Shown piece after piece: positions 1-64,000 of a stretch of DNA of 64,000 nucleotides (its first letter is position 1; each line of letters starts with the position of its first letter). The notes under the pieces are model-generated. The model was not told where the DNA came from, did not search any database, and saw only the letters and a program-made list of their open reading frames with translations. The position numbers and the translations under genes were made by a program. The stretch spans positions 1-64,000 of the forward strand of contig CALDYY010000070.1 of NCBI GenBank assembly GCA_937944245.1, written 5' to 3'. The stretch is from an uncultured Saprospiraceae bacterium (GTDB lineage Bacteria > Bacteroidota > Bacteroidia > Chitinophagales > Saprospiraceae).

Positions 1-708
1 TGCTTGGCATGCTTGGGTCGCTGTCCCTAAGGTAATGCCACAAATCGGTGTTGGGTCGCTTGGTTTGCATTCACTTGTGTGCTTGCCTAAGTCTTCGATG
101 TTGTCTTCGGCATAGCCATCCCATTCTACCGATGGGTCAAACGCATCACTCGGATTACTGTCGCCTCTTTTGATGCTCGCTTTTCTTCTTATTGTGTTGT
201 TTTGCGTCGAGGTCAAACCACTGCCCCATTCTGTGCCTGGATCAAATCCCACTTGTCCTATCACGTCTAACACTTGCGTCCCCTTTTTCAGCACGATCGC
301 ATCGTCCCCATTAAAGTTCGTTACTCCACTTAGCGCATTCGCTATCGCTTTTATCGCATCATTCGCTGAGTTGTTCGCTATTACATATGTCCCATATGCC
401 GGTATTTCCACCGTACCGCTCAACGTGCTAAAGTTTAGTGTCGTGCCCGCAGTAGCACTTCCGTTTGAGTACAATTCCAGCAAGTACCCACCTGCCTTTA
501 AGTCTATTGCTTTATCCGTCGGATTGTATAGCTCTATCGCCTTGTTGTTGCTCGACCCTTCTACATATTCTGAGATGAATAGGTCTTCACAGTTCTCAGC
601 TAATACTGAAAATGCCGTAAAATTTGTCACTTCGAAGTAAAAAGAATAACTTATTGTCAGCACTACGAATAAAGCTAACGCACAGGATAGTAGGTAAAAT
701 CTTTTCAT
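1..708 (-). CDS. Lamin-tail-domain secreted protein, C-terminus cut off by the window edge
   Basis: Reading the minus strand from the ATG at 708 gives 236 codons that stay open to base 1, so the gene runs off the left edge. It begins MKRFYLLSCALALFVVL, a clear export signal. Around residues 40-60 it carries FISEYVEGSSNNKAIELYN, the hallmark of the bacterial lamin tail domain, which spans about residues 40-170. This immunoglobulin-like fold is common in secreted nucleases, phosphatases and adhesins of Bacteroidota. After it come cysteines near residues 215 and 223 and the start of another region of unknown type. The codon mix (many GCG, ACG and ATA) looks somewhat unlike the neighbours. The missing part probably holds the catalytic or sorting domain, so the function cannot be given. 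The plus-strand frame across 170-640 is a shadow of this gene. Confidence 0.85.
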   Translation of the reverse strand, partial: MKRFYLLSCALALFVVLTISYSFYFEVTNFTAFSVLAENCEDLFISEYVEGSSNNKAIELYNPTDKAIDLKAGGYLLELYSNGSATAGTTLNFSTLSGTVEIPAYGTYVIANNSANDAIKAIANALSGVTNFNGDDAIVLKKGTQVLDVIGQVGFDPGTEWGSGLTSTQNNTIRRKASIKRGDSNPSDAFDPSVEWDGYAEDNIEDLGKHTSECKPSDPTPICGITLGTATQACQA

Positions 709-1040
709 GAGTATTTATTTCAGCAGACTATAAATATTTATTAAAACCCACATAGCTTCGCCATGAGAAGTTTTTATTTCTTGTTTTTAAATTTAAATTG
801 TAATCGGTAATGAATTTTTATAAGAAGGTTGGGCGATTGCCTTCTAGTTGTCTTTAATTTGAGGGCAAAATAAGTAACCTTTTTGAATAAACATACAAAT
901 GTTAGGTTAACTAAATGTTACCTATTAAAAAAATAACTTATTCAATTCATTACCAATATTTTACAATTTGCTCACATTTTGAAATACGTTACATTGAAAA
1001 TATCCACAGGAATAGCACTATCTTTGTATTCAAATTTTAA
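709..1040. other. Divergent intergenic region
   Basis: AT-rich spacer between the minus-strand lamin-tail gene and the plus-strand membrane protein. I found no small gene. Its only clear element is the promoter-like pair at 994-1026; no good TAnnTTTG element was seen for the minus-strand gene. Confidence 0.6.
994..1026 (+). promoter_or_regulatory. Bacteroidota-type promoter
   Basis: TTG (994-996), a 22-base spacer and TATCTTTG (1019-1026) match the Bacteroidota -33/-7 consensus TTTG / TAnnTTTG. Transcription would start about 10 bases before the ATG at 1041. Confidence 0.6.
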
Positions 1041-2633
1041 ATGGAGCAAAATATGACTTTAGGTAAATTAACCATCGGGGTAGCTATAGCAGCAGTATTG
1101 TTCACCCTTTTGCTGTATGTATTGCAGAAAAGACAAGTGAAAAACATCTTTATTAGCTACTTACAGAGTTTTACAGGTATTCTCTTCATTTTTTCTGGTG
1201 CGGTAAAGGCAATTGACCCGCTGGGAACAGCTTATAAAATGGAACAATATTTTGCAGAGTTTGAAAGCACTTTCCAAGCGACTTGGATATCTTTCCTTGC
1301 ACCACTGTTTCCAACACTTTCTGAATATGCCATTGGCTTTTCGGTAGGGATGATTGTTTTTGAAGTTATACTTGGTGTCATGTTGCTGATTGGGTCATTT
1401 CCTAAATTCACAAGCTGGGCATTTTTCTTGCTGGTTGCATTTTTTACTTTTTTAACGGGATTCACCTATTTGACGGGCTATGTACCCTCCGAACCAGTGA
1501 TTGTAGCAGAAAACGAAGCAGGCAAAAAACAGCAGTTTGTAGCCAGTGCTTTTGAGGAGCAAGAGGAAGGTTGGGTAGCTAAAGATACTGTAAAAGTAAA
1601 TTTCTTCAACTTCAGCTACTGGCAAGACTATAAAGAAACTAATATGAAAGTAACGGATTGCGGTTGCTTTGGTGACTTTATGAAATTGAAGCCTCGCACT
1701 TCTTTTTTCAAGGATATTTTCTTGCTGATTCCAGCTATTTTGTTTTTGTTTTTTAGTAGTCAAATGCACCAAATGTTTTCCAAACCAACAAGTGTGCTAA
1801 TAATCTCGCTAGGTACAATTGGTGCGACAATTTACTGCTTGAGCAATTATATGTGGAATCTACCAGATATAGATTTTCGCCCTTTCAAAGAAGGAGTAAA
1901 TGTAGCAGAACGCAAAGCCTATGAAGCAGAAGCTACTGCGGTAAAAGTAATTGGTTATGAACTAGTTAACAAATCTACGAAAGAAAAAATCCAACTAGGA
2001 ATGGATCAGTTGAGCGAGTTCAAAAACTATCCCAAAACAGAATGGAACTATGAGCAAGTGCGCTCAAAGCCAGCTATGGAGCCAACAAAAATAAGCGACT
2101 TCGCTATCGAAAATTATGACGGCTACGAAATCACAGAGGATATTTTGGAGCAAAAAGGATACAGTATAATGATTGTAGCTTATAAATTAGATTATGATGG
2201 CGTAAAAACGGCAACTTCTGTGCGTAGAGACACTACCTTTGCAATCGACACCCTAAAAGTAGGAAACGACCTTAAACTTATTCAGCGCGTGGTGGAAGTA
2301 AAGGAAGTACCTATGAAAAATGAACAGTATATCTGGGATGATAACTACGTAAAACGCTGGACAGCCGTAGTAAATCCAGTAGTGGAGGCTGCTGAAAAAG
2401 CGGGTATTAAGGCATATGCTGTTACAAAACCTTATGGTTACGCTACTGTAGATGATTTCAGGCATGCTACTCAAAGTGCTTATCCTTTTTATAAAGCAGA
2501 TGACATTCTGTTAAAAACGATTATCCGCTCCAATCCGGGAATTGTACTTTGGAAAGATGGTACTATTGTGAAGAAATGGCATTATAAACAACTACCCTCT
2601 TTTGAAGAAATGAAACAATGGATAACAGAGTAA
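1041..2633 (+). CDS. DoxX/MauE-like membrane protein with thioredoxin-like C-terminus
   Basis: 530 residues. The first 280 hold several hydrophobic segments (about 8-28, 37-58, 98-118, 124-146, 223-240, 250-268), as in the DoxX/MauE-type membrane proteins of Bacteroidota. A CGCFGD motif at 207-212 lies between segments; this C-x-C motif recurs in MauE/DoxX relatives linked to thiol redox. From about residue 340 on there is a soluble thioredoxin-fold-like part (SIMIVAYKLDY, then GIVLWKDGTIVKKWH), but I see no CxxC active site there. The likely role is membrane redox or quinone-linked chemistry; the substrate is unknown. An in-frame ATG at 1053 is a possible alternative start, but the promoter spacing suits 1041. 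It stands alone on its strand. Confidence 0.75.
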   Translation: MEQNMTLGKLTIGVAIAAVLFTLLLYVLQKRQVKNIFISYLQSFTGILFIFSGAVKAIDPLGTAYKMEQYFAEFESTFQATWISFLAPLFPTLSEYAIGFSVGMIVFEVILGVMLLIGSFPKFTSWAFFLLVAFFTFLTGFTYLTGYVPSEPVIVAENEAGKKQQFVASAFEEQEEGWVAKDTVKVNFFNFSYWQDYKETNMKVTDCGCFGDFMKLKPRTSFFKDIFLLIPAILFLFFSSQMHQMFSKPTSVLIISLGTIGATIYCLSNYMWNLPDIDFRPFKEGVNVAERKAYEAEATAVKVIGYELVNKSTKEKIQLGMDQLSEFKNYPKTEWNYEQVRSKPAMEPTKISDFAIENYDGYEITEDILEQKGYSIMIVAYKLDYDGVKTATSVRRDTTFAIDTLKVGNDLKLIQRVVEVKEVPMKNEQYIWDDNYVKRWTAVVNPVVEAAEKAGIKAYAVTKPYGYATVDDFRHATQSAYPFYKADDILLKTIIRSNPGIVLWKDGTIVKKWHYKQLPSFEEMKQWITE

Positions 2634-2842
2634 AATAAACTTTATTTCTATTATTTAGAATGTAAACAATTTTTAGTTCTTTTCAAGAGAATAAAAATTT
2701 GTTTCCGTTTTAGAAATACTTATTAGACAAAAAAATAGCTACGCTGATATTATTGTTAACCTAAAATTAAAATGCTTTTACAATAGAATTACCACATAAA
2801 AGTTCTTTCTTTGCACTGGACAAACAATGGTCTTTGTAACTT

Positions 2843-3775
2843 ATGCTCAGCAGAAGGAATGTGCGCATCAAAGTGATGCAGTTACTCTACGCTCAAAGTA
2901 GAGATGAAGTTCTAAATCTTGACAGTTTGATGCGGCAATACAAACGCAGCATACAAGGGTCTTATGAACTATTCTTATTTAGTTTGTTGCAAATGATTAG
3001 AATTGCAGAGTACGCCAAACACGATGCAGCAACTAGAAAAACAAAATTCTTACCCAATGAAGCAGATAAATCATTTACCGCTATATTAGCAGATAACGAA
3101 TTAACCGCCTCCATCTATAACAACCAAAGTTTCAAGCAGAAAATAGAAAAGCTCAAACTTGTCCACCGTACAGATATGGACAATGCGCGAAAAATGTATG
3201 CTGAATTTTTAAAAACAGAAGAATATTTGGCTTACATTGCACTGGAGACACATACAAATAAAGAGCATGAGGACATTTTGCTTAATTTGTTCAAATTTTG
3301 CTTAAAAAGTGAACTTTACAACGATATTATTGAAGACAACTACCCACTTTGGTCCGACGATAAATCCCTAGTAATAGGCACTATCAAGAAAATTATTAAA
3401 GCATTACCCGCCAGTGAAACGCTATTTGATGAATACTTGCCAAATGATGAAACGACTGAATTTGGAGAAGAACTTTTAAGAGTCGTTTTTGAAGAAGACC
3501 AAATATTACTGAATATTATAGAGCCTGTACTCAAGAATTGGGATGCAGATCGAGTTGCTATTATAGACATGATTCTCATAAAAATGGCTCTAGTGGAGTT
3601 ATTGAACTTCCCAACCATACCGACCAAAGTGACTTTGAATGAGTTTGTGGAAATATCAAAATTATACAGCACTGATAAAAGTAAAGATTTTATTAATGGT
3701 ATTTTAGACCGTTTGATGAAGCAACTGGTTAAAGATGGTAAAATCCAAAAGGAAGGTCGAGGGTTACAGTCGTAA
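2843..3775 (+). CDS. nusB: Transcription antitermination factor NusB
   Basis: 310 residues, the long form typical of Bacteroidota. The N-terminus MLSRRNVRIKVMQLLYA and the C-terminal LNEFVEISKLYSTDKSKDFINGILDRL are the two conserved NusB halves. A lineage-specific insertion (about residues 60-205) separates them, against about 140 residues in E. coli. NusB binds boxA RNA with ribosomal protein S10 and takes part in rRNA antitermination. It is followed 108 bases later by guaA, which has its own promoter. Identification is firm; the role of the insertion is unknown. Confidence 0.93.
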   Translation: MLSRRNVRIKVMQLLYAQSRDEVLNLDSLMRQYKRSIQGSYELFLFSLLQMIRIAEYAKHDAATRKTKFLPNEADKSFTAILADNELTASIYNNQSFKQKIEKLKLVHRTDMDNARKMYAEFLKTEEYLAYIALETHTNKEHEDILLNLFKFCLKSELYNDIIEDNYPLWSDDKSLVIGTIKKIIKALPASETLFDEYLPNDETTEFGEELLRVVFEEDQILLNIIEPVLKNWDADRVAIIDMILIKMALVELLNFPTIPTKVTLNEFVEISKLYSTDKSKDFINGILDRLMKQLVKDGKIQKEGRGLQS

Positions 3776-3848
3776 CATCCAAAATAGCACTAAAATCAAC
3801 TTCTATTCATTACAAATTGCTATCTACTCACTTAATCTTTAATCTTGA

Positions 3849-3879
3849 TTTGATTTACCCTAATCAATAACTATATTTG
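3849..3879 (+). promoter_or_regulatory. Promoter of guaA, leaderless
   Basis: TTTG (3849-3852), exactly 19 bases, TATATTTG (3872-3879): a full match to the Bacteroidota consensus. The guaA ATG starts at 3884, four bases after the -7 element, so the mRNA should begin at or next to the start codon. Confidence 0.75.
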
Positions 3880-3883
3880 TACT

Positions 3884-5407
3884 ATGCTTGAGAAAATATT
3901 AATACTTGATTTTGGTTCTCAATATACTCAACTGATTGCCAGAAGAGTGAGGGAGCTAAATGTTTATTGCGAAATCATCCCTTACAACAAAAATATAGAA
4001 TTGGATGGCAGCATTAGAGGCATTATCCTTTCGGGTAGTCCTTTTTCTGTGACAGACGAAAAGGCACTTCACATTGATTTATATTTCCTTAAACATTGCC
4101 CTGTTTTAGGTGTGTGTTACGGTGCGCAATATTTGGCACAAGCCTTTGGTGGCAAAGTGCAGCCCTCAAAGAAACGTGAATATGGTAAAGCAAATCTGAC
4201 TAATTTGGCACAAGATAGCCTGTTGGAAGGCATTACAACAGATAGCCAAGTTTGGATGTCACATAGTGATACCATTACACAACTACCTGCGGGGTTTGAA
4301 CTATTGGCAAGTACCAACAGCATTGAAGTAGCTGCTTACAAAAAGAAAGATGCCCCAGTTTATGGTTTGCAGTTTCACCCTGAAGTGACGCATAGCTTGG
4401 ATGGGAAAAAAGTGCTGGAAAACTTTGTGTTACACATTGCCAAATGTAAGGCTGATTGGTCACCAGCTTCCTTTTTGGAATTGACTATTAGCAATCTGCG
4501 CCAGCAAATTGGCTCAGAAAAAGTATTGATGGGCTTATCTGGTGGTGTAGATTCTACTGTGGCGGCTAGTATTTTGCAAGAAGCCATAGGGGAACAACTC
4601 ATTTGCTTTTTCATTAACAATGGCTTACTGCGAAAAAATGAATACGAAGAAGTATTAGACGCTTACAAAACTATAAATTTGAATGTTGTGGGCGTGGATG
4701 CAAGTGAAGAATTCTTGAGCCAGTTGCAAGGCGTGTCAGACCCAGAGCAAAAAAGAAAGATTATCGGTCGGGTATTTATTGAAATCTTTGAGAGAGAAGC
4801 AAAACAATTATCGGGTATTCAATGGCTTGGACAAGGAACAATTTACCCTGATGTCATTGAATCTGTCTCTGTACATGGTCCTTCTGTGACCATAAAATCG
4901 CACCATAATGTAGGTGGATTGCCTGAAAAGTTACAACTAAAAATTGTAGAACCCTTGCGAATGCTATTCAAAGACGAAGTACGCAAGGTAGGAGCAGCCC
5001 TAAATATTCCGACAGCAATTTTAAATCGCCATCCATTTCCAGGTCCAGGTCTAGCCATACGGATATTAGGAGAAATTACGAGAGAAAAAGTAGCACTTTT
5101 GCAAGAAGCAGATGCACTGTTCATTAATGCACTTAAAACACATGGGCTTTATGAACAGGTATGGCAAGCAGGAGTCATCCTACTACCTGTGCAATCAGTG
5201 GGCGTGATGGGTGATGAGCGCACTTATGAAAAAGCCGTAGCTTTGCGTTGTGTCAACTCCATAGATGGCATGACGGCGGAGTGGAGTCCTCTGCCTCATG
5301 AATTTTTAGCACATGTTTCGAGTATTATCATCAATTCAATAAAAGGAATTAATCGCGTTGTCTATGACATCAGTACAAAACCACCCGCTACTATTGAGTG
5401 GGAATAA
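3884..5407 (+). CDS. guaA: GMP synthase (glutamine-hydrolysing)
   Basis: 507 residues. Converts XMP, ATP and glutamine to GMP in de novo guanine nucleotide synthesis. The N-terminal class I glutamine amidotransferase domain (1-190) has nucleophile Cys78 in LGVCYGAQ and His165/Glu167 in [10 protein letters not shown]. The ATP pyrophosphatase domain has the P-loop LSGGVDST near 218-225. The C-terminal dimerisation domain ends in KPPATIEWE, the usual GuaA terminus. All key residues are present. The last 44 bases overlap the next gene, suggesting coupled translation. Confidence 0.98.
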
Positions 5408-6860
5408 ATTAATTGCACTGTTCCTATTATTAGGACTTTTAAGTGCTTGCGATCTCTTTCGTCCAATCGTGACACCTGTTCCTCCTGCTAAGAAAGATAA
5501 GGAAAAAGAAGAAGATTTAGGTGAAATTGGAGGTGGTAGAGTTTACAATCCAGAAACAGGTCAGTATGAATCAGCAGATGAAGTGCTGATACAAAGAATG
5601 GATACCATTCGCTGGCGAGAAATCTCTACTCGGGATTACCCACCCATTACATCGGATGCTAAAGCAACAGACATAGGCAAAGCAGATAACAAGGTAAGAG
5701 ATGGCGAACGAGGAAGTAAATTACTTAATAGCTATAATGTAGCGATTCTGCTTCCTTTCATGGCGGACCGCTTCAAAGATGGAGAAGACCGCCTAGACCC
5801 TAATGCACGCTGGGCAATAGAATTTTATTCGGGTATCAAATTTGCACTAGCGCAACTTAATTCAGAAGGAATCAACCTTAAAGTAAACACTTATGATACT
5901 AAAGGCGACCCTAGACAAGTTGAACTTCTATTACAAACAGAAGCCAATACATTCAATAGTATGCACCTGCTTTTTGGAACAGTGCGCGGCGAATGTGCTA
6001 CTCTAGTAGCTAATTTCGCAAAAAAAAGAGAAATTCCTTTTGTTTCCCCGTTTATTGCCAGCACAAATGTAACAAGCCAGAATCCTTACTACATTCAAGT
6101 AGTACCGAGTTTAGCTACTCATTTAGAGGCTACTACTAAACATATCAAAGACAACTACAACAGCGACCAAGTAGTAATCGTCACGAAAAAAAATCAAGAT
6201 GAGCTAAAGCGAATGCAATATATTCAGCAAGTGAATCAAGCCTTGTCGGGAAGTAGCTACGCACAACGCTTTCAAGAATTGGTCGTTGAAGATGATAGTC
6301 CTAATTTAGGTCGGACGAACATACAACCCTTGCTACGTTCAGGAAGAACCACTGTATTTTTCATTCCATCTTGGTCGGATAAGGCATTTATCTTTGCTTT
6401 TTTGCGAAAAGCATTTGCTAGCAGAAGCACTAATACGCCTATTGTGGTGTATGGAATGCGCCAATGGCGTTTCTTTGATGATGCAGATTTCAACTATTAC
6501 GAAGCGCTAAAACTTCATATTAGCAACGAATATAACCTCGATACCTATCAGCCAGAAGTGCGAACTTTTAGACAACAATACTACGAGCAGTATGGTAAAG
6601 CACCCAGTGCAGAAGCTGTTAAAGGGTATGAAAATATGCTCTATTTCGGCAGAATACTACACAAGAGAGGAACTAAATTTTTTCAGTTTTTTGAGGAAGA
6701 GAAGCAAACTTACTTCCACACTAAATTTGAGTTTGTTCCTGTCATAGGTGAAGGAGAAAGCGCTGCTAGGAGAGATAAAATGGACAACGCCGACCGCTTT
6801 GAGAATAAATTTGTCCATATACTTAAATTTGAAGACTTTTATTTTCAAGCAGCCAAATAG
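5364..6860 (+). CDS. PBP1-like substrate-binding lipoprotein
   Basis: 498 residues from the ATG at 5364. A lipoprotein signal LLLGLLSAC puts the lipidated cysteine at residue 29. After a charged linker, about residues 125-480 look like a type 1 periplasmic binding fold (NVAILLPFM, then [29 protein letters not shown] split over two segments, then [19 protein letters not shown]), as in branched-chain amino acid receptors and LpoA-like proteins. No permease genes lie nearby, so it may act in the envelope (cell wall or sensing) rather than in ABC uptake. The gene starts inside guaA; a TTG at 5394 would give a shorter signal peptide. Ligand unknown. Confidence 0.75.
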
Positions 6861-6943
6861 GCTTACATAAGGACTATTTTATTGCAACTTCTTGCTAGAA
6901 ATCTAGTAATATTTTGCGACAAAATCTGACAATCGTTCAGCAA

Positions 6944-8299
6944 ATGAGTGTATATAAAATAATTCTGGAACGATTCAGCGACCGCGTTGACAAGCAACAC
7001 GCTGAAGAGTTTTACGAAAAACTCTACCTCAATAACTTAGAGCGCGCCTATCTGATTAGTGTAATGGGGGTGATTTCTTTTTTCTTTTTATTGGTCTCTG
7101 ACTACTTTAATATGAGGAATGCCAATAGTATGGATAGAATCATTAGTTCCATGATGTTTATTACTCATGCGCTGATTTCTTTTTTGATGATTCCTTCCTT
7201 CTTTTTACTAGGCAACAAAGAGAACTGGTTCGCCGACATTTATAAGAATAAACGTATGTTCTTCTTCTTAACCCTTGCCATATTGGGTTTTTCGCTTTTA
7301 CCTATGGCAATCGTTTCCCTACAAACAAGAGGAAGTATTGTTGTTTTTGCCATATTTATTATTATTGTTAATCTTGGCTTTAAAGTCCCTTTAACAACTA
7401 ACATTATCATCAATATTATTAGTATCTTTGTTGTCTCCATTGGAATTTTTTATGTAGGTACAACTCCTTCTGACATCATCTCTAATCTGTTTGAATGCTG
7501 GGCATTAAATGGAGCAGTATTTGTGATTTCTTCTTACCAATTTCAATCGGAAGTTAAGCAATTTAACTATGAAAAACTATTGGAGGAAAAAAACAAAATC
7601 ATCAAATCACAATTAGAAACAGAGTTCAATAAGAAGATTGCAGAAATAGAAATGACGGCACTTCGAGCGCAAATGAATCCTCACTTTCTATTTAATGTAC
7701 TCAATTCCATCAAACTATACATGGTTCAAAATGATGCTAGAACTGCTGCTCGCTATCTGACTAAATTCTCTCGCCTCATTCGCCTTATCCTCAACAATAG
7801 TAAATCACCGATGATTAAGTTAAGCGAGGAATTAAGCGCACTTCAACTCTATGTCGAAATGGAGAACTTTCGTTTCAATGATAAATTTGACTACGAAATT
7901 GACGTACACCCAAGTATCAACATTGAATCAGTGGACATCCCTCCTATGATTTTGCAACCTTACGTCGAGAATGCTATTTGGCATGGCTTAATGCACAAAG
8001 AAGAAAATCGTGGGAAATTGACCATCAATATACAACCCACAAAAGATGGTTTGTTCTTTTTTATCGAGGACAATGGTATTGGGCGAGAGCGTGCCACCCA
8101 AATCAAAACCCGAACCGCTGCCAAGCACAAATCCGTAGGAATGCAAATTACGCACGACCGCATCGCCATCACTAACGAACTCTTCAACACTAATGCCAGT
8201 GTAAGCATATTGGATTTAAAGGATAGAGATGGTAACGCATGTGGCACTAGAGTTATCATTCATTTACCTACCAATGAAAGTGCACCGATATTGGATTAA
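6944..8299 (+). CDS. LytS-type sensor histidine kinase, six membrane segments
   Basis: 451 residues from the ATG at 6944, preferred over a TTG 30 bases upstream. About six hydrophobic segments fill residues 30-200, followed by a short coiled coil (about 205-240). The His_kinase dimerisation motif LRAQMNPHFLFN has phosphoacceptor His247. The ATPase domain shows the N-box ENAIWHGL and the G-box DNGIGRERA. Such kinases usually pair with LytTR regulators. None is adjacent; the only LytTR gene here, at 34.8-35.6 kb, sits beside another kinase. No extracellular sensor domain is visible, so the signal is probably sensed in the membrane. Confidence 0.88.
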   Translation: MSVYKIILERFSDRVDKQHAEEFYEKLYLNNLERAYLISVMGVISFFFLLVSDYFNMRNANSMDRIISSMMFITHALISFLMIPSFFLLGNKENWFADIYKNKRMFFFLTLAILGFSLLPMAIVSLQTRGSIVVFAIFIIIVNLGFKVPLTTNIIINIISIFVVSIGIFYVGTTPSDIISNLFECWALNGAVFVISSYQFQSEVKQFNYEKLLEEKNKIIKSQLETEFNKKIAEIEMTALRAQMNPHFLFNVLNSIKLYMVQNDARTAARYLTKFSRLIRLILNNSKSPMIKLSEELSALQLYVEMENFRFNDKFDYEIDVHPSINIESVDIPPMILQPYVENAIWHGLMHKEENRGKLTINIQPTKDGLFFFIEDNGIGRERATQIKTRTAAKHKSVGMQITHDRIAITNELFNTNASVSILDLKDRDGNACGTRVIIHLPTNESAPILD

Positions 8300-8331
8300 A
8301 AAAATTAACATACACCCTTTCATTATTTTTC

Positions 8332-8339
8332 TATCTTTG
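8332..8339 (+). promoter_or_regulatory. -7 element of the B12 riboswitch transcript
   Basis: TATCTTTG matches TAnnTTTG. It lies just before the riboswitch P1 stem, so the RNA should begin at about 8343, right at the aptamer. No convincing -33 element was seen. Confidence 0.55.
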
Positions 8340-8342
8340 TTA

Positions 8343-8511
8343 TGGTTTTGGTTTTCCATTAAGGAAATTAAAAGGGAATCAGGTGTAAAACCTGAACTAT
8401 TCCCGTAGCTGTGAGCTTCAAAAAAGGCTTTTGCTCAATTACGCCACTGTCCGCTTTGCGCGGATGGGAAGGTAGCAAAAGTGAAGCAAGTCAGAAGACC
8501 TGCCAGAATCA
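8343..8511 (+). promoter_or_regulatory. Cobalamin riboswitch
   Basis: The core elements appear in order: AAAGGGAATCAGGTG, a GTAAAACCTGAA stem, CCCGTAGCTGTGAGC, GCCACTG, GGATGGGAAGGT and the B12 box AGTCAGAAGACCTGCC (8489-8504). P1 can form between 8343-8351 and 8503-8511 (nine pairs, two of them G-U). It precedes a TonB-dependent receptor, the usual target. The expression platform (8512-8668) shows no clear terminator, so control is likely translational. When cobalamin is bound, receptor expression should fall. Confidence 0.95.
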
Positions 8512-8668
8512 ATGTGTCATTAATGCCTTCGGGATAAAGGTACGAATGGGTATTTAAGGTAAAAATGTCTTTAAGATGTATCTATGGCTTTGTAGTTATT
8601 TATCACTGCAAAGCTAAAGTCGTATAGGCACTTCTATCTATTGCTCTTCCGCTTACGCCCAAAGGCAA

Positions 8669-10528
8669 ATGATTAAAATTCATTTGCTTATGCGTTATTT
8701 ATTCTGGTGCTTTTGTACCTTTTACACTACATTTTCTATTGCTCAAACACTGGATTCTATTGAACTCTCAACAATAGAGGTTAGCGCATTGCGCTACATC
8801 CCCAATAAAAACCAGATAGACTCTACTCAAATTCACTTTTTGCCTACCGCTTCATTGAGTGAACTCTTGCATCAACACACTTCAGTTTACATAAAATCAT
8901 ATGGAGCAAACGGCATTTCGACCACTAGCATTCGCGGAGGTAGTGCTAGCCATACCCTTGTGCTTTGGAATGGTTTACCTATTCAAAACCCAATGTTAGG
9001 GCAAGTTGATTTATCAGTGTTCCCTAGCCATTTATTTGACGAAGTTCGGCTGGATTTGGGTGGCAATAGTGCCATTTGGGGAAGTGCCGCCGTCGGTGGC
9101 GTTATCCACCTCAACACACAACAACAACTAGGAAAAAGTATTCAAGCGCGAAGTACAATTGGAAGTTTTGGCTTAATGGCGCATCAATTTAAAGTGCAAT
9201 TTGGCAATCCTACCTTTCAGACTACTATTAAAATTTGGCAACAACAAGCAGAAAATAACTTTCCTTACACTATTATTGGCGTTGAAGAAAAGAAGAAACA
9301 AACGCATGCTAACTTGCAGCAATGGGGCATTTTGCAAGAAAATACTTGGCAAATTGCGCCTAAATGGCGGATAAATTGGAACAACTGGTATCAAACGAGC
9401 GATAGGCAAATCCCACCAACTACAACCCAAAGACAAAGCATAGCTACTCAATTAGACGAGAGTTTTCGCACCAATTTAAACGCTAAATATGCACTGAACA
9501 ACACCGTATTGCAAGCGCGCGCAGCACTTTTTTTTGATAGGCTCAACTTTTTTGATGTGGCGGTAGATTCTAAAAGTCGAACTTGGAGCAACATCTACGA
9601 AATAGAAGGGAAAAGCTACATCAGCCAACGCCATACCTTAACTTATGGTACAAACTGGACAATACTCAAGGCAGCTACCAATGGCTATGTTGAGCCGATT
9701 ACCTCACAAAATCGCCTTGCCTTTTTCACAGGCTATCAGTATCAACATGAGCAATGGAAAACACACCTTGCTATTCGTCAAGAATTAGTAGATGGTAGTT
9801 TAGTTCCTATCACACCTTCCTTACAAGTTGATTATCAATTACTTCGTACTTTGTATTTACAAGGGCTAATAGCGAGGAACTACCGAATCCCAACTTTTAA
9901 TGACCTTTACTGGGCAGTGGGAGGGAATCCTGATTTATTGCCAGAATTAGGCTGGAGCGAAGAAATTTCCTTGCAATGGAAACCAAAACTATGGGATGCT
10001 CGACTCACTTTTTTCAACAGGAATTTAAACAACAGAATCCTTTGGCAGCCCCAACCAGATAGAGGGTTTTGGTCGCCTGAAAATGTAGATCAAGTATGGA
10101 GTAGAGGCTTAGAAATGCGGTGGAATTTTCAACAAATTACCAAACATTACACCTTAAAATGGACTTTGGGTTATGATTATGTCCGCTCGACGGTCAAAGA
10201 ATCAAAAGATGCCGTTTTAGTTGGTAAGCAACTTATTTACACCCCTGAACATCAAGGATTTACCTCTATTTTTCTGAAATGGAAGTCCTTAGCTTTTCAA
10301 TATAATCACACTTACACTGACCGCGTACTCCTTCAAGTGCGCAATCCAAGATATTTGGAAAGCTACCAGTTAGGGTTCGCTTCTTTGAGTTACGATTGGC
10401 AAATTCAAAAAGTGAAAGGAAACATCATAGCTAAAATTAATAATTGCTGGGATACTGATTACCGAGTGATAGATAGGCGACCTATGCCCGGAAGAAATTA
10501 CGAGTGCTCTTTCCTCATTCAGATATAG
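8669..10528 (+). CDS. btuB: TonB-dependent receptor, probable cobalamin receptor
   Basis: 619 residues, the BtuB size class. After the signal peptide (to about residue 25) comes a plug domain (about 35-165) with SIRGGSASHTLVLWNGLPI and GSAAVGGVIHLNT, then a beta-barrel with repeated aromatic strands to the end. Unlike SusC it has no N-terminal carboxypeptidase-regulatory domain. The B12 assignment comes from the riboswitch directly upstream; sequence alone would only give 'siderophore/vitamin receptor'. An ATG at 8690 is an alternative start. The DUF4465 gene follows 88 bases downstream with no strong terminator between, so they are probably co-transcribed. Energy could come from the TonB at 48.4 kb. 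Confidence 0.85.
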   Translation: MIKIHLLMRYLFWCFCTFYTTFSIAQTLDSIELSTIEVSALRYIPNKNQIDSTQIHFLPTASLSELLHQHTSVYIKSYGANGISTTSIRGGSASHTLVLWNGLPIQNPMLGQVDLSVFPSHLFDEVRLDLGGNSAIWGSAAVGGVIHLNTQQQLGKSIQARSTIGSFGLMAHQFKVQFGNPTFQTTIKIWQQQAENNFPYTIIGVEEKKKQTHANLQQWGILQENTWQIAPKWRINWNNWYQTSDRQIPPTTTQRQSIATQLDESFRTNLNAKYALNNTVLQARAALFFDRLNFFDVAVDSKSRTWSNIYEIEGKSYISQRHTLTYGTNWTILKAATNGYVEPITSQNRLAFFTGYQYQHEQWKTHLAIRQELVDGSLVPITPSLQVDYQLLRTLYLQGLIARNYRIPTFNDLYWAVGGNPDLLPELGWSEEISLQWKPKLWDARLTFFNRNLNNRILWQPQPDRGFWSPENVDQVWSRGLEMRWNFQQITKHYTLKWTLGYDYVRSTVKESKDAVLVGKQLIYTPEHQGFTSIFLKWKSLAFQYNHTYTDRVLLQVRNPRYLESYQLGFASLSYDWQIQKVKGNIIAKINNCWDTDYRVIDRRPMPGRNYECSFLIQI

Positions 10529-10616
10529 CAGTGTTGGGATTTTGGTGTTACGCATTAGGTTTTTGAGTAACTCGAAAAATATAAATTTAATTTTTTATCT
10601 ATTTAAAACTGTTAAT

Positions 10617-11576
10617 ATGAAAAACGGGACATTTATTTTATTTTTATTCTGTTTCACAAGCTGGGCATCTGCTCAAAAAGTGATTGATTTTGAGAACTTT
10701 AATCTTCCATTGGATACTTTTTTGAATGGAAGCGACTTAAAAGGTGGTTTCAAAGCTGAAGAGGTATTTTTGCCTAATCGCTTTACATCTAGTTCTTTTG
10801 GCGACTTTTGGTCGGGTTGGTCTATTTCCACAATGCGCGATAGTGTAACTTCAGGCTTCCTGAATCAATACAGTGCGAAACCAGCTAGTGGTTTTGATGG
10901 CTCAACCACCTATGCAGTAGGTTTCGGCAATAATGGCTTAAAACTATCTAGTAATGTAGAAGGCAACATAGTAGAAGGACTATACATCACCAATAACACT
11001 TATGCCTTCAATAGCATGCGCGATGGCGATGCCTTTGCCAAACGCTTTGGTGGCGAATCCGGTAATGATAAAGACTTTTTTAAAATCGTTGTCAAAGGCT
11101 TTCTCAAAGGGCAATTAAGCCCAGACAGCGTTGAGTTTTTCCTTGCTGATTTTCGATTTGACGACAACAGCAAAGACTATATCATAAACACTTGGCAGTA
11201 CCTAGATTTAACCTCACTAGGTAGCGTGGATAGCTTATCTTTTAAGTTTGCTTCCAGTGATGTTGGCGATTTTGGTATCAATACACCACTTTATATTTGT
11301 ATTGACCAAATTATTTTGAGTGATGCAATTAGTAGTGCTGATACATGGAATAATCAACCAAGCATCCGCATTTACCCTAACCCAAGCACAGAAAGGGTGT
11401 TTATTGATGCAAATGAAGCCATACTCACTTGGCAACTATTCGATTTGACTGGACGACTGGTTAAAAGTGGACAAAACCAAAGAGAAATTGAATTAATTGA
11501 ATTAAATAATGGATATTATTTTCTTCAGCTAAATCAGAATAAATACACCATTACACAAAAAATTCTGAAACAATAG
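10617..11576 (+). CDS. DUF4465 protein with T9SS sorting domain, B12 locus
   Basis: 319 residues from the ATG at 10617; the frame stays open upstream, but only this start gives a signal peptide (MKNGTFILFLFCFTSWASAQ). Residues 25-235 match the DUF4465 pattern: VIDFENFNL, FGDFWSGWSIS, a GFDGSTTYAVGFG-like segment and GLYITNNTYAFNSM. The last 75 residues (IRIYPNPSTERVFID through QKILKQ) form a type A T9SS sorting domain, so the protein should be exported and held at or released from the surface. Its place behind a B12 riboswitch and receptor suggests that it captures cobalamin for the receptor. From memory, a Bacteroides surface B12-binding lipoprotein (BtuH) belongs to this or a related family; I could not check that. 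Confidence 0.85.
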   Translation: MKNGTFILFLFCFTSWASAQKVIDFENFNLPLDTFLNGSDLKGGFKAEEVFLPNRFTSSSFGDFWSGWSISTMRDSVTSGFLNQYSAKPASGFDGSTTYAVGFGNNGLKLSSNVEGNIVEGLYITNNTYAFNSMRDGDAFAKRFGGESGNDKDFFKIVVKGFLKGQLSPDSVEFFLADFRFDDNSKDYIINTWQYLDLTSLGSVDSLSFKFASSDVGDFGINTPLYICIDQIILSDAISSADTWNNQPSIRIYPNPSTERVFIDANEAILTWQLFDLTGRLVKSGQNQREIELIELNNGYYFLQLNQNKYTITQKILKQ

Positions 11577-11587
11577 TTTTAAATAAG

Positions 11588-11622
11588 GTAGCGCATTTAC
11601 TTTTTGGTAATAAATGCGCTAC
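11588..11622 (+). terminator. Hairpin terminator after the B12 unit
   Basis: Perfect 12-bp stem GTAGCGCATTTA / TAAATGCGCTAC (11588-11599 and 11611-11622). Only a weak T-rich tail follows. Confidence 0.6.
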
Positions 11623-11776
11623 TTCAATCTTACCTTTGAAGGCTTAATCACTTATAAATCTCCTTTTTTGATGTAATAAATCCCTATTCTTTTTCATTAA
11701 TAATGTAACTTTTTGACTAATTTAGTCTTTCAAAGAAAAGAACATTCATTCAAAACGATTTAAACCATAACAAGTT

Positions 11777-13018
11777 ATGTCTTATTTATTTCACCTGATG
11801 CTTATTTGGTTCGCCTTTTCATCTTTTGCTTTTGGCTCTATTTCTGGCAATCCTATCGAAAAAATTACTGTGTTTTTAGACTGCGCCTTTTGCAATGAAA
11901 GTCAAGTAAAAAAAGAGCTAAATTATCTCAATTTCGCCGTTGACCCATTGCGCAGCAATGTACATGTGTTCCTCACAAAACAGCCCCTCCCTTCAGGAGC
12001 AAACAAATACCATATAGAAGTGATTGGGCAAGAAGCATGGGCAGGTGAAAAAATTTCTTTTGATTTTGTTTCAGATGCTCAGGCTACTAATTTGCAACAG
12101 GATGAGTTAATTATTAAAAAAATAGCTATTGGTCTTGCTCCTTTCATTGCTAAGACTACTTTAGCTAATGACATAGAACTAAAAATAAATAAAGTACAGG
12201 AAAGTAAAACGACCCCAACCCCTGCCCCAACTTTTTTGAATAACTTTATTTACGATTTAGGGTTCAACATGAGTTTTAGTGGCGATGCTAACCAAAAAAA
12301 CTTAAAACTAGGCGGCACTGTAGAACTGAATAACGTCAGCCCTGAATGGCGCACTAGAATTAATTCCGCCATTAACTACCAAGAAAAAAATATTAATACC
12401 TCTGACAAAAAAATCGTTGCAATCCAGCGCAATCAAAATACTTCACTGGGCGTAGTTAAAAGCATTGACGACCATTTCTCAGCCGGTTTATTCAATAGCT
12501 ATTATGCCAATACCTTTACCAACATTGACTTTAGCTTTTGGTTAGCACCTGCTGTAGAGTATAATGTTTTTTCTTACGATGACGTACCTATCCGCGAGTT
12601 TACCATTGCTTATCGCTTAGGCTACATGAAGCGCAGTTATGTAGAAGAGACCATTTATGGTGTACTAAACGAACAACTTTATCGCCAAATGCTAGATATT
12701 GATTTTAGAGTTCGTCGTCCTTGGGGTAATATTTTTGCAGGCATTTCTGGCTCTAACTTTATGGACGATTGGTCTAAAAATCGTTTCGTTTTCAATGGAA
12801 GTCTAGCTGTTCGTGTATTCAAAGGGCTGCAAGTGCGATTGGGTGGCAATTATCAACTTATTAACGATCAAATTTCGCTACCAAAAGGTCAAGCCTCACT
12901 GGAAGACTTATTACTAGCTCAACGCCAAGCTGCTACCAATTTCCAAGCCAGTATGAATGTTGGTATGAACTACACGTTCGGGGCTTTGTACAATAATGTG
13001 GTCAATACAAGGTTGTAA
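11777..13018 (+). CDS. Uncharacterised envelope protein with probable beta-barrel C-terminus
   Basis: 413 residues with a signal peptide (MSYLFHLMLIWFAFSSFAFG). Residues 25-130 form a small domain starting KITVFLDCAFCNESQVKKEL, with a CAFC pair near residues 36-39. After a linker rich in Thr, Pro and Ala (about 143-152), residues 155-413 alternate polar and hydrophobic residues with many aromatics and end in a strand-like segment, as in a 12-14 strand outer-membrane barrel (LGFNMSFSGDAN, SAGLFNSYYANTF, FAGISGSNFMDDW). I recognise no family. It lies between terminators and is probably transcribed alone. The C-x-x-C pair could bind metal or form a disulfide. Confidence 0.6.
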   Translation: MSYLFHLMLIWFAFSSFAFGSISGNPIEKITVFLDCAFCNESQVKKELNYLNFAVDPLRSNVHVFLTKQPLPSGANKYHIEVIGQEAWAGEKISFDFVSDAQATNLQQDELIIKKIAIGLAPFIAKTTLANDIELKINKVQESKTTPTPAPTFLNNFIYDLGFNMSFSGDANQKNLKLGGTVELNNVSPEWRTRINSAINYQEKNINTSDKKIVAIQRNQNTSLGVVKSIDDHFSAGLFNSYYANTFTNIDFSFWLAPAVEYNVFSYDDVPIREFTIAYRLGYMKRSYVEETIYGVLNEQLYRQMLDIDFRVRRPWGNIFAGISGSNFMDDWSKNRFVFNGSLAVRVFKGLQVRLGGNYQLINDQISLPKGQASLEDLLLAQRQAATNFQASMNVGMNYTFGALYNNVVNTRL

Positions 13019-13058
13019 GATTTATAAAGAGTTATTCTTTAACATTGGTCAAATAACA

Positions 13059-13090
13059 ATTTGGGATGACATTTTACCATCATCCCAAAT
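13059..13090. terminator. Bidirectional terminator between convergent genes
   Basis: Perfect 11-bp inverted repeat ATTTGGGATGA / TCATCCCAAAT with a 10-base loop, between the plus-strand barrel gene and minus-strand sucA. Confidence 0.65.
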
Positions 13091-13100
13091 CAAACTTCAG

Positions 13101-15866
13101 CTATTGCGCAAAAGCACGACTTACTAATTCTTCTTGTTGTAAATTATGCAATCTTAAGAAACCTGTTGCAGGCGAAGCACTTGCCCTTCTTGCAATCAAT
13201 CGAATATCCTTTTTGCAGCCAAAGTGCATAAATAAATGCTGCCAAGCACCCATATTAGCCGATTCTTCTTGTACCCATACAATTTCTGCATGGCTATATT
13301 TTTCAAAAAGTGCTTGAAGTTGCTTTTCTGGTATTGGATAAAGCTGCTCCAATCGTACAATGGCTACATGATTTATTTTGTCTGTTCGTTTTTTCTCTAG
13401 CAAATCAAAATAAACTTTTCCTGAGCAAAGTAGCAATCGTTTAATTTTTTTATTATCCTTAACTGCTGCATCATCAATTACTTCTTGAAAACGTGTTCCT
13501 GTAGTGAATTCCTCTATATCTGAAATCACTTCTGGATGTCGAAGTAGCGACTTTGGCGACATCACAATCAATGGTTTGCGGAATGGGCGAACCAATTGGC
13601 GACGCATTAAATGAAAGAAATTAGCAGGTGTGGTACAGTTTGCCACCGTCACATTGAAGTCAGCACAATTTTGTAAGAAACGCTCCAATCTTGCACTAGA
13701 GTGCTCTGGACCTTGCCCTTCGTACCCATGAGGCAGTAGCATGACTAAGCCACTAGCGCGTTGCCATTTGCTTTCTGCTGCCATAATATACTGATCAACA
13801 ATAGTTTGTGCCCCGTTATAAAAATCGCCAAACTGCGCTTCCCAAATGACTAAGTTGTCAGGAGAAGCTAATGAATAACCATATTCAAAGCCCAATACAG
13901 CAAATTCGGAAAGTAAAGAGTTGTAAATCATGAATCTACCTTGCCCTTCCTCCATTTGGCTCAAACGATTGTATTCTTTATCTGTACCATTATCAGCAAT
14001 GACAGCGTGGCGATGCGAGAATGTTCCGCGCTTCACATCCTGCCCACTCATCCGCACATTTTTACCCTCCAAAAGCAATGAACCGTAAGCAACTAATTCG
14101 CCTAAAGCCCAATCTAGCTTTTGCTCATCTAACAGTTTCTGCTTGCCTTTAATTAAGCGATGAATTTTAGTAACTGGGTTAATGTCGGTAGGAATATGCA
14201 TTAAATGCTCCGTAATTTTATCAATTATCGCTCTATCAACCCCAGTTTCAGGAGAAAAATCATAATCCGTTGATGTCGTAATGCGTTGCAATGCGCGCCA
14301 AGCCAAGTCTGGCTCTTGAGGTGTGTAAAGCAAAGTGTTTTGTTTTACATCATCTAGTCGTGCTTGCAAAGTATTCCAAAATTCTTCTTCTAATTTTTGT
14401 GCCATTTCAGCATCTACATCACCTCGCTCAATCAATCGTTTGGAATAAATAGCGCGTGGGTCAGGATGGTCTTTGATGAGTTCATATAATTCTGGCTGCG
14501 TAAAAGCAGGGTCATCACCTTCGTTATGCCCGTGTCTGCGGTAGCAAACCATATCAATAAACACATCCTCATTCAACTCTTGACGATAAGCCATCGCCAA
14601 TTCAGCAACAAACACTACCGCCTCTGGGTCGTCACCATTTACATGGAACACAGGCGTTTGTACTACCCCCGCTACTCCTGTGCAATAAGTGGACGAACGT
14701 GCATCTTGAAAATCCGTAGTAAAACCAACTTGGTTGTTAATCACAAAATGAACTGTTCCACCTGTATAATAACCTTCTAGCTTACTCATTTGAAGGGTTT
14801 CATATACCACACCTTGTCCTGCAACGGCGGCATCGCCATGAATAAGAATAGGCAAAATTTTATCGTAATCGCTTTGGTACAACAAATCAGCTTTAGCTCT
14901 AGCATAACCTTCTACCACTGGGTCAACGGACTCTAAGTGGGAAGGATTGGGAACTAATCGTAAATGTACCTCTTTGCCTGATAGCGTTTTCATTTGTGAA
15001 GAAAAGCCTAAGTGATATTTCACGTCGCCATCGCCATAGATTTGGTCAAGCACCACATTACCTTCAAATTCATTGAATACATCGGCGTAGGTCTTTCCAA
15101 TCGTATTCACCAACACATTCAAACGACCTCTATGCGCCATACCAATAATTACTTCCTCGACTCTATCCTCTGCACCAGCGTTAATGATGGCATCCAAAGC
15201 AGCAATAGTTGATTCGCCGCCCTCTAATGAAAATCGTTTTTGACCAACATATTTAGTATGCAAGAAGCGTTCAAAAATGGCTGCCCCATTTAATTTTTCA
15301 AGAATGCGTTTCTTCTTTTCCAAACTTAATCCATATCCTCCTTCCGCAATATGTTGTTCTATTCGTGTACGAATCCAACGACGTTTATCTCGATTTTGAA
15401 TATGATTAAATTCAAAACCAATGTTCCCACAATAAATTTCTTTTAGCCGCTTAATGATGTTACGCAATGAAGTATTTGGCGCAAGCCCAATTTCAGTACC
15501 TACATAAAAATTCAAATCCAAATCTGCTTCCGATAAGCTAAAATCTTCAATATTCAAATTTGGACGGCGATCCCGTCTGGTGCGAATAGGATTAGTTGTG
15601 GAAAGTAGATGCCCTCTATTTCTGTAAGCCATTATTAAAGAAAGCACTCTGAGTTCCTTCACAATGTCAAAACCAGTGGTCTTACCATTACTATTTGAAG
15701 CAGTACCGTTAGTGTATGTACCACCATTTCCGTTAGAAGCGAAATCAAAACCTTTGAAAAAGGTTTTCCAACTTTCTTCAATACCCTCTGGGTCGTTTTG
15801 ATACTTTTGGTATAAATCGTCAATGAAGTTTGGATGTGCATTGGCGATGAAAGAAAAATCATTCAT
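13101..15866 (-). CDS. sucA: 2-oxoglutarate dehydrogenase E1 component
   Basis: 921 residues, normal length. Thiamine-diphosphate decarboxylase that starts the conversion of 2-oxoglutarate to succinyl-CoA in the TCA cycle. It begins with the E1 N-terminal helix (FIDDLYQKYQNDPEGIEESW). Cofactor and substrate motifs are MAHRGRLNVL (243-252) and HGDAAVAGQGVVYE (343-356), with GDDPEAVVFVAELA beyond. The C-terminal transketolase-like part has EAQFGDFYNGAQTIVDQYI and LPHGYEGQGPEHSS. A short low-complexity Gly/Asn/Thr linker lies at 45-62. sucB is not adjacent; the E3 subunit LpdA is at 44.8 kb. Confidence 0.97.
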   Translation of the reverse strand: MNDFSFIANAHPNFIDDLYQKYQNDPEGIEESWKTFFKGFDFASNGNGGTYTNGTASNSNGKTTGFDIVKELRVLSLIMAYRNRGHLLSTTNPIRTRRDRRPNLNIEDFSLSEADLDLNFYVGTEIGLAPNTSLRNIIKRLKEIYCGNIGFEFNHIQNRDKRRWIRTRIEQHIAEGGYGLSLEKKKRILEKLNGAAIFERFLHTKYVGQKRFSLEGGESTIAALDAIINAGAEDRVEEVIIGMAHRGRLNVLVNTIGKTYADVFNEFEGNVVLDQIYGDGDVKYHLGFSSQMKTLSGKEVHLRLVPNPSHLESVDPVVEGYARAKADLLYQSDYDKILPILIHGDAAVAGQGVVYETLQMSKLEGYYTGGTVHFVINNQVGFTTDFQDARSSTYCTGVAGVVQTPVFHVNGDDPEAVVFVAELAMAYRQELNEDVFIDMVCYRRHGHNEGDDPAFTQPELYELIKDHPDPRAIYSKRLIERGDVDAEMAQKLEEEFWNTLQARLDDVKQNTLLYTPQEPDLAWRALQRITTSTDYDFSPETGVDRAIIDKITEHLMHIPTDINPVTKIHRLIKGKQKLLDEQKLDWALGELVAYGSLLLEGKNVRMSGQDVKRGTFSHRHAVIADNGTDKEYNRLSQMEEGQGRFMIYNSLLSEFAVLGFEYGYSLASPDNLVIWEAQFGDFYNGAQTIVDQYIMAAESKWQRASGLVMLLPHGYEGQGPEHSSARLERFLQNCADFNVTVANCTTPANFFHLMRRQLVRPFRKPLIVMSPKSLLRHPEVISDIEEFTTGTRFQEVIDDAAVKDNKKIKRLLLCSGKVYFDLLEKKRTDKINHVAIVRLEQLYPIPEKQLQALFEKYSHAEIVWVQEESANMGAWQHLFMHFGCKKDIRLIARRASASPATGFLRLHNLQQEELVSRAFAQ

Positions 15867-15921
15867 GATTGTTTGCCTTAGTCTATGATAAAGTGAATAT
15901 TTTATTAACGAAAGTTCTTTA

Positions 15922-15929
15922 CAAAAGTA
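15922..15929 (-). promoter_or_regulatory. -7 element for sucA
   Basis: Read on the minus strand this is TACTTTTG, matching TAnnTTTG, 56 bases upstream of the sucA start. No good -33 element seen. Confidence 0.4.
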
Positions 15930-16075
15930 CCTTTGAAGAACGAGAAAATGGTAATTATTTAAAACAATTTTTACGCTATTTTATAAACTTTAATGTAAAA
16001 AATTTAAGATTAACTTACATCTTTATTGTGCTTTGTATCTCATTAATTTTTTCTATTTTAATTAATATCTTTTTA

Positions 16076-16107
16076 TTGAAAATATTTGATAAAATATAGT
16101 ACCTTTG
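16076..16107 (+). promoter_or_regulatory. Promoter of rpsT
   Basis: TTG (16076-16078), 21 bases, TACCTTTG (16100-16107). This leaves a leader of about 65 bases before rpsT, where autogenous control by S20 could act. Confidence 0.55.
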
Positions 16108-16178
16108 CCAACCAAATTTTGCTAAACAAAAATGCCTAATATTGCTCTGTTTTAGAGCGTAAAAAACTTAGATAGAAA

Positions 16179-16463
16179 ATGGCACATCATAAGTCATCAG
16201 AAAAAAGAATTCGTCAAGACGAAAAGAAAAGAGTTCATAACAGATATTACAAAAAATCTGCTCGAACAGCTATCAAGAAGTTGAGAGAGATTACAGACCC
16301 TGAAGAAGCAGAAAAGTTTCTTCCTAAGGTTTTTTCTATGGTTGATAAATTAGCTAAGAAAAACACTTGGCACAAAAATAAAGCGAGCAATTTGAAGAGC
16401 AAGTTATCTCGCCATGTGAATCAATTATCCAATCCTTCCGTACAACTTCCTGAAGAGGCTTAG
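16179..16463 (+). CDS. rpsT: 30S ribosomal protein S20
   Basis: 94 residues, Lys/Arg rich, starting MAHHKSSEKRIRQDEKKRVHN. It contains KKSARTAIKKLRE and the conserved C-terminal NTWHKNKASNLKSKLSRHVN, matching S20, which binds 16S rRNA in the body of the small subunit. Single gene with its own promoter and a strong hairpin five bases after the stop. Confidence 0.97.
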   Translation: MAHHKSSEKRIRQDEKKRVHNRYYKKSARTAIKKLREITDPEEAEKFLPKVFSMVDKLAKKNTWHKNKASNLKSKLSRHVNQLSNPSVQLPEEA

Positions 16464-16467
16464 TAAA

Positions 16468-16512
16468 GATAAGACGAAATTGCTTATTTAATTTTAGCAA
16501 TTTCGTCCTATC
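16468..16512 (+). terminator. Terminator after rpsT
   Basis: 17-bp inverted repeat (16468-16484 and 16496-16512; GATAAGACGAAATTGCT on the left) with a single mismatch and an 11-base loop. No long T-run follows. Confidence 0.65.
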
Positions 16513-16696
16513 TCAAGAGTCCATTTCAAATGTTTTTTCGCATTATTCGTTAGTTGGAGTAGTAGCAATCTTGCAATCTTATTGAATGTGCTGTTCACGG
16601 CTGTGCATTTTGCCCATTCAGCATATTTATATCTGAGAACGAGTTTCTACACTTCGTTAATTCCTTCTTCTCATTTTTTTATTAAACCGATTTGAT

Positions 16697-19600
16697 ATGC
16701 AATTAAAGTCGTACCTTTTTATGCTGTCTTTATTGTTGGTAGCATCATTTTCTTTTGCTCAAGACACCCTTACTTACGTCGCCCTACTAAATGGTCGTCA
16801 AGAGGTATTACCAGTCAGCACACCTGCTGGAGGTAGTGTTACCCTGAAACTAATTGGAAACCAACTTCAAGTGGAAGGCTCATTTTCTAAGCTATCCAGT
16901 AGTGTACTGGAAGAGCAAACTCATATCCATTTAGGATATGCAGGACAAAACGGACCTGTTGTTTTTGGACTAATCGCTTCTTTAAGCGAAGACAGACAAA
17001 GTGGACGCTTCGAGGCAGCGTTAAACACTTTTAATGTTGCCCAAGAACAAATTCAAGCACTTGCTGAGCGACGATTTTATGTGAATATCCATACAGAGAA
17101 TTTTCGTAGCGGTGAAATTCGCGGTCAGGTATTATCTGAAGCCAGAACTTACTTTTCCGCCAATTTATTTGGTAGCCACGAAGTTCCTTCCGTCTTTTCG
17201 AGAGGTAACGGTGGAATTGCCATAGAGCTGATTTCCCCTACCCAAATTGTTGTAACGGGTTCTTTCCAGAATTTAGAAGGCAATTTTGATGCCAACATTG
17301 GTGGTGGTGCACACTTACACATTGGATTTGCAGGGCAAAATGGACCTGTAACCATTCCGATTAGAGCAACATTAGCTCCTGACCTAAAAAGTGGTGTTTT
17401 TGAAGCAGCAAACAATACCTTTGAAATTACTACTGAACAGTTGAACAACTTAGGCGAACGCAAACTATACGCCAATATTCATACCACTACTTTTCCGAGA
17501 GGAGAATTGAGAGGGCAGGTTGTTCCTGCTGAAGCTAGCAGTATTTTCAGAGCTTTTCTTTCTGGAAATAGTGTTTTACCAGCGGTCGTATCAGAAGGTA
17601 CAGGCGAGCTACTTGCCGAAGTATATAGCGATACCTTGATGATTCTATCAGGTTCAATTAATGGATTAAGCAGTAGTATTTTAGCAGCTACTGCGCTCCA
17701 AAATCGCTTTGGTTTATCTTTGGGCTTAGCAGGGCAAAATGGTAGTACCAATTTACCGCTCCAACTTTCTAACCCAACAGAAAATGGAGGTAGCATCGAA
17801 ACAACTGACAACATTTTTTTATTAAATGCCAACCAAAGTACAGCACTATACAAAAGAGGTATTTATGCAAATATTAACACACAAAATTTCCCAAGTGGTG
17901 AACTTAGAGGACAACTTACGCCTGATGGTCAAATATTTATGAATGGTATTTTGTCGGGTACTCTAGCTGTTCCACCTTCTAAGTCCTTTGCCTATGGTGG
18001 GATTCAAGCCGAATTAAACGGCAACAAATTGACACTTTCAGGTGCTTTTGAAGGATTGGAAAATAACTTCACAGATGGTGCAACCGTAAGATTAGGCAAT
18101 GCTGGTTCAAATGGAGTAGCATTATTTGATTTAGCGGTAAATGTAGATGCCAGTGGACGAGGTGGTCTATTCGATGCTGATGCCAATACCTTTACCTTAA
18201 CGGATGAATCAATAGCAGCATTATTGAATAGAGCCATTTACATTGCTATTCCTACAGGAATAGAAAACATTGATGAACTAAGAGGGCAACTATTAGCAGA
18301 AGCTAATGCCTATTTCGTAGCCACTCTTTCAGGACAAAGTCAATCACCAGGTGTTGAAACAGATGCCTCAGGACAAGTAATTGTAGAAATTACTGGCAAT
18401 CAAATTATTGCTAGTGGAAGTTTTAGCAATTTGTCTTCCAGCGCAGGTGAAATTGGTTTAAATCAAGGTCTGGCGGGTGAAACAGGTAACACCATTGTCA
18501 ACCTAAATGCTAACTTAAATGCTGGCAATCAGAGTGGTACTATACAAAGTGCTAGCAATACCTTTGAATCATCCGTTGGTATTTTGGAACGTTTTAATGA
18601 TAGGAACGCCTATGTAAATGTACCCTCCGCCACAAGAACAGCGGGCGAAATAAGAGGTCAATTTTTACCACTTGCAAACGCTTATTTCACAAGCACTTTG
18701 AGTAGTATCAATAATATAGTGCCTACCAGAAACGGTGGTGGCGGTAGCTTAAAAGCAGACCTTGTGGGTAACTTGCTTACAATTACAGGTTCATTTGCTG
18801 GATTAGAAGGTACAGTAACCGATAGTAGTGCTATCCTTTTCATTGGAGCAGCAGGCACTAATGGGCAAAGTGCTTTCCCACTTAAACCAACCATTGCAGA
18901 AGGTGCAGCAGCGGGTAAATTCGAGGCAGTAGGCAATCAATTTACATTGACAACAGCGCAAGCGGATGCTTTGAGAGATGAGCGCATCTATTTGAGTATT
19001 AACACATCAACAGCAGGCATTAGAGGGCAGTTGTTGAACGAATTTAACCAAGCACCAAAGGGAAATATCGAAATCCTAGAACCTACAAATGGTTTCTTTT
19101 TTAGGTCAGAAGGCGATCCAACAGCGCCGCTGCAACTAAGATGGCAGCAACCGATTGACAACAATCGTATTTACTATATTTATCAAACTTCTACCTTTAA
19201 CGATTTCAGAACTATTGATGATGAAGGCATCCTTAACATTACTGGTAATACTTTAAGAAGTAGTTTAGGGGCATTAGATAGTGCTTTGATAATTAAAGGA
19301 TTATCCATAGGTGATACCATTCAAAGACATTATCGTTTAATTGCTTCAGATGGTGCTTTACAAACAGTAGGTAGAGGTAATCTTATCACAGTGGTTCGAG
19401 GTCAAGTGGTGAGGTCAGAAGGAATTGACTTAGAAATCTCAATTACTGCCCCTCAAGGATTTTACAGCGCCTTCCAACAAGTACCTTTCCAAATTAAAGT
19501 AACCAACAAAGGTTCACAAACTGCAAGGGATATTTTTGTGAAAGCACCTATTCCTAGAGGCATGGCATTCACTAGCGCGCGTCCTTCCAGAGGAATGTAC

Positions 19601-20950
19601 AATACTTTCTTCCAATGGTGGAACTTTAGAGAATTAGCAGCTGGCGATACCGCTACATTGGATTTGACCTTATTTACGCTAAATGATAACGGCCCTATTG
19701 TCAATTTCGTCGAAGTTATTGGTGCTTTACCTCGCGATATTGACTCAACGCCTAATAATGGAGTGCCACCTACGCCTAGAGAAGATGACGAAGCTGTGGT
19801 CACGATTTTCCCTGAACCAGTCATTAGAGGTGGAGATACGAGTAATTTATCCCTTTCTATTATTGCTTTGCAGGATACTTTTACACAGTTTTCGGAAGTT
19901 CCTTATCTACTTACTTTAATCAACAAAGGTCCTGATACCGCCGCTAACATTAAAGTGAGTGCATTGATTCCAGAGGGTATGGCGTTTACTAGAGCAGAGG
20001 CTTCTAATGGTCGTTATGGTGTCGTTACTCAAGACTGGACGCTTCCATTTTTGGGGGCAGGCGATACTGCTACGTTAGAGTTAGTATTATTCACACTGAT
20101 TGACAATCGTCCAATTACACTGTTCACACAAATTACTGCAAGCGACCAGTTCGATCCAAACTCTACGCCAGCCAACGATACAGACAACGTACCAGATGAA
20201 GACGACGAAGCAGCAGTTACCATTTTACCAAGAAGTGGTGTACGCGGTGGCGAGGTAGCCGATTTAGAACTGAGTTTATCTATTGACCGAACAGAATATC
20301 AAGCATTTACAAATTACGTTTACACGTTTACTTTGGTCAACAAAGGTCCAGACGATGCATCCAATATTTTTGTAGATGCTCAATTACCTGATAGTTTGGT
20401 TTACACCAGCAAAGCAGCTTCTATTGGAGATTGGAATAACTTTTTTCAATTTTGGTTTGTGCCATTCTTGAGAAGTGGTGAAACCCAAACATTGAAGTTG
20501 AACCTATTTACCTTAGCTAGACAAACACCAATTACGTTCTTTACGCAAATTATCAGAGTAGATCAAACCGACCCAGACTCTACACCAAACAATAATATGA
20601 CTGGCATTCCAAACGAAGACGATGAGGCAGCTATCACTATCAGCCCAATGAACAGGGCAAATGGAATAGAAGCCCGCTCCTTGGAAAAACCAACCTTGTT
20701 GTCTAGCACATTATTTCCTGTGCCAGCATCAGAAAAAATAAATTTATGGCTAGAAATGGGCAGCACTCAAGCATCTACTATTCGTATCTTAGATGCTTCT
20801 GCTAAAGTAGTGATGGAACAAACAATGCTACTTGTAGAAGGAACGAATCAACTGGAGTTTGATATTCAAGCATTGCCAGCCGGTATTTATCAACTGGTGA
20901 TTAATGAACAAGCGCATTCCATTCGCTTTATCAAAGTAAGCAACGATTAA
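16697..20950 (+). CDS. Giant secreted CHRD/DUF11 repeat protein, T9SS cargo
   Basis: 1417 residues. The signal peptide MQLKSYLFMLSLLLVASFSFAQ is followed by six tandem CHRD domains (about 125 residues each, 22-785). Each runs from an Y-F/V-x-A-x-L-x-G start to a GE(I/L)RGQ end (for example SGEIRGQVLSEA, RGELRGQVVPAEA). Then comes an Ig-like segment (about 790-905) and three DUF11 domains (about 910-1310), each closing on a D-DEAxVTI motif after NxxGxPxxxDDEA-like loops. A T9SS type A sorting domain lies at about 1335-1417 (LFPVPASEKINLWLEM). CHRD domains occur in chordin and in many bacterial surface proteins; their bacterial role is unknown. The acidic DUF11 loops could bind calcium. Likely a surface or matrix protein. 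It is monocistronic between hairpins. Confidence 0.88.
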   Translation: MQLKSYLFMLSLLLVASFSFAQDTLTYVALLNGRQEVLPVSTPAGGSVTLKLIGNQLQVEGSFSKLSSSVLEEQTHIHLGYAGQNGPVVFGLIASLSEDRQSGRFEAALNTFNVAQEQIQALAERRFYVNIHTENFRSGEIRGQVLSEARTYFSANLFGSHEVPSVFSRGNGGIAIELISPTQIVVTGSFQNLEGNFDANIGGGAHLHIGFAGQNGPVTIPIRATLAPDLKSGVFEAANNTFEITTEQLNNLGERKLYANIHTTTFPRGELRGQVVPAEASSIFRAFLSGNSVLPAVVSEGTGELLAEVYSDTLMILSGSINGLSSSILAATALQNRFGLSLGLAGQNGSTNLPLQLSNPTENGGSIETTDNIFLLNANQSTALYKRGIYANINTQNFPSGELRGQLTPDGQIFMNGILSGTLAVPPSKSFAYGGIQAELNGNKLTLSGAFEGLENNFTDGATVRLGNAGSNGVALFDLAVNVDASGRGGLFDADANTFTLTDESIAALLNRAIYIAIPTGIENIDELRGQLLAEANAYFVATLSGQSQSPGVETDASGQVIVEITGNQIIASGSFSNLSSSAGEIGLNQGLAGETGNTIVNLNANLNAGNQSGTIQSASNTFESSVGILERFNDRNAYVNVPSATRTAGEIRGQFLPLANAYFTSTLSSINNIVPTRNGGGGSLKADLVGNLLTITGSFAGLEGTVTDSSAILFIGAAGTNGQSAFPLKPTIAEGAAAGKFEAVGNQFTLTTAQADALRDERIYLSINTSTAGIRGQLLNEFNQAPKGNIEILEPTNGFFFRSEGDPTAPLQLRWQQPIDNNRIYYIYQTSTFNDFRTIDDEGILNITGNTLRSSLGALDSALIIKGLSIGDTIQRHYRLIASDGALQTVGRGNLITVVRGQVVRSEGIDLEISITAPQGFYSAFQQVPFQIKVTNKGSQTARDIFVKAPIPRGMAFTSARPSRGMYNTFFQWWNFRELAAGDTATLDLTLFTLNDNGPIVNFVEVIGALPRDIDSTPNNGVPPTPREDDEAVVTIFPEPVIRGGDTSNLSLSIIALQDTFTQFSEVPYLLTLINKGPDTAANIKVSALIPEGMAFTRAEASNGRYGVVTQDWTLPFLGAGDTATLELVLFTLIDNRPITLFTQITASDQFDPNSTPANDTDNVPDEDDEAAVTILPRSGVRGGEVADLELSLSIDRTEYQAFTNYVYTFTLVNKGPDDASNIFVDAQLPDSLVYTSKAASIGDWNNFFQFWFVPFLRSGETQTLKLNLFTLARQTPITFFTQIIRVDQTDPDSTPNNNMTGIPNEDDEAAITISPMNRANGIEARSLEKPTLLSSTLFPVPASEKINLWLEMGSTQASTIRILDASAKVVMEQTMLLVEGTNQLEFDIQALPAGIYQLVINEQAHSIRFIKVSND

Positions 20951-20996
20951 TGACTAAAGTAAATAGTTAAACTAAATTACTGGTTAAGTTTTCTTT

Positions 20997-21037
20997 ATAA
21001 AGACGGAGTATTATAACATACTCTGTCTTTATTTTTT
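20997..21037 (+). terminator. Rho-independent terminator after the CHRD gene
   Basis: 15-bp stem ATAAAGACGGAGTAT / ATACTCTGTCTTTAT (one G-U pair), six-base loop, then a T-rich tract. Confidence 0.85.
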
Positions 21038-21193
21038 GTCATAAAATCGGCTTAGATTACCCCACTATCCTGTCATTTTAACAGTTTCAAAACAACTTTT
21101 CCACTTTGTCTTGTTTTAAATGAAGCGATTAGTTAACTTAGCAGCCGTTCTAAGTAATTATCGTTTATTTTTTAGCAATAATACACTCAAAGA

Positions 21194-22609
21194 ATGCTCA
21201 ATCCTATTCAAAAAATATGGATTCTTGGAGCAGTATGCTTCTTAGCAAGTGTTTCCACTTATGGGAATGACAATTCTGTGTACATAGATAACATTGTTAT
21301 TGAAGGAAATAAAAAAACAAAAAACCACATTATTCTAAGAGAACTTGACATAGCTCAAGGAGATACCATAGCCAAGGCGGATATAACGGATATGCTCAAA
21401 CGCAATCGGCAGTACCTTATCAATACTGGAATTTTCACTGATGTTCAAATTTCTTTAAATCCTATTGCCGACAATGAGCATCACTACGAATTAGATATTT
21501 TAGTCAAGGAATGTTGGTTTATTTATCCTGCACCAGTATTTGAAATCGCTGCTCGGAATTTTAACGTGTGGTTACAAGAATTTGGTGGCTCGCTAAGTCG
21601 CACCAACATTGGTGCTTCGTTTTCACACGAAAATTTTACAGGCAACAGGGATAAATTTGGCGTACACTTCCAAACTGGTTTTATCAAAAACTACAATATC
21701 CACTACGCTCGTCCTTTCATCAATGAAGCTAAAACGTTAGGAATGAGCGCAAATATATTCTATGATGAAAGGCAGGAAATTCGTTACACCTCACTCAATA
21801 ATCGAGAAATATTTGCAAGGAATGAAAACCAACCATTGCTGAAAGAACTAGGCGCACGCCTAGAATTTCAATACCGCCCTAGCCTTCTGGATAGGCATTA
21901 CTTTGATATTCAGTATCGCAGAAGTATAGTTTCTGACACCATTACTTCAATACTCAATCCATACTTTTTTTCTGAAGGCAGCAATCGCCTAGAGTACATT
22001 AGTTTGCGCTATCAACTTGATATTGATCGGCGCGACTTTCGCTCCTACCCTTTGAATGGCTACTTTTTGTCGTTTATGTTAAGAAAAGATGGAATTGGCA
22101 TATTCAGCAATCAAAATAGTTTCGTTTTTCAGACGAAATATGCTTATTATAAATCAGTTACGCCTAAATGGAGTTGGCGCACCATTACTGGTGTACAAGC
22201 CAACTTAATCAGAACACAACTACCTTACTATCTTTATCGAGGATTGGGCTATGGCAGCGATTTTGTACGTGGCTATGAATTATATGTGGTGGACGGTTTA
22301 GATTATGCTTACTTAAAAAGTAGTTTGCGCTATCAACTATTTGACATTTACCTTTGTCTAGGGAAACTTTCGCCATTGGAGAGCTATCGCGATGCACCTT
22401 TAAAAGTTTATGCTAAAATCAATAGTGACTGGGGCATTGTGAATGATCCCTTTTTTAGTCGGGATAATCCACTTTCCAATCAAATGCTTTGGGGTGGAGG
22501 TGTTGGTTTAGATATTATACTCTATCATAACCAAGTCATTCAGCTAGAATACAACATCAGTCGAACGGGCGAAAGGGGATTCTTTATTAGAACAACTTTA
22601 GAACTTTAA
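21194..22609 (+). CDS. BamA/TamA-like outer-membrane protein with a single POTRA
   Basis: 471 residues. The signal peptide ends near residue 24. Residues 29-107 form one POTRA domain (YIDNIVIEGNKKTKNHIILREL, shown here in pieces: IDNIVIEGNKKT, then LDIAQGDTIAKADITDMLKR and YLINTGIFTDVQI). From about 113 to the end a 16-strand Omp85 barrel is likely, with GSDFVRGYELYVVDG-like and GVGLDIILYHNQVIQLEY segments. BamA itself has five POTRAs and is about 800 residues, so this is not BamA. Short Omp85 proteins serve as transporters for specific partners. The next gene starts 12 bases later and encodes an exported hydrolase, a candidate partner (inference). Confidence 0.85.
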   Translation: MLNPIQKIWILGAVCFLASVSTYGNDNSVYIDNIVIEGNKKTKNHIILRELDIAQGDTIAKADITDMLKRNRQYLINTGIFTDVQISLNPIADNEHHYELDILVKECWFIYPAPVFEIAARNFNVWLQEFGGSLSRTNIGASFSHENFTGNRDKFGVHFQTGFIKNYNIHYARPFINEAKTLGMSANIFYDERQEIRYTSLNNREIFARNENQPLLKELGARLEFQYRPSLLDRHYFDIQYRRSIVSDTITSILNPYFFSEGSNRLEYISLRYQLDIDRRDFRSYPLNGYFLSFMLRKDGIGIFSNQNSFVFQTKYAYYKSVTPKWSWRTITGVQANLIRTQLPYYLYRGLGYGSDFVRGYELYVVDGLDYAYLKSSLRYQLFDIYLCLGKLSPLESYRDAPLKVYAKINSDWGIVNDPFFSRDNPLSNQMLWGGGVGLDIILYHNQVIQLEYNISRTGERGFFIRTTLEL

Positions 22610-22621
22610 CACTATTTCTTC

Positions 22622-23860
22622 ATGTTTAACCTGCTTCAATTTTTGCGTGCTCACTTAATAAAGTGCTTATTATTATTTGCTATATTATTGATTTCCAGTA
22701 GTTTTTACACTACTTCAGAAGACTGGGGATTTTTTGGACATCGGCGCATCAACAGAATGGCAGTATTCACCTTGCCACCAGAAATGCTTGGTTTTTACAA
22801 GAAAAATATTGAGTACCTCACTGAACACGCTGTTGACCCAGATAAGAGACGTTATGCTACCAAGCACGAAGCGGTGCGTCATTACATTGATATTGACCAC
22901 TGGGGAACATATCCATTCCCAGAAGTGCCAAGAGATTGGACGGAAACCTTGATGAAATTCACAGATATTTATGCCATAAATACTACTAATGACACAATTC
23001 ACCTATTTGGCAATGGTGTGATGAGCCGCATACAAATTAACTTTAGCAAAAAAACAAGCACTTATCAAAGTTTCTTCGTTAACAATGTATTGAACAATTA
23101 CTACGAGGATAATTGGTGGATTTCTTGTGATTCTTTAAATCAGTTGTTAGCAGAACCTATTGATTGTCAAACTGCTTTTGCCATAGATCGCTTTTCACAA
23201 CACGGTATATTACCTTACCATTTGCTAACCGCCTATCGGCAACTGATTAGTGCTTTTAAAGCACAGGATTACAATAGGATACTGCGCAATTCGGCGGAAA
23301 TAGGACATTACATCGGCGATGCTCATGTTCCCTTGCACACCACCACGAATTACAATGGTCAACTTACTAACCAATTAGGCATTCACGCCTTTTGGGAAAG
23401 CCGTTTGCCAGAACTTTATGCAGATAAAGAATATGATTTTTTTGTTGGCAAGGCAACCTATATCGAAAACCCAAGAGATTTTTTCTGGAATATTGTGTTG
23501 GAAAGCCACTTAGAACTCGACTCTGTACTTTTAATAGAACAAGCATTGAAAAAAGAATTTCCAGCTGACCAGCAACTTTGCTACGAAGAACGCCTAAGTC
23601 AAATGATGCTTACCCAATGCGAACCTTTTGCTAGAGCTTATCACGCACGCATGGACGGAATGGTAGAGCGCAGAATGACTGCCTCTGTAAAAGCAATCGG
23701 CGATGTTTGGTACTCCGCTTGGGTGAATGCAGGGCAACCAAATTTAAAGAACTTGACTGCTAGGGAGTTATCTCGACTAGAACAGGAAGAACGCGAGGAG
23801 ATAGAACAACAGTTTAGAAGTGGAAGCCCTAAAGGTAGGGCACACTCGGAGAATGAGTAA
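22622..23860 (+). CDS. Zinc-dependent phospholipase C / S1-P1 nuclease-like protein
   Basis: 412 residues with an N-terminal hydrophobic export segment (about 10-30). The mature part starts WGFFGHRRINRMAVFTLP, with Trp35 and His40. Further metal-ligand candidates are HYIDIDHWG (His87, Asp90, Asp92, His93) and HYIGDAHVPLH (His229, Asp233, His235, His239), followed by IHAFWES (His255). This is the trinuclear-zinc pattern shared by zinc phospholipase C and S1/P1 nucleases. The substrate (lipid or nucleic acid) cannot be told apart here. The C-terminal tail (about 380-412) is highly charged. It follows the Omp85 gene by 12 bases, so the two are almost certainly one operon. Confidence 0.82.
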   Translation: MFNLLQFLRAHLIKCLLLFAILLISSSFYTTSEDWGFFGHRRINRMAVFTLPPEMLGFYKKNIEYLTEHAVDPDKRRYATKHEAVRHYIDIDHWGTYPFPEVPRDWTETLMKFTDIYAINTTNDTIHLFGNGVMSRIQINFSKKTSTYQSFFVNNVLNNYYEDNWWISCDSLNQLLAEPIDCQTAFAIDRFSQHGILPYHLLTAYRQLISAFKAQDYNRILRNSAEIGHYIGDAHVPLHTTTNYNGQLTNQLGIHAFWESRLPELYADKEYDFFVGKATYIENPRDFFWNIVLESHLELDSVLLIEQALKKEFPADQQLCYEERLSQMMLTQCEPFARAYHARMDGMVERRMTASVKAIGDVWYSAWVNAGQPNLKNLTARELSRLEQEEREEIEQQFRSGSPKGRAHSENE

Positions 23861-23874
23861 AGCGTGAAAACACA

Positions 23875-24033
23875 CTATTTCTTGCCCATTCTTTCGTCAG
23901 AAACTGTTAATTGCTTACGCCCTTGCGCTCTTCTTCGAGAAAGAACTTTTCTACCGTTTTTGGTACTCATTCTTTCACGGAATCCGTGTGTATTCTTTCT
24001 TTTTCTTCTTGATGGTTGAAAAGTGCGTTTCAT
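23875..24033 (-). CDS. rpmH: 50S ribosomal protein L34
   Basis: 52 residues, [18 protein letters not shown]... with [19 protein letters not shown], the L34 signature. The frame extends upstream to 24072, but the promoter at 24070-24101 places the transcript start near 24066, so the ATG at 24033 is the start. Convergent with the phospholipase-like gene, with only 14 bases between stops. Confidence 0.97.
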
Positions 24034-24069
24034 GACTTTACTTTTTCTTTGTTTTTCTTGAAATGGGTG

Positions 24070-24101
24070 CAAAAATAAAATATCTTTCTTAAAAAGACAA
24101 A
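24070..24101 (-). promoter_or_regulatory. Promoter of rpmH
   Basis: On the minus strand: TTTG (24101-24098), 20 bases, TATTTTTG (24077-24070). A full match to the Bacteroidota consensus, and it decides the rpmH start. Confidence 0.7.
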
Positions 24102-24164
24102 CTTATCTTAAAGCTAGATATAAATTTATTTAAAACAAAGGCAAGCTATTCTTTCTTCGTTCCC

Positions 24165-24172
24165 TATATTTG
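24165..24172 (+). promoter_or_regulatory. -7 element of the aminotransferase gene
   Basis: TATATTTG, 21 bases before the ATG at 24194; no clear -33 partner. Confidence 0.5.
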
Positions 24173-24193
24173 TGATTTAAAGAAAACAAACCA

Positions 24194-25045
24194 ATGAAAT
24201 ATTATAACTTAAACGGACACCTAATATCAAAAGAAGATGCTTACATCCACATTTCTGATGTAGGGCTGCAAAGAGGTTATGGCATATTCGATTATTTTGT
24301 TGTCCATACAGGTATTCCACTTTTTTTTGACGATTACTTAGATCGCTTTGAATATTCTGCTCAATTTATGAATCTGGAGTTGCCATTGAATCGAGCAGCA
24401 ATGAAAAAGCGTATTTTGGACTTAATTGCGGTGAACAAAACACTAGATTGTGCCATAAAGATTATACTTACTGGTGGCTTTTCGGAAGATGGCTATACAC
24501 CTGCTTCTACTCCTAATTTATTTATCCTTCCTATGCCTGCCATTAAACATGGTGTAAGAGAAGTAGAGCAAGGTATCCGATTAATGACAGTGGACTATGT
24601 GCGAGATTTACCTGAAGTAAAATCACTAAATTACGTCATGAGTTTGATTGTTCAAAGAGAAATGAAAAATAGAGGTATGCAGGATGTATTGTATCACAAA
24701 AACGGTTACGTTAGTGAATCTGCTCGCTCTAATTTCTTCATTGTCAAGGAAGATAACACAGTAGTAACCGCAGCAAAAAATATCTTACTAGGCGTTACCA
24801 GAAAACAAATTATTGAATTAGCCCATCAACATTTTAAAGTTGAGGTAAGAGATATTACTATTGAAGAAGTATTCAGTGCCAAAGAAGCCTTTTTAACAAG
24901 TTCCTCCAAAGGGGCATTAGCAGTAGTGAATATTGATGGACAAACCATCGGAAATGGTCAGCCGGGAGTTGTTACAAAAGCATTAGATAAATTATACAAC
25001 GAACGTTTGGTGCATTACGCAGAGGAAGTGCTAGCGATTATTTAA
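24194..25045 (+). CDS. Class IV aminotransferase (branched-chain / D-amino acid / ADC lyase type)
   Basis: 283 residues. PLP-dependent fold-type IV enzyme: HISDVGLQRGYGIFDYF near the N-terminus, the catalytic lysine in EVKSLNYVMSLI (about residue 155), GYVSESARSNFFIVK and the phosphate-binding NILLGVTRKQI. The family covers branched-chain aminotransferase, D-alanine aminotransferase and aminodeoxychorismate lyase. Motifs do not settle which; the 'ESARSNFF' segment is shared by all. The next gene is rlmD, 56 bases later. Confidence 0.85.
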   Translation: MKYYNLNGHLISKEDAYIHISDVGLQRGYGIFDYFVVHTGIPLFFDDYLDRFEYSAQFMNLELPLNRAAMKKRILDLIAVNKTLDCAIKIILTGGFSEDGYTPASTPNLFILPMPAIKHGVREVEQGIRLMTVDYVRDLPEVKSLNYVMSLIVQREMKNRGMQDVLYHKNGYVSESARSNFFIVKEDNTVVTAAKNILLGVTRKQIIELAHQHFKVEVRDITIEEVFSAKEAFLTSSSKGALAVVNIDGQTIGNGQPGVVTKALDKLYNERLVHYAEEVLAII

Positions 25046-25101
25046 AAGACAGGAATAAAATAAAGCCATAATCTTCATTTCATTCCTGTCAAAAAACGAA
25101 T

Positions 25102-26514
25102 ATGGGAAGAAAAAAAATTAGCTACAAATTATTATCTAATATCACCATTACGGGCATTGCAGATAAGGGGCAAAGTGTGGGAAGAACTGCTGAAGGTGAA
25201 GTGGTATTTGTGGAAGAGGCAGTGCCTGGCGATGTAGTAACAATAGAAGTCAATAGAAAGCGAAAAGGCTTTTACAACGGGCATCTCAAAGTAATTGAGC
25301 AATATTCATTGGATAGAACTACCCCTTTCTGTGAACATTTTGGCGTTTGTGGGGGCTGCAAATGGCAGCATTTAAGTTACGAAGCACAACTTAGACACAA
25401 GCAAACCGTAGTGCGCGATGCTTTACTCAGAATCGGTAAAGTTCCTATACAAGACTTACAGCCTATTTTGGCTGCAGAGCGCACAACATATTATCGCAAT
25501 AAGCTAGAATTTTCGTTCTCCAACAAAAAATGGTTAAGCAGGGCGGAAATCGAATCCGGCATATCTAACATAGAGCCTGTTGTTGGTTTTCATCGAGCAG
25601 GAGCGTTCGATAAAGTAGTCAATGTAGAACAATGTTGGTTGCAACCTGAACCTTCCAATGCTATTCGCAATGCCGTGCGTAGTATCGCCATCGCTCAAGA
25701 ATTGAGCTTTTACGATGCACGCGAAAACAATGGCTTTTTACGCAATATGATTCTCCGCATCTCTAGCATAGGCGAAGTCATGCTTATCATTGCTTTTCAT
25801 AAGGATCAACCTGAAAAATACCGCCCATTTTTGGACGAAATACTCCGCATCTTTCCAGAAATAACGACAATATTATATTGTATCAATCCGAAAGTGAATG
25901 ATTATTTAATGGATTTAGAAATGATAGTCTATCATGGAAAAGGCTTTATTGAAGAGCGATTAGGTGATGTTCGTTTTAAAATTGGTCCAAAATCTTTTTT
26001 CCAAACCAATACCTATCAAGGAAAAAGGCTGTATGATACCGTAGTTGAATTTGCTGATTTACAAGGCAATGAAAATGTTTATGACCTTTACACGGGCATT
26101 GGGAGCATTGGTCTGTATGTTGCCAAACGCGTTAGGCAAGTCGTCGGCATTGAAGAAATCCCTGCTGCTATTGACGATGCACGTGAAAATGCAGCACTTA
26201 ATCAAATAGGCAACACTATTTTTTATGCTGGAGATGTGAAAAATATCCTTACTAATGAATTTGCGCAACAACACGGCAGACCTGATGTCCTTATCACAGA
26301 CCCGCCACGGGCAGGAATGCACCCTGACGTGGTGAAGATGCTGCTAGAATTAGCTGCGCCTAAAATAGTATATGTGAGTTGCAACCCCGCTACACAAGCG
26401 CGAGACTTGAACTTGCTATCCCCAAAATATGAAGTGCTGAAAGTTCGTCCAGTGGATATGTTTCCACATACGCATCACATTGAAAGTATAGCACTTTTGG
26501 CATTGAAAAAATAG
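25102..26514 (+). CDS. rlmD: 23S rRNA (uracil-5-)-methyltransferase RlmD-like
   Basis: 470 residues. An N-terminal TRAM RNA-binding domain (about 8-68) is followed by cysteines Cys77, Cys83, Cys86 and Cys178, the [4Fe-4S] set of the RlmD/RumA family. The methyltransferase domain has NVYDLYTGIGSIGLYVA (SAM site), TDPPRAGMHPDV and the catalytic cysteine in YVSCNPATQA (Cys427). It transfers methyl from SAM to a uracil C5, U1939 in E. coli RlmD; family members in Bacteroidota may target U747 or tRNA U54 instead. It is tightly followed by a second RNA methyltransferase gene, 5 bases later. Confidence 0.92.
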   Translation: MGRKKISYKLLSNITITGIADKGQSVGRTAEGEVVFVEEAVPGDVVTIEVNRKRKGFYNGHLKVIEQYSLDRTTPFCEHFGVCGGCKWQHLSYEAQLRHKQTVVRDALLRIGKVPIQDLQPILAAERTTYYRNKLEFSFSNKKWLSRAEIESGISNIEPVVGFHRAGAFDKVVNVEQCWLQPEPSNAIRNAVRSIAIAQELSFYDARENNGFLRNMILRISSIGEVMLIIAFHKDQPEKYRPFLDEILRIFPEITTILYCINPKVNDYLMDLEMIVYHGKGFIEERLGDVRFKIGPKSFFQTNTYQGKRLYDTVVEFADLQGNENVYDLYTGIGSIGLYVAKRVRQVVGIEEIPAAIDDARENAALNQIGNTIFYAGDVKNILTNEFAQQHGRPDVLITDPPRAGMHPDVVKMLLELAAPKIVYVSCNPATQARDLNLLSPKYEVLKVRPVDMFPHTHHIESIALLALKK

Positions 26515-26519
26515 ATAGG

Positions 26520-27050
26520 ATGAACGAACAGAAAACATTTAGGTCGCAGCAGCCCAATGTGGAACTAGCCATAGCGCAACTGACGGAAAATCGTCATCCT
26601 ATTGGTTTAGTGCTAGATCAACTCAACGATGTGCGCAATTTAGGTTTCATGCTTCGCCTTGCGGACGCTGCTCGTTTGGAAAAAGTTTGGCTTTACAAAA
26701 TGGATGATTTTCCGGAGAAAAAACTCAAGCGTTTTTCACGTACTGCCCACCAATATGTACCGATGGAACACCTTTTCGATATAGCAGATTTACAAGCACT
26801 GCAACAAACCCATCAACTATTGGCATTAGAAATTACAGAAGCTAGTGTGGCGTACACCGATTTTCAGCCTCAATTTCCATTGCTTCTAGTAGCAGGCAAT
26901 GAGCAAAAAGGCATCTCTCAAGAAGTGCTTGACCTTGTAGATGACACTGTGCATATTCCAATGTATGGCTTGAATCTATCCATGAATGTAGCTATGGCGA
27001 CAGGGATTGTGGTTTATCATTTTTTGTGCGACCTGAAGATGAAACTGTAA
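26520..27050 (+). CDS. TrmH/SpoU-family RNA 2'-O-methyltransferase
   Basis: 176 residues. SPOUT-fold enzyme with the three TrmH motifs: LDQLNDVRNLGFMLRLADAA (motif 1, Asn/Arg), LLVAGNEQKGISQEVLDLVD (motif 2) and HIPMYGLNLSMNVAMATGIV (motif 3, SAM knot). It probably 2'-O-methylates a ribose in tRNA or rRNA; the short form without an extra RNA-binding domain resembles TrmL/TrmH of tRNA, but the target is not certain. Operon with the rlmD-like gene. Confidence 0.9.
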   Translation: MNEQKTFRSQQPNVELAIAQLTENRHPIGLVLDQLNDVRNLGFMLRLADAARLEKVWLYKMDDFPEKKLKRFSRTAHQYVPMEHLFDIADLQALQQTHQLLALEITEASVAYTDFQPQFPLLLVAGNEQKGISQEVLDLVDDTVHIPMYGLNLSMNVAMATGIVVYHFLCDLKMKL

Positions 27051-27209
27051 ACACAGTCATTTTAATTTGATAATCATGATTTTAAGCAACCAGACAGAAT
27101 TAATACAATTTATAAGATTAAAGCTACTTGAAATTAGAGCTTGTAAATTATGTTAATTCTGTCCAACAAAAATGTTCGATTCACAAATCAATTTATCATC
27201 ATCTCAAAC

Positions 27210-27785
27210 ATGCAAAAAATCGGTTTATTCTTTGGCTCTTTCAACCCTGTTCATGTAGGACATATGATTATTGCTAATTACATGGCAACTCAAACAGATT
27301 TAGCGCAAGTGTGGATGGTTGTTTCACCACAAAATCCTTTAAAAGCAAAAAAAACACTGGCACGCGATTACGACCGACTACACTTGGTACAATTAGCGAT
27401 TGGCGATAACCCCTTGCTAAAAAGTTCTGATGTAGAATTTGCCTTGCCTAAACCCTCTTACACGATTGATACTTTGGTACATCTTCAAGAAAAGCATCCT
27501 GATAAAGAATTTGTCCTCATCATGGGTGGTGATAATTTAGCAACACTACACAAATGGAAAAATTACGAAATCCTCCTCCGCGATTATGAAATTTATGTCT
27601 ATCAGCGTCCTAATTATGACCTAGAAAAAAATATTAATAATAAAAATATCAAAATTTTTAATGCTCCGCTAATGGAAATTTCATCTAGCTATATTCGCGA
27701 TTGTATAAAACACAGAAAATCAGTAGAATACCTCGTTCCAGATAGTATTTTTCGCTATTTAGAAACGACAAAGCTGTATCATTAA
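27210..27785 (+). CDS. nadD: Nicotinate-nucleotide adenylyltransferase
   Basis: 191 residues from the ATG at 27210. The frame is open back to 27150, but those residues do not belong to the family, whose members begin like MQKIGLFFGSFNPVHVGH. The GSFNPVHVGH nucleotide-binding loop (9-18), VSPQNPLKAK and the C-terminal ISSSYIRDCIK motif mark NadD, which makes deamido-NAD from nicotinate mononucleotide and ATP. Confidence 0.95.
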   Translation: MQKIGLFFGSFNPVHVGHMIIANYMATQTDLAQVWMVVSPQNPLKAKKTLARDYDRLHLVQLAIGDNPLLKSSDVEFALPKPSYTIDTLVHLQEKHPDKEFVLIMGGDNLATLHKWKNYEILLRDYEIYVYQRPNYDLEKNINNKNIKIFNAPLMEISSSYIRDCIKHRKSVEYLVPDSIFRYLETTKLYH

Positions 27786-27883
27786 AACCATTTCATATAC
27801 ATTTACCGTATCATAATCAAGCATTACCGCAGCCTGGAAATGCAGTTGCTAAAAAAAAATGATATTAATTTTATATTAATAAA

Positions 27884-27891
27884 TATTTTTG
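27884..27891 (+). promoter_or_regulatory. -7 element of the esterase/HYR gene
   Basis: TATTTTTG, 43 bases before the ATG at 27934. It also argues against the upstream TTG start at 27889, which lies inside it. Confidence 0.45.
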
Positions 27892-27933
27892 TGTAACGTT
27901 TTCAGTTCAGTGCATTTAACAAATTGTAATACC

Positions 27934-30900
27934 ATGAATTATCTACTCAACAGGCTGATACTGCTTTGGCTTTTTATTAGTATTTTCACTTTCGCTACCC
28001 AAGCGCAATCTCCTTTCTTGGTAACAACCAGTAGCGTTGACAAGACCTACAAAGTCAATGAATGGATGACTTTTGATGTCGTTTCTAACGTAACAGACAG
28101 TGTAAGTTACGAAATTCGATTTGACCGTTATGCCCCCCCTATTCAAAAAGGAAAAATAGGGCTAAAAGCAGGGCAAACAACAAAAATCTTCTTTAAAGCA
28201 GAAGAACCTTGTGCCTTGATTTGTACTGTAAGCACACCTCAATTTTCTGATGTAGAAGGTGCTGTATTTGAGCCTTTCAACATTAAACCACTAGAAGAAG
28301 AACCCAACGATTTTGATGCTTTTTGGCAAGAAGCATTAGCAGAATTAGCCCGTGTACCCATTGACCCTAAGCTGAGTTTTTATGAAGCGACAAATTATTC
28401 TACTACCTATCGGCTCAACTTGGGCATGATTGATGGCAGAAGAGTTTACGGTTTTCTTTCTGTTCCTAAATTAGAAGGAAAGATGCCCGCTGTGGTATCC
28501 TTGCCCTCCTTCGGTGCGGGAACGGGTATTGTACGACCTGTTAATGACATTGCGGAAAACATAGGCGCATTGTCCCTTGCTATCAGTATCCACAATGCCG
28601 AACCAGATGCCGTTGACCCCAGAGCCTACGAGCCAGACAATCTGACCAATCCTAAAGAATATTACCAACGTTATGCAGTATTAGCAGCCGTTCGTGCTAT
28701 TGATTATTTTTTCACACGCTCCGATTTCAATGGCAGTGTAGGGCTAACTGGTGTAAGCCAAGGTGGTGGACTAGTCGTTATGGTAGCAGGTGTGGATAAG
28801 CGCGTGAACGCTATTACTTTTGGTAATCCTACGCACAGCGAGCATTCTGGACTTCGCCATGAACGTGCTACTGGTTTTCCGTATTACCTTGTGCGTGCTA
28901 AAACTGCCTTTAGAGATGAAGTTGTTCTGCAAAAAGTAGCAGAGGCTTCTAAATATTACGACAACATTTATTTTGCTAAACGTTACAAAAATCCATCTTT
29001 TGGTGTTCTAGGTTATGAAGACCAAGTTTGCCCAACGGCAACGAGTTTTGCCGCATTTAATCAATTAAGCGGGAAAAAAATATTACTTAGTGCTACCAAA
29101 TTAGCACACAACAATCCTGGTGAGTATTGGACGCTGCGCTACGATTTTTTCAGACGCTTCTTGGCAGGTGCTGACCGCTCACCACTGCCCTATGTACAGA
29201 TACATAAGGGTTATGAGATTGATGCTGGCAGAGATACTAGCATTCATATCAATAGCCCTTTAATGTTGAATGGCGTGGCAGCATTGCGCAATACCCCTCT
29301 TACAAAAAATATATGTTGGAAAAAATTAAGTGGTGATGGAGAAGTAATTTTTACAAATCCTAATGAGGCAAAAACAAATGTAAATTTTAGCAACACAGGA
29401 GAATATATACTGGTGTTAGAAGTAAGGGATGAAACGCTACTTGGTACAGATAAATTCTACACTTTGATTGACCAAGTGAAAATAACGGTAAAAGAAGCTA
29501 GCCAAGATTTGACCTTAAATTGTCCTAACGACATTCGAGTAGTTACTAGGGAAAACGTAGCGCAAGTCAGTTGGCAAACACCAAGTGTTACAAACGCTTG
29601 TAACCCTCAAGGCATTAACTTAAGATTAACTAATGGGCTATTGCCTAATAGCTTTTTCCCAAGAGGCATTACTCGAATTGCTTATCAAGCGACGGATGCT
29701 TGCAATCAAACAGCAACTTGTTCTTTTCAAGTTGAAGTCATTCAGTCTAATCCTTTGCAAATTGAGTGCCCAAATCGCATGAAAGTTATTGCATGGGAAT
29801 CTACAACTAAAGTAAGTTGGGAATTGCCTCGCGTAAGAAATGCCTGCAACGCTGACCCCGTACAATTGATACAAACACAAGGACTACCTTCGGGAAGTGA
29901 TTTCTTAATAGGGATTCACACCATTACGTATCAAGCCACAGATGCTTGTGGGCAAAAAGCAACTTGTTCTTTTGAAATTGAGGTAATGAAATTGCCACCT
30001 ATGGTGTTAACCTGTTCCAAAGATATTGTTATCAATACCTCACAATCAAGTGTTACAGTAATATGGGATAATCCAAGTGTGGCACATAGCTGCTACAATA
30101 ACAGCGTTCAATTTATACAAACTAAAGGCTTAACACAAGGCAGCGCTTTTCCGATTGGCATTACAGAAATTGAATACAAAGTCAAAAATGACTGTGGACA
30201 AGAAGCAACATGTTCTTTCAAAGTAGAAGTTATTAGCACAGCTCCACCGCTTGAACTAATATGTCCAAGTGATATTTTACTGACTACTATCTCAGAGGAT
30301 GCTACAATTACATGGGAATTGCCACAGGTTAAAAATGCTTGCAATAACTCCTTTGAGTTGATACAAACCATTGGTAAACAACCAAATAGCCTTTTCAAAG
30401 AAGGAAAGCATACAATTACTTATTTGGTTCGCGATGCTTGTGGCAGAACAGCGACCTGCTCTTTTACGGTCGAGGTCATTCGTCAGGAAATTAATTTTGA
30501 GGTGAAATGTCCTAAAAATATGAATTTAACACTACCTCCCGGACAGTGGATTATGCGTGTCTATTGGAATGAGCCTTTAGTAACAACGGACTGCAACTAC
30601 GGTTTGACTGTAAGGAGAATCAAAGGAATACCTAGCGGAAGTTATTTTACGATTGGCATTTCAGAAATTATCTACGAAATAAAGGATGAATGTGGAAATA
30701 GTGCTATTTGTGCCTTCACAGTTGCTATTAAGCCAAGCACTACTAGCAATAGAAATATGAGCGACAACAACATAAGTGATGCACAAAACCTTCGTGTCTA
30801 TCCAAATCCTACTAGCCATCAAATTAATGTAATCATAAACGATGGATGGACAGAACAACCTGCATTTCTGGAAATCGTAGATGTGTTAGGAAGGCTGAAA

Positions 30901-31038
30901 GCACAATACAATATGACAAAAACATTTATCCCTATTGATGTAAGCCATTTCTCTAACGGATGGTACTTCTTACGTATTTTAGATCAAAATAATCAACTAC
31001 TAAAGACAGAAAAATTCATCAAACAAGCCGATAATTAA
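27934..31038 (+). CDS. Secreted acetyl-xylan-esterase-like hydrolase with five HYR repeats, T9SS cargo
   Basis: 1034 residues from the ATG at 27934, with signal peptide to about residue 25. An Ig-like segment is followed by an alpha/beta hydrolase of the acetyl xylan esterase (AXE1/cephalosporin deacetylase) family, about 120-415. Its triad is Ser275 in TGVSQGGG, Asp363 in GYEDQVCP and His392 in KLAHNNP. A PKD/REJ-like domain (about 425-520) leads to five HYR domains (about 83 residues each, 525-940) with paired cysteines (C-P-x-D/N ... N-A-C ... D-x-C-x-x-x-A-x-C). A type A T9SS sorting domain ends the protein. It probably removes acetyl groups from plant or algal polysaccharide at the cell surface, with HYR repeats as disulfide-stapled spacers. 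No glycosidase is adjacent. Confidence 0.88.
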   Translation: MNYLLNRLILLWLFISIFTFATQAQSPFLVTTSSVDKTYKVNEWMTFDVVSNVTDSVSYEIRFDRYAPPIQKGKIGLKAGQTTKIFFKAEEPCALICTVSTPQFSDVEGAVFEPFNIKPLEEEPNDFDAFWQEALAELARVPIDPKLSFYEATNYSTTYRLNLGMIDGRRVYGFLSVPKLEGKMPAVVSLPSFGAGTGIVRPVNDIAENIGALSLAISIHNAEPDAVDPRAYEPDNLTNPKEYYQRYAVLAAVRAIDYFFTRSDFNGSVGLTGVSQGGGLVVMVAGVDKRVNAITFGNPTHSEHSGLRHERATGFPYYLVRAKTAFRDEVVLQKVAEASKYYDNIYFAKRYKNPSFGVLGYEDQVCPTATSFAAFNQLSGKKILLSATKLAHNNPGEYWTLRYDFFRRFLAGADRSPLPYVQIHKGYEIDAGRDTSIHINSPLMLNGVAALRNTPLTKNICWKKLSGDGEVIFTNPNEAKTNVNFSNTGEYILVLEVRDETLLGTDKFYTLIDQVKITVKEASQDLTLNCPNDIRVVTRENVAQVSWQTPSVTNACNPQGINLRLTNGLLPNSFFPRGITRIAYQATDACNQTATCSFQVEVIQSNPLQIECPNRMKVIAWESTTKVSWELPRVRNACNADPVQLIQTQGLPSGSDFLIGIHTITYQATDACGQKATCSFEIEVMKLPPMVLTCSKDIVINTSQSSVTVIWDNPSVAHSCYNNSVQFIQTKGLTQGSAFPIGITEIEYKVKNDCGQEATCSFKVEVISTAPPLELICPSDILLTTISEDATITWELPQVKNACNNSFELIQTIGKQPNSLFKEGKHTITYLVRDACGRTATCSFTVEVIRQEINFEVKCPKNMNLTLPPGQWIMRVYWNEPLVTTDCNYGLTVRRIKGIPSGSYFTIGISEIIYEIKDECGNSAICAFTVAIKPSTTSNRNMSDNNISDAQNLRVYPNPTSHQINVIINDGWTEQPAFLEIVDVLGRLKAQYNMTKTFIPIDVSHFSNGWYFLRILDQNNQLLKTEKFIKQADN

Positions 31039-31048
31039 TATTTACAAT

Positions 31049-31092
31049 GTGAATTGTCCGAATATTTTAGACAATTCACACTCTATTTTTTT
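31049..31092. terminator. Terminator between convergent genes
   Basis: Perfect 10-bp stem GTGAATTGTC / GACAATTCAC followed by a run of T on the plus strand. Confidence 0.8.
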
Positions 31093-31121
31093 TGATTACT
31101 AAGGCTTTAAGATGTTTTAAA

Positions 31122-31733
31122 CTATTGTAAGATAATTTCTTTCTCGTCAATTAGTCTTCTAATATTGATGAGTGCATAACGCATGCGCCCTAAGGCTGTA
31201 TTAATACTTACTCGAGTCAACTTTGCAATTTCTTTAAAACTCATATCCGCATAATGTCTTAAAATGACGACCTCTCTTTGTTCAGGAGGTAACATATCTA
31301 CTAATTTACGGATTCTTTCGTGAGTTTGACTTTTCATAATACTTTCCTCAGCATTATCGTCTGCTACCTGCAATACATCAAAGATGTCAAACGTTTCTGT
31401 TGGAGAAACTTGAGGACGACGTTTTGAGCGACGGAAGTAATCAACGCACATATTGTATGATATACGCATTGCCCACTGCAAAAATTTCCCTTCGTGGTTG
31501 TATTTACCCTTTCTTAGGGTATCAATAATTTTGATGAAGACTTCTTGAAAAATGTCTTCTGCTAGACTCTGATCTTTGACAAATAGATAAATAGAAGTGT
31601 AAATCTTTTGCTGGTGTCTATTAAGCAATATTTCAAAAGAGCGTTCATCTCCTTCAAGGTAATGCTTAATCAATACTTGATCAGAAAAACATAGTTGATC
31701 GCTAAGCGGCATAACTTGCATAACTAAATCCAA
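31122..31733 (-). CDS. ECF-type RNA polymerase sigma factor
   Basis: 203 residues. Region 2 (about 28-95) has FEILLNRHQQKIYTSIYLFV, AEDIFQEVFIKI and WAMRISYNMCVDYFRR. Region 4 (about 140-195) has LPPEQREVVILRHYADMSFK followed by EIAKLTRVSINTALGRMRYA, the recognition helix. No anti-sigma gene lies next to it, so control may be transcriptional or through a distant partner. Possible starts are 31733, 31721 and 31712. The proposed promoter is more than 200 bases upstream, giving a long leader. Confidence 0.92.
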   Translation of the reverse strand: MDLVMQVMPLSDQLCFSDQVLIKHYLEGDERSFEILLNRHQQKIYTSIYLFVKDQSLAEDIFQEVFIKIIDTLRKGKYNHEGKFLQWAMRISYNMCVDYFRRSKRRPQVSPTETFDIFDVLQVADDNAEESIMKSQTHERIRKLVDMLPPEQREVVILRHYADMSFKEIAKLTRVSINTALGRMRYALINIRRLIDEKEIILQ

Positions 31734-32131
31734 TTTAGTTGTTAATAATGTTCGTGGTCTTTAAACTTAATGTAGATTTACCGCTATAGACTATTATTTT
31801 TGGAAAGTGATTTAATCGGTTGTTGACAAATATCTTAAAATACTATAGCTAAATTAATTTAAAAATTAATACAATCACACAATAAAACAACTATTAACTA
31901 AAATTTAACCATAGTCAACTATTTTGACATATTGCTTTTCTTTTCCATAGCAAAGATACATCACCTTTTTAAATTTCCTAATGTAATTTTTCCATATCCC
32001 TAATTTTACCCGTTGATTTAAAAAATTACATTAGGAACCCTATACATTATCATATGACGCCTTCTGAGTAATGTTACCAAATTATCAAAAATTTATTTTC
32101 TTTTTTGACGAAAAAAAATCAAAAAAGGTTC
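31734..32131. other. Long AT-rich leader/upstream region of the sigma gene
   Basis: No ORF of note on either strand. It holds the minus-strand -7 element at 31951-31958 and much A/T-run sequence. If that promoter is used, the sigma mRNA has an untranslated leader of about 215 bases, long enough for regulation. Confidence 0.45.
31951..31958 (-). promoter_or_regulatory. -7 element for the ECF sigma gene
   Basis: Minus-strand TATCTTTG matches TAnnTTTG; no -33 element recognised. Confidence 0.4.
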
Positions 32132-32173
32132 AAAAAAAAGACCTACACCCAAAACAATTGGAGAAGGTGTAGG
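32132..32173 (-). terminator. Rho-independent terminator of the kinase transcript
   Basis: On the minus strand CCTACACC, a 16-base loop, GGTGTAGG, then a run of eight T. It lies about 190 bases after the TPR-kinase stop and separates that transcript from the sigma gene. The 190 bases between hold no ORF longer than about 12 codons. Confidence 0.85.
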
Positions 32174-32362
32174 ACGAATTAAAACATACTATGAGAAAAC
32201 TTTAAGCGAAGATAAGTGAGATGACATACTTTGTGTGCTTGTTTTAGGGAACGGTAGCCATTTATCAGAAAACGGTAGGTTTGAATCTTAAAGCGTATTT
32301 TAAATCTATACTTATTAAATTTATTTTTAATATATTCAATTTCCGTTTCTTACACACCTTTG

Positions 32363-34285
32363 TTATTTTATTTCTAATTCCATAATAGGAATTAAAACTT
32401 CCACGCGCGTTCCCAAAGGTTCTCCGGTGTTAGTATCCTCAAGGTCAATAATTCGTACAAAACTCTTATTGTCTTCTGATTCGTGTAGTATTTGTAACCG
32501 CGTTTCTGTAATACTTGTACCCATTGATTTGTGGTTATGATGCTGTACTGTTTGCTGAAGATGTTTAGCGGCTTTCCTTCCGATTCCGTTATCTTCTATC
32601 ACACAAAGGATAATGTTGTCATCTTCCTCAAGCATCAAAAACTCTACTCGAATCCACCCATTTTCTTTGGGTCGAAGCCCATGTTCTATGGCGTTCTCCA
32701 CATAAGGTTGCACAATCATTGTGGGTACACCAATAATATCATCCTCAATTTCTTCATCCACCACAATAGTATATTTTAGCTTATCACCAAACCTTAACTT
32801 AGCATTTATTTCGAGGTAGTCCATTAAAAACTCCATCTCTTCTTCTAGTGATATGATTTCTTGTTCAGAGTATTCCAAACTGCGTCGCATAAGTTTAGCA
32901 AACTTGGAAAGGTATTTTGCTGCTAGGGTTACATCGTTGGAAGTAATATAATTTTGGATAGAATTAAGGGCATTAAACATAAAATGCGGATTCATCTGCG
33001 CTCGCAAAGCCTTGAGTTGCAACTGTGTAGCCTTCAGCTTAAGCAATTCCGTTTCTCTGCGTTTTTTCTCTGCATCATATTTTACTTCCAATTCTATTCG
33101 CTCTCGCTTACTTACCTGATCCTCATAGAGTTGATCCATGCGATCATGTTCTACTAAGTAATCATAAGCCATTTTATGATTGCCCAAATCAGCATAGAAG
33201 GTAGCAATACTCTTACAAACTTCTGACAGTAGCCGATAATCTTCGATGATTTCTGCATAAGCATAGGCATTATCAAAGTGGTGCAATGCACGTTCGTGTT
33301 CCCCTAATTCAGCATAAAGTTGTGCCTTCCAGCTATCCAGTATAGAAAAATTATAGAAATCTCTTGTTGAATTTTCTTCATAAAGTTGCTCCGCACGATT
33401 GAAAAAGTCCAATGCCTGATCATACAATTTACGGTCGAGATAGCAATGCCCAAGATTAGCATACGCACTAGCCCTAGCCTGAAGGCTAACATCATCTTTG
33501 ACATTAATGGCTTTCCAAAAGTAAACTTCGGCGCTATCATCGTCATCCAACGCCATGTAACCATTCCCCACATTGAGATAATGCCATGAAAGTCGAGGGC
33601 GAATATCCATTGTTTCGCACATATTGACCACTCGAAGGTAAGCCTTTACACTTTGCTCATGCTGATTGTTTTGCTCATAAATTTTACCTAAACCACTGTT
33701 AATGAGCGTCAAAAAGTAATAGTCTTTAATCGTTAACTTTGAAGTTAGCGCACTAATACCTTTATCCGCTTCCAGCAGTAATTCGACCGATTTCGAGTAG
33801 TTGTTGTCGTACAAATTCAAATAGCCTTCGCGACAAAGAATGCGCGTTTGCAATCGCTCGTCTGGGAAAGATTGCAATTTTTTCTCTGCTTTACGCAAAA
33901 ATGCCATTGCCGACTCCATTTTATTGAGATTAGTGCAAGTGCCTGCATAGTCAATAAATGCTTCCGCTTGTTGTATGGCGGAGCCGCGCTCGTTGAGCAA
34001 ATCAATCGCCTGCAAAAAGTGAATTTCTGCTAGAAAAAAATTATACAGTTGGTTCTCAACAATAGCTGTGTTCAAGTGGAAATTCAACTTTAAATCGGGA
34101 ATATTCCAATTTAACAGCAGTTGCTGTTGTTCTGAGAGTAACGCTCTTGCTTTAGCAACGTCTGTGTAAGCGTAATGGCTTGCAAGTTGATCAATTAAAA
34201 TAACACGCTGTTGCTTATCTTTTTGATGCGCCAGTTTTTGCTCTAAATATTTAATGTTGGTATCGTAATCCCTATGTACTGTCAA
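32363..34285 (-). CDS. Soluble TPR-domain LytS-type histidine kinase
   Basis: 640 residues. About 1-385 are TPR-like helical repeats (for example ARASAYANLGHCYLDRKLYD, ALHHFDNAYAYAEIIEDYRL), then a charged coiled coil (about 385-425). The His_kinase motif LRAQMNPHFMFNALNSIQNY carries the phosphoacceptor His. The ATPase domain shows ENAIEHGLRP and EDNGIGRKAA. Relatives usually have a signal peptide and a membrane helix between the TPRs and the kinase core; I see neither, so this kinase should be cytoplasmic. No ATG is available near the N-terminus; TTG at 34285 is the best start, with an in-frame TGA at 34312-34310. It lies 80 bases after the double-glycine peptide gene and downstream of a LytTR regulator, its likely partner. 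Confidence 0.9.
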   Translation of the reverse strand: MTVHRDYDTNIKYLEQKLAHQKDKQQRVILIDQLASHYAYTDVAKARALLSEQQQLLLNWNIPDLKLNFHLNTAIVENQLYNFFLAEIHFLQAIDLLNERGSAIQQAEAFIDYAGTCTNLNKMESAMAFLRKAEKKLQSFPDERLQTRILCREGYLNLYDNNYSKSVELLLEADKGISALTSKLTIKDYYFLTLINSGLGKIYEQNNQHEQSVKAYLRVVNMCETMDIRPRLSWHYLNVGNGYMALDDDDSAEVYFWKAINVKDDVSLQARASAYANLGHCYLDRKLYDQALDFFNRAEQLYEENSTRDFYNFSILDSWKAQLYAELGEHERALHHFDNAYAYAEIIEDYRLLSEVCKSIATFYADLGNHKMAYDYLVEHDRMDQLYEDQVSKRERIELEVKYDAEKKRRETELLKLKATQLQLKALRAQMNPHFMFNALNSIQNYITSNDVTLAAKYLSKFAKLMRRSLEYSEQEIISLEEEMEFLMDYLEINAKLRFGDKLKYTIVVDEEIEDDIIGVPTMIVQPYVENAIEHGLRPKENGWIRVEFLMLEEDDNIILCVIEDNGIGRKAAKHLQQTVQHHNHKSMGTSITETRLQILHESEDNKSFVRIIDLEDTNTGEPLGTRVEVLIPIMELEIK

Positions 34286-34365
34286 TGGAATATAAATTAG
34301 TGTGCCCCTTCAATTCTATTATTTGAGGTAACATTTCAGGTAGTATAATAGTATAGGCAATCCAT

Positions 34366-34506
34366 TTATTGAGGCACTATATTTCCACAACCGTTACGAT
34401 TACCCCACTTTTTTATTTTTTTACCGCCTTTGAGTTTATCTTGCTGCTCTTTTGGAATTTCATTTTTTCCTTCCAAAGAAGATAGTGTTTTTCTTTTCTT
34501 TCCCAT
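34366..34506 (-). CDS. 46-residue double-glycine leader peptide
   Basis: Found by reading the gap between the regulator and kinase genes. An ATG at 34506 opens 46 codons ending in TAA. The N-terminal part is Lys-rich (MGKKRKTLSSLEGK); then EIPKEQQDKLKGG ends in a Gly-Gly at residues 27-28. This is the shape of double-glycine leaders cut by C39 peptidases and of the Bacteroidota natural-product precursor leaders. The 18-residue tail (KKIKKWGNRNGCGNIVPQ) is basic with a single cysteine. A minus-strand -7 element lies about 108 bases upstream. No transporter or modifying enzyme is in the window. It could be a pheromone, bacteriocin or modified-peptide precursor; chance ORF is not excluded. Confidence 0.55.
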   Translation of the reverse strand: MGKKRKTLSSLEGKNEIPKEQQDKLKGGKKIKKWGNRNGCGNIVPQ

Positions 34507-34613
34507 AGTGTCTTATGTATTACACAGACTTTCAGTGTAAACAGAGCTAAAATAAGGAAGTTTGTTACCCATATTTCTTCAATATATACACAAAAAACCT
34601 GAAGGTGGACAAT

Positions 34614-34621
34614 CAAATTTA
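34614..34621 (-). promoter_or_regulatory. -7 element before the small peptide gene
   Basis: Minus-strand TAAATTTG, matching TAnnTTTG, about 108 bases before the peptide ATG. Slightly upstream, 34640-34668 forms an 8-bp inverted repeat TAGGTAAA / TTTACCTA that could be an operator or weak terminator of the regulator gene. Confidence 0.35.
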
Positions 34622-34776
34622 TTCAAAAACGCAATTACATAGGTAAAGTTACAAATCTTTTTTACCTAAGTGTAATGAAAATACGACGATAACATATATG
34701 GATAACCATAATGTATTCCTTTTTGATTGCTGTGTCTTTATACTGAAGTTTTTTTTTACATAGAAGGGTTTTATTA

Positions 34777-35589
34777 CTACAAGCCCTCTTGTAAGCGTTT
34801 CATTTGTTCCATAAAAGTTGGACGACGACGGCGTGAAACTTCAATTTTCATACCGTCGTCCATAATTAAATAACCTCCTTCGCCTTTCACAAACTTGCGC
34901 ATGAAATTCAAATTAATTACATGGCGTTTGTGAACGCGATAGAAGTTGAAGGGAACAAGTAACTCTTCGTATGATTTAATCGTCTTTGATGCGGTAATCC
35001 GCTCTCCTGTCACTAAGAATATATGGGTATAGTTGTCGTCAGCTTCAAAGCGCATAATATCCACAATGTTGACAAAATAAATGCCATCCAAAGCAGAAAT
35101 ACTCATTTTCTTGAAAGCATTGGGGTTGTTGAAGTAAGTGTTGAATATTTCTAAACGATTGTTGATGTGGCTACTTCTTTTTTGATACACACGCTCCATT
35201 GTTTCTTTCAGCGCATCGGGGTCAATTGGTTTTACAATGTAACCAATGGAACTATATTCACAGGCTTTTATGGCATACTCCTCAAATGCTGTAACAAAAA
35301 CTACCTCAAAGCTAATCGGCGATAATTCATTGAGTATTTGAAACACCTGACCATCAGGTAAGTTGATGTCTAGAAATGCAACATCTGGCTCAACACCCGG
35401 AGTAGAAAGCAACTGAATACCCTCCTTTACGCTTCTTGCTTCACCAATCAATTCAATTTCAGGGCAGTATTGGCTTAACAAATTTTTTAGATTGTTCAAT
35501 CCTTTTTCTTCATCTTCTACAATAATCGCCTTTAAAATCTCTGTTTTTGGCTTAGGTGTATTCGATGGTACTCGTGTTGTGGCTTCCAT
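34777..35589 (-). CDS. LytTR-family response regulator
   Basis: 270 residues from the ATG at 35589; the upstream extension to 35628 has no family support. The receiver domain (about 18-135) has acidic pocket VEDEE (Glu25-Asp26), phosphoacceptor Asp74 in FLDINLPDG, VTAFEEYA and the lysine in YIVKPID. The LytTR DNA-binding domain (about 165-262) shows IVDIMRFEADDNYTHIFLV and FYRVHKRHVINLNFMRKF. Such regulators bind paired direct repeats. Its neighbour is the TPR kinase, with the small peptide gene between; together they form an RR-peptide-HK locus. Confidence 0.93.
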   Translation of the reverse strand: MEATTRVPSNTPKPKTEILKAIIVEDEEKGLNNLKNLLSQYCPEIELIGEARSVKEGIQLLSTPGVEPDVAFLDINLPDGQVFQILNELSPISFEVVFVTAFEEYAIKACEYSSIGYIVKPIDPDALKETMERVYQKRSSHINNRLEIFNTYFNNPNAFKKMSISALDGIYFVNIVDIMRFEADDNYTHIFLVTGERITASKTIKSYEELLVPFNFYRVHKRHVINLNFMRKFVKGEGGYLIMDDGMKIEVSRRRRPTFMEQMKRLQEGL

Positions 35590-35712
35590 AATCTTTGAAT
35601 GTTTAGTGTGTGTGTCAGTACAGTTCAACTTACTTGGTTATTGAACACCAAATTCAAAAGTTTATTTTACGGAAATGAATTATTTTTTTATTTAATGTGT
35701 ATTTGCTTCCAA

Positions 35713-36540
35713 TTACCATCCTCCCGATGCGCCACCACCGCCAAAGCTACCGCCACCGAAACCACCAAATCCACCGCCGCCACCACCAGACCAATTACCT
35801 CCGCCACCCGTCCAGCCACCACCGCCTGGCATAATGACCCAGCCACCGCTACCGCCTCTACCTTGATAGCGACCACCTCGATAGTACCCGCCATCGTCAT
35901 TACCGCCACCTCCTTTTAAGTTAGCGACGATAACTATAAATAAAATGAGCAAAAAAAGCATCAACATAAATGGCAATATACTATCCTCATCACTAGAGTC
36001 CGCTTTGTATTCTCCACTGCCAAGTTGAAAAATAATATCTGTTGCTCTATCTAAACCATTGTAATAATTTTGCTCTCTAAATGCAGGACCAATAACGTTA
36101 TCTATAATGCGCTTCGACATCGCGTCGGTTAAGAAACCCTCCACACCATAACCAGTGGAAATTCTCAACTTTCGGTCATCGAATGCTACATAAATGAGAA
36201 TCCCATTATCTTTTTGCTTGTCGCCTATGCCCCATTGTTCGGCAAGGCGCTGAGTATAATCTACAATGTCGTTGCCTTCAAGCGATCGCTCAATGACAAT
36301 AGCTATCTGGGTGGAAGTAGAATCATTGTAAGCTACCAGTTTTTGCTCTAGACTATTGCGTTCTGCCGAACTTAGCAAGTTAACATAGTCGTTCACCAAA
36401 CGCGGAGGCGAAGGGCGAGCAGGAATAGACTTTTGGGCGAATCCTATTTGTGGAATCATCCAAGATAGAAATATTACCCAAAAGCTATATTTTGAAATTA
36501 TTATATTAACTGCTATATGAGATTTCATCTGGTAGTTCAT
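35713..36540 (-). CDS. TPM-domain membrane protein with Gly-rich tail
   Basis: 275 residues. Signal peptide (to about residue 36), TPM domain about 48-170 (VNDYVNLLSSAERNSLEQKL, TQIAIVIERSLEG, WGIGDKQKDNGILIYVAFDD, STGYGVEGFLTD), one membrane helix near 188-207, and a tail from 210 that is mostly Gly with Trp, Tyr and Arg, ending GGASGGW. This is the YgcG layout found next to LemA in many bacteria. TPM domains act in photosystem repair in plants; the bacterial role is unclear. Its start overlaps the preceding gene by 35 bases. Confidence 0.9.
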   Translation of the reverse strand: MNYQMKSHIAVNIIISKYSFWVIFLSWMIPQIGFAQKSIPARPSPPRLVNDYVNLLSSAERNSLEQKLVAYNDSTSTQIAIVIERSLEGNDIVDYTQRLAEQWGIGDKQKDNGILIYVAFDDRKLRISTGYGVEGFLTDAMSKRIIDNVIGPAFREQNYYNGLDRATDIIFQLGSGEYKADSSDEDSILPFMLMLFLLILFIVIVANLKGGGGNDDGGYYRGGRYQGRGGSGGWVIMPGGGGWTGGGGNWSGGGGGGFGGFGGGSFGGGGASGGW

Positions 36541-36943
36541 TTACATCTTTATTATCATGAGGGAAGTGCGCCTTTAGTTTTTCACCCACCATTTCAATGC
36601 TTTTGGTAATGCCTTGTTCATATTGTCCTTCTTTAAAATGTTGTTGCAGCACTTCTTTTATATCTTCCCAAAAATGAGGCGGTACTACTCGATTAATTCC
36701 TTCATCGCCAAGAATCACAAAACTTTTTCTTTCTGGCACAATAAAAAATAGCACTCCATTGCGGGCTTGTGTTTTTTTCATGCCTAATATCTTGAATGTT
36801 TTTTGTGCAGCTTTCATTATCTCCCCTTTACATTTGTCTTCCAAGTGTACACGAATTTCACCACTAGTGTTCTTTTCCGCTTTACGGATGGTTTCTACAA
36901 TTCTATCACCTTCCTCTGGTGTAAAAAAATTAATCATTGCCAA
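36506..36943 (-). CDS. Small TPM-domain protein
   Basis: 145 residues, no signal peptide (an ATG at 36937 is also possible). TPM domain: FTPEEGDRIVETIRKAEKNT, SGEIRVHLED, ARNGVLFFIVPERKSFVILG and HFWEDIKEVLQQHFKEGQYE. It is cytoplasmic or membrane-peripheral by sequence. It lies between lemA and the large TPM gene and overlaps the latter, so all three form one operon. Confidence 0.9.
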   Translation of the reverse strand: MAMINFFTPEEGDRIVETIRKAEKNTSGEIRVHLEDKCKGEIMKAAQKTFKILGMKKTQARNGVLFFIVPERKSFVILGDEGINRVVPPHFWEDIKEVLQQHFKEGQYEQGITKSIEMVGEKLKAHFPHDNKDVNELPDEISYSS

Positions 36944-37011
36944 AGGGTTTTAAGTTGCAGAGAAAAAGCAAACCTAAGCCACCTTTTCTCTACATGAAAT
37001 GACGAATATGA

Positions 37012-37611
37012 TTATTTATTGAAATCAAAATTAACTGTTGGTGCGTCTTGTGCCCTTTGGTCAGCTTGAAACTGCGGACGAGCATTGAAGCCAAAAATAC
37101 CTGCAAAAATAGCAGCAGGAAAACGACGCACTGATTTATTATAGTCAGTGACAGCCTCGTTAAAGCGGTCGCGCTCTACCTTGATTCTGTTTTCTGTACC
37201 TTCTAGCTGACTTTGTAACTCTTTAAAGCCTTCCGTTGCTCTCAACTCAGGGTAGCGTTCTACTGTAACCAAAAGTCTTCCTAATGCAGAAGAAAGTTGA
37301 CCTTGCGCCTCTTGAAATTGTTGTAAAGCCTCTGGAGTTAACTTGGATGGGTCAATATTAACAGAAGTAGCTTTTGCTCTAGCTTCTACCACGTCTGTAA
37401 TCGTTTTGCGTTCAAAATCTGCTGCACCTTTTACGGTGTTCACCAAGTTTGGAATCAAATCCGCACGGCGTTGATAAGCACTTTGCACATTACCCCACGC
37501 TTGATTAACATTTTCATCTTTGTCAACCAAAGTATTGTATGCTCCACAGCCACCCATTAAGAAAATCAATCCGATAGCGACAAGTCCTAAAATGAGGATA
37601 CTTTTTCCCAT
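37012..37611 (-). CDS. lemA: LemA family protein
   Basis: 199 residues. N-terminal membrane helix (about 4-21) ending in a GGC that could be a lipobox-like cysteine, then the LemA helical domain: NTLVDKDENVNQAWGNVQSA, YQRRADLIPNLVNTVKGA, LLVTVERYPELRATEGFKEL and RDRFNEAVTDYNKSVRRFPA. LemA is an envelope protein of unknown biochemical role, often coupled to TPM proteins or HtpX. First gene of the operon. Confidence 0.95.
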   Translation of the reverse strand: MGKSILILGLVAIGLIFLMGGCGAYNTLVDKDENVNQAWGNVQSAYQRRADLIPNLVNTVKGAADFERKTITDVVEARAKATSVNIDPSKLTPEALQQFQEAQGQLSSALGRLLVTVERYPELRATEGFKELQSQLEGTENRIKVERDRFNEAVTDYNKSVRRFPAAIFAGIFGFNARPQFQADQRAQDAPTVNFDFNK

Positions 37612-37664
37612 GATTTTGTTTGTTTTAGGTTTAGAATTCTTTTACGATTTAATGAATTTTACTT

Positions 37665-37672
37665 CAAAGGTA
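37665..37672 (-). promoter_or_regulatory. -7 element of the lemA operon
   Basis: Minus-strand TACCTTTG, 54 bases upstream of lemA; no confident -33 element. Confidence 0.45.
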
Positions 37673-37805
37673 ATAAAAAACTGAGCAAGTAATTAGTTGC
37701 CAGTATTCTACTAATTTCGAGTTTTTGACGACAGAATTCAGAAAAGTAGCGGAATTTTTTCCGTTAACCAAGTATGAATGTAATTGCTAGCTTTCTACTC
37801 CATTA

Positions 37806-38849
37806 TCAATGTTCATCATTACTAGATTGATTTACCAACTGAATCAACTGTTTTGCTGCATGAAAGGCGGAAATTTGATTTTCTATAACGGCTTGTTCCA
37901 TTGAATCCCAATGTTGCTGCACCATTGGATGCTGTTTGAACCATTGTTTTAAGGTTTCATCCATCGTTTCTCGAAACCAGTAGTGGAGTTGCTGTTTTCT
38001 GTTTTTTGTTAAATAGTTATTTCCTTGAACATAATCAAAATAGGTACTTATTTGCTGCCAAACCTCGGCAATGCCTGTTTTGTGTAAGCTAGAACAAAGT
38101 AGCACAGGAGGTGTCCAAGCACTTGCTTTTTTGGGAAATAAATGTAACGCATTTTGAAATTCTTTTTTGGCGGCATGTGCCAATTTTAGATTTTCCCCAT
38201 CTGTTTTGTTGATACAAACGATGTCTGCCATTTCCATAATGCCTCGTTTGATACCTTGCAATTCATCGCCGCCACCAGGCATAAGCAAGAGCAAAAAGCA
38301 ATCCACCATAGCATGAACTGCGATTTCGGATTGCCCCACCCCAACGGTTTCTATAAAGATGGTATCAAAACCTGCTGTTTCGCAAAGCAGCATAGTTTCC
38401 CTTGTTTTTCTGGCTACACCGCCAAGTGTTTCGCCCGCAGGTGAAGGACGAATAAATGCGTTAGGAGCATTAGAAAGCAACGCCATCCTTGTTTTATCAC
38501 CTAAGATACTGCCTTTGCTCGTTTGACTACTAGGGTCAATCGTTAGTACCGCAATTTGTTTCCCTTGTTCAATAGCGTGAAGCCCTATGGCTTCCAAAAA
38601 GGTACTCTTGCCTACACCTGGTGCACCTGAAACGCCTATGCGCTGCGTCATGCGGATATGTGGCAGGCATTTTTCTAGTAAATCTTGTGCTAATGTTTGA
38701 TGTTCTGATAAATTACTTTCTACCAGTGTAATGGCTTGGCTGAGGATTTGTCTATCCTTTCTGAGCATGCCTTGCAAATAATAATTTGTGTCTTGAGGGA
38801 TATGCTTTCGTTTTTTATTCGAGAGATTCGGATTCAAAGCCATTGCCAA
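37806..38849 (-). CDS. meaB: Methylmalonyl-CoA mutase-associated GTPase MeaB
   Basis: 347 residues. G3E P-loop GTPase: GVSGAPGVGKST (72-83), LTIDPSSQTSKGSILGDKTR, ETVGVGQSE and NKTDG (the NKxD motif). MeaB/ArgK proteins load and protect the adenosylcobalamin-dependent methylmalonyl-CoA mutase. The mutase genes are not in the window. It lies 35 bases after the methyltransferase gene on the same strand and may ride on the polyketide-synthase transcript. Links functionally to the B12 uptake unit at 8.3-11.6 kb. Confidence 0.95.
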   Translation of the reverse strand: MAMALNPNLSNKKRKHIPQDTNYYLQGMLRKDRQILSQAITLVESNLSEHQTLAQDLLEKCLPHIRMTQRIGVSGAPGVGKSTFLEAIGLHAIEQGKQIAVLTIDPSSQTSKGSILGDKTRMALLSNAPNAFIRPSPAGETLGGVARKTRETMLLCETAGFDTIFIETVGVGQSEIAVHAMVDCFLLLLMPGGGDELQGIKRGIMEMADIVCINKTDGENLKLAHAAKKEFQNALHLFPKKASAWTPPVLLCSSLHKTGIAEVWQQISTYFDYVQGNNYLTKNRKQQLHYWFRETMDETLKQWFKQHPMVQQHWDSMEQAVIENQISAFHAAKQLIQLVNQSSNDEH

Positions 38850-38884
38850 CTATTTTGAGTTGTCTAAAAATTACTTTGCTAAAA

Positions 38885-39592
38885 TTACAATTTACCCACT
38901 ATTTTCCAACGAAATGCCCACTTCCAAACTATACTAAAATCAGTAATGCCACTTTGCGCAAAAATAGGCAGCCATTCCTTCTTTTTGAAGGAGCGCGCCA
39001 CAGAAACAGCAGCATCATGGCGTACCATAACTGACTTAGAAAGAAAGCGAGTGAGTATTTTTATGGCGTAATAAGCCAACCAATGACGATGTAAGTCATT
39101 GATAATAAAACCTATTTTTGTTTGTTGTCGAATAGTTGAAAACAATTCAACAAGCTGCTCATTAGTGAAATGATGGGTAAACAAGCTCGCATGAACGATG
39201 TCAAATTGCTGCTGCTTGAACACATCACTGAAGATATTTACACTTTGAAAAGTGATTTCAGGATAGGCTTTGCATCGTTCCTTGGCATAAGCTACAATGT
39301 TGGGGTTAGCATCAATACCTATTAGTTGGAGGGCAATATTATTTTTCTTCGCCCATTTTGCCATCAAAATCAGAATATCGCCACCACCGCAACCCAAATC
39401 AACAATGGTATATACTCGTTTTGAGGGGTTGTGTAGCAAAGTTTTCAAACCTTGAATACTAATAGAGTTGCCACCGAGTAGGCGATTAACAACATCTAAC
39501 TCTTTTAGAGTTTGCGTGATGACTTCGCCGCCACTCTCCAAATCGTCCATTAGTTCTTGCTCATAAGAGCGATGAATCAAATTAATTGCCAT
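38885..39592 (-). CDS. SAM-dependent methyltransferase of the type III PKS operon
   Basis: 235 residues, class I Rossmann methyltransferase. SAM motif I is VDLGCGGGDILILMA (64-78); the acidic residue of motif II is in LIGIDANPNIVAYAKERC; FDIVHASLFTHHF is motif IV-like. It starts 14 bases after the polyketide synthase stop, so the likely substrate is the synthase product (O- or C-methylation of a resorcinol or pyrone, inferred). Confidence 0.88.
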   Translation of the reverse strand: MAINLIHRSYEQELMDDLESGGEVITQTLKELDVVNRLLGGNSISIQGLKTLLHNPSKRVYTIVDLGCGGGDILILMAKWAKKNNIALQLIGIDANPNIVAYAKERCKAYPEITFQSVNIFSDVFKQQQFDIVHASLFTHHFTNEQLVELFSTIRQQTKIGFIINDLHRHWLAYYAIKILTRFLSKSVMVRHDAAVSVARSFKKKEWLPIFAQSGITDFSIVWKWAFRWKIVGKL

Positions 39593-39606
39593 TCGTTGTT
39601 GATTGA

Positions 39607-40704
39607 TTAATAATGAACGTTCATCAGCATACTTTCTAGTGTAAGTCCTGGACCAAAGGCAATACCTAGCACCTTTTTCTGATGGTCGCTTTCCTGTAAA
39701 GACTGTTTTAGTGCATTCATCACAAACAAAATTGTCGGCGATGACATGTTGCCATAGTCGCGTAGCACCTGATGTGCTATCTGATTTTTGGCTTTGTCTA
39801 TCTTCAATTCTTCTTCAATTACACTTAAAATTCGTTTTCCTCCCGGATGAACAGCAAGATAGTCAATCGCTTGAATATCAATATCCATTTTTCCGAGCAA
39901 TCGGTTGATGAGTCGGACAATGTTAGCGCGAATGATATCAGGAATACTCGAAGTGAGTTTCATTTCAAAACCAAAATCACCAATGCGCCAAGCCATTTCT
40001 TGTATGCCATCAAATGCCAAATCGCTGTAAAATTGTTGTATTCGAAAACTTACTGCTTGCTCATTAGGTCTGCCAGTCAATAGCGCAGCAGCAGCACCAT
40101 CGCCAAATAAGGCATTTGCTAGCAAGGTATCCGCATCTTTAGTTTTTTGAAGGTGAATACTACACAACTCTACTGCCACTACTAGCACTTTAGCAGTCGG
40201 TTGAGCTTTGATGATATAATCGGCTGTTTTTAGGGCGTTAAACGCTGCATAACAGCCCATAAAATTAATGGCAATGCGCTGGACGTCCGTTCGTAAAGAA
40301 AAACGTTGAATAAGTTGAATATCAATGCCAGGTGCATACATTCCTGTACAACTCACCGTGATTAAATGGGTAATCTGTTGATAATCAAAATCAACAGGTA
40401 CGGCTGCCTCCACTGCCTTTTCACATAACAGAATAGCCTCCCGTTCATACAAACGCATCCTAGCATCTACGGTTGGAAATGGCTCTAAGTCTTGAGTATT
40501 AGGGAAAAAAGTATAATTTTGAAGTCGTTGATAGTCCTCAATTACGCTATATCGTGTTTGAATGCCGCTCGCGCGATACAACACTTTAAGTTGATGTTTT
40601 TCTGTATCGTTCAACGCCAAAGCATTTGCCATAAATTCGGCAATTTGTTTTTGTGCAGTTTTAAATGTTGGGTTGGCAGTGCCAATATAATTGATATAGG
40701 ACAT
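39607..40704 (-). CDS. Type III polyketide synthase (chalcone synthase-like)
   Basis: 365 residues. The triad is complete: Cys151 in FMGCYAAFNAL, His286 in VHPGGKRIL and Asn319 in YGNMSSPTILFV. Thiolase-fold homodimers of this family extend a starter CoA with malonyl-CoA and cyclise to alkylresorcinols, alkylpyrones or tetrahydroxynaphthalene; motifs do not show which. It heads a minus-strand operon with a methyltransferase and meaB. A palindrome about 50-70 bases upstream may be its operator. Confidence 0.95.
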   Translation of the reverse strand: MSYINYIGTANPTFKTAQKQIAEFMANALALNDTEKHQLKVLYRASGIQTRYSVIEDYQRLQNYTFFPNTQDLEPFPTVDARMRLYEREAILLCEKAVEAAVPVDFDYQQITHLITVSCTGMYAPGIDIQLIQRFSLRTDVQRIAINFMGCYAAFNALKTADYIIKAQPTAKVLVVAVELCSIHLQKTKDADTLLANALFGDGAAAALLTGRPNEQAVSFRIQQFYSDLAFDGIQEMAWRIGDFGFEMKLTSSIPDIIRANIVRLINRLLGKMDIDIQAIDYLAVHPGGKRILSVIEEELKIDKAKNQIAHQVLRDYGNMSSPTILFVMNALKQSLQESDHQKKVLGIAFGPGLTLESMLMNVHY

Positions 40705-41038
40705 GAACGGCGATTAATTCTTGTTTCAAGAAGATAAATGATGATAAAAAGTAACGTTTACAACTTTATCGTTACTAAAGTAAAAAAGTTCGTTTGTGTT
40801 TATAGTTCTGTCTATTTTAGACAATTATTGTAGCATCCCATTATTAAATAATCGTGATTTTTTTGTTTTTATGCTTAAAATCCAATTTTGCATGCTAACT
40901 ATGCGCGTTAATTACAAAGTAGCAAATAGAAGAAACGAATACCATTATTTTATGATAACAAGGTGATTTACATTATTGTTATCATATCGCGTTGCTAGTA
41001 CGTCCAAAAATTAAATGACTTAATATTAAATCGCTTCC
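40705..41038. other. Divergent intergenic region with a palindrome
   Basis: No gene longer than about 22 codons. An inverted repeat AGTAACG-N13-CGTTACT (40750-40756 and 40770-40776) sits upstream of the polyketide synthase. A near-consensus minus-strand -7 (TACTTTAG, 40782-40775) overlaps its right arm, as an operator would. Confidence 0.35.
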
Positions 41039-42478
41039 ATGCAAAGAAGTTCTAAAACAATACAACCTGGTACATTTGAGCCAGAGCATCATTGGTACGA
41101 AAAAGCATTAAATGCCACGATTCACCCTTTGGTCAGCTTTTTTCTTAATCTTGATACTGAAAGAATTATCAAAAGATATTGCCATCTACATCCTACGGTT
41201 GATGCCAAAATGCTTCGCGACCTCTTGATATATCGCCCAAAACATTTCATATGGGCGGGTGCTGACCTCATGCACGTTACAGACGAAAACGGCAACCGAA
41301 AAATGGTGGTGATTGAAAATAACTCCTGCCCTTCGGGTCAAAAATCCATGCCACTACTCGAAGACCACCAAGAACAAGGAGGATATAAGTTACTGATGGA
41401 GCGCACGATTAAGCCCTATTTAGAGCAAAAGAAAAAATTAGTACAAGGTGGATTAGCAGTAGTATATGACAAAAACAAAATGGAGGCTTCAGGCTATGCC
41501 CATGCTATGGCAGATGTTTTTAACGAACCCGTTCATCTTGTACCTTTTTTTAAAGAGGACAAAGAGAAACTAGCTCGCTTTGACGATGGTACAATGTACG
41601 TTCAAAATGAGGCAAAAGAATGGATACCTATTCGAGCTACTTTCCGCTATCTCACACAAGAGCCTTGGAGTCGTTTGCCTTTACATAGCAAAACCCATAT
41701 TTTCAACCCAATAGTAGCTTGTCTTGCGGGTGGGCGAAATAAAATGGTCGCTTCAAAAGCATACACTTTCTTTAATTCTGAACTAGAACAAGGAGGCTTG
41801 GAAATACTAACTCCTGAAACCATTTGGGATATTAGCAAACTCGAAATCCCTTTCTGGGTACGTCGAATGGGTGGGCAAGCCGTTATTAAAATACCTTACA
41901 GCAATGCTGGGCAAGGTGTATTTACTATTGTAAATGAGCAGGAACTAGAAGCCTTTATGGCTCAAGATTTTCGTTATGAACGTTTTATCGTGCAAAGTTT
42001 GATTGGCAATTACAACTGGAGTTCAACCAGCAGTAAAGGAAAATTATATCATGTCGGTACTATGCCTAGCGCAAAAGGCAATACTTACGTAGCCGATACT
42101 AGAGTGATGGTAAGCGCTACATCAGAGGGCATCAAGCCATTGGCGGTATATGCCCGCCGTGCCAAACTTCCACTGGCGGATACTTTGGAGCATGGTGTAA
42201 GTAGCTGGGATATGCTTGGCACAAATTTATCCATCAAAAAAGAAGATGGTAATTGGGATTCTGATACTTCTCGCTTGATTCTGATGGATAGACGCGACTT
42301 CAATAAACTTGGCGTTGGGCTAGATGATTTAATTGATGCCTATATTCAAACCGTACTTTCTATGATTGCGATTGATAAAATGGCAATTCAATTATTTACC
42401 TCAAAAAATAAGTTTAGAATGCGCTTGTTCAAATCTCTGGATAACGATCAAGCACTCTTGGATGAAATTATGCTTTAG
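41039..42478 (+). CDS. Uncharacterised ATP-grasp-like protein
   Basis: 479 residues, no signal or membrane segment. VVIENNSCPSGQKSMP (about 88-103) resembles the EDNLRSPSGVSY motif of the circularly permuted ATP-grasp protein at 53 kb. Later IKIPYSNAGQGVFTI (about 282-296), YERFIVQSLIGNYNW and VADTRVMVS look like the nucleotide and metal-binding parts of an ATP-grasp ligase. I infer an ATP-dependent carboxylate-amine ligase of unknown substrate. It has its own strong terminator. The next gene downstream is an aspartoacylase-like amidohydrolase, a pairing also seen with RimK-type ligases. Confidence 0.65.
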   Translation: MQRSSKTIQPGTFEPEHHWYEKALNATIHPLVSFFLNLDTERIIKRYCHLHPTVDAKMLRDLLIYRPKHFIWAGADLMHVTDENGNRKMVVIENNSCPSGQKSMPLLEDHQEQGGYKLLMERTIKPYLEQKKKLVQGGLAVVYDKNKMEASGYAHAMADVFNEPVHLVPFFKEDKEKLARFDDGTMYVQNEAKEWIPIRATFRYLTQEPWSRLPLHSKTHIFNPIVACLAGGRNKMVASKAYTFFNSELEQGGLEILTPETIWDISKLEIPFWVRRMGGQAVIKIPYSNAGQGVFTIVNEQELEAFMAQDFRYERFIVQSLIGNYNWSSTSSKGKLYHVGTMPSAKGNTYVADTRVMVSATSEGIKPLAVYARRAKLPLADTLEHGVSSWDMLGTNLSIKKEDGNWDSDTSRLILMDRRDFNKLGVGLDDLIDAYIQTVLSMIAIDKMAIQLFTSKNKFRMRLFKSLDNDQALLDEIML

Positions 42479-42546
42479 CATGAGATAAAGCAGATAACTA
42501 AATGACCTACGCTACTGTATGAGTAGGCACGCAAAAAGACAGCGAT

Positions 42547-42590
42547 AAAAAGCCCTAACCCAAGAACTTATTCTTGAGTTAGGGCTTTTT
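42547..42590 (+). terminator. Rho-independent terminator after the ATP-grasp gene
   Basis: 20-bp stem (42547-42566 and 42571-42590) with one mismatch, four-base loop and a T5 3' end paired to A5, centred on GCCCTAAC / GTTAGGGC. Confidence 0.9.
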
Positions 42591-42917
42591 ATGTAGCTTG
42601 CCCAACATCACTTAGAGCTTATTTAAAAATTTTATTTATTTAACAATCAATAGTTTATGGTTCTAACATGGTAAGGCGAGGAAGTTTAACGAGCTAATTG
42701 ACTAAGCCTTACTGAAGCTATGTTCGCAAAATATTATTTTTCAGAAACTAGGAATTTAAACATGCGCTTAATAATAATAGAGCACTCGGGATTCACCCAA
42801 AAAAGGTAGAAAATTAGTAACTGTTTTGTAGGATAGATGGTTATGTTTTTATTTCACATGTGTTGTAAAGTATGCTAACCCCGCAAATTATCTTTTTAAT
42901 AATAAAATTGACCCAAC
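42591..42917. other. Intergenic region
   Basis: No ORF seen. A 7-bp inverted repeat GTAAGGC / GCCTTAC (42671-42677, 42706-42712) and a near-consensus -7 (TATCTTTT, 42889-42896) before the next gene are the only structures. Confidence 0.35.
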
Positions 42918-43901
42918 ATGATAATAGACACACACCAAGAAGTCCCAGTTGTTAAATACCTCGACGTACTACAATGCCCCAAAGGTGAAGTTACGAGATA
43001 TTTTGTCAGAATGGTAGCTGATGGTATGGGGTTACCTATGTACATCCCTGTCATCGTAGCGCGTGGGCTAAAAGAAGGACCTGTTATTGGTATTACGGCA
43101 GCCACACATGGGAATGAACTTAACGGAATACCTGTCGTACAAAGACTTTTTAAAGAATTGCATCCAGAAATAAGCACTGTGCGCGGCACAATTATTGGCA
43201 TACCAGTGATGAATGTTCCAGGCTTTTTATTGATGCAACGCAAATTCAATGATGGCATTGACTTGAATCGCATTATGCCAGGCAAAGCAGATGGCGATAC
43301 AAGCGAAGTCTATGCCCACCGATTGGCAGACCGAATCATTAGCCAGTTTGATTATTTGCTCGATTTACATACAGCAAGTAATGGAAGAGTTAACTCTTAC
43401 TACATCCGAGCTAACATGGACGATGCAGAAACAGCAACTTTAGCTAAGTTACAAAATGCACAAATTATTTTAAATAGTCCAGCAAAAGACCAGACCGTTA
43501 GAGGCGTAGTGCAGTGCAATGGAGGCAAAGCGATTACCCTCGAAGTAGGCGACCCTAATATGTTTCAGAAAAAGTTGATTCGTTCTGGTTTAGAAGGAGT
43601 AAATAACACCTTAGTTTATCTCAAACTTTGTGATGGAGAAATTGTAAAACCAGCGCAAGAAGCCATTATTTGTAGCCGTTCCTACTGGATTTATACCGAT
43701 AAAGGAGGGATTCTGCAAGTGATGCCTAACGTAACTGATAAGGTAAAAAAAGGTGAACTTATAGCGGTCATTCGCAATATTTTTGGCGATGTGATTAAGC
43801 AATACTTTGCGCCAGAGGATGGTATTGTCATTGGTAAAAGTGTACATCCCGTCTCACAGACAGGTAGTCGCATTCTTCACTTAGGCATTATTCAATCATA
43901 A
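42918..43901 (+). CDS. Succinylglutamate desuccinylase / aspartoacylase family enzyme (M14)
   Basis: 327 residues. Zinc ligands His64 and Glu67 in ATHGNELNG and His151 in LLDLHTASNG; substrate arginine in DLNRIMPG; catalytic Glu209 in ITLEVGDPN. The C-terminal 90 residues form a beta-rich, biotinyl-like domain (YTDKGGILQVMPNVTDKVKK). The family removes N-acyl groups from amino acids or short peptides; the substrate is unknown. MscS follows 30 bases later, so they share an operon. Confidence 0.88.
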   Translation: MIIDTHQEVPVVKYLDVLQCPKGEVTRYFVRMVADGMGLPMYIPVIVARGLKEGPVIGITAATHGNELNGIPVVQRLFKELHPEISTVRGTIIGIPVMNVPGFLLMQRKFNDGIDLNRIMPGKADGDTSEVYAHRLADRIISQFDYLLDLHTASNGRVNSYYIRANMDDAETATLAKLQNAQIILNSPAKDQTVRGVVQCNGGKAITLEVGDPNMFQKKLIRSGLEGVNNTLVYLKLCDGEIVKPAQEAIICSRSYWIYTDKGGILQVMPNVTDKVKKGELIAVIRNIFGDVIKQYFAPEDGIVIGKSVHPVSQTGSRILHLGIIQS

Positions 43902-43931
43902 AAAAAATTATATCACAGTCATTTTCAACCT

Positions 43932-44783
43932 ATGGAAACTTTTTGGGCGCAAAATTATGATACCATTCGCAGCGTCGGTATCTCTACTGGAATTTTAGCT
44001 GCTACACTTTTAGTTGGATTCTTGGTTGGCAATTTTCTAAGAAGAGTCATCAAACGTTCTACAAAAGCCTTAGATATTGACCCCACCAATTATCATTTCA
44101 TTCGCCATCTAATCGTAGCTATTATTTACATTATTGGTATTGGTGCAGCAGTGCAGCAAATAGAAGCCCTCAAGCAGATTGCTAACTCTCTACTTGCTGG
44201 TGCGGGGATACTAGCAGTAGCTGTTGGTTTTGCCAGCCAACATGCCTTGAGCAATATTGTCAGCGGGTTATTTATTGTGCTGTTCAAACCGTTTAGAATA
44301 AACGATAGAGTTACGCTGAAAGATGGAACGCAAAGTGGCGTTATTGAGGATATTACGTTGCGTCATGTTGTCATTCGAGATTTTCAGAACCGACGGATTA
44401 TTGTCCCTAATTCCATTATTAGCAATGAAATTATTTTAAACGCCGATTTCAACGAGGAAAAAATATGCCGTTGGATAGAAATTCCTATTAGTTTTGAAAG
44501 CGATGTTCAAAAAGCAAAAGCCATTATTGCGGAAGAAATTGAAAAGCATCCACTTCATTTAGACACGCGAAGCGAGGAAGATAAGGCAGCCAATAAACCT
44601 GTTACCGTTCGAGTCATCCAAATTGGAGAATATTTCATACTCTTGCGCGGATGGGCATGGGCAAAAGACCAAGCCGATGGCTTCGTAATGGCTTGTGATT
44701 TACTTGAAAGTATCAAATTGCGCTTTGATGAAGCAGGTGTTGTTATTCCATATCCTCATCGCACTATCACGCCAAAAGATTAA
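43932..44783 (+). CDS. mscS: MscS-family mechanosensitive channel
   Basis: 283 residues with three membrane helices (about 14-36, 57-77, 85-112). The pore helix AGILAVAVGFASQHALSNIVSG is the MscS TM3. The beta domain follows (FRINDRVTLKDG, then RRIIVPNSIISNEII) and a C-terminal alpha/beta domain (about 175-275). It releases solutes on osmotic downshift. Confidence 0.93.
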   Translation: METFWAQNYDTIRSVGISTGILAATLLVGFLVGNFLRRVIKRSTKALDIDPTNYHFIRHLIVAIIYIIGIGAAVQQIEALKQIANSLLAGAGILAVAVGFASQHALSNIVSGLFIVLFKPFRINDRVTLKDGTQSGVIEDITLRHVVIRDFQNRRIIVPNSIISNEIILNADFNEEKICRWIEIPISFESDVQKAKAIIAEEIEKHPLHLDTRSEEDKAANKPVTVRVIQIGEYFILLRGWAWAKDQADGFVMACDLLESIKLRFDEAGVVIPYPHRTITPKD

Positions 44784-44790
44784 TTAATGT

Positions 44791-44831
44791 ATTGCTATCT
44801 ACTAAACTTTTCAAAATTAGTAGATAGCAAT
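44791..44831. terminator. Bidirectional terminator between mscS and lpdA
   Basis: Perfect 14-bp inverted repeat ATTGCTATCTACTA / TAGTAGATAGCAAT with a 13-base loop between convergent genes. Confidence 0.8.
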
Positions 44832-44837
44832 AACACA

Positions 44838-46238
44838 CTACACATGCAATGCCCTATCCGCCGTTGCTGCTAAAGCTGCTTCTTTAAAAGCTTCTGCATA
44901 AGTTGGATGTGCGTGGCTCATTCTGGCAGCATCCTCAGCAGAAGCGCGGAACTCCATCAAAGCAACTGCCTCAGCAATCAAATCGGCTGTGCGTGGACCG
45001 ACCATATGCACCCCTAATATTTCATCTGTTTCCTTATGGGAAAGCACTTTTACTAAACCTTCCGTATCTGTACTAGCACGCGACCTACCCAATGCCTTGA
45101 ATGGAAATTTTCCTACTTTGTAAGGTGTGCCTGCTGTTTTCAGTTCCTCCTCTGTCTTACCTACTGCTGCTACTTCAGGCCAAGTATAAACCACATTTGG
45201 AATCAAATTGTAATCAATATGAGGACGTTCGCCTGCTAAATATTCAGCTACAAAAATACCTTCTTCTTCTGCTTTGTGTGCCAACATCGCCCCTCTAATC
45301 ACATCGCCAATGGCATATATGTTTGGTATATTAGTTTGCAAATGGTCATTCACTATCACTCTACCCTTATCATCCATAGCCACACCTACTTTGTCCAGTC
45401 CTAAATTGTCAGTGTAAGGAATGCGACCAATCGCTACTAAGCAATAATCTGCTTCTAGCACAAAAGTTTCTTCTGCATCGCGTTTTTGCACCGTTACCTT
45501 AACTTTGGTCTTCATCGCTTCAACAGCCGTTACCATGTGGCGCAAATGAAATTTTACGCCTAATTTTTTCATGGAGCGCATCAATTCTTTACCACAATCG
45601 CTGTCCATACCAGGTATGATACTATCCAAATATTCTACTACCTCAACTTCAGTGCCCAATCGAGCATACACAGACCCTAATTCCAATCCAATAACCCCAC
45701 CTCCAATAATCACCATGCGCTTTGGCACTTTTGTAATTTCCAACGCTTCTGTTGAAGTAATTACTCGGTTTCCGTCGTAGTTGAAAGTTGCTGGTGTATT
45801 TGCCTTTGAGCCAGTTGCGATGATAACTTTATCTGTTTCAATGATTTGTGTACTCCCGTCGGCTTTTTTGACCTCAATAGTATTGGCGTTTACAAAGGAT
45901 CCATGACCATCATAAACATCTACTTTATTTTTCTTCATCAAAAACTCTACTCCTTTCACCGTTTGCTCTACCACCTCTTGTTTGCGCTTTATCATTTGAG
46001 GCATATTCACCTTAAGTCCTTCAATATCAATGCCGTGCATTTCAAATTTTTCTTTAGCATTATGATAATGCTCTGAAGAATCCAATAATGCTTTTGAAGG
46101 AATGCAACCAACATTCAGACAAGTACCACCTAGTGATTTTTTTTCTATTAGTGCTGTTTTCATGCCTAATTGCGCAGCGCGAATAGCTGCCACGTATCCG
46201 CCAGGTCCTGCCCCTATAATTGTGATGTCGTACTTCAT
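44838..46238 (-). CDS. lpdA: Dihydrolipoyl dehydrogenase (E3)
   Basis: 466 residues. FAD-binding GAGPGGYVAA near the N-terminus, redox-active disulfide Cys40/Cys45 in GGTCLNVGCIPSK, NAD site VIGGGVIGLELGSVYARLG, IYAIGDVIRG, and the catalytic His444-Glu449 in HAHPTYAEAF. It reoxidises lipoyl groups in 2-oxoacid dehydrogenases and the glycine cleavage system. A 16-base palindrome (AACAACGTATGTTGTT, 46297-46312) lies 60 bases upstream and could be an operator. Confidence 0.97.
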   Translation of the reverse strand: MKYDITIIGAGPGGYVAAIRAAQLGMKTALIEKKSLGGTCLNVGCIPSKALLDSSEHYHNAKEKFEMHGIDIEGLKVNMPQMIKRKQEVVEQTVKGVEFLMKKNKVDVYDGHGSFVNANTIEVKKADGSTQIIETDKVIIATGSKANTPATFNYDGNRVITSTEALEITKVPKRMVIIGGGVIGLELGSVYARLGTEVEVVEYLDSIIPGMDSDCGKELMRSMKKLGVKFHLRHMVTAVEAMKTKVKVTVQKRDAEETFVLEADYCLVAIGRIPYTDNLGLDKVGVAMDDKGRVIVNDHLQTNIPNIYAIGDVIRGAMLAHKAEEEGIFVAEYLAGERPHIDYNLIPNVVYTWPEVAAVGKTEEELKTAGTPYKVGKFPFKALGRSRASTDTEGLVKVLSHKETDEILGVHMVGPRTADLIAEAVALMEFRASAEDAARMSHAHPTYAEAFKEAALAATADRALHV

Positions 46239-46375
46239 TGTTTTTTGTTTTTCAAATTAAATTGATGTGTATAGTTTACCAATGAATTGGGTAAATAACA
46301 ACGTATGTTGTTAAAAAATCCATATGAATAAGGCTTAATACCATAAAGAAGTTTATCGCAAACTCGTCATAATTC

Positions 46376-47251
46376 TTAAATAATGTTTGCCAACTGCTCT
46401 TTTATTTTTTCCAGTTCATCCTTCATGTTGACCACCAAACGCTGAATTTCATAAGAATAGGCTTTTGCACCTAAAGTATTAATTTCCCGACCTATTTCTT
46501 GACTGATAAAACCTAGTTTTCTTCCTTTTATTTCGTCTTTTTTCTTCATTTCCTCCAAGAAATATTTGCAGTGCTGCGAAAGACGTACTTTTTCTTCCGT
46601 CAAATCAATCTTCTCCAGATAAAACAGTATTTCTTGCTCAAATCGGTTTTCATCCACTTCATCTTTGTTGAGATGTTCATCCATTCGCTGCCTCAGTTTA
46701 GTGCGCAAACCAATAATGCGCTCCTCCTCGTAAGGTTTTATCTCCGAAAGCATTTGCTGAATATTTTCTATGCGCTCTTGCAGCTCTTTTGCCAACACAT
46801 TACCTTCTTCTTTTCTAAAATTATCATAGGCTTTAATGGCTTCGTGCAGTGTTTTTTCTACTACTGCCCATTCCTCTTCTTGAAGTGTACCTTCCTCTGA
46901 GATAATCACATTAGGTATCCTCAGAATAGCTGCCAAAATATCGCCAGTAGGTACAGTTAATTCGTCGCTCAACTTCATTAATTCTCGGTAATATTTCTTT
47001 ATTAAAGCATGGTTCAAGCCATAAGCATCTTCTCCATTGGGAGATACCACATCAATTAGTACATCAATTTTTCCTCTCTTCAGTCGGTCTGTAATATCTC
47101 TGCGAAGGATATGCTCTTTTTCTTTATAATTTTGGGGTAATTTGAAGCGTACATCTGTGTATTTGCTATTAAGCGACCTTACTTCTATGGTTATAGTCTT
47201 CTCCTTAAAATATTGAGTCGCTCTGCCATACCCTGTCATGGAAAGAATCAT
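46376..47251 (-). CDS. yicC: YicC/YloC-family endoribonuclease
   Basis: 291 residues from the ATG at 47251. The frame stays open to 47446, but that extension is unlike the family, which begins with the MTGYGRA motif (MILSMTGYGRAT here), and the promoter at 47309-47336 lies inside it. Other motifs: EVRSLNSKYTDVRFKLP near the N-terminus and the C-terminal KYFLEEMKKKDEIKGRKLGF and REINTLGAKA with metal-binding acidic residues. YicC is an RNase that affects small-RNA turnover in E. coli. Confidence 0.93.
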   Translation of the reverse strand: MILSMTGYGRATQYFKEKTITIEVRSLNSKYTDVRFKLPQNYKEKEHILRRDITDRLKRGKIDVLIDVVSPNGEDAYGLNHALIKKYYRELMKLSDELTVPTGDILAAILRIPNVIISEEGTLQEEEWAVVEKTLHEAIKAYDNFRKEEGNVLAKELQERIENIQQMLSEIKPYEEERIIGLRTKLRQRMDEHLNKDEVDENRFEQEILFYLEKIDLTEEKVRLSQHCKYFLEEMKKKDEIKGRKLGFISQEIGREINTLGAKAYSYEIQRLVVNMKDELEKIKEQLANII

Positions 47252-47308
47252 AAATGCTGTTTTAATACTTGAATGAGTAATCTCAAAAGAAAACGAATGA
47301 CTTGAAAA

Positions 47309-47336
47309 GCAAATATAAAAAAGCGAAGACAGAACA
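47309..47336 (-). promoter_or_regulatory. Promoter of yicC
   Basis: Minus-strand TTG (47336-47334), 17 bases, TATATTTG (47316-47309). Start of transcription near 47305, which decides the yicC start codon at 47251. Confidence 0.6.
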
Positions 47337-47464
47337 AGGTATAAAATGAAAAGAAATAGAAAAGAATCGTCCAAACAAACAGATTTGAGGGAGAACAAAA
47401 AAAATTGTTTTGTAGTGTTTAAAGAAATCACTTTCTTTGACTTCAAACACTAAATAAAAATAAA

Positions 47465-47857
47465 ATGAATTTTCCTGCTGATTTAAAATATACCAAAGAA
47501 CACGAGTGGATTAGAGTAATAGAAGGTAATATTGCGTATGTTGGTATTACTGACTTTGCGCAAAGTGAGTTGGATGAATTAGTCTATGTAGAAGTAGAAA
47601 CCATAGGGGAAACACTTGCAAAAGATGAGGTGTTCGGAACAGTGGAAGCAGTAAAAACTACTTCTGACCTTTTTATGCCAGTGAGTGGAAAAGTGTTGGA
47701 ATTTAATCCTCGCTTAGACGAAAGTGACGGCGACGACCCTACCCTAGTCAACGCTGATCCTTATGGAGATGGTTGGATCATTAAAATCGAAATGACCGAC
47801 CTAACGGAACTAGAAGAACTGATGGATGCGGAAGCATACTCAAATTTGGTGGAGTAA
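47465..47857 (+). CDS. gcvH: Glycine cleavage system H protein
   Basis: 130 residues. Lipoyl-domain carrier: [28 protein letters not shown], and the lipoylation site Lys64 in [27 protein letters not shown] near the C-terminus. It shuttles the aminomethyl group between the P, T and L proteins; the L protein is LpdA, 1.2 kb away. The vanZ-like and tonB genes follow on the same strand. Confidence 0.97.
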
Positions 47858-47922
47858 TTTTTTTTACCACTCCAAACACCAAAATTGCTGCCTAGTGCAT
47901 CAATAGAATTGAATAAACAAAC

Positions 47923-48291
47923 ATGAAAAATATATCCCCAGTCATATGGGTTGTGGTTTGGGCAATTTTTATCTTTATTGCCTCTACTGTTGGTGTGGGG
48001 CTTAATTTGCCTAGTACTTGGGCAGATTTGATAAGTTGGGATAAATTAGCGCATGGCTTTGTTTATGCGGTATTTTGTTTTTTGCTGGTTTTAAGTTTTC
48101 CCAAAGGACAAAAGTTAAAATCAGTAGTGGTTTTGGCAGTTATTATTAGTATTGTTTATGGCGCAACTATGGAATTTCTGCAATATACTTTTTTCCCGAA
48201 TAGATATTTCGAGATTTTTGATATATTTGCAAATACTGTGGGAAGTGTGCTTGGAGCAATCATAGCGGTTCGCCGAAATAGAGATTCATAG
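47923..48291 (+). CDS. VanZ-family membrane protein
   Basis: 122 residues, four hydrophobic helices (about 6-26, 42-60, 68-86, 98-116). SWDKLAHGFVYAVFCFLLV and EFLQYTFFPNRYFEIFDIFANT carry the conserved His and acidic residues of the VanZ-like family. Function unknown despite the resistance-derived name; no glycopeptide-resistance genes nearby. Confidence 0.88.
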   Translation: MKNISPVIWVVVWAIFIFIASTVGVGLNLPSTWADLISWDKLAHGFVYAVFCFLLVLSFPKGQKLKSVVVLAVIISIVYGATMEFLQYTFFPNRYFEIFDIFANTVGSVLGAIIAVRRNRDS

Positions 48292-48336
48292 CACTTAGGA
48301 ATAATTTAAGTCGTAAAAGGCTTAAAGTTTCAAAGA

Positions 48337-48344
48337 TAAATTTG
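48337..48344 (+). promoter_or_regulatory. -7 element of tonB
   Basis: TAAATTTG matches TAnnTTTG, 38 bases before the tonB ATG; no clear -33. Confidence 0.4.
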
Positions 48345-48381
48345 TAAGTTATTATTTTTAAATCATAAAAATCTCAATAGT

Positions 48382-49287
48382 ATGAGCGATCTTGCGATAA
48401 CAGGAAATGTACTATTGTGGACAACCGTCGGTATAGTGTTGCTTGTGATAGCAACTATCTTCTTCTTGAAGAGAATGCTCGACAGTCGTTCCGCTAACAT
48501 TTCCGAGAAGTATCAGGCAGGCTCAAGCAGTTCAGTGCTAGTTGGGCGAAACAAGTATCCAGAGGTAGATGCCTTTAAACTAAGTGGTACTTTTTTCAAC
48601 GCAGCATTAGCTATTTCTACTGCTTTAGTTGTCTTGGCTTTTAGCTGGACGCAGTACGAGGATAAGGTAATCATACCAGAAGGTGCGCTTGACTTCACTG
48701 AAGAGTTAATTCAAGAGCCTCCTCGAACAGCAGAGCCACCACCACCACCACCACCCGTAATTGAGGAGGTGCCAGAGGAGGAAATTGATGAAAAAGACGA
48801 AATTGTTTTCCTCGACCAGACAGTAACAGAAGAAACTGTGGTACAAGCACCACCAGAAGTGAAAAAAGCAGCGCCACCACCGCCGCCGCCACCACCACCA
48901 CCAGCACCGAAAGAAGAAGAAATCTTCAAGGTGGTAGAAGATATGCCTCGTTTTCCTGGTTGTGAAGATCAAGGACTGAGCAAAGAAGAGTTGAAGAAGT
49001 GCTCCGAAGGTAAAATGGTGGAATTTTTGTACAAAAACCTAAAATATCCAGCTATTGCTCGTGAAAACGGCGTAGAAGGTACTTGCGTAGTACAATTTAC
49101 AGTGGAAAAAGACGGAACAGTAACTGACGTACAGGTAGTAAGAGATATTGGTGCAGGTTGTGGACAAGAATCTCAGCGTGTAGTAGATATGATGAATACA
49201 CAAGGTATAAAATGGATTCCAGGTAAGCAGCGCGGAAACGCAGTACGTGTTCGATTCACATTGCCTGTGAAGTTCAAGTTGCAGTAA
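48382..49287 (+). CDS. tonB: Energy transducer TonB
   Basis: 301 residues. Two hydrophobic helices (about 9-30 and 70-90); the second, FFNAALAISTALVVLAFSW, looks like the usual Bacteroidota TonB anchor, so the first is an N-terminal addition. The periplasmic part has two polyproline runs (about 119-125 and 165-174) split by an acidic stretch, and a C-terminal TonB domain (about 210-301) with YPAIARENGVEGTCVVQFTV and WIPGKQRGNAVRVRFTLPV. It transmits proton-motive force to TonB-dependent receptors such as the B12 receptor and SusC here. Confidence 0.93.
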   Translation: MSDLAITGNVLLWTTVGIVLLVIATIFFLKRMLDSRSANISEKYQAGSSSSVLVGRNKYPEVDAFKLSGTFFNAALAISTALVVLAFSWTQYEDKVIIPEGALDFTEELIQEPPRTAEPPPPPPPVIEEVPEEEIDEKDEIVFLDQTVTEETVVQAPPEVKKAAPPPPPPPPPPAPKEEEIFKVVEDMPRFPGCEDQGLSKEELKKCSEGKMVEFLYKNLKYPAIARENGVEGTCVVQFTVEKDGTVTDVQVVRDIGAGCGQESQRVVDMMNTQGIKWIPGKQRGNAVRVRFTLPVKFKLQ

Positions 49288-49307
49288 ACTATTCAGCTAA
49301 CAACTGC

Positions 49308-49345
49308 AAAAAAGCGATATTGAATGATTCAATGTCGCTTTTTTT
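49308..49345 (+). terminator. Rho-independent terminator after tonB
   Basis: Stem AAAAAAGCGATATTGAAT / ATTCAATGTCGCTTTTTT with a short loop, then TTTTGTTTTT. One G-U pair. Confidence 0.9.
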
Positions 49346-49424
49346 GTTTTTAGGATAATAAGTTACCTTTTACATTTCCATGTGTTAACTTTATTTACCT
49401 AATAAGTAACATACCTACTCAGTC

Positions 49425-49462
49425 AAAGCACAACCTCTACTTTTTTGTAGAGGTTGTGCTTT
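49425..49462 (-). terminator. Hairpin after the DUF2126 gene
   Basis: Perfect 16-bp stem AAAGCACAACCTCTAC / GTAGAGGTTGTGCTTT with a six-base loop, 9 bases after the stop on the minus strand; could also stop plus-strand readthrough from tonB. Confidence 0.75.
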
Positions 49463-49470
49463 CATCCATT

Positions 49471-52400
49471 TTAAATACTTTGCAAATCCAAAGTGAATGG
49501 ATAATTTTCATTTTTAGGTGGCTCAAGCGGAGTTATCAAATTAACTTTTTCAATGAAAGGTTCGACAGCATATTTTGTGCCATTTACATCTACTTGCTGA
49601 TTGAATAAAAAGCTAGGCACTTGCGGCGAATGGTTTTCCTCGTAAAATCTGGTAAAGCGTCGCCCTTCCGCTTCAATAGCGTTGACGGGAAAAGTATCGT
49701 AACCTCTGCCTCCTGGGTGCATCACATGATAAATGCAACCACCAATAGCGCGTTTATTCCAAGTATCATAAATATCAAACACCAATGGCGAATCTACCCC
49801 TTTAGTGGGGTGCAAAGCGGATGGTGGCGCCCATGCTTTGTAGCGTACACCTGCCACAAATTGCAACGGCGTTGAAGTAGCATTTAAAGGTACGATGGTG
49901 CGATTACAAAGCAACTTGTAGCGGTCTGCATTGAAGTTGCGCAGCAGCACTTCAACACGCTCCATAGACGAATCTACAAATCGGGCTGTTCCTGTGCTAG
50001 ATATTTCTTCGCCTAACACATTCCAAGGCTCAATAGCTGCACGGAGTGTAAGTTCCATTTCATCTACCATGGCTCGCCCTAAAACAGGAAATCTAAATTC
50101 ATAAAACGGTTCGAGCCATCTTTTGTCAAATGCAATTCCTTCATTATTAAGGTATTCAATAATTTCTTCCATATCTTTTCTGATATAGTGCGACATCATA
50201 AATCTGTCGTGCAATTCACTACCCCATTTAATGAGCTTTTGGCGATAGGGCTTTTGCCAAAAAGCAGCTACTAGACAGCGAATGAGTAATAACTGCACAA
50301 GGCACATTTCTTTCTGAGGTGCCATATCAAAGGCACGCAACTCTAAAATGCCGAGTCTTCCTGTGGAAGAATCGGGGCTGTATAGTTTGTCAATACAAAA
50401 TTCAGAACGGTGCGTATTACCTGTAATGTCTGTCAGAATATTTCTGAACAAGCGATCTACCAACCAAAAAGGAGGATGACTATTTCTTTCTAAGGCTTTA
50501 AACGCAATTTCTAAGTTGTAAATAGCATCGGGTTTACCTTCATCTACTCTAGGTGATTGGCTAGTCATACCGACAAAAGGGGAACTAAACAGGTAGGATA
50601 AACTTGGATGATTCACCCAAAAATTAATCATACTTCTCAGCAAATCAGGTTTTCGGAGTAAAGGGGAATCCTCAGGCTTCGCACCACCTAATGTGATATG
50701 ATTGCCACCACCTGTACCTGTGTGCTTGCCATCGAGCATGAATTTTTGTGCACCTAGCTTCACATTTTTAGCTTCTTCAAAGAGAATATCATACTTTTCA
50801 ACAATTTGCTGCCACGAAGTAGAAGGATGGATATTGACTTCGATAACGCCAGGATCAGGAGCTACCACTAATTTTTCTATTCGCTTATCATAATGCGGTT
50901 GATACCCCTCAATCAGAATAGGCTGATTGAGCGTTATGGCAACATCCTGCAACATGGCGATAAACTCTAAGAAGGGTTCTATACTTTCAAAAGGAGGTAG
51001 AAACACAGCAAGATTGCCATTTTTAATATGCAAACATAAAGCAGTTTTGATAGTCGGAATTTTCTCTGTTAATATCGTCGCCGTTCCATTCCCACTTTGA
51101 TTTTGCTTAATTTTAGCTCGGTAATAATCCGCATTAGGTAGTGTTTCCACTGGTTCAAAAGGATTTGGCGGTACCACTATCTCATCTGCCCTAGTTGCGT
51201 AGGCAGGCAACCTATCCAAAGGCAAACGATAACCAATATCCGAATTGCCAGGAATTAGAAAAAGACGCTCTCTTCTCATATCCCATCGGCAACTTTTCCA
51301 ACTACCTAAGTCGTAATCCCAAGCCAAAGGGATAATGATACCAACAGGTTGGTCTAATTGATTATCAATCACTTGTGCTAGTGTTTGTCTAGCCATACTA
51401 TCTTTTAGGTCAATATCTTCGAGGTTGGTATTGACAGGCAAATTCCCTTCCTCCCAAAGATAATAGTATAAATCTTCGTAGGCTTGATGAATACAATGTT
51501 GGTTGAGTCCTAAATTTTGTACCAAAGATTGACTGAAACGCTGAAGTTGTGTATAAGTCGTACTCCCCAATAAATTAGGATTAGCTAACAAATTAGGGTT
51601 TGTCCAAATGGGTGCGCCGTCCTTGCGCCAGTAGATGGCATATTGCCAACGCGGGATAGGCTCACCAGGATACCATTTGCCTTGACCAATATGAATTAAG
51701 GCATCTTTGGCGAATCTATTTTTTAACCTCAATGCCAATTCATAGGCTTGCTTGCGTTTATCCTCGCCGTCCGCGCCTTCATTCCATTGGTCAGATTGCA
51801 TATCTACCGCAGAAACAAAAGTGGGTTCACCGCCCATCGTTAACCGTACATCACCTTTTTCCAGTATTTTATCCACTTCATAGCCCAAACTAATTATTTC
51901 TTGTACCTCATTTTTTTCATAAGGCATTGTCACTCTTGGAATTTCCTTAATTCGAGTAACTTCATTCGCATATTGCATCGTTGCAGTCGCTATTTCTGTG
52001 AATCCAGAAACAGGAGCAGCACTAGCGGGGTCAGGCGTACAAGCCAACGGAATATGCCCCTCGCTTGTCAGCAAGCCAGAGGTAGCATCCAGACCTATCC
52101 AGCCTCCGCCAGGGACGAATACTTCTGCCCAAGCGTGCAAATCAGTGAAATCCTGCTCAGGTCCATTTGGTCCGTCCACAACCGTTTCATCGGGACGAAG
52201 CTGTACTAAGTAGCCAGATACAAAGCGAGCCGCCAGACCAAAACTTCGGAAAAGTTGCACCAATACCCAAGCGGAGTCTCGACAAGAACCTAATGCTTTA
52301 GAAAGCGTTTCCTCACAGGATTGAATACCTGTTTCCAAACGAATGACATAGTTTATTTTCTGCGCTACATAGCGATTGACATTGACTAAAAAATCAATGG

Positions 52401-52824
52401 TTCTAGCATTTAGGTAAACCGACACTTCTTTTTTCAAGGCATTCAAATATTCGCCATCTTCTTTGATTTCCAAATAGGGCGTTAATTCTTTTTGCACTTG
52501 TGCCTCGTAAGTGAATGGAAAATTTTCTGCATATTCTTCAAAGAAGAAATCAAAAGGGTTAAATGCAACCAAATCTAGCACTAAATCCACATCTACGACC
52601 AATTCCTTGACTAAATCATTGAATATTACTCGGGCATTGTAATTACCGAAGGGGTCTTGTAGCCAGTTAATGTAATGGTTTTTAGGTTGGATGTTCAAAC
52701 TGTAACTCACAATCGGCGTGCGCGTGTGTGGAGCAGGTTTAAGGCGAAAGACCTGAGGAAATACTTGAATGTGTCTATCGTAAGTATATTTTGTGTGATG
52801 TCTTAATGCTACTCGAATTGCCAT
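49471..52824 (-). CDS. Transglutaminase-like protease fused to DUF2126 putative amidoligase
   Basis: 1117 residues, cytoplasmic by sequence. The N-terminal transglutaminase-associated domain (1-95) and transglutaminase core (about 150-260) have a full triad: Cys181 in GSCRDSAWVL, His230 in TDLHAWAEVF and Asp246 in GWIGLDATSG. From about 290 to the end it is DUF2126, annotated in Pfam as a putative amidoligase (KGDVRLTMGGEPTFVSAVDM, HTGTGGGNHITLGG, GILELRAFDMAPQKEM). Iyer, Aravind and colleagues predicted that such clusters make amide-linked peptide metabolites or tags. It is divergent from the ATP-grasp/alpha-E/Anbu genes with a shared 230-base upstream region. Confidence 0.92.
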   Translation of the reverse strand: MAIRVALRHHTKYTYDRHIQVFPQVFRLKPAPHTRTPIVSYSLNIQPKNHYINWLQDPFGNYNARVIFNDLVKELVVDVDLVLDLVAFNPFDFFFEEYAENFPFTYEAQVQKELTPYLEIKEDGEYLNALKKEVSVYLNARTIDFLVNVNRYVAQKINYVIRLETGIQSCEETLSKALGSCRDSAWVLVQLFRSFGLAARFVSGYLVQLRPDETVVDGPNGPEQDFTDLHAWAEVFVPGGGWIGLDATSGLLTSEGHIPLACTPDPASAAPVSGFTEIATATMQYANEVTRIKEIPRVTMPYEKNEVQEIISLGYEVDKILEKGDVRLTMGGEPTFVSAVDMQSDQWNEGADGEDKRKQAYELALRLKNRFAKDALIHIGQGKWYPGEPIPRWQYAIYWRKDGAPIWTNPNLLANPNLLGSTTYTQLQRFSQSLVQNLGLNQHCIHQAYEDLYYYLWEEGNLPVNTNLEDIDLKDSMARQTLAQVIDNQLDQPVGIIIPLAWDYDLGSWKSCRWDMRRERLFLIPGNSDIGYRLPLDRLPAYATRADEIVVPPNPFEPVETLPNADYYRAKIKQNQSGNGTATILTEKIPTIKTALCLHIKNGNLAVFLPPFESIEPFLEFIAMLQDVAITLNQPILIEGYQPHYDKRIEKLVVAPDPGVIEVNIHPSTSWQQIVEKYDILFEEAKNVKLGAQKFMLDGKHTGTGGGNHITLGGAKPEDSPLLRKPDLLRSMINFWVNHPSLSYLFSSPFVGMTSQSPRVDEGKPDAIYNLEIAFKALERNSHPPFWLVDRLFRNILTDITGNTHRSEFCIDKLYSPDSSTGRLGILELRAFDMAPQKEMCLVQLLLIRCLVAAFWQKPYRQKLIKWGSELHDRFMMSHYIRKDMEEIIEYLNNEGIAFDKRWLEPFYEFRFPVLGRAMVDEMELTLRAAIEPWNVLGEEISSTGTARFVDSSMERVEVLLRNFNADRYKLLCNRTIVPLNATSTPLQFVAGVRYKAWAPPSALHPTKGVDSPLVFDIYDTWNKRAIGGCIYHVMHPGGRGYDTFPVNAIEAEGRRFTRFYEENHSPQVPSFLFNQQVDVNGTKYAVEPFIEKVNLITPLEPPKNENYPFTLDLQSI

Positions 52825-53054
52825 AAAATTTTGATTTGTACTTGAAATAAACTAAAAACATTTTTCAAAAAGCCGATTAGCAGAATGTAATGTGTTTTTT
52901 AAGAATGAATAATTTTTTTATCGGAAATTAATCATAATTACGCTACAAAATTCTATAAAATTTTGAAATATGCTAATATATTTAGGGTCAAATTATTGAT
53001 AAAGTTATTTAGACAACGAACGACACTAACATTATTAAAAAAACATATAAGTCT

Positions 53055-54545
53055 ATGGATGGACTATTTTCAAAATATGATTTAAAACCTAACTGCTACG
53101 ATGAGGTGTTCGCCGACCACAACACATACAGGTCAGAATATCATCTTATCAGGGATTTAGTATCAAAAATGGATGTTCCTACTTTTAAAAGTTTGAACGA
53201 GGAAGCAAAATTGAGCTTTCTCAATCAAGGCATTACTTATGCTCTATATGCTTCTAACGAAACTAAGGAAACTATTTTTCCTTTTGACCTTATGCCTAGA
53301 ATTATTTCTAGTTCCGATTGGCAGAAGCTAGAACAAGGTATGATACAGCGCAACACGGCACTCAACCTGTTCATTCACGATGTTTACAATGATGCCAAAA
53401 TCCTAAAGGATAAGGTCGTTCCCAAAGAGTTAATTTTATCCTCTAAACATTATATAAAGCTAATGGAGGGGTTTTCACCTAAAGGTAAAATTTACTGCCA
53501 TATCTGTGGAACAGATTTGATACGGCATTCGGACGGTAATTTTTACATCTTGGAAGACAATTTGCGCAGCCCTTCAGGAGTGAGTTACGTATTATCCAAC
53601 AGGGTTACCCTTTCTCGAACCTTACCCCAGATGTTTCAAGGCAAAATGATACATCCTGTCGGCCAATATCCTAAAGAGCTATTGAAAACCTTGAAGTCCG
53701 TTTCACCACAAGCGGATCAAGAAATTACTTGTGTATTGCTCACGCCTGGGCAGTATAATTCCGCCTACTATGAGCATTCTATACTTGCCAAATTTATGGG
53801 CATTGAACTGGTAGAAGGCAGTGATTTATTTGTTAAAAATGATATTGTTTACATGAATTCTATCGGTAGAAAGAGGAAAGTGGATGTTATTTATCGTCGA
53901 ATTGACGACAATTTCCTCGACCCCGATGTGTTCAAAAAGGATTCTATGCTAGGAGTAAAAGGCGTTATGGCTGCCTATTTAAAAGGAAATGTTACGATTG
54001 TAAACGCTCCTGGCACAGGTATTTCCGACGATAAAGCTGTTTGTGCTTATGTACCTGACATGATTCAATATTATTTGGACGAAGACCCAATTATTGATAA
54101 CGTTCCAACTTATATTTGCGAAAAACCGCAAGATTTAAAATATACATTGGAGCATATTGAATCCTTAGTTGTTAAGCCAGTAGATATGTCTGGCGGATAT
54201 GGCGTTGCCATCATGGATACTTTGAGTAAAGAAGAAGTGGAAAAAATAAAACAGCAAATCATGGCTAGTCCAAGAGATTATATTGCGCAGCCCAAAATGA
54301 TGCTCAGCACCCATGTTACTTATATCGAAGAAACAGAGCGATTTGAACCAAGACACGTTGATCTTCGCACCTTTACCTTGATGGGTAAAGACCAATCTTA
54401 TGTGCTACCAGGGGGATTGAGCCGAGTTGCTCTCAAGCGTAATAGCTTGATTGTCAATTCATCGCAAGGTGGAGGCTCTAAGGATACTTGGGTGATGATG
54501 AACCCTACTTTCCCATCGCAGAGTCAAAGTCAAACACAATCTTAA
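53055..54545 (+). CDS. Circularly permuted ATP-grasp type 2 protein
   Basis: 496 residues. CYDEVFADHNTYRSEY at the N-terminus and FYILEDNLRSPSGVSYVLSN (Glu167, Asp168, Asn169, Arg171) are the signatures of the circularly permuted ATP-grasp family (DUF404/DUF407). LVVKPVDMSGGYGVAIMD is the glycine-rich ATP loop and RHVDLRTFTLMG a metal-binding segment. Probably an ATP-dependent carboxylate-amine ligase. The C-terminal tail (about 480-496) is Ser/Gln rich and disordered. Followed by the alpha-E gene after 19 bases. Confidence 0.93.
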   Translation: MDGLFSKYDLKPNCYDEVFADHNTYRSEYHLIRDLVSKMDVPTFKSLNEEAKLSFLNQGITYALYASNETKETIFPFDLMPRIISSSDWQKLEQGMIQRNTALNLFIHDVYNDAKILKDKVVPKELILSSKHYIKLMEGFSPKGKIYCHICGTDLIRHSDGNFYILEDNLRSPSGVSYVLSNRVTLSRTLPQMFQGKMIHPVGQYPKELLKTLKSVSPQADQEITCVLLTPGQYNSAYYEHSILAKFMGIELVEGSDLFVKNDIVYMNSIGRKRKVDVIYRRIDDNFLDPDVFKKDSMLGVKGVMAAYLKGNVTIVNAPGTGISDDKAVCAYVPDMIQYYLDEDPIIDNVPTYICEKPQDLKYTLEHIESLVVKPVDMSGGYGVAIMDTLSKEEVEKIKQQIMASPRDYIAQPKMMLSTHVTYIEETERFEPRHVDLRTFTLMGKDQSYVLPGGLSRVALKRNSLIVNSSQGGGSKDTWVMMNPTFPSQSQSQTQS

Positions 54546-54564
54546 TATTAAAACACCGAAATAT

Positions 54565-55500
54565 ATGTTAGTCAGAATTGCGGAGAGCCTTTACTGGACA
54601 GGAAGATATATCAAACGAGCGATGTACCTCGCCAAATTTTTGAGGGTACAATATTTTTCTACGCTTGATGCTTCGATGGCACTCAATATTGAGTTTACGT
54701 TGAGGTCTATTCTCAATATGTCAGGTATAACCCAAGATTCTGAAAAGGAATTGAATGAACAGGAAGTGTTGGTAAAAGTAGGTTTTGATATAGATAATCC
54801 TGCTAGCATTCTATCCACTATTGTAGCAGCCAGAGAAAACACACGCGCTTTGAGGCACGTTCTTTCTTCCGAAGTTTGGGAATCTACGAATGTGATGTAC
54901 CATTTTGCCAAAAATTATTCGGTGGACTATTACAAGCAGCGAGGACTTTACGAATTTACGACCAAAGTAGAGGAAAACGTGAAAATCATTCGTTCTAATA
55001 TTCACTCTACCATGCTGCGAACAGATGAATACTACTTTCTTATGTTGGGGTCTTGGTTAGAAGAAACGATACAAATATTGCGGATTCTACGCTCCAAAAT
55101 GTATGATATGGAGGTGCTAAGTCAGGGCGGAGAAAATATTCCACTTATGCAGTACCAATGGACAATTACGTTGAAATCGTTGGAATCTTTTGATATGCAC
55201 AACAAATTTTATCATCACACTACCTCCACCCAATCTGTTGTAGAGTTTTTGATTTCCAATCCTAAATTCCCTCGTTCTTTGTACTATAACATCAGTCATT
55301 TAATCAGAGATTTAAGAAAAATTAGTGTACAGCCTAGAGGTTTTAACGACTTTATTTTCGATTTAGAGAAAATGCAAAGCGATGTTAAATTTTTTACTTA
55401 CACCAATAACGACGATTTACACGATTTTTTGGAGGAACTAATGAAAAGAGTTTCGAGCATTCACGATGTTTGCACAAGTTTATATTTTAACAAAGAATAA
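54565..55500 (+). CDS. Alpha-E domain protein
   Basis: 311 residues, almost all helical. The start MLVRIAESLYWTGRYIKRAM is the defining alpha-E motif (MLxRxAExLYWxGRYxERA). Alpha-E proteins accompany circularly permuted ATP-grasp ligases and are thought to assist or scaffold them; no enzymatic activity is known. Spacing of 15 bases to the next gene indicates one operon. Confidence 0.93.
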   Translation: MLVRIAESLYWTGRYIKRAMYLAKFLRVQYFSTLDASMALNIEFTLRSILNMSGITQDSEKELNEQEVLVKVGFDIDNPASILSTIVAARENTRALRHVLSSEVWESTNVMYHFAKNYSVDYYKQRGLYEFTTKVEENVKIIRSNIHSTMLRTDEYYFLMLGSWLEETIQILRILRSKMYDMEVLSQGGENIPLMQYQWTITLKSLESFDMHNKFYHHTTSTQSVVEFLISNPKFPRSLYYNISHLIRDLRKISVQPRGFNDFIFDLEKMQSDVKFFTYTNNDDLHDFLEELMKRVSSIHDVCTSLYFNKE

Positions 55501-55515
55501 TTAACTGATACTATT

Positions 55516-56265
55516 ATGACTTATTGTCTTGGCATCAAAGTAAGAGAAGGTTTAGTTGCGATTGCAGATACCAGAATTACATCGGGTTCTGAAACGACGA
55601 CGGCTAAGAAAATTTCTATTCACAAAAATGGAAAGAATAACTTATTCTTAATGACTTCAGGATTAAGGTCTATTCGCGATAAGGCAGTCACCTATTTTGA
55701 GGAGCTACTCGAAAATGACGATATCCCTTATGACAAAATGTACAAAGTAGTCAATGCTTTTGGTAGCCAACTCCGGCGCGTATCGCAGGAAGATAAATTG
55801 TCCTTACAAGAATCGGGTTTATTTTTCAACCTTTTTACCATTGTAGGAGGCAAGCTAGAAAATGACAAAGACCACAAGCTCTTTCTACTCTACCCCGAGG
55901 GCAACTGGATAGAAATTGGCGAAGCAACGCCTTTTTGTATCATTGGCAATTCTGGCTACGGCAAACCCATCCTAGCAAGAGCGCTAACAGTGGATTCCTC
56001 CATAAAATTTGCACTCAAAACAGGATTCCTCTCCTTCGATTCCACACGGGTTTCCGCTAATGATGTGGGCTATCCCATAGATGTTGCCATTTTTAAGGCA
56101 GCCGAGCGCACCCTCATCGAAAAGCGATTCCGAGAAGAGGACTTAAAAGAAATTGGTGCCATGTGGGGTAAAAAATTAAAAGAAAGCATTTTAGACATTC
56201 CCGAAAATTGGATTGACGATATGATTTCCACCCCCGATTCTACTTTTATCAATCCGCAGCAGTAG
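55516..56265 (+). CDS. Anbu: proteasome-type peptidase
   Basis: 249 residues. N-terminal nucleophile hydrolase: MTYCLGIKVREGLVAIADTR leaves Thr2 as the likely N-terminal nucleophile after Met removal, with the conserved Asp18 and Lys31/Lys32 (TTAKKIS). FCIIGNSGYGKPILARALT and STRVSANDVGYPIDVAIF are typical of Anbu (the bacterial proteasome homologue of this operon). No prodomain. Anbu forms open helical ring stacks; substrates are unknown. Here it probably hydrolyses the amide-linked product of the neighbouring ligases. Confidence 0.93.
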   Translation: MTYCLGIKVREGLVAIADTRITSGSETTTAKKISIHKNGKNNLFLMTSGLRSIRDKAVTYFEELLENDDIPYDKMYKVVNAFGSQLRRVSQEDKLSLQESGLFFNLFTIVGGKLENDKDHKLFLLYPEGNWIEIGEATPFCIIGNSGYGKPILARALTVDSSIKFALKTGFLSFDSTRVSANDVGYPIDVAIFKAAERTLIEKRFREEDLKEIGAMWGKKLKESILDIPENWIDDMISTPDSTFINPQQ

Positions 56266-56655
56266 GGGGGATTGGGGAGTAATTAAAAAAAACTATTGAC
56301 AATAAACACCATCTCAAACCATCTACCTGGTTTCCTAACATGCGAGGCTTGCGTCGGGAAATTCAGTAGTTAGGCACATTAATACCGGTTGCTTTTCCTA
56401 TTCAATATACATGAGAATAAAGATGAATTTATAATGTTCAAATTATAACATTCTTTTTACTTTATACAATACCAATATTACAAAGTAAAAACAGGTATTT
56501 AAGTTCCCTTTCTTCGGCAACGTTTGCGCTTGTTTTATTATCTGAAATTAACATAAAAAACATAGTAATATAACAAACTAATAATGTACAATTAGTTACT
56601 ACCGAGTAATAGATTATTAATTTTGTTCATTGAAATGATTAATTATTAAAAATTT
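56266..56655. other. Intergenic region before susC
   Basis: No ORF of note in 390 bases. Contains a -7 element TAATTTTG (56618-56625) 31 bases before the susC ATG; no terminator hairpin was recognised after the Anbu gene. Confidence 0.5.
56618..56625 (+). promoter_or_regulatory. -7 element of the susC/susD operon
   Basis: TAATTTTG matches TAnnTTTG; the leader before the ATG at 56656 would be about 28 bases. Confidence 0.4.
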
Positions 56656-59600
56656 ATGAAAAAACTACTACTCTCTTTAGCAGTTTGCTGCTTTGCTACT
56701 GCTTTTGCTGTGGCACAAACAGCAAATATTAAAGGTCGTGTAAGCGACGAAAATGCAGATGGTTTGCCTGGTGCAACTGTCTTTGTTAAAGGTACAACAA
56801 CAGGTACTATTACAGATGGTTTCGGAAACTATGAAATAGAAGTAGAAGATGTGCAGAATGCCATCTTGGTTATTTCTAGTGTTGGTTACGAAACTAAGGA
56901 AATCGCTGTTGCAGGGAAAAGAATTATTGACATTCAAATTGCTTCCGCTGTAACTGATTTAAGCGAAATTGTGGTTACCGCTTTTGGTATTGACCGAGAA
57001 AAATCTAAACTAGGTTACTCTACACAAAAGCTAGAGGGCAAAGACATCCTAAAAGCCAGAGAGCCAAACACAATGAACGCCTTGACAGGTAAAATCGCAG
57101 GTTTAACAATTGGTAACTCTCCTGAAATGTTGGCTGCACCCAATATCATGTTGCGTGGTAACTTTGGCATTTTGTTTGTAGTAGATGGTGTGCCTATTAA
57201 TACCGACACTTGGAACATCAGTGCAGACGATATTGAGTCCTATACTGTACTAAAAGGACCCAACGCTTCCGTATTGTATGGTTTCAGAGGTCAAAACGGA
57301 GCAATTATCATCACTACCAAGAGAGGTGCAGGCAAGAACAAGGGTTTGGAACTAAGGATAAACTCTAGTACACAAGTACAAACAGGATTCTTGACAAAAC
57401 CACTGACGCAATCAGAATATGGTCTTGGTAATAACTTCGTTTATGCCTTTGGGAACGATCCTTTTGATAGAGATGGAAGTTTTAGACGTGCAGCAGTTTT
57501 CGGTCCTCGTTTTGAAGGACAGTTAATACCACAGTATGATAGCCCTATTGACCCTGAAACAGGAAAGCGTCAAGGTACGCCTTGGTTAGCAAAAGGGGTG
57601 AACAACTTTGATAATTTTACAGAAGTAGGTGGTTTATACACTAACAATATTTCCATGGGGTATAGCGACGAGAAGGCAGACTTGCGTTTGTCATATACCA
57701 ACACGATGCAAAAAGGTATTTTTCCAAATACAAAAATTGGTATCAATAATATTAACATGGCAGTTGGTTACAACTTCTCTAAACGTTTACGTTTGGAGGG
57801 TAATGCAAACTTGAGTTTACAAAACTCGCCTAACGTACCAGAAGTAACTTACGGACCAAATAGCTACATTTATTCTTTTGGTGTTTACGGTGGTGCTCAC
57901 TATGATGTAAGAGATTTGAGAGACTACTGGGCGGCACCTGGTATAAAAGGTATTCAGCAAGTCAATAGAGAATATGGAAGAACAAACAATCCATATTTTA
58001 TAGCTTATGAGTGGTTGAAAGAGCACAAAAAGTCTGATTTGTATAGTTATTTAACACTTAGATACAAAGTAATAGATGGCTTGAATGTACAGTTGAGAGG
58101 AAGTGTTACCAACTGGGATGCTTTCAGAAATGAGAAAATGCCTTACTCTGCTGAACATTATTCCGTACCAGACCGCGCTGGCAACTACCGCGAGGATAAA
58201 AGAAGCCTTTTGGATTACCAAACGGACTTCTTGGCAACTTACGACAAAAAATTTGGTGATTTCAGCTTGGATGTATTGCTAGGAGCTAACGCAAGAAGAT
58301 TCTCTTACAACTCCAGTTTATTGAGTACCAATAACTTAATTGTACCAGGTGTTTATAGCTTAACTAACTCACAAAATCCTTTGATTGGATACACCTTCCG
58401 TTCCAACATGATGGTGTTGGCTGGTTACTCCAGCGTGGACTTAGGCTACAAAAACTGGTTAATCCTGAATTTAACGGGTCATACGGATAAGCTATCTACG
58501 TTGCCAGTAGGTCGTCAAAGCTATTTTTATCCGTCCGCTTCGGTAACTACGGTATTGTCCAATTTATTCAAATTGCCAGAGGTTATTTCTTTTGCAAAAA
58601 TAAGAGGTTCTTACGCGCAAGTACAAGGTGGCTTGGTGGCTGCTCAAATTGGTTCTTCTAGTGCGGCATTAGGTATCAATCCTCAATGGTATGAAAACGA
58701 TTGGTTAACGACTTATGAAGGACCAACTTATAGAAACCAAAATACCTATACTACAACACTACCGTACAACAACCAACCGGGTGCTGTATTTACCAGTTCA
58801 ATAGCGAATGCTTCTTTGAAGCCGTTTTCAGTAAGTTCCTATGAGGCAGGTTTGGATATGTATTTTATGAATAATCGCTTAGGTCTTGATGTAACTTATT
58901 TCTATACCATTAATGGTCCACAAATTTTTGTGCGTGATTTAGCTCCATCAACAGGGTTTAATTCACAAAATGTGAACGACGTAGTAACAGAAAAGGATGG
59001 TATTGAAATTGCATTAAAAGGCTCTCCTATTATTAAGTCTGATTTCCGTTGGGAAGTATTGGTTAACTACTCCACTTTTGTAGAGAAGTACAAAGAAATC
59101 AATGACCCGTCAGGTTCTGTAATCAGAAATGGAGGTATTTTGAGAGTAGGCGATCGGGTAGATAAGTTGTACACCAGAGCATTTGTGCGCACACCAGATG
59201 GGCAAGTAATCCATACACAAGGTGGCTTACCATTAAATGTACCATCAGGTATCGCTGGTAACTCTTTCGTTGGATATGGCAACAATAACTTTGCTTGGGC
59301 AGTGAACAACCGATTCAGCTATAAAAATATCACCTTGAGTTTTCAATTCGATGGTCGTGTAGGTGGCGTTATATACAACGACCTTTGGACAAATGGTGCT
59401 AGAGGTGGTGCAGACATTTCTACGGCTGGCAACACTAAATTTGGTATCGCTCGACGTGCAGAGTGGGAAAGTTTCAAAAGAGATGGCAAAATTACACCAG
59501 CTTATGTAGGTGATGGTGTAGTATTGGTAAGTGGTACACCTAAATTTGACCAAAATGGAGCCATTACAAACTTTGGTGAGCTAGTATTAGCACCTAATGA

Positions 59601-59919
59601 CCGTGCGGCGACTTTCCAAAACTATGTAGTAGCCATGTCTAATTTCACTGGAGAATGGGTACACTCAAGAACATTTATGAAATTACGTGAAGTAGTAATT
59701 GGTACAAGTTTACCATCAAAAATTACCACTAAATTGGGAATGAGAGAAGGTTCTATTTCCTTGGTAGGTAGAAACTTGCTGTACTGGGGTGCAAGACAAG
59801 ATTTGGATGCAGATCAATATTTATCTAGCACATTGTTGCCTTTTGAAGATCAAGGTACACCTAGATTACAGTCTCCATCAGTGAGAAGCTTTGGTGTAAA
59901 TTTAAGTTTTGCATTCTAA
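56656..59919 (+). CDS. SusC/RagA-family TonB-linked outer-membrane transporter
   Basis: 1087 residues. Signal peptide MKKLLLSLAVCCFATAFAVAQ, carboxypeptidase-regulatory-like domain (about 23-110; GRVSDENADGLPGATVFVKG), plug (about 115-230; ILFVVDGVPINTDTWN, VLKGPNASVLYGFRGQNGAI) and a 22-strand barrel ending LSFAF. It imports a ligand held by the SusD partner, powered by TonB. Substrate unknown; no glycoside hydrolase, sulfatase or regulator lies beside it, so this is not a typical polysaccharide locus. Confidence 0.95.
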   Translation: MKKLLLSLAVCCFATAFAVAQTANIKGRVSDENADGLPGATVFVKGTTTGTITDGFGNYEIEVEDVQNAILVISSVGYETKEIAVAGKRIIDIQIASAVTDLSEIVVTAFGIDREKSKLGYSTQKLEGKDILKAREPNTMNALTGKIAGLTIGNSPEMLAAPNIMLRGNFGILFVVDGVPINTDTWNISADDIESYTVLKGPNASVLYGFRGQNGAIIITTKRGAGKNKGLELRINSSTQVQTGFLTKPLTQSEYGLGNNFVYAFGNDPFDRDGSFRRAAVFGPRFEGQLIPQYDSPIDPETGKRQGTPWLAKGVNNFDNFTEVGGLYTNNISMGYSDEKADLRLSYTNTMQKGIFPNTKIGINNINMAVGYNFSKRLRLEGNANLSLQNSPNVPEVTYGPNSYIYSFGVYGGAHYDVRDLRDYWAAPGIKGIQQVNREYGRTNNPYFIAYEWLKEHKKSDLYSYLTLRYKVIDGLNVQLRGSVTNWDAFRNEKMPYSAEHYSVPDRAGNYREDKRSLLDYQTDFLATYDKKFGDFSLDVLLGANARRFSYNSSLLSTNNLIVPGVYSLTNSQNPLIGYTFRSNMMVLAGYSSVDLGYKNWLILNLTGHTDKLSTLPVGRQSYFYPSASVTTVLSNLFKLPEVISFAKIRGSYAQVQGGLVAAQIGSSSAALGINPQWYENDWLTTYEGPTYRNQNTYTTTLPYNNQPGAVFTSSIANASLKPFSVSSYEAGLDMYFMNNRLGLDVTYFYTINGPQIFVRDLAPSTGFNSQNVNDVVTEKDGIEIALKGSPIIKSDFRWEVLVNYSTFVEKYKEINDPSGSVIRNGGILRVGDRVDKLYTRAFVRTPDGQVIHTQGGLPLNVPSGIAGNSFVGYGNNNFAWAVNNRFSYKNITLSFQFDGRVGGVIYNDLWTNGARGGADISTAGNTKFGIARRAEWESFKRDGKITPAYVGDGVVLVSGTPKFDQNGAITNFGELVLAPNDRAATFQNYVVAMSNFTGEWVHSRTFMKLREVVIGTSLPSKITTKLGMREGSISLVGRNLLYWGARQDLDADQYLSSTLLPFEDQGTPRLQSPSVRSFGVNLSFAF

Positions 59920-59958
59920 TTAAGTCATTTTTTTTCAAAATCAAAAAGTAGAAATTCA

Positions 59959-61542
59959 ATGAAAAATTTTAAAATAGTAAGTTTATTTATTTTTGTACTT
60001 GCCCTAGCAGCAAGTTGCACTAAAGAGTTTGAAGAGTTTCCAATCAACCCAAATGTAGCGGGCGAGGCAAGTGCTGTACCATCGGAATATTTGTTGAGAC
60101 AGTTGCTAACAGACATTAGAAGCGGTGCTGACGCAACAGAAGAGCCTTTCTCTGTTATCAGCCGTTTGAATCAATATACTACAGGGTTAACATTTCCACT
60201 CTATGGCGGAAGTAACTTATACAACTGGACACAAACTGGAAACTCTTACCCTTGGATTAGAAATATCAACAAATTAGAATTGAATGCAGAGCGTTCTCTG
60301 GGTAGGAAAAACAATCCTTATCTTAGCGTGGCTAAGTTCTTAAGAGTATATAGCCTTATTTGGTTAACTCAAAGAGTAGGAGACATACCAGCATTCGAGG
60401 CTGGTCTTGGTTTGGACAATCCAACACCTAAGTTTGATAAACAAGAAGATATTTACTTGTATGCTTTGAATACATTAGAAGAAGTAAATAAAGAATTAGC
60501 AGAGATTGCCTCTGATGCTACTTCCCCACGTATGGCAGGTGATATTTATTTTAAAAATAACCCAACTGCTTGGAGAAGAGCCATCAATGCTTACACTTTG
60601 CGTATCCTTATCAGTTTGAGCAAACGAGCGGAGGATACACCTAGTCTTCAAGTAAAAGAGCGTTTTACAAGAATAGTAGGTAATCCTTCGGAGTATCCTT
60701 TATTTAGAGATATTACGGATAACATGAATTTTGTTTTCCTTCCAGTAACCAATAGATACCCTACTCAATTCCTGCGTTTGTATGCTCTAGAAACGACTGT
60801 TTCCGCTACATTCCTTGAGTTGATGACAGGGGTAGAAGACCCTCGCGTATTCATTGCAGCTACACCTACTCCAAAAGCAGTTACTGAAGGCAAGGCGTTA
60901 AATGATTTTTCTGCTTACAACGGCACTGACAATAGCCGTCCGCAAGGTAATTTGTTTGTCGAATCTGACGGTAAGAATGGTATTTACTCTTATGTCAACT
61001 ACATCAGATACCTTAGAGGTCCTGACTTCATTCCTGAACCTTACATTATGGTAGGTTATGCTGAGATGTGCTTCAATATTGCAGAAGCAGCTAATCGTGG
61101 TTGGATAAGCGCCAATGCTGAGGAATTTTACTTGAAGGGAATAAACGCTTCTTTGAAATTTTATGGACTTCAAGATGGGACAAAGTTGATAATTAGTAAC
61201 CCAACGGGTGCTGCATTAGGTGAAGTAGAAGCTAATGTAAGCAATTTCTTGAAAAATATTGCTTACAAAGGGAATAATGAGGAAGGATTAAAACAGATTT
61301 TAGAACAAAAATATGTAGCCTTCTGGCAAAATTCTGGTTGGGAGCCACTTTACCAATTCAGAAGAACTGGTATTCCAGCATTTAAGCAAGGAGAAGGAAC
61401 GAATGCTCAAAAAACAATTCCAAGACGTTGGCAATACCCTATAAGGGAAGTAGTGAACAATAGTGAAAACGCAGAAGAAGCCATTAAAAGACAGTTTAAC
61501 GGTAAAGATGATATTTTTGCAGATATGTGGTTGACCAAATAA
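59959..61542 (+). CDS. SusD/RagB-family nutrient-binding lipoprotein
   Basis: 527 residues. Lipoprotein signal with lipobox LAASC (Cys20). Helical SusD fold of the SusD-like group common outside gut Bacteroides: EFEEFPINPNVAGEASAVPS, AKFLRVYSLIWLTQRVGDIP, YIMVGYAEMCFNIAEAANRG, LEQKYVAFWQNSGWEPLYQF and FRRTGIPAF near the end. It caps SusC and binds the ligand. Operon with susC (39-base gap); a strong hairpin follows. Confidence 0.94.
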   Translation: MKNFKIVSLFIFVLALAASCTKEFEEFPINPNVAGEASAVPSEYLLRQLLTDIRSGADATEEPFSVISRLNQYTTGLTFPLYGGSNLYNWTQTGNSYPWIRNINKLELNAERSLGRKNNPYLSVAKFLRVYSLIWLTQRVGDIPAFEAGLGLDNPTPKFDKQEDIYLYALNTLEEVNKELAEIASDATSPRMAGDIYFKNNPTAWRRAINAYTLRILISLSKRAEDTPSLQVKERFTRIVGNPSEYPLFRDITDNMNFVFLPVTNRYPTQFLRLYALETTVSATFLELMTGVEDPRVFIAATPTPKAVTEGKALNDFSAYNGTDNSRPQGNLFVESDGKNGIYSYVNYIRYLRGPDFIPEPYIMVGYAEMCFNIAEAANRGWISANAEEFYLKGINASLKFYGLQDGTKLIISNPTGAALGEVEANVSNFLKNIAYKGNNEEGLKQILEQKYVAFWQNSGWEPLYQFRRTGIPAFKQGEGTNAQKTIPRRWQYPIREVVNNSENAEEAIKRQFNGKDDIFADMWLTK

Positions 61543-61575
61543 CAAAAACCTTTGGGATTCCGTAGCTATTTTCAA

Positions 61576-61609
61576 AAAGAGATAGGCAACACAATATGCC
61601 TATCTCTTT
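61576..61609 (+). terminator. Terminator after susD
   Basis: 13-bp stem AAAGAGATAGGCA / TGCCTATCTCTTT with an 8-base loop followed by ATTTCTTTT. An ATG at 61596 overlaps the hairpin, so it is not the start of the next gene. Confidence 0.85.
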
Positions 61610-61631
61610 ATTTCTTTTAAAAAACAAGATA

Positions 61632-62675
61632 ATGAGGAAAATAATTATACTTTTTTTAATCATTTCAAGTCAAATTGGGCAAGCTCAAGATGCTAATCTT
61701 CCATCTGAGATAGTCTGGGCAGAGCGTATCTCCAACACACAATATATCCTCAAAACCGTGCGTAAAACAAAATGGAAAATATACGAAGGGCAAACTCCAA
61801 TGCAGATTAACTGGAGCAGCAAGCCCACTAAACTTAAAGATAGCTTGATAATTACTGCTACTCCTTTGCAAAGAAAATACTTTGCGGCTGTTCATAAGAA
61901 AGATACGCTGATTTTCTCCGAAAGAAGGCTTTTCATGGAGCAAGCACCTAACTTTCGGGATTTGGGTGGTCTAAAAGCGTCTGATGGTAAAACAGTAGCT
62001 TGGGGAAAAATTTTCAGATGCGGAGACATGGGAAAACTTTCTGATAATGATTTACAAATGATTAGTCAACAAAACATAAGATATGTCGTTGACTTTAGAA
62101 ATGAACAAGAAGTAGCACAAAGCCCTGATAAATACCCTTCTAATTATGAAATGAATAGGGTGTGGTCTTCCATTTCAGCAGGAAATGACGAGGGAATGAA
62201 GCAATTTTATGTACTTATGGGCAATCCAAATACAACTGCTACCGATGTAGAAAACGTGTTTGCTGGCTTCTATCAGCAAATGCCTAACAATATCAAAAAT
62301 TTTGCTCCTTTTTTCAATACTTTACTAGAAGCTACTGACGAACAAGCTGTTTTGTTCCACTGTACTGCTGGAAAGGATAGAACAGGTTTGGGAGCAGCTC
62401 TTATTCTATCTGTTTTAGGCGTACCAGAGGCAACTATCATCGAAGAATATTATCTCTCTAACAGATATACCCAATATCTTGCGAAATCGGGAGGTATGTT
62501 GAGCCAAGTAAAACCAGAAATAGCCAGTGTACTAGCAGGAGTAGAACGAAAATATATTATTGCTTCATTGAATACCATAAAAGCAAATTATGGTAGTGTC
62601 ATTAATATGCTAGAGCAAGAACTTGGGATTGACCAAGCAAAACGCCAAATGTTAATTGATAAATATACTTTCTAA
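61632..62675 (+). CDS. Secreted tyrosine-phosphatase-like protein
   Basis: 347 residues from the ATG at 61632, giving the signal peptide MRKIIILFLIISSQIGQAQ. About 100-330 is a dual-specificity/tyrosine phosphatase fold: NFRDLGGLKASDGKTVAWGK, general-acid candidate Asp154 in YVVDFRNEQE, and the P-loop HCTAGKDRTG with nucleophile Cys244 and Arg250. The 'AGKDRTG' P-loop type is found in bacterial lipid- and inositol-phosphate phosphatases as well as tyrosine phosphatases. Residues 25-100 form a beta-rich N-terminal part. Location in the periplasm or outside suggests a nutrient-type phosphoester substrate, possibly linked to the SusC/SusD genes (inference). Confidence 0.88.
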   Translation: MRKIIILFLIISSQIGQAQDANLPSEIVWAERISNTQYILKTVRKTKWKIYEGQTPMQINWSSKPTKLKDSLIITATPLQRKYFAAVHKKDTLIFSERRLFMEQAPNFRDLGGLKASDGKTVAWGKIFRCGDMGKLSDNDLQMISQQNIRYVVDFRNEQEVAQSPDKYPSNYEMNRVWSSISAGNDEGMKQFYVLMGNPNTTATDVENVFAGFYQQMPNNIKNFAPFFNTLLEATDEQAVLFHCTAGKDRTGLGAALILSVLGVPEATIIEEYYLSNRYTQYLAKSGGMLSQVKPEIASVLAGVERKYIIASLNTIKANYGSVINMLEQELGIDQAKRQMLIDKYTF

Positions 62676-62688
62676 AAAAATCCACCAT

Positions 62689-62724
62689 CTGAAAAGGCAT
62701 ACTTCTTTTAGCGTGTCTTTTCAG
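62689..62724 (+). terminator. Terminator after the phosphatase gene
   Basis: 12-bp stem CTGAAAAGGCAT / GTGTCTTTTCAG, including two G-U pairs, 13 bases after the stop. Confidence 0.6.
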
Positions 62725-62972
62725 GCTTAATTACTAGCGCAAATCTAGTGCCAATAATTGTCCAAAATTTAATAATACAAAACTACTGAATTGCAAAATA
62801 TAATAAGTTAGCATTCCCAACCTTAATTATCAGTGTCCCAATACACTTTCTCAACAAGAATACACGACCGCTCCTCCAAAAAATAATTAAAATAATAGGA
62901 TTATCCTTAAAGTTAAAACCAATTTTATCTTTCCATTAAATAAAATTTGGATAAAAGGTTTATATTGTGTTC

Positions 62973-63611
62973 ATGATAAAAGATAGTTTAACTGAACAAT
63001 GCCCACTTTGTCATCAAAATAGTAAAAGGTTTTACCTCGATATTTTTTATTGTTGCAATGAATGCGAAGGCATTTTTAAACGCCGTCAATCTTTACCAAC
63101 ACCACAAGAAGAAATAAAAAGGTACGAAGAGCACAACAACGATGTAAATGACATAAGGTATCAAAATTTTGTATCACCAATAACGAATGCTGTAAAAAGT
63201 AATTTCTCAACAGAGCATTTGGGTCTTGACTTTGGTTCTGGAACAGGACCAGTCATTTCTAAAGTTTTAAGCGATTACGAATATAACATCAAACAATTTG
63301 ACCCATTTTTCTGCAACGATACCGATGTACTTCAACTAAAGTACGACTATATCGTATGCTGTGAAGTCATTGAGCATTTTCATTTTCCCGATAAAGAGTT
63401 TCATTTGTTGAAGCATTTATTAAAGCCCAAAGGTCATTTGTATTGCATGACACACCTTTACTCAAAAGAAATTTACTTTGCTAACTGGTATTATAAAAAC
63501 GACGATACTCATGTCTTTATTTATCAGCCTAGAACTTTATATAAAATAAAAGAGCTTTATAATTTTTCCGCCCTAGTAATCGAAAAGAGATTAGTTACCT
63601 TTATAAATTAA
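62973..63611 (+). CDS. Class I methyltransferase with N-terminal zinc ribbon
   Basis: 212 residues from the ATG at 62973. N-terminal CPLC (Cys10, Cys13) and CCNEC (Cys27, Cys28, Cys31) form a zinc ribbon. The methyltransferase core has HLGLDFGSGTGPVISKVL (SAM motif I), IKQFDPFF and VCCEVIEHFHFPDKE, then LKHLLKPKGHLYCMTHLY. This small-protein-like set resembles the family of 3-demethylubiquinone-type or tellurite-type methyltransferases, but the substrate is unknown. A GTG at 62967 is an alternative start. Confidence 0.85.
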   Translation: MIKDSLTEQCPLCHQNSKRFYLDIFYCCNECEGIFKRRQSLPTPQEEIKRYEEHNNDVNDIRYQNFVSPITNAVKSNFSTEHLGLDFGSGTGPVISKVLSDYEYNIKQFDPFFCNDTDVLQLKYDYIVCCEVIEHFHFPDKEFHLLKHLLKPKGHLYCMTHLYSKEIYFANWYYKNDDTHVFIYQPRTLYKIKELYNFSALVIEKRLVTFIN

Positions 63612-63752
63612 AGAGACTAATTTAATACCGTTAAAGCACATATTTTTACGACTCACCTTTAATTGTTTTATTCCATAATCATATGGGTTTTGCTTTAAAC
63701 TTTGTCGGTGCTAATCCGTTTGCAATCAATCTAAAATAATCGTAAAGAGAAG

Positions 63753-63920
63753 ATGAAAACTAAAATTTGCGCTTTATGTCAAAAAGAAGAGACCACGCTT
63801 TATAGAGTTCAAACAACAAAAGGCAAAGTTTGGATTTTTGTTTGTGCAGAATGCTGCAACGAGGTAAAAAGTAAACCAGATTACCGTTATGGCGGTACTT
63901 GGAAGGGCTATCGGCACTAG
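63753..63920 (+). CDS. 55-residue CxxC zinc-ribbon protein
   Basis: A complete small gene: ATG at 63753, TAG at 63918. CALC (Cys6, Cys9) and CAEC (Cys31, Cys34) with a following Cys35 frame a four-cysteine zinc ribbon; TTLYRVQTTKGKVWIFVC lies between, and the C-terminus is KPDYRYGGTWKG. Conserved-looking aromatic tail and tight cysteine spacing argue for a real protein. Function unknown; it sits about 140 bases after the zinc-ribbon methyltransferase. Confidence 0.75.
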   Translation: MKTKICALCQKEETTLYRVQTTKGKVWIFVCAECCNEVKSKPDYRYGGTWKGYRH

Positions 63921-64000
63921 AGGTTGTACCGTGAAAAAAATTGAGTCAAATATTCTACAAGAAAATCATAATAGATGTCATTTGTTGACACCAATTAAAA

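Follow-up and report, generated by a model that had tools for sequence, protein, structure and literature searches.

Does a very short gene lodged between a response regulator and a histidine kinase encode a signal for that pair? The question arose from a 64,000-nucleotide stretch of DNA from an uncultured Saprospiraceae bacterium (the window). A first-pass annotation, made from the sequence alone, had reported a 46-codon double-glycine (GG) peptide gene between a LytTR regulator and a kinase on the same strand, with an 18-residue basic tail holding one cysteine, and had proposed an undescribed Bacteroidota peptide-signaling or peptide-product locus. The description of the gene and its placement held exactly, as did that of the tail for the window peptide. 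The features that the argument needs are as follows.

34366..34506, minus strand: 46-aa double-glycine precursor peptide gene (ORF, own-genome profile match at 1.5e-16, synteny, near-synonymous changes in relatives)
34423..34506, minus strand: leader, residues 1-28, with the KLKGG double-glycine site at its end (GG of the family, ComA-type-like positions)
34369..34422, minus strand: predicted mature tail KKIKKWGNRNGCGNIVPQ, 18 aa (conserved C-terminal C-G-[GND]-I-[VLI]-P-[QH])
34777..35628, minus strand: LytTR response regulator (Response_reg and LytTR domains; orthologue upstream of the peptide in relatives)
32363..34285, minus strand: cytoplasmic TPR histidine kinase (Pfam domains, no hydrophobic segment, AlphaFold2 TPR model)

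A double-glycine peptide gene within a two-component locus

The peptide ORF starts with ATG, and its 46 codons encode MGKKRKTLSSLEGKNEIPKEQQDKLKGG-KKIKKWGNRNGCGNIVPQ, with a tail of net charge +5. When a strict GG-leader pattern was applied to the small ORFs of the window, this ORF alone matched, and none did in 10 shuffled windows; the observation of a GG-leader peptide is correct and lies far above chance. Short genes like this one are readily overlooked, and the window peptide matched no model in Pfam (to E 1) or NCBIfam (to E 10). Among the peptide genes of genus g21, 14 differences were distributed 0/1/13 by codon position, and in genus g56 all 14 of 14 fell at the third position. Conservation, synteny and these third-position changes show that the ORF is a real gene under purifying selection.

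The regulator carries Pfam Response_reg (E 7.6e-13) and LytTR (1.2e-16) domains, probably begins at an internal ATG near 35589, and has orthologues upstream of the peptide in relatives that are 50-76% identical. The kinase (640 aa) consists of TPRs at about residues 1-398 (TPR_12, 7.9e-15) and His_kinase PF06580 at 423-503 (3.5e-23), followed by HATPase. The peptide gene lies 270 nt from the regulator stop at 34777 and 80 nt from the kinase start, a TTG at 34285, and no terminator-like site was found on the peptide's strand in the regulator-to-kinase interval. Expression of the peptide from this locus is inferred. Bacteroidota promoter-like sites occurred upstream of 8 of 25 peptide genes against 2.6 expected from dinucleotide shuffles, which is only suggestive because the highest shuffle also gave 8, and LytTR-type repeats were not enriched there (2/25 observed, 5.1 expected). 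An upstream k-mer enrichment was discarded, as it appears to stem from the coding end of the regulator. Elsewhere in the window, another kinase of this type is encoded at 6914-8299 on the plus strand; its catalytic half shares 43% identity with that of the locus kinase.

The locus recurs across Saprospiraceae

A peptide profile built from 11 relatives was searched against 398 Saprospiraceae genomes from 112 genera (cut-off E <= 0.1) and matched in 184 genomes and 64 genera, with a best value of 1e-23 in one genome; the kinase orthologue was present in 204 of the 398. In 85 of the 104 genomes for which both matches were listed, the peptide lay directly upstream of the orthologous kinase on the same strand, at a distance of 63-551 nt (median 130). 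Among fetched loci with an orthologous regulator-kinase pair, all 31 had a small ORF with the C-terminal motif between the two genes, 28 of them with GG, and these included some that the profile had overlooked. The locus thus recurs between orthologous regulator and kinase in many genera. The first-pass annotation had asked whether the peptide recurs between LytTR and TPR-kinase genes with a conserved GG, and would have been refuted had the ORF been unconserved in relatives sharing the pair; it does recur, the GG is near-invariant, and the ORF is conserved.

The arrangement is not fixed everywhere: the regulator-peptide part is separated from the kinase in several genomes (L178, L185, L223, L229), and in one genus g110 locus a gene for a TonB-dependent receptor separates the peptide from the kinase. 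Titled records with peptide loci come from Saprospiraceae, Lewinellaceae and unclassified Bacteroidetes MAGs. When 295 genomes sampled across the class were searched, two matches fell within the same family and six outside it, and because the latter were few, weak and nearly all confined to the leader, the peptide family is apparently restricted to Saprospiraceae at this search sensitivity.

Three variations on the locus were also observed. Locus L206 has tandem GG peptides with unlike tails (3382-3525 and 2981-3139) between one regulator and one kinase, possibly a duplicated signal. Genus g41 encodes an orphan divergent GG peptide, ...LDKDEMNKVEGGKTNNSFGSLGDLRDSLGSTIPL, remote from any regulator-kinase pair (L192 6095-6298, L233 5864-6067). 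In genus g36 (L183, L215-L218), paralogous peptides, e.g. ...GGVVFRIRRKKKLCGNIVPQ, precede a soluble TPR-only protein of 469 aa by about 0.3-0.4 kb; since relatives of that protein in the window's own genome and three further ones had no adjacent GG peptide, this second peptide-TPR pairing gives weak support only.

The leader and the extreme C-terminus are the constant parts of the peptide

In 45 family members, GG was present in 42, and the leader followed the pattern [LI]xxx[DE]MxxIxGG, with L or I (or V/M) at -12, D/E/Q at -8 in 37/42, M the commonest residue at -7, and I/V/F frequent at -4. The recognition consensus of the C39 exporter ComA is Leu-12, Glu-8 and Leu-7 (PMC6363468). The family thus has a GG leader resembling the ComA-type C39 consensus, and cleavage itself is inferred.

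Tails are usually 16-20 residues long and mostly basic, and their conserved part is the last seven residues, C-G-[GND]-I-[VLI]-P-[QH]. Over these positions we counted C in 37/45, G in 35/45, G/N/D in 43/45, I in 33/45 and V/L/I/M in 41/45 members, with P at -2 in 44/45 and Q or H at -1 in 42/45, so that the extreme C-terminus is the best-conserved part of the tail. The cysteine is dispensable, being absent from its position in eight members. Across the peptide, the GG leader and the P-[QH] at the C-terminus vary least. Exceptions to the leader occur at the same locus position in genus g111 (L210 3048-3215, L211 3042-3215), where the GG leader is lost and the C-terminus kept (KWNSRCGDLLPH; RCGDLLPH), and in G391, where GT replaces GG and the C-terminus is again retained.

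A C39 exporter accompanies the peptide

The first-pass annotation had suggested searching the whole genome for C39-peptidase ABC transporters, and this was positive: the window's genome encodes one (G000:C49), away from the peptide locus. A C39 exporter was found in 56/56 peptide-bearing genomes checked vs 3/13 without peptide and kinase (Fisher 8e-10), or by genus in 29/29 vs 3/14 (6e-8); these counts are uncorrected for phylogeny. In genus g27, which kept the kinase and has no detected peptide, C39 occurred in 0/4 genomes. Other GG peptides lie near some C39 exporters, and the exporter may serve other substrates. From the leader and the co-occurrence, and without export data, we infer that the C39 exporter likely cleaves after GG and exports the tail.

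The kinase is a candidate intracellular receptor

No membrane segment was found in the kinase by hydropathy (top 19-residue value 1.03, and a maximum of 1.71 in 29 kinases, comprising this one and 28 orthologues), and no signal peptide by inspection. The absence of a membrane segment rules out a ComD-type receptor, and a ComD-like membrane pheromone receptor was therefore rejected.

AlphaFold2 run on 30 orthologues gave a helical superhelix for the TPR region (pLDDT 93.6, pTM 0.89); a TPR superhelix is thus predicted for the first 400 residues, similar to those of RRNPP receptors and other peptide-binding TPR proteins. VIA-align placed the model close to LGN (Z 26.9), RapI (25.8), RapF-PhrF (25.1), phage Raps with pheromones (24.8-24.3) and NprR (24.1). 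Its nearest bacterial structures are thus RRNPP receptors, although LGN and further TPR proteins score about as well; since several Z scores lie within 1, the match is evidence of fold and not of function. A sequence search with the profile likewise returned many TPR proteins, one of them a Rap (8e-8).

In TPR superhelices, A helices line the groove. Conserved polar residues of the kinase were concentrated there, with 13 on A helices (N78, Q79, N119, R152, K187, D188, R231, W234, H235, N238, R271, N277 and N312) vs 1 on B helices (p = 7e-4). Some residues are lost in kinase orthologues that have no peptide nearby; because the polar groove residues stay, this loss does not discriminate. In partial Mantel tests, peptide distances were significantly associated with regulator distances (p = 0.002) and not with TPR distances (p = 0.095). 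Co-divergence of peptide and TPR beyond common descent is thus unsupported, and binding is neither supported nor excluded. Binding of the peptide by the TPR domain is inferred from architecture, with no binding data.

A proposed signaling route and its rivals

We propose that the peptide is a secreted signal for the adjoining kinase and regulator, with RRNPP-like intracellular sensing wired into a LytTR two-component system; without binding, export or expression data, we consider this as likely to be wrong as right. In this view, the 46-aa precursor would be produced from the regulator-peptide-kinase locus, and the C39-peptidase ABC exporter encoded elsewhere, the one later step with support from the data, would cut after GG and export the 18-residue basic tail. 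Either the whole tail or just the 7-8 conserved residues at its C-terminus would then re-enter the cytoplasm, perhaps through an Opp-type importer. An Opp-type binding protein was found in 14/15 genomes, and such proteins are common; import across two membranes is inferred and unproven. The peptide would bind the concave groove of the TPR superhelix and alter kinase activity, a step inferred from architecture, and the LytTR regulator would alter transcription, as is known for its family, control of particular genes by this regulator being inferred.

The pheromone reading is favored by synteny, purifying selection, C39 co-occurrence, a soluble TPR kinase, the polar groove residues, the conserved C-terminus, the Opp-type protein and the absence of a recurrent modifying or immunity gene. 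It is weakened by the g111 and G391 peptides, which depart from GG yet keep the C-terminus, and also by the off-locus exporter, the null peptide-TPR Mantel result, the groove residues kept in peptide-less kinases and the lack of enriched LytTR-like repeats upstream.

One rival is internal sensing without re-import, in which the unexported precursor or tail binds the TPR kinase and the kinase reads precursor level as a measure of export capacity or C39 activity. The kinase is cytoplasmic, the g111 C-terminus is conserved despite loss of GG, and no import step is necessary; against this, GG is nearly invariant elsewhere in the family and a C39 exporter accompanies the peptide. To our knowledge there is no close precedent with GG peptides, and we regard this rival as unlikely.

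A second unlikely rival is a secreted product, whether a bacteriocin-like, antimicrobial, surface or matrix peptide, made under kinase-regulator control while the kinase senses something else. It is favored by the basic tail, by weak leader-level matches to bacteriocin models, and by a cyanobacterium in which small GG proteins take part in biofilm formation (PMC4997328). However, no immunity gene or dedicated exporter recurred at the locus in the neighborhoods examined, the C-terminus is conserved over deep divergence, unlike that of typical bacteriocins, and the peptide position is fixed between regulator and kinase.

A TIGR04149-type RiPP, post-translationally modified by a radical SAM maturase from another part of the genome, is very unlikely: weak matches to TIGR04149 were found for 8/24 members (best E 2.3e-4), but the window peptide has none, and the grasp-associated SPASM maturase (TIGR04193, the only radical SAM maturase searched for) was found in just 2/12 peptide-bearing genomes, the window's own holding a sub-cut-off fragment, so a RiPP with this maturase was rejected. 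That fragment lies outside the window (G000:C140:12299-12514) and contains an in-frame TAG.

The pheromone reading has a bolder form, in which Gram-negative Bacteroidota communicate family-wide through a peptide that leaves by the GG/C39 route and is perceived intracellularly by a soluble histidine kinase with TPRs, so that RRNPP-type sensing feeds a two-component pathway; we lean slightly against it on present evidence. Peptide signaling via intracellular TPR receptors has been described for Firmicutes, their phages and plasmids. If the bolder form is true, the peptide-TPR kinase-LytTR triad would extend such sensing to Gram-negative Bacteroidota, here to bacteria of sludge, freshwater and marine settings. 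In either form, the locus gives a defined and directly testable candidate peptide and receptor.

Comparison with known systems

The proposal of an undescribed locus is supported in that the peptide has no family match and we found no description of this locus in the literature searched, the latter of which is weak evidence since only open-licence papers were covered; signaling itself is inferred and not shown.

RRNPP systems (Rap-Phr, NprR-NprX, PlcR-PapR, Rgg-SHP; Firmicutes) likewise place a small precursor gene beside an intracellular TPR receptor and conserve the peptide C-terminus, and among bacterial structures the Saprospiraceae TPR model is nearest to Rap and NprR. A published RRNPP survey, which covers Firmicutes and refers to Bacteroidetes solely for their abundance in the gut, sets criteria that include a propeptide of 10-100 aa adjacent to the receptor gene (PMC10075063). 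Propeptide size and adjacency are met (46 aa, adjacent in 85/104 genomes), as are receptor TPRs (Pfam TPRs and the pLDDT 93.6 superhelix model). The receptor length of 250-500 aa is not met, because the candidate is fused to a kinase (640 aa), and neither is the Sec or PptAB signal, as inspection found no hydrophobic N-terminal stretch and the peptide has a GG leader instead. The host is a Bacteroidota, and the candidate receptor is a histidine kinase whose LytTR regulator is a protein of its own.

FimS/FimR and other Bacteroidota TPR kinase-LytTR pairs share a TPR sensor, kinase and response regulator, and the window kinase matches the FimS model weakly. FimS differs in being membrane-anchored with a periplasmic TPR sensor, and pairs of this type are not known to have a peptide partner. 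The TIGR04149 GG precursors of Bacteroidota, associated with radical SAM enzymes and graspetides, have a GG leader similar to that of some peptide relatives, but the core of the Saprospiraceae peptide differs, and a maturase is missing from the locus and from most genomes checked. Class II bacteriocins have their immunity gene and exporter beside the precursor; neither recurs in the neighborhoods examined here, nor does any modifying enzyme.

ComC/D/E and plantaricin circuits, the analogy drawn by the first-pass annotation, likewise group the genes for a GG-leader peptide, a histidine kinase and a LytTR regulator. The GG peptide and LytTR parts of the analogy hold: the adjacent LytTR response regulator is present, and the C39-type leader is met by the ComA-consensus pattern and one own-genome C39 exporter, with cleavage inferred. 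The analogy fails at the receptor, since hydropathy of the 29 kinases gave no multi-span membrane protein and the kinase, a soluble protein built on TPRs, is no polytopic membrane receptor; the exporter is also off-locus. The locus fails at least one tested defining feature of RRNPP systems and of ComCDE circuits alike, and by analogy, with peptide sensing inferred, it most resembles RRNPP in its sensing half and ComCDE in its export and LytTR half. If the reading is true, two classic designs, GG/C39 export and sensing by TPR proteins, would be newly combined.
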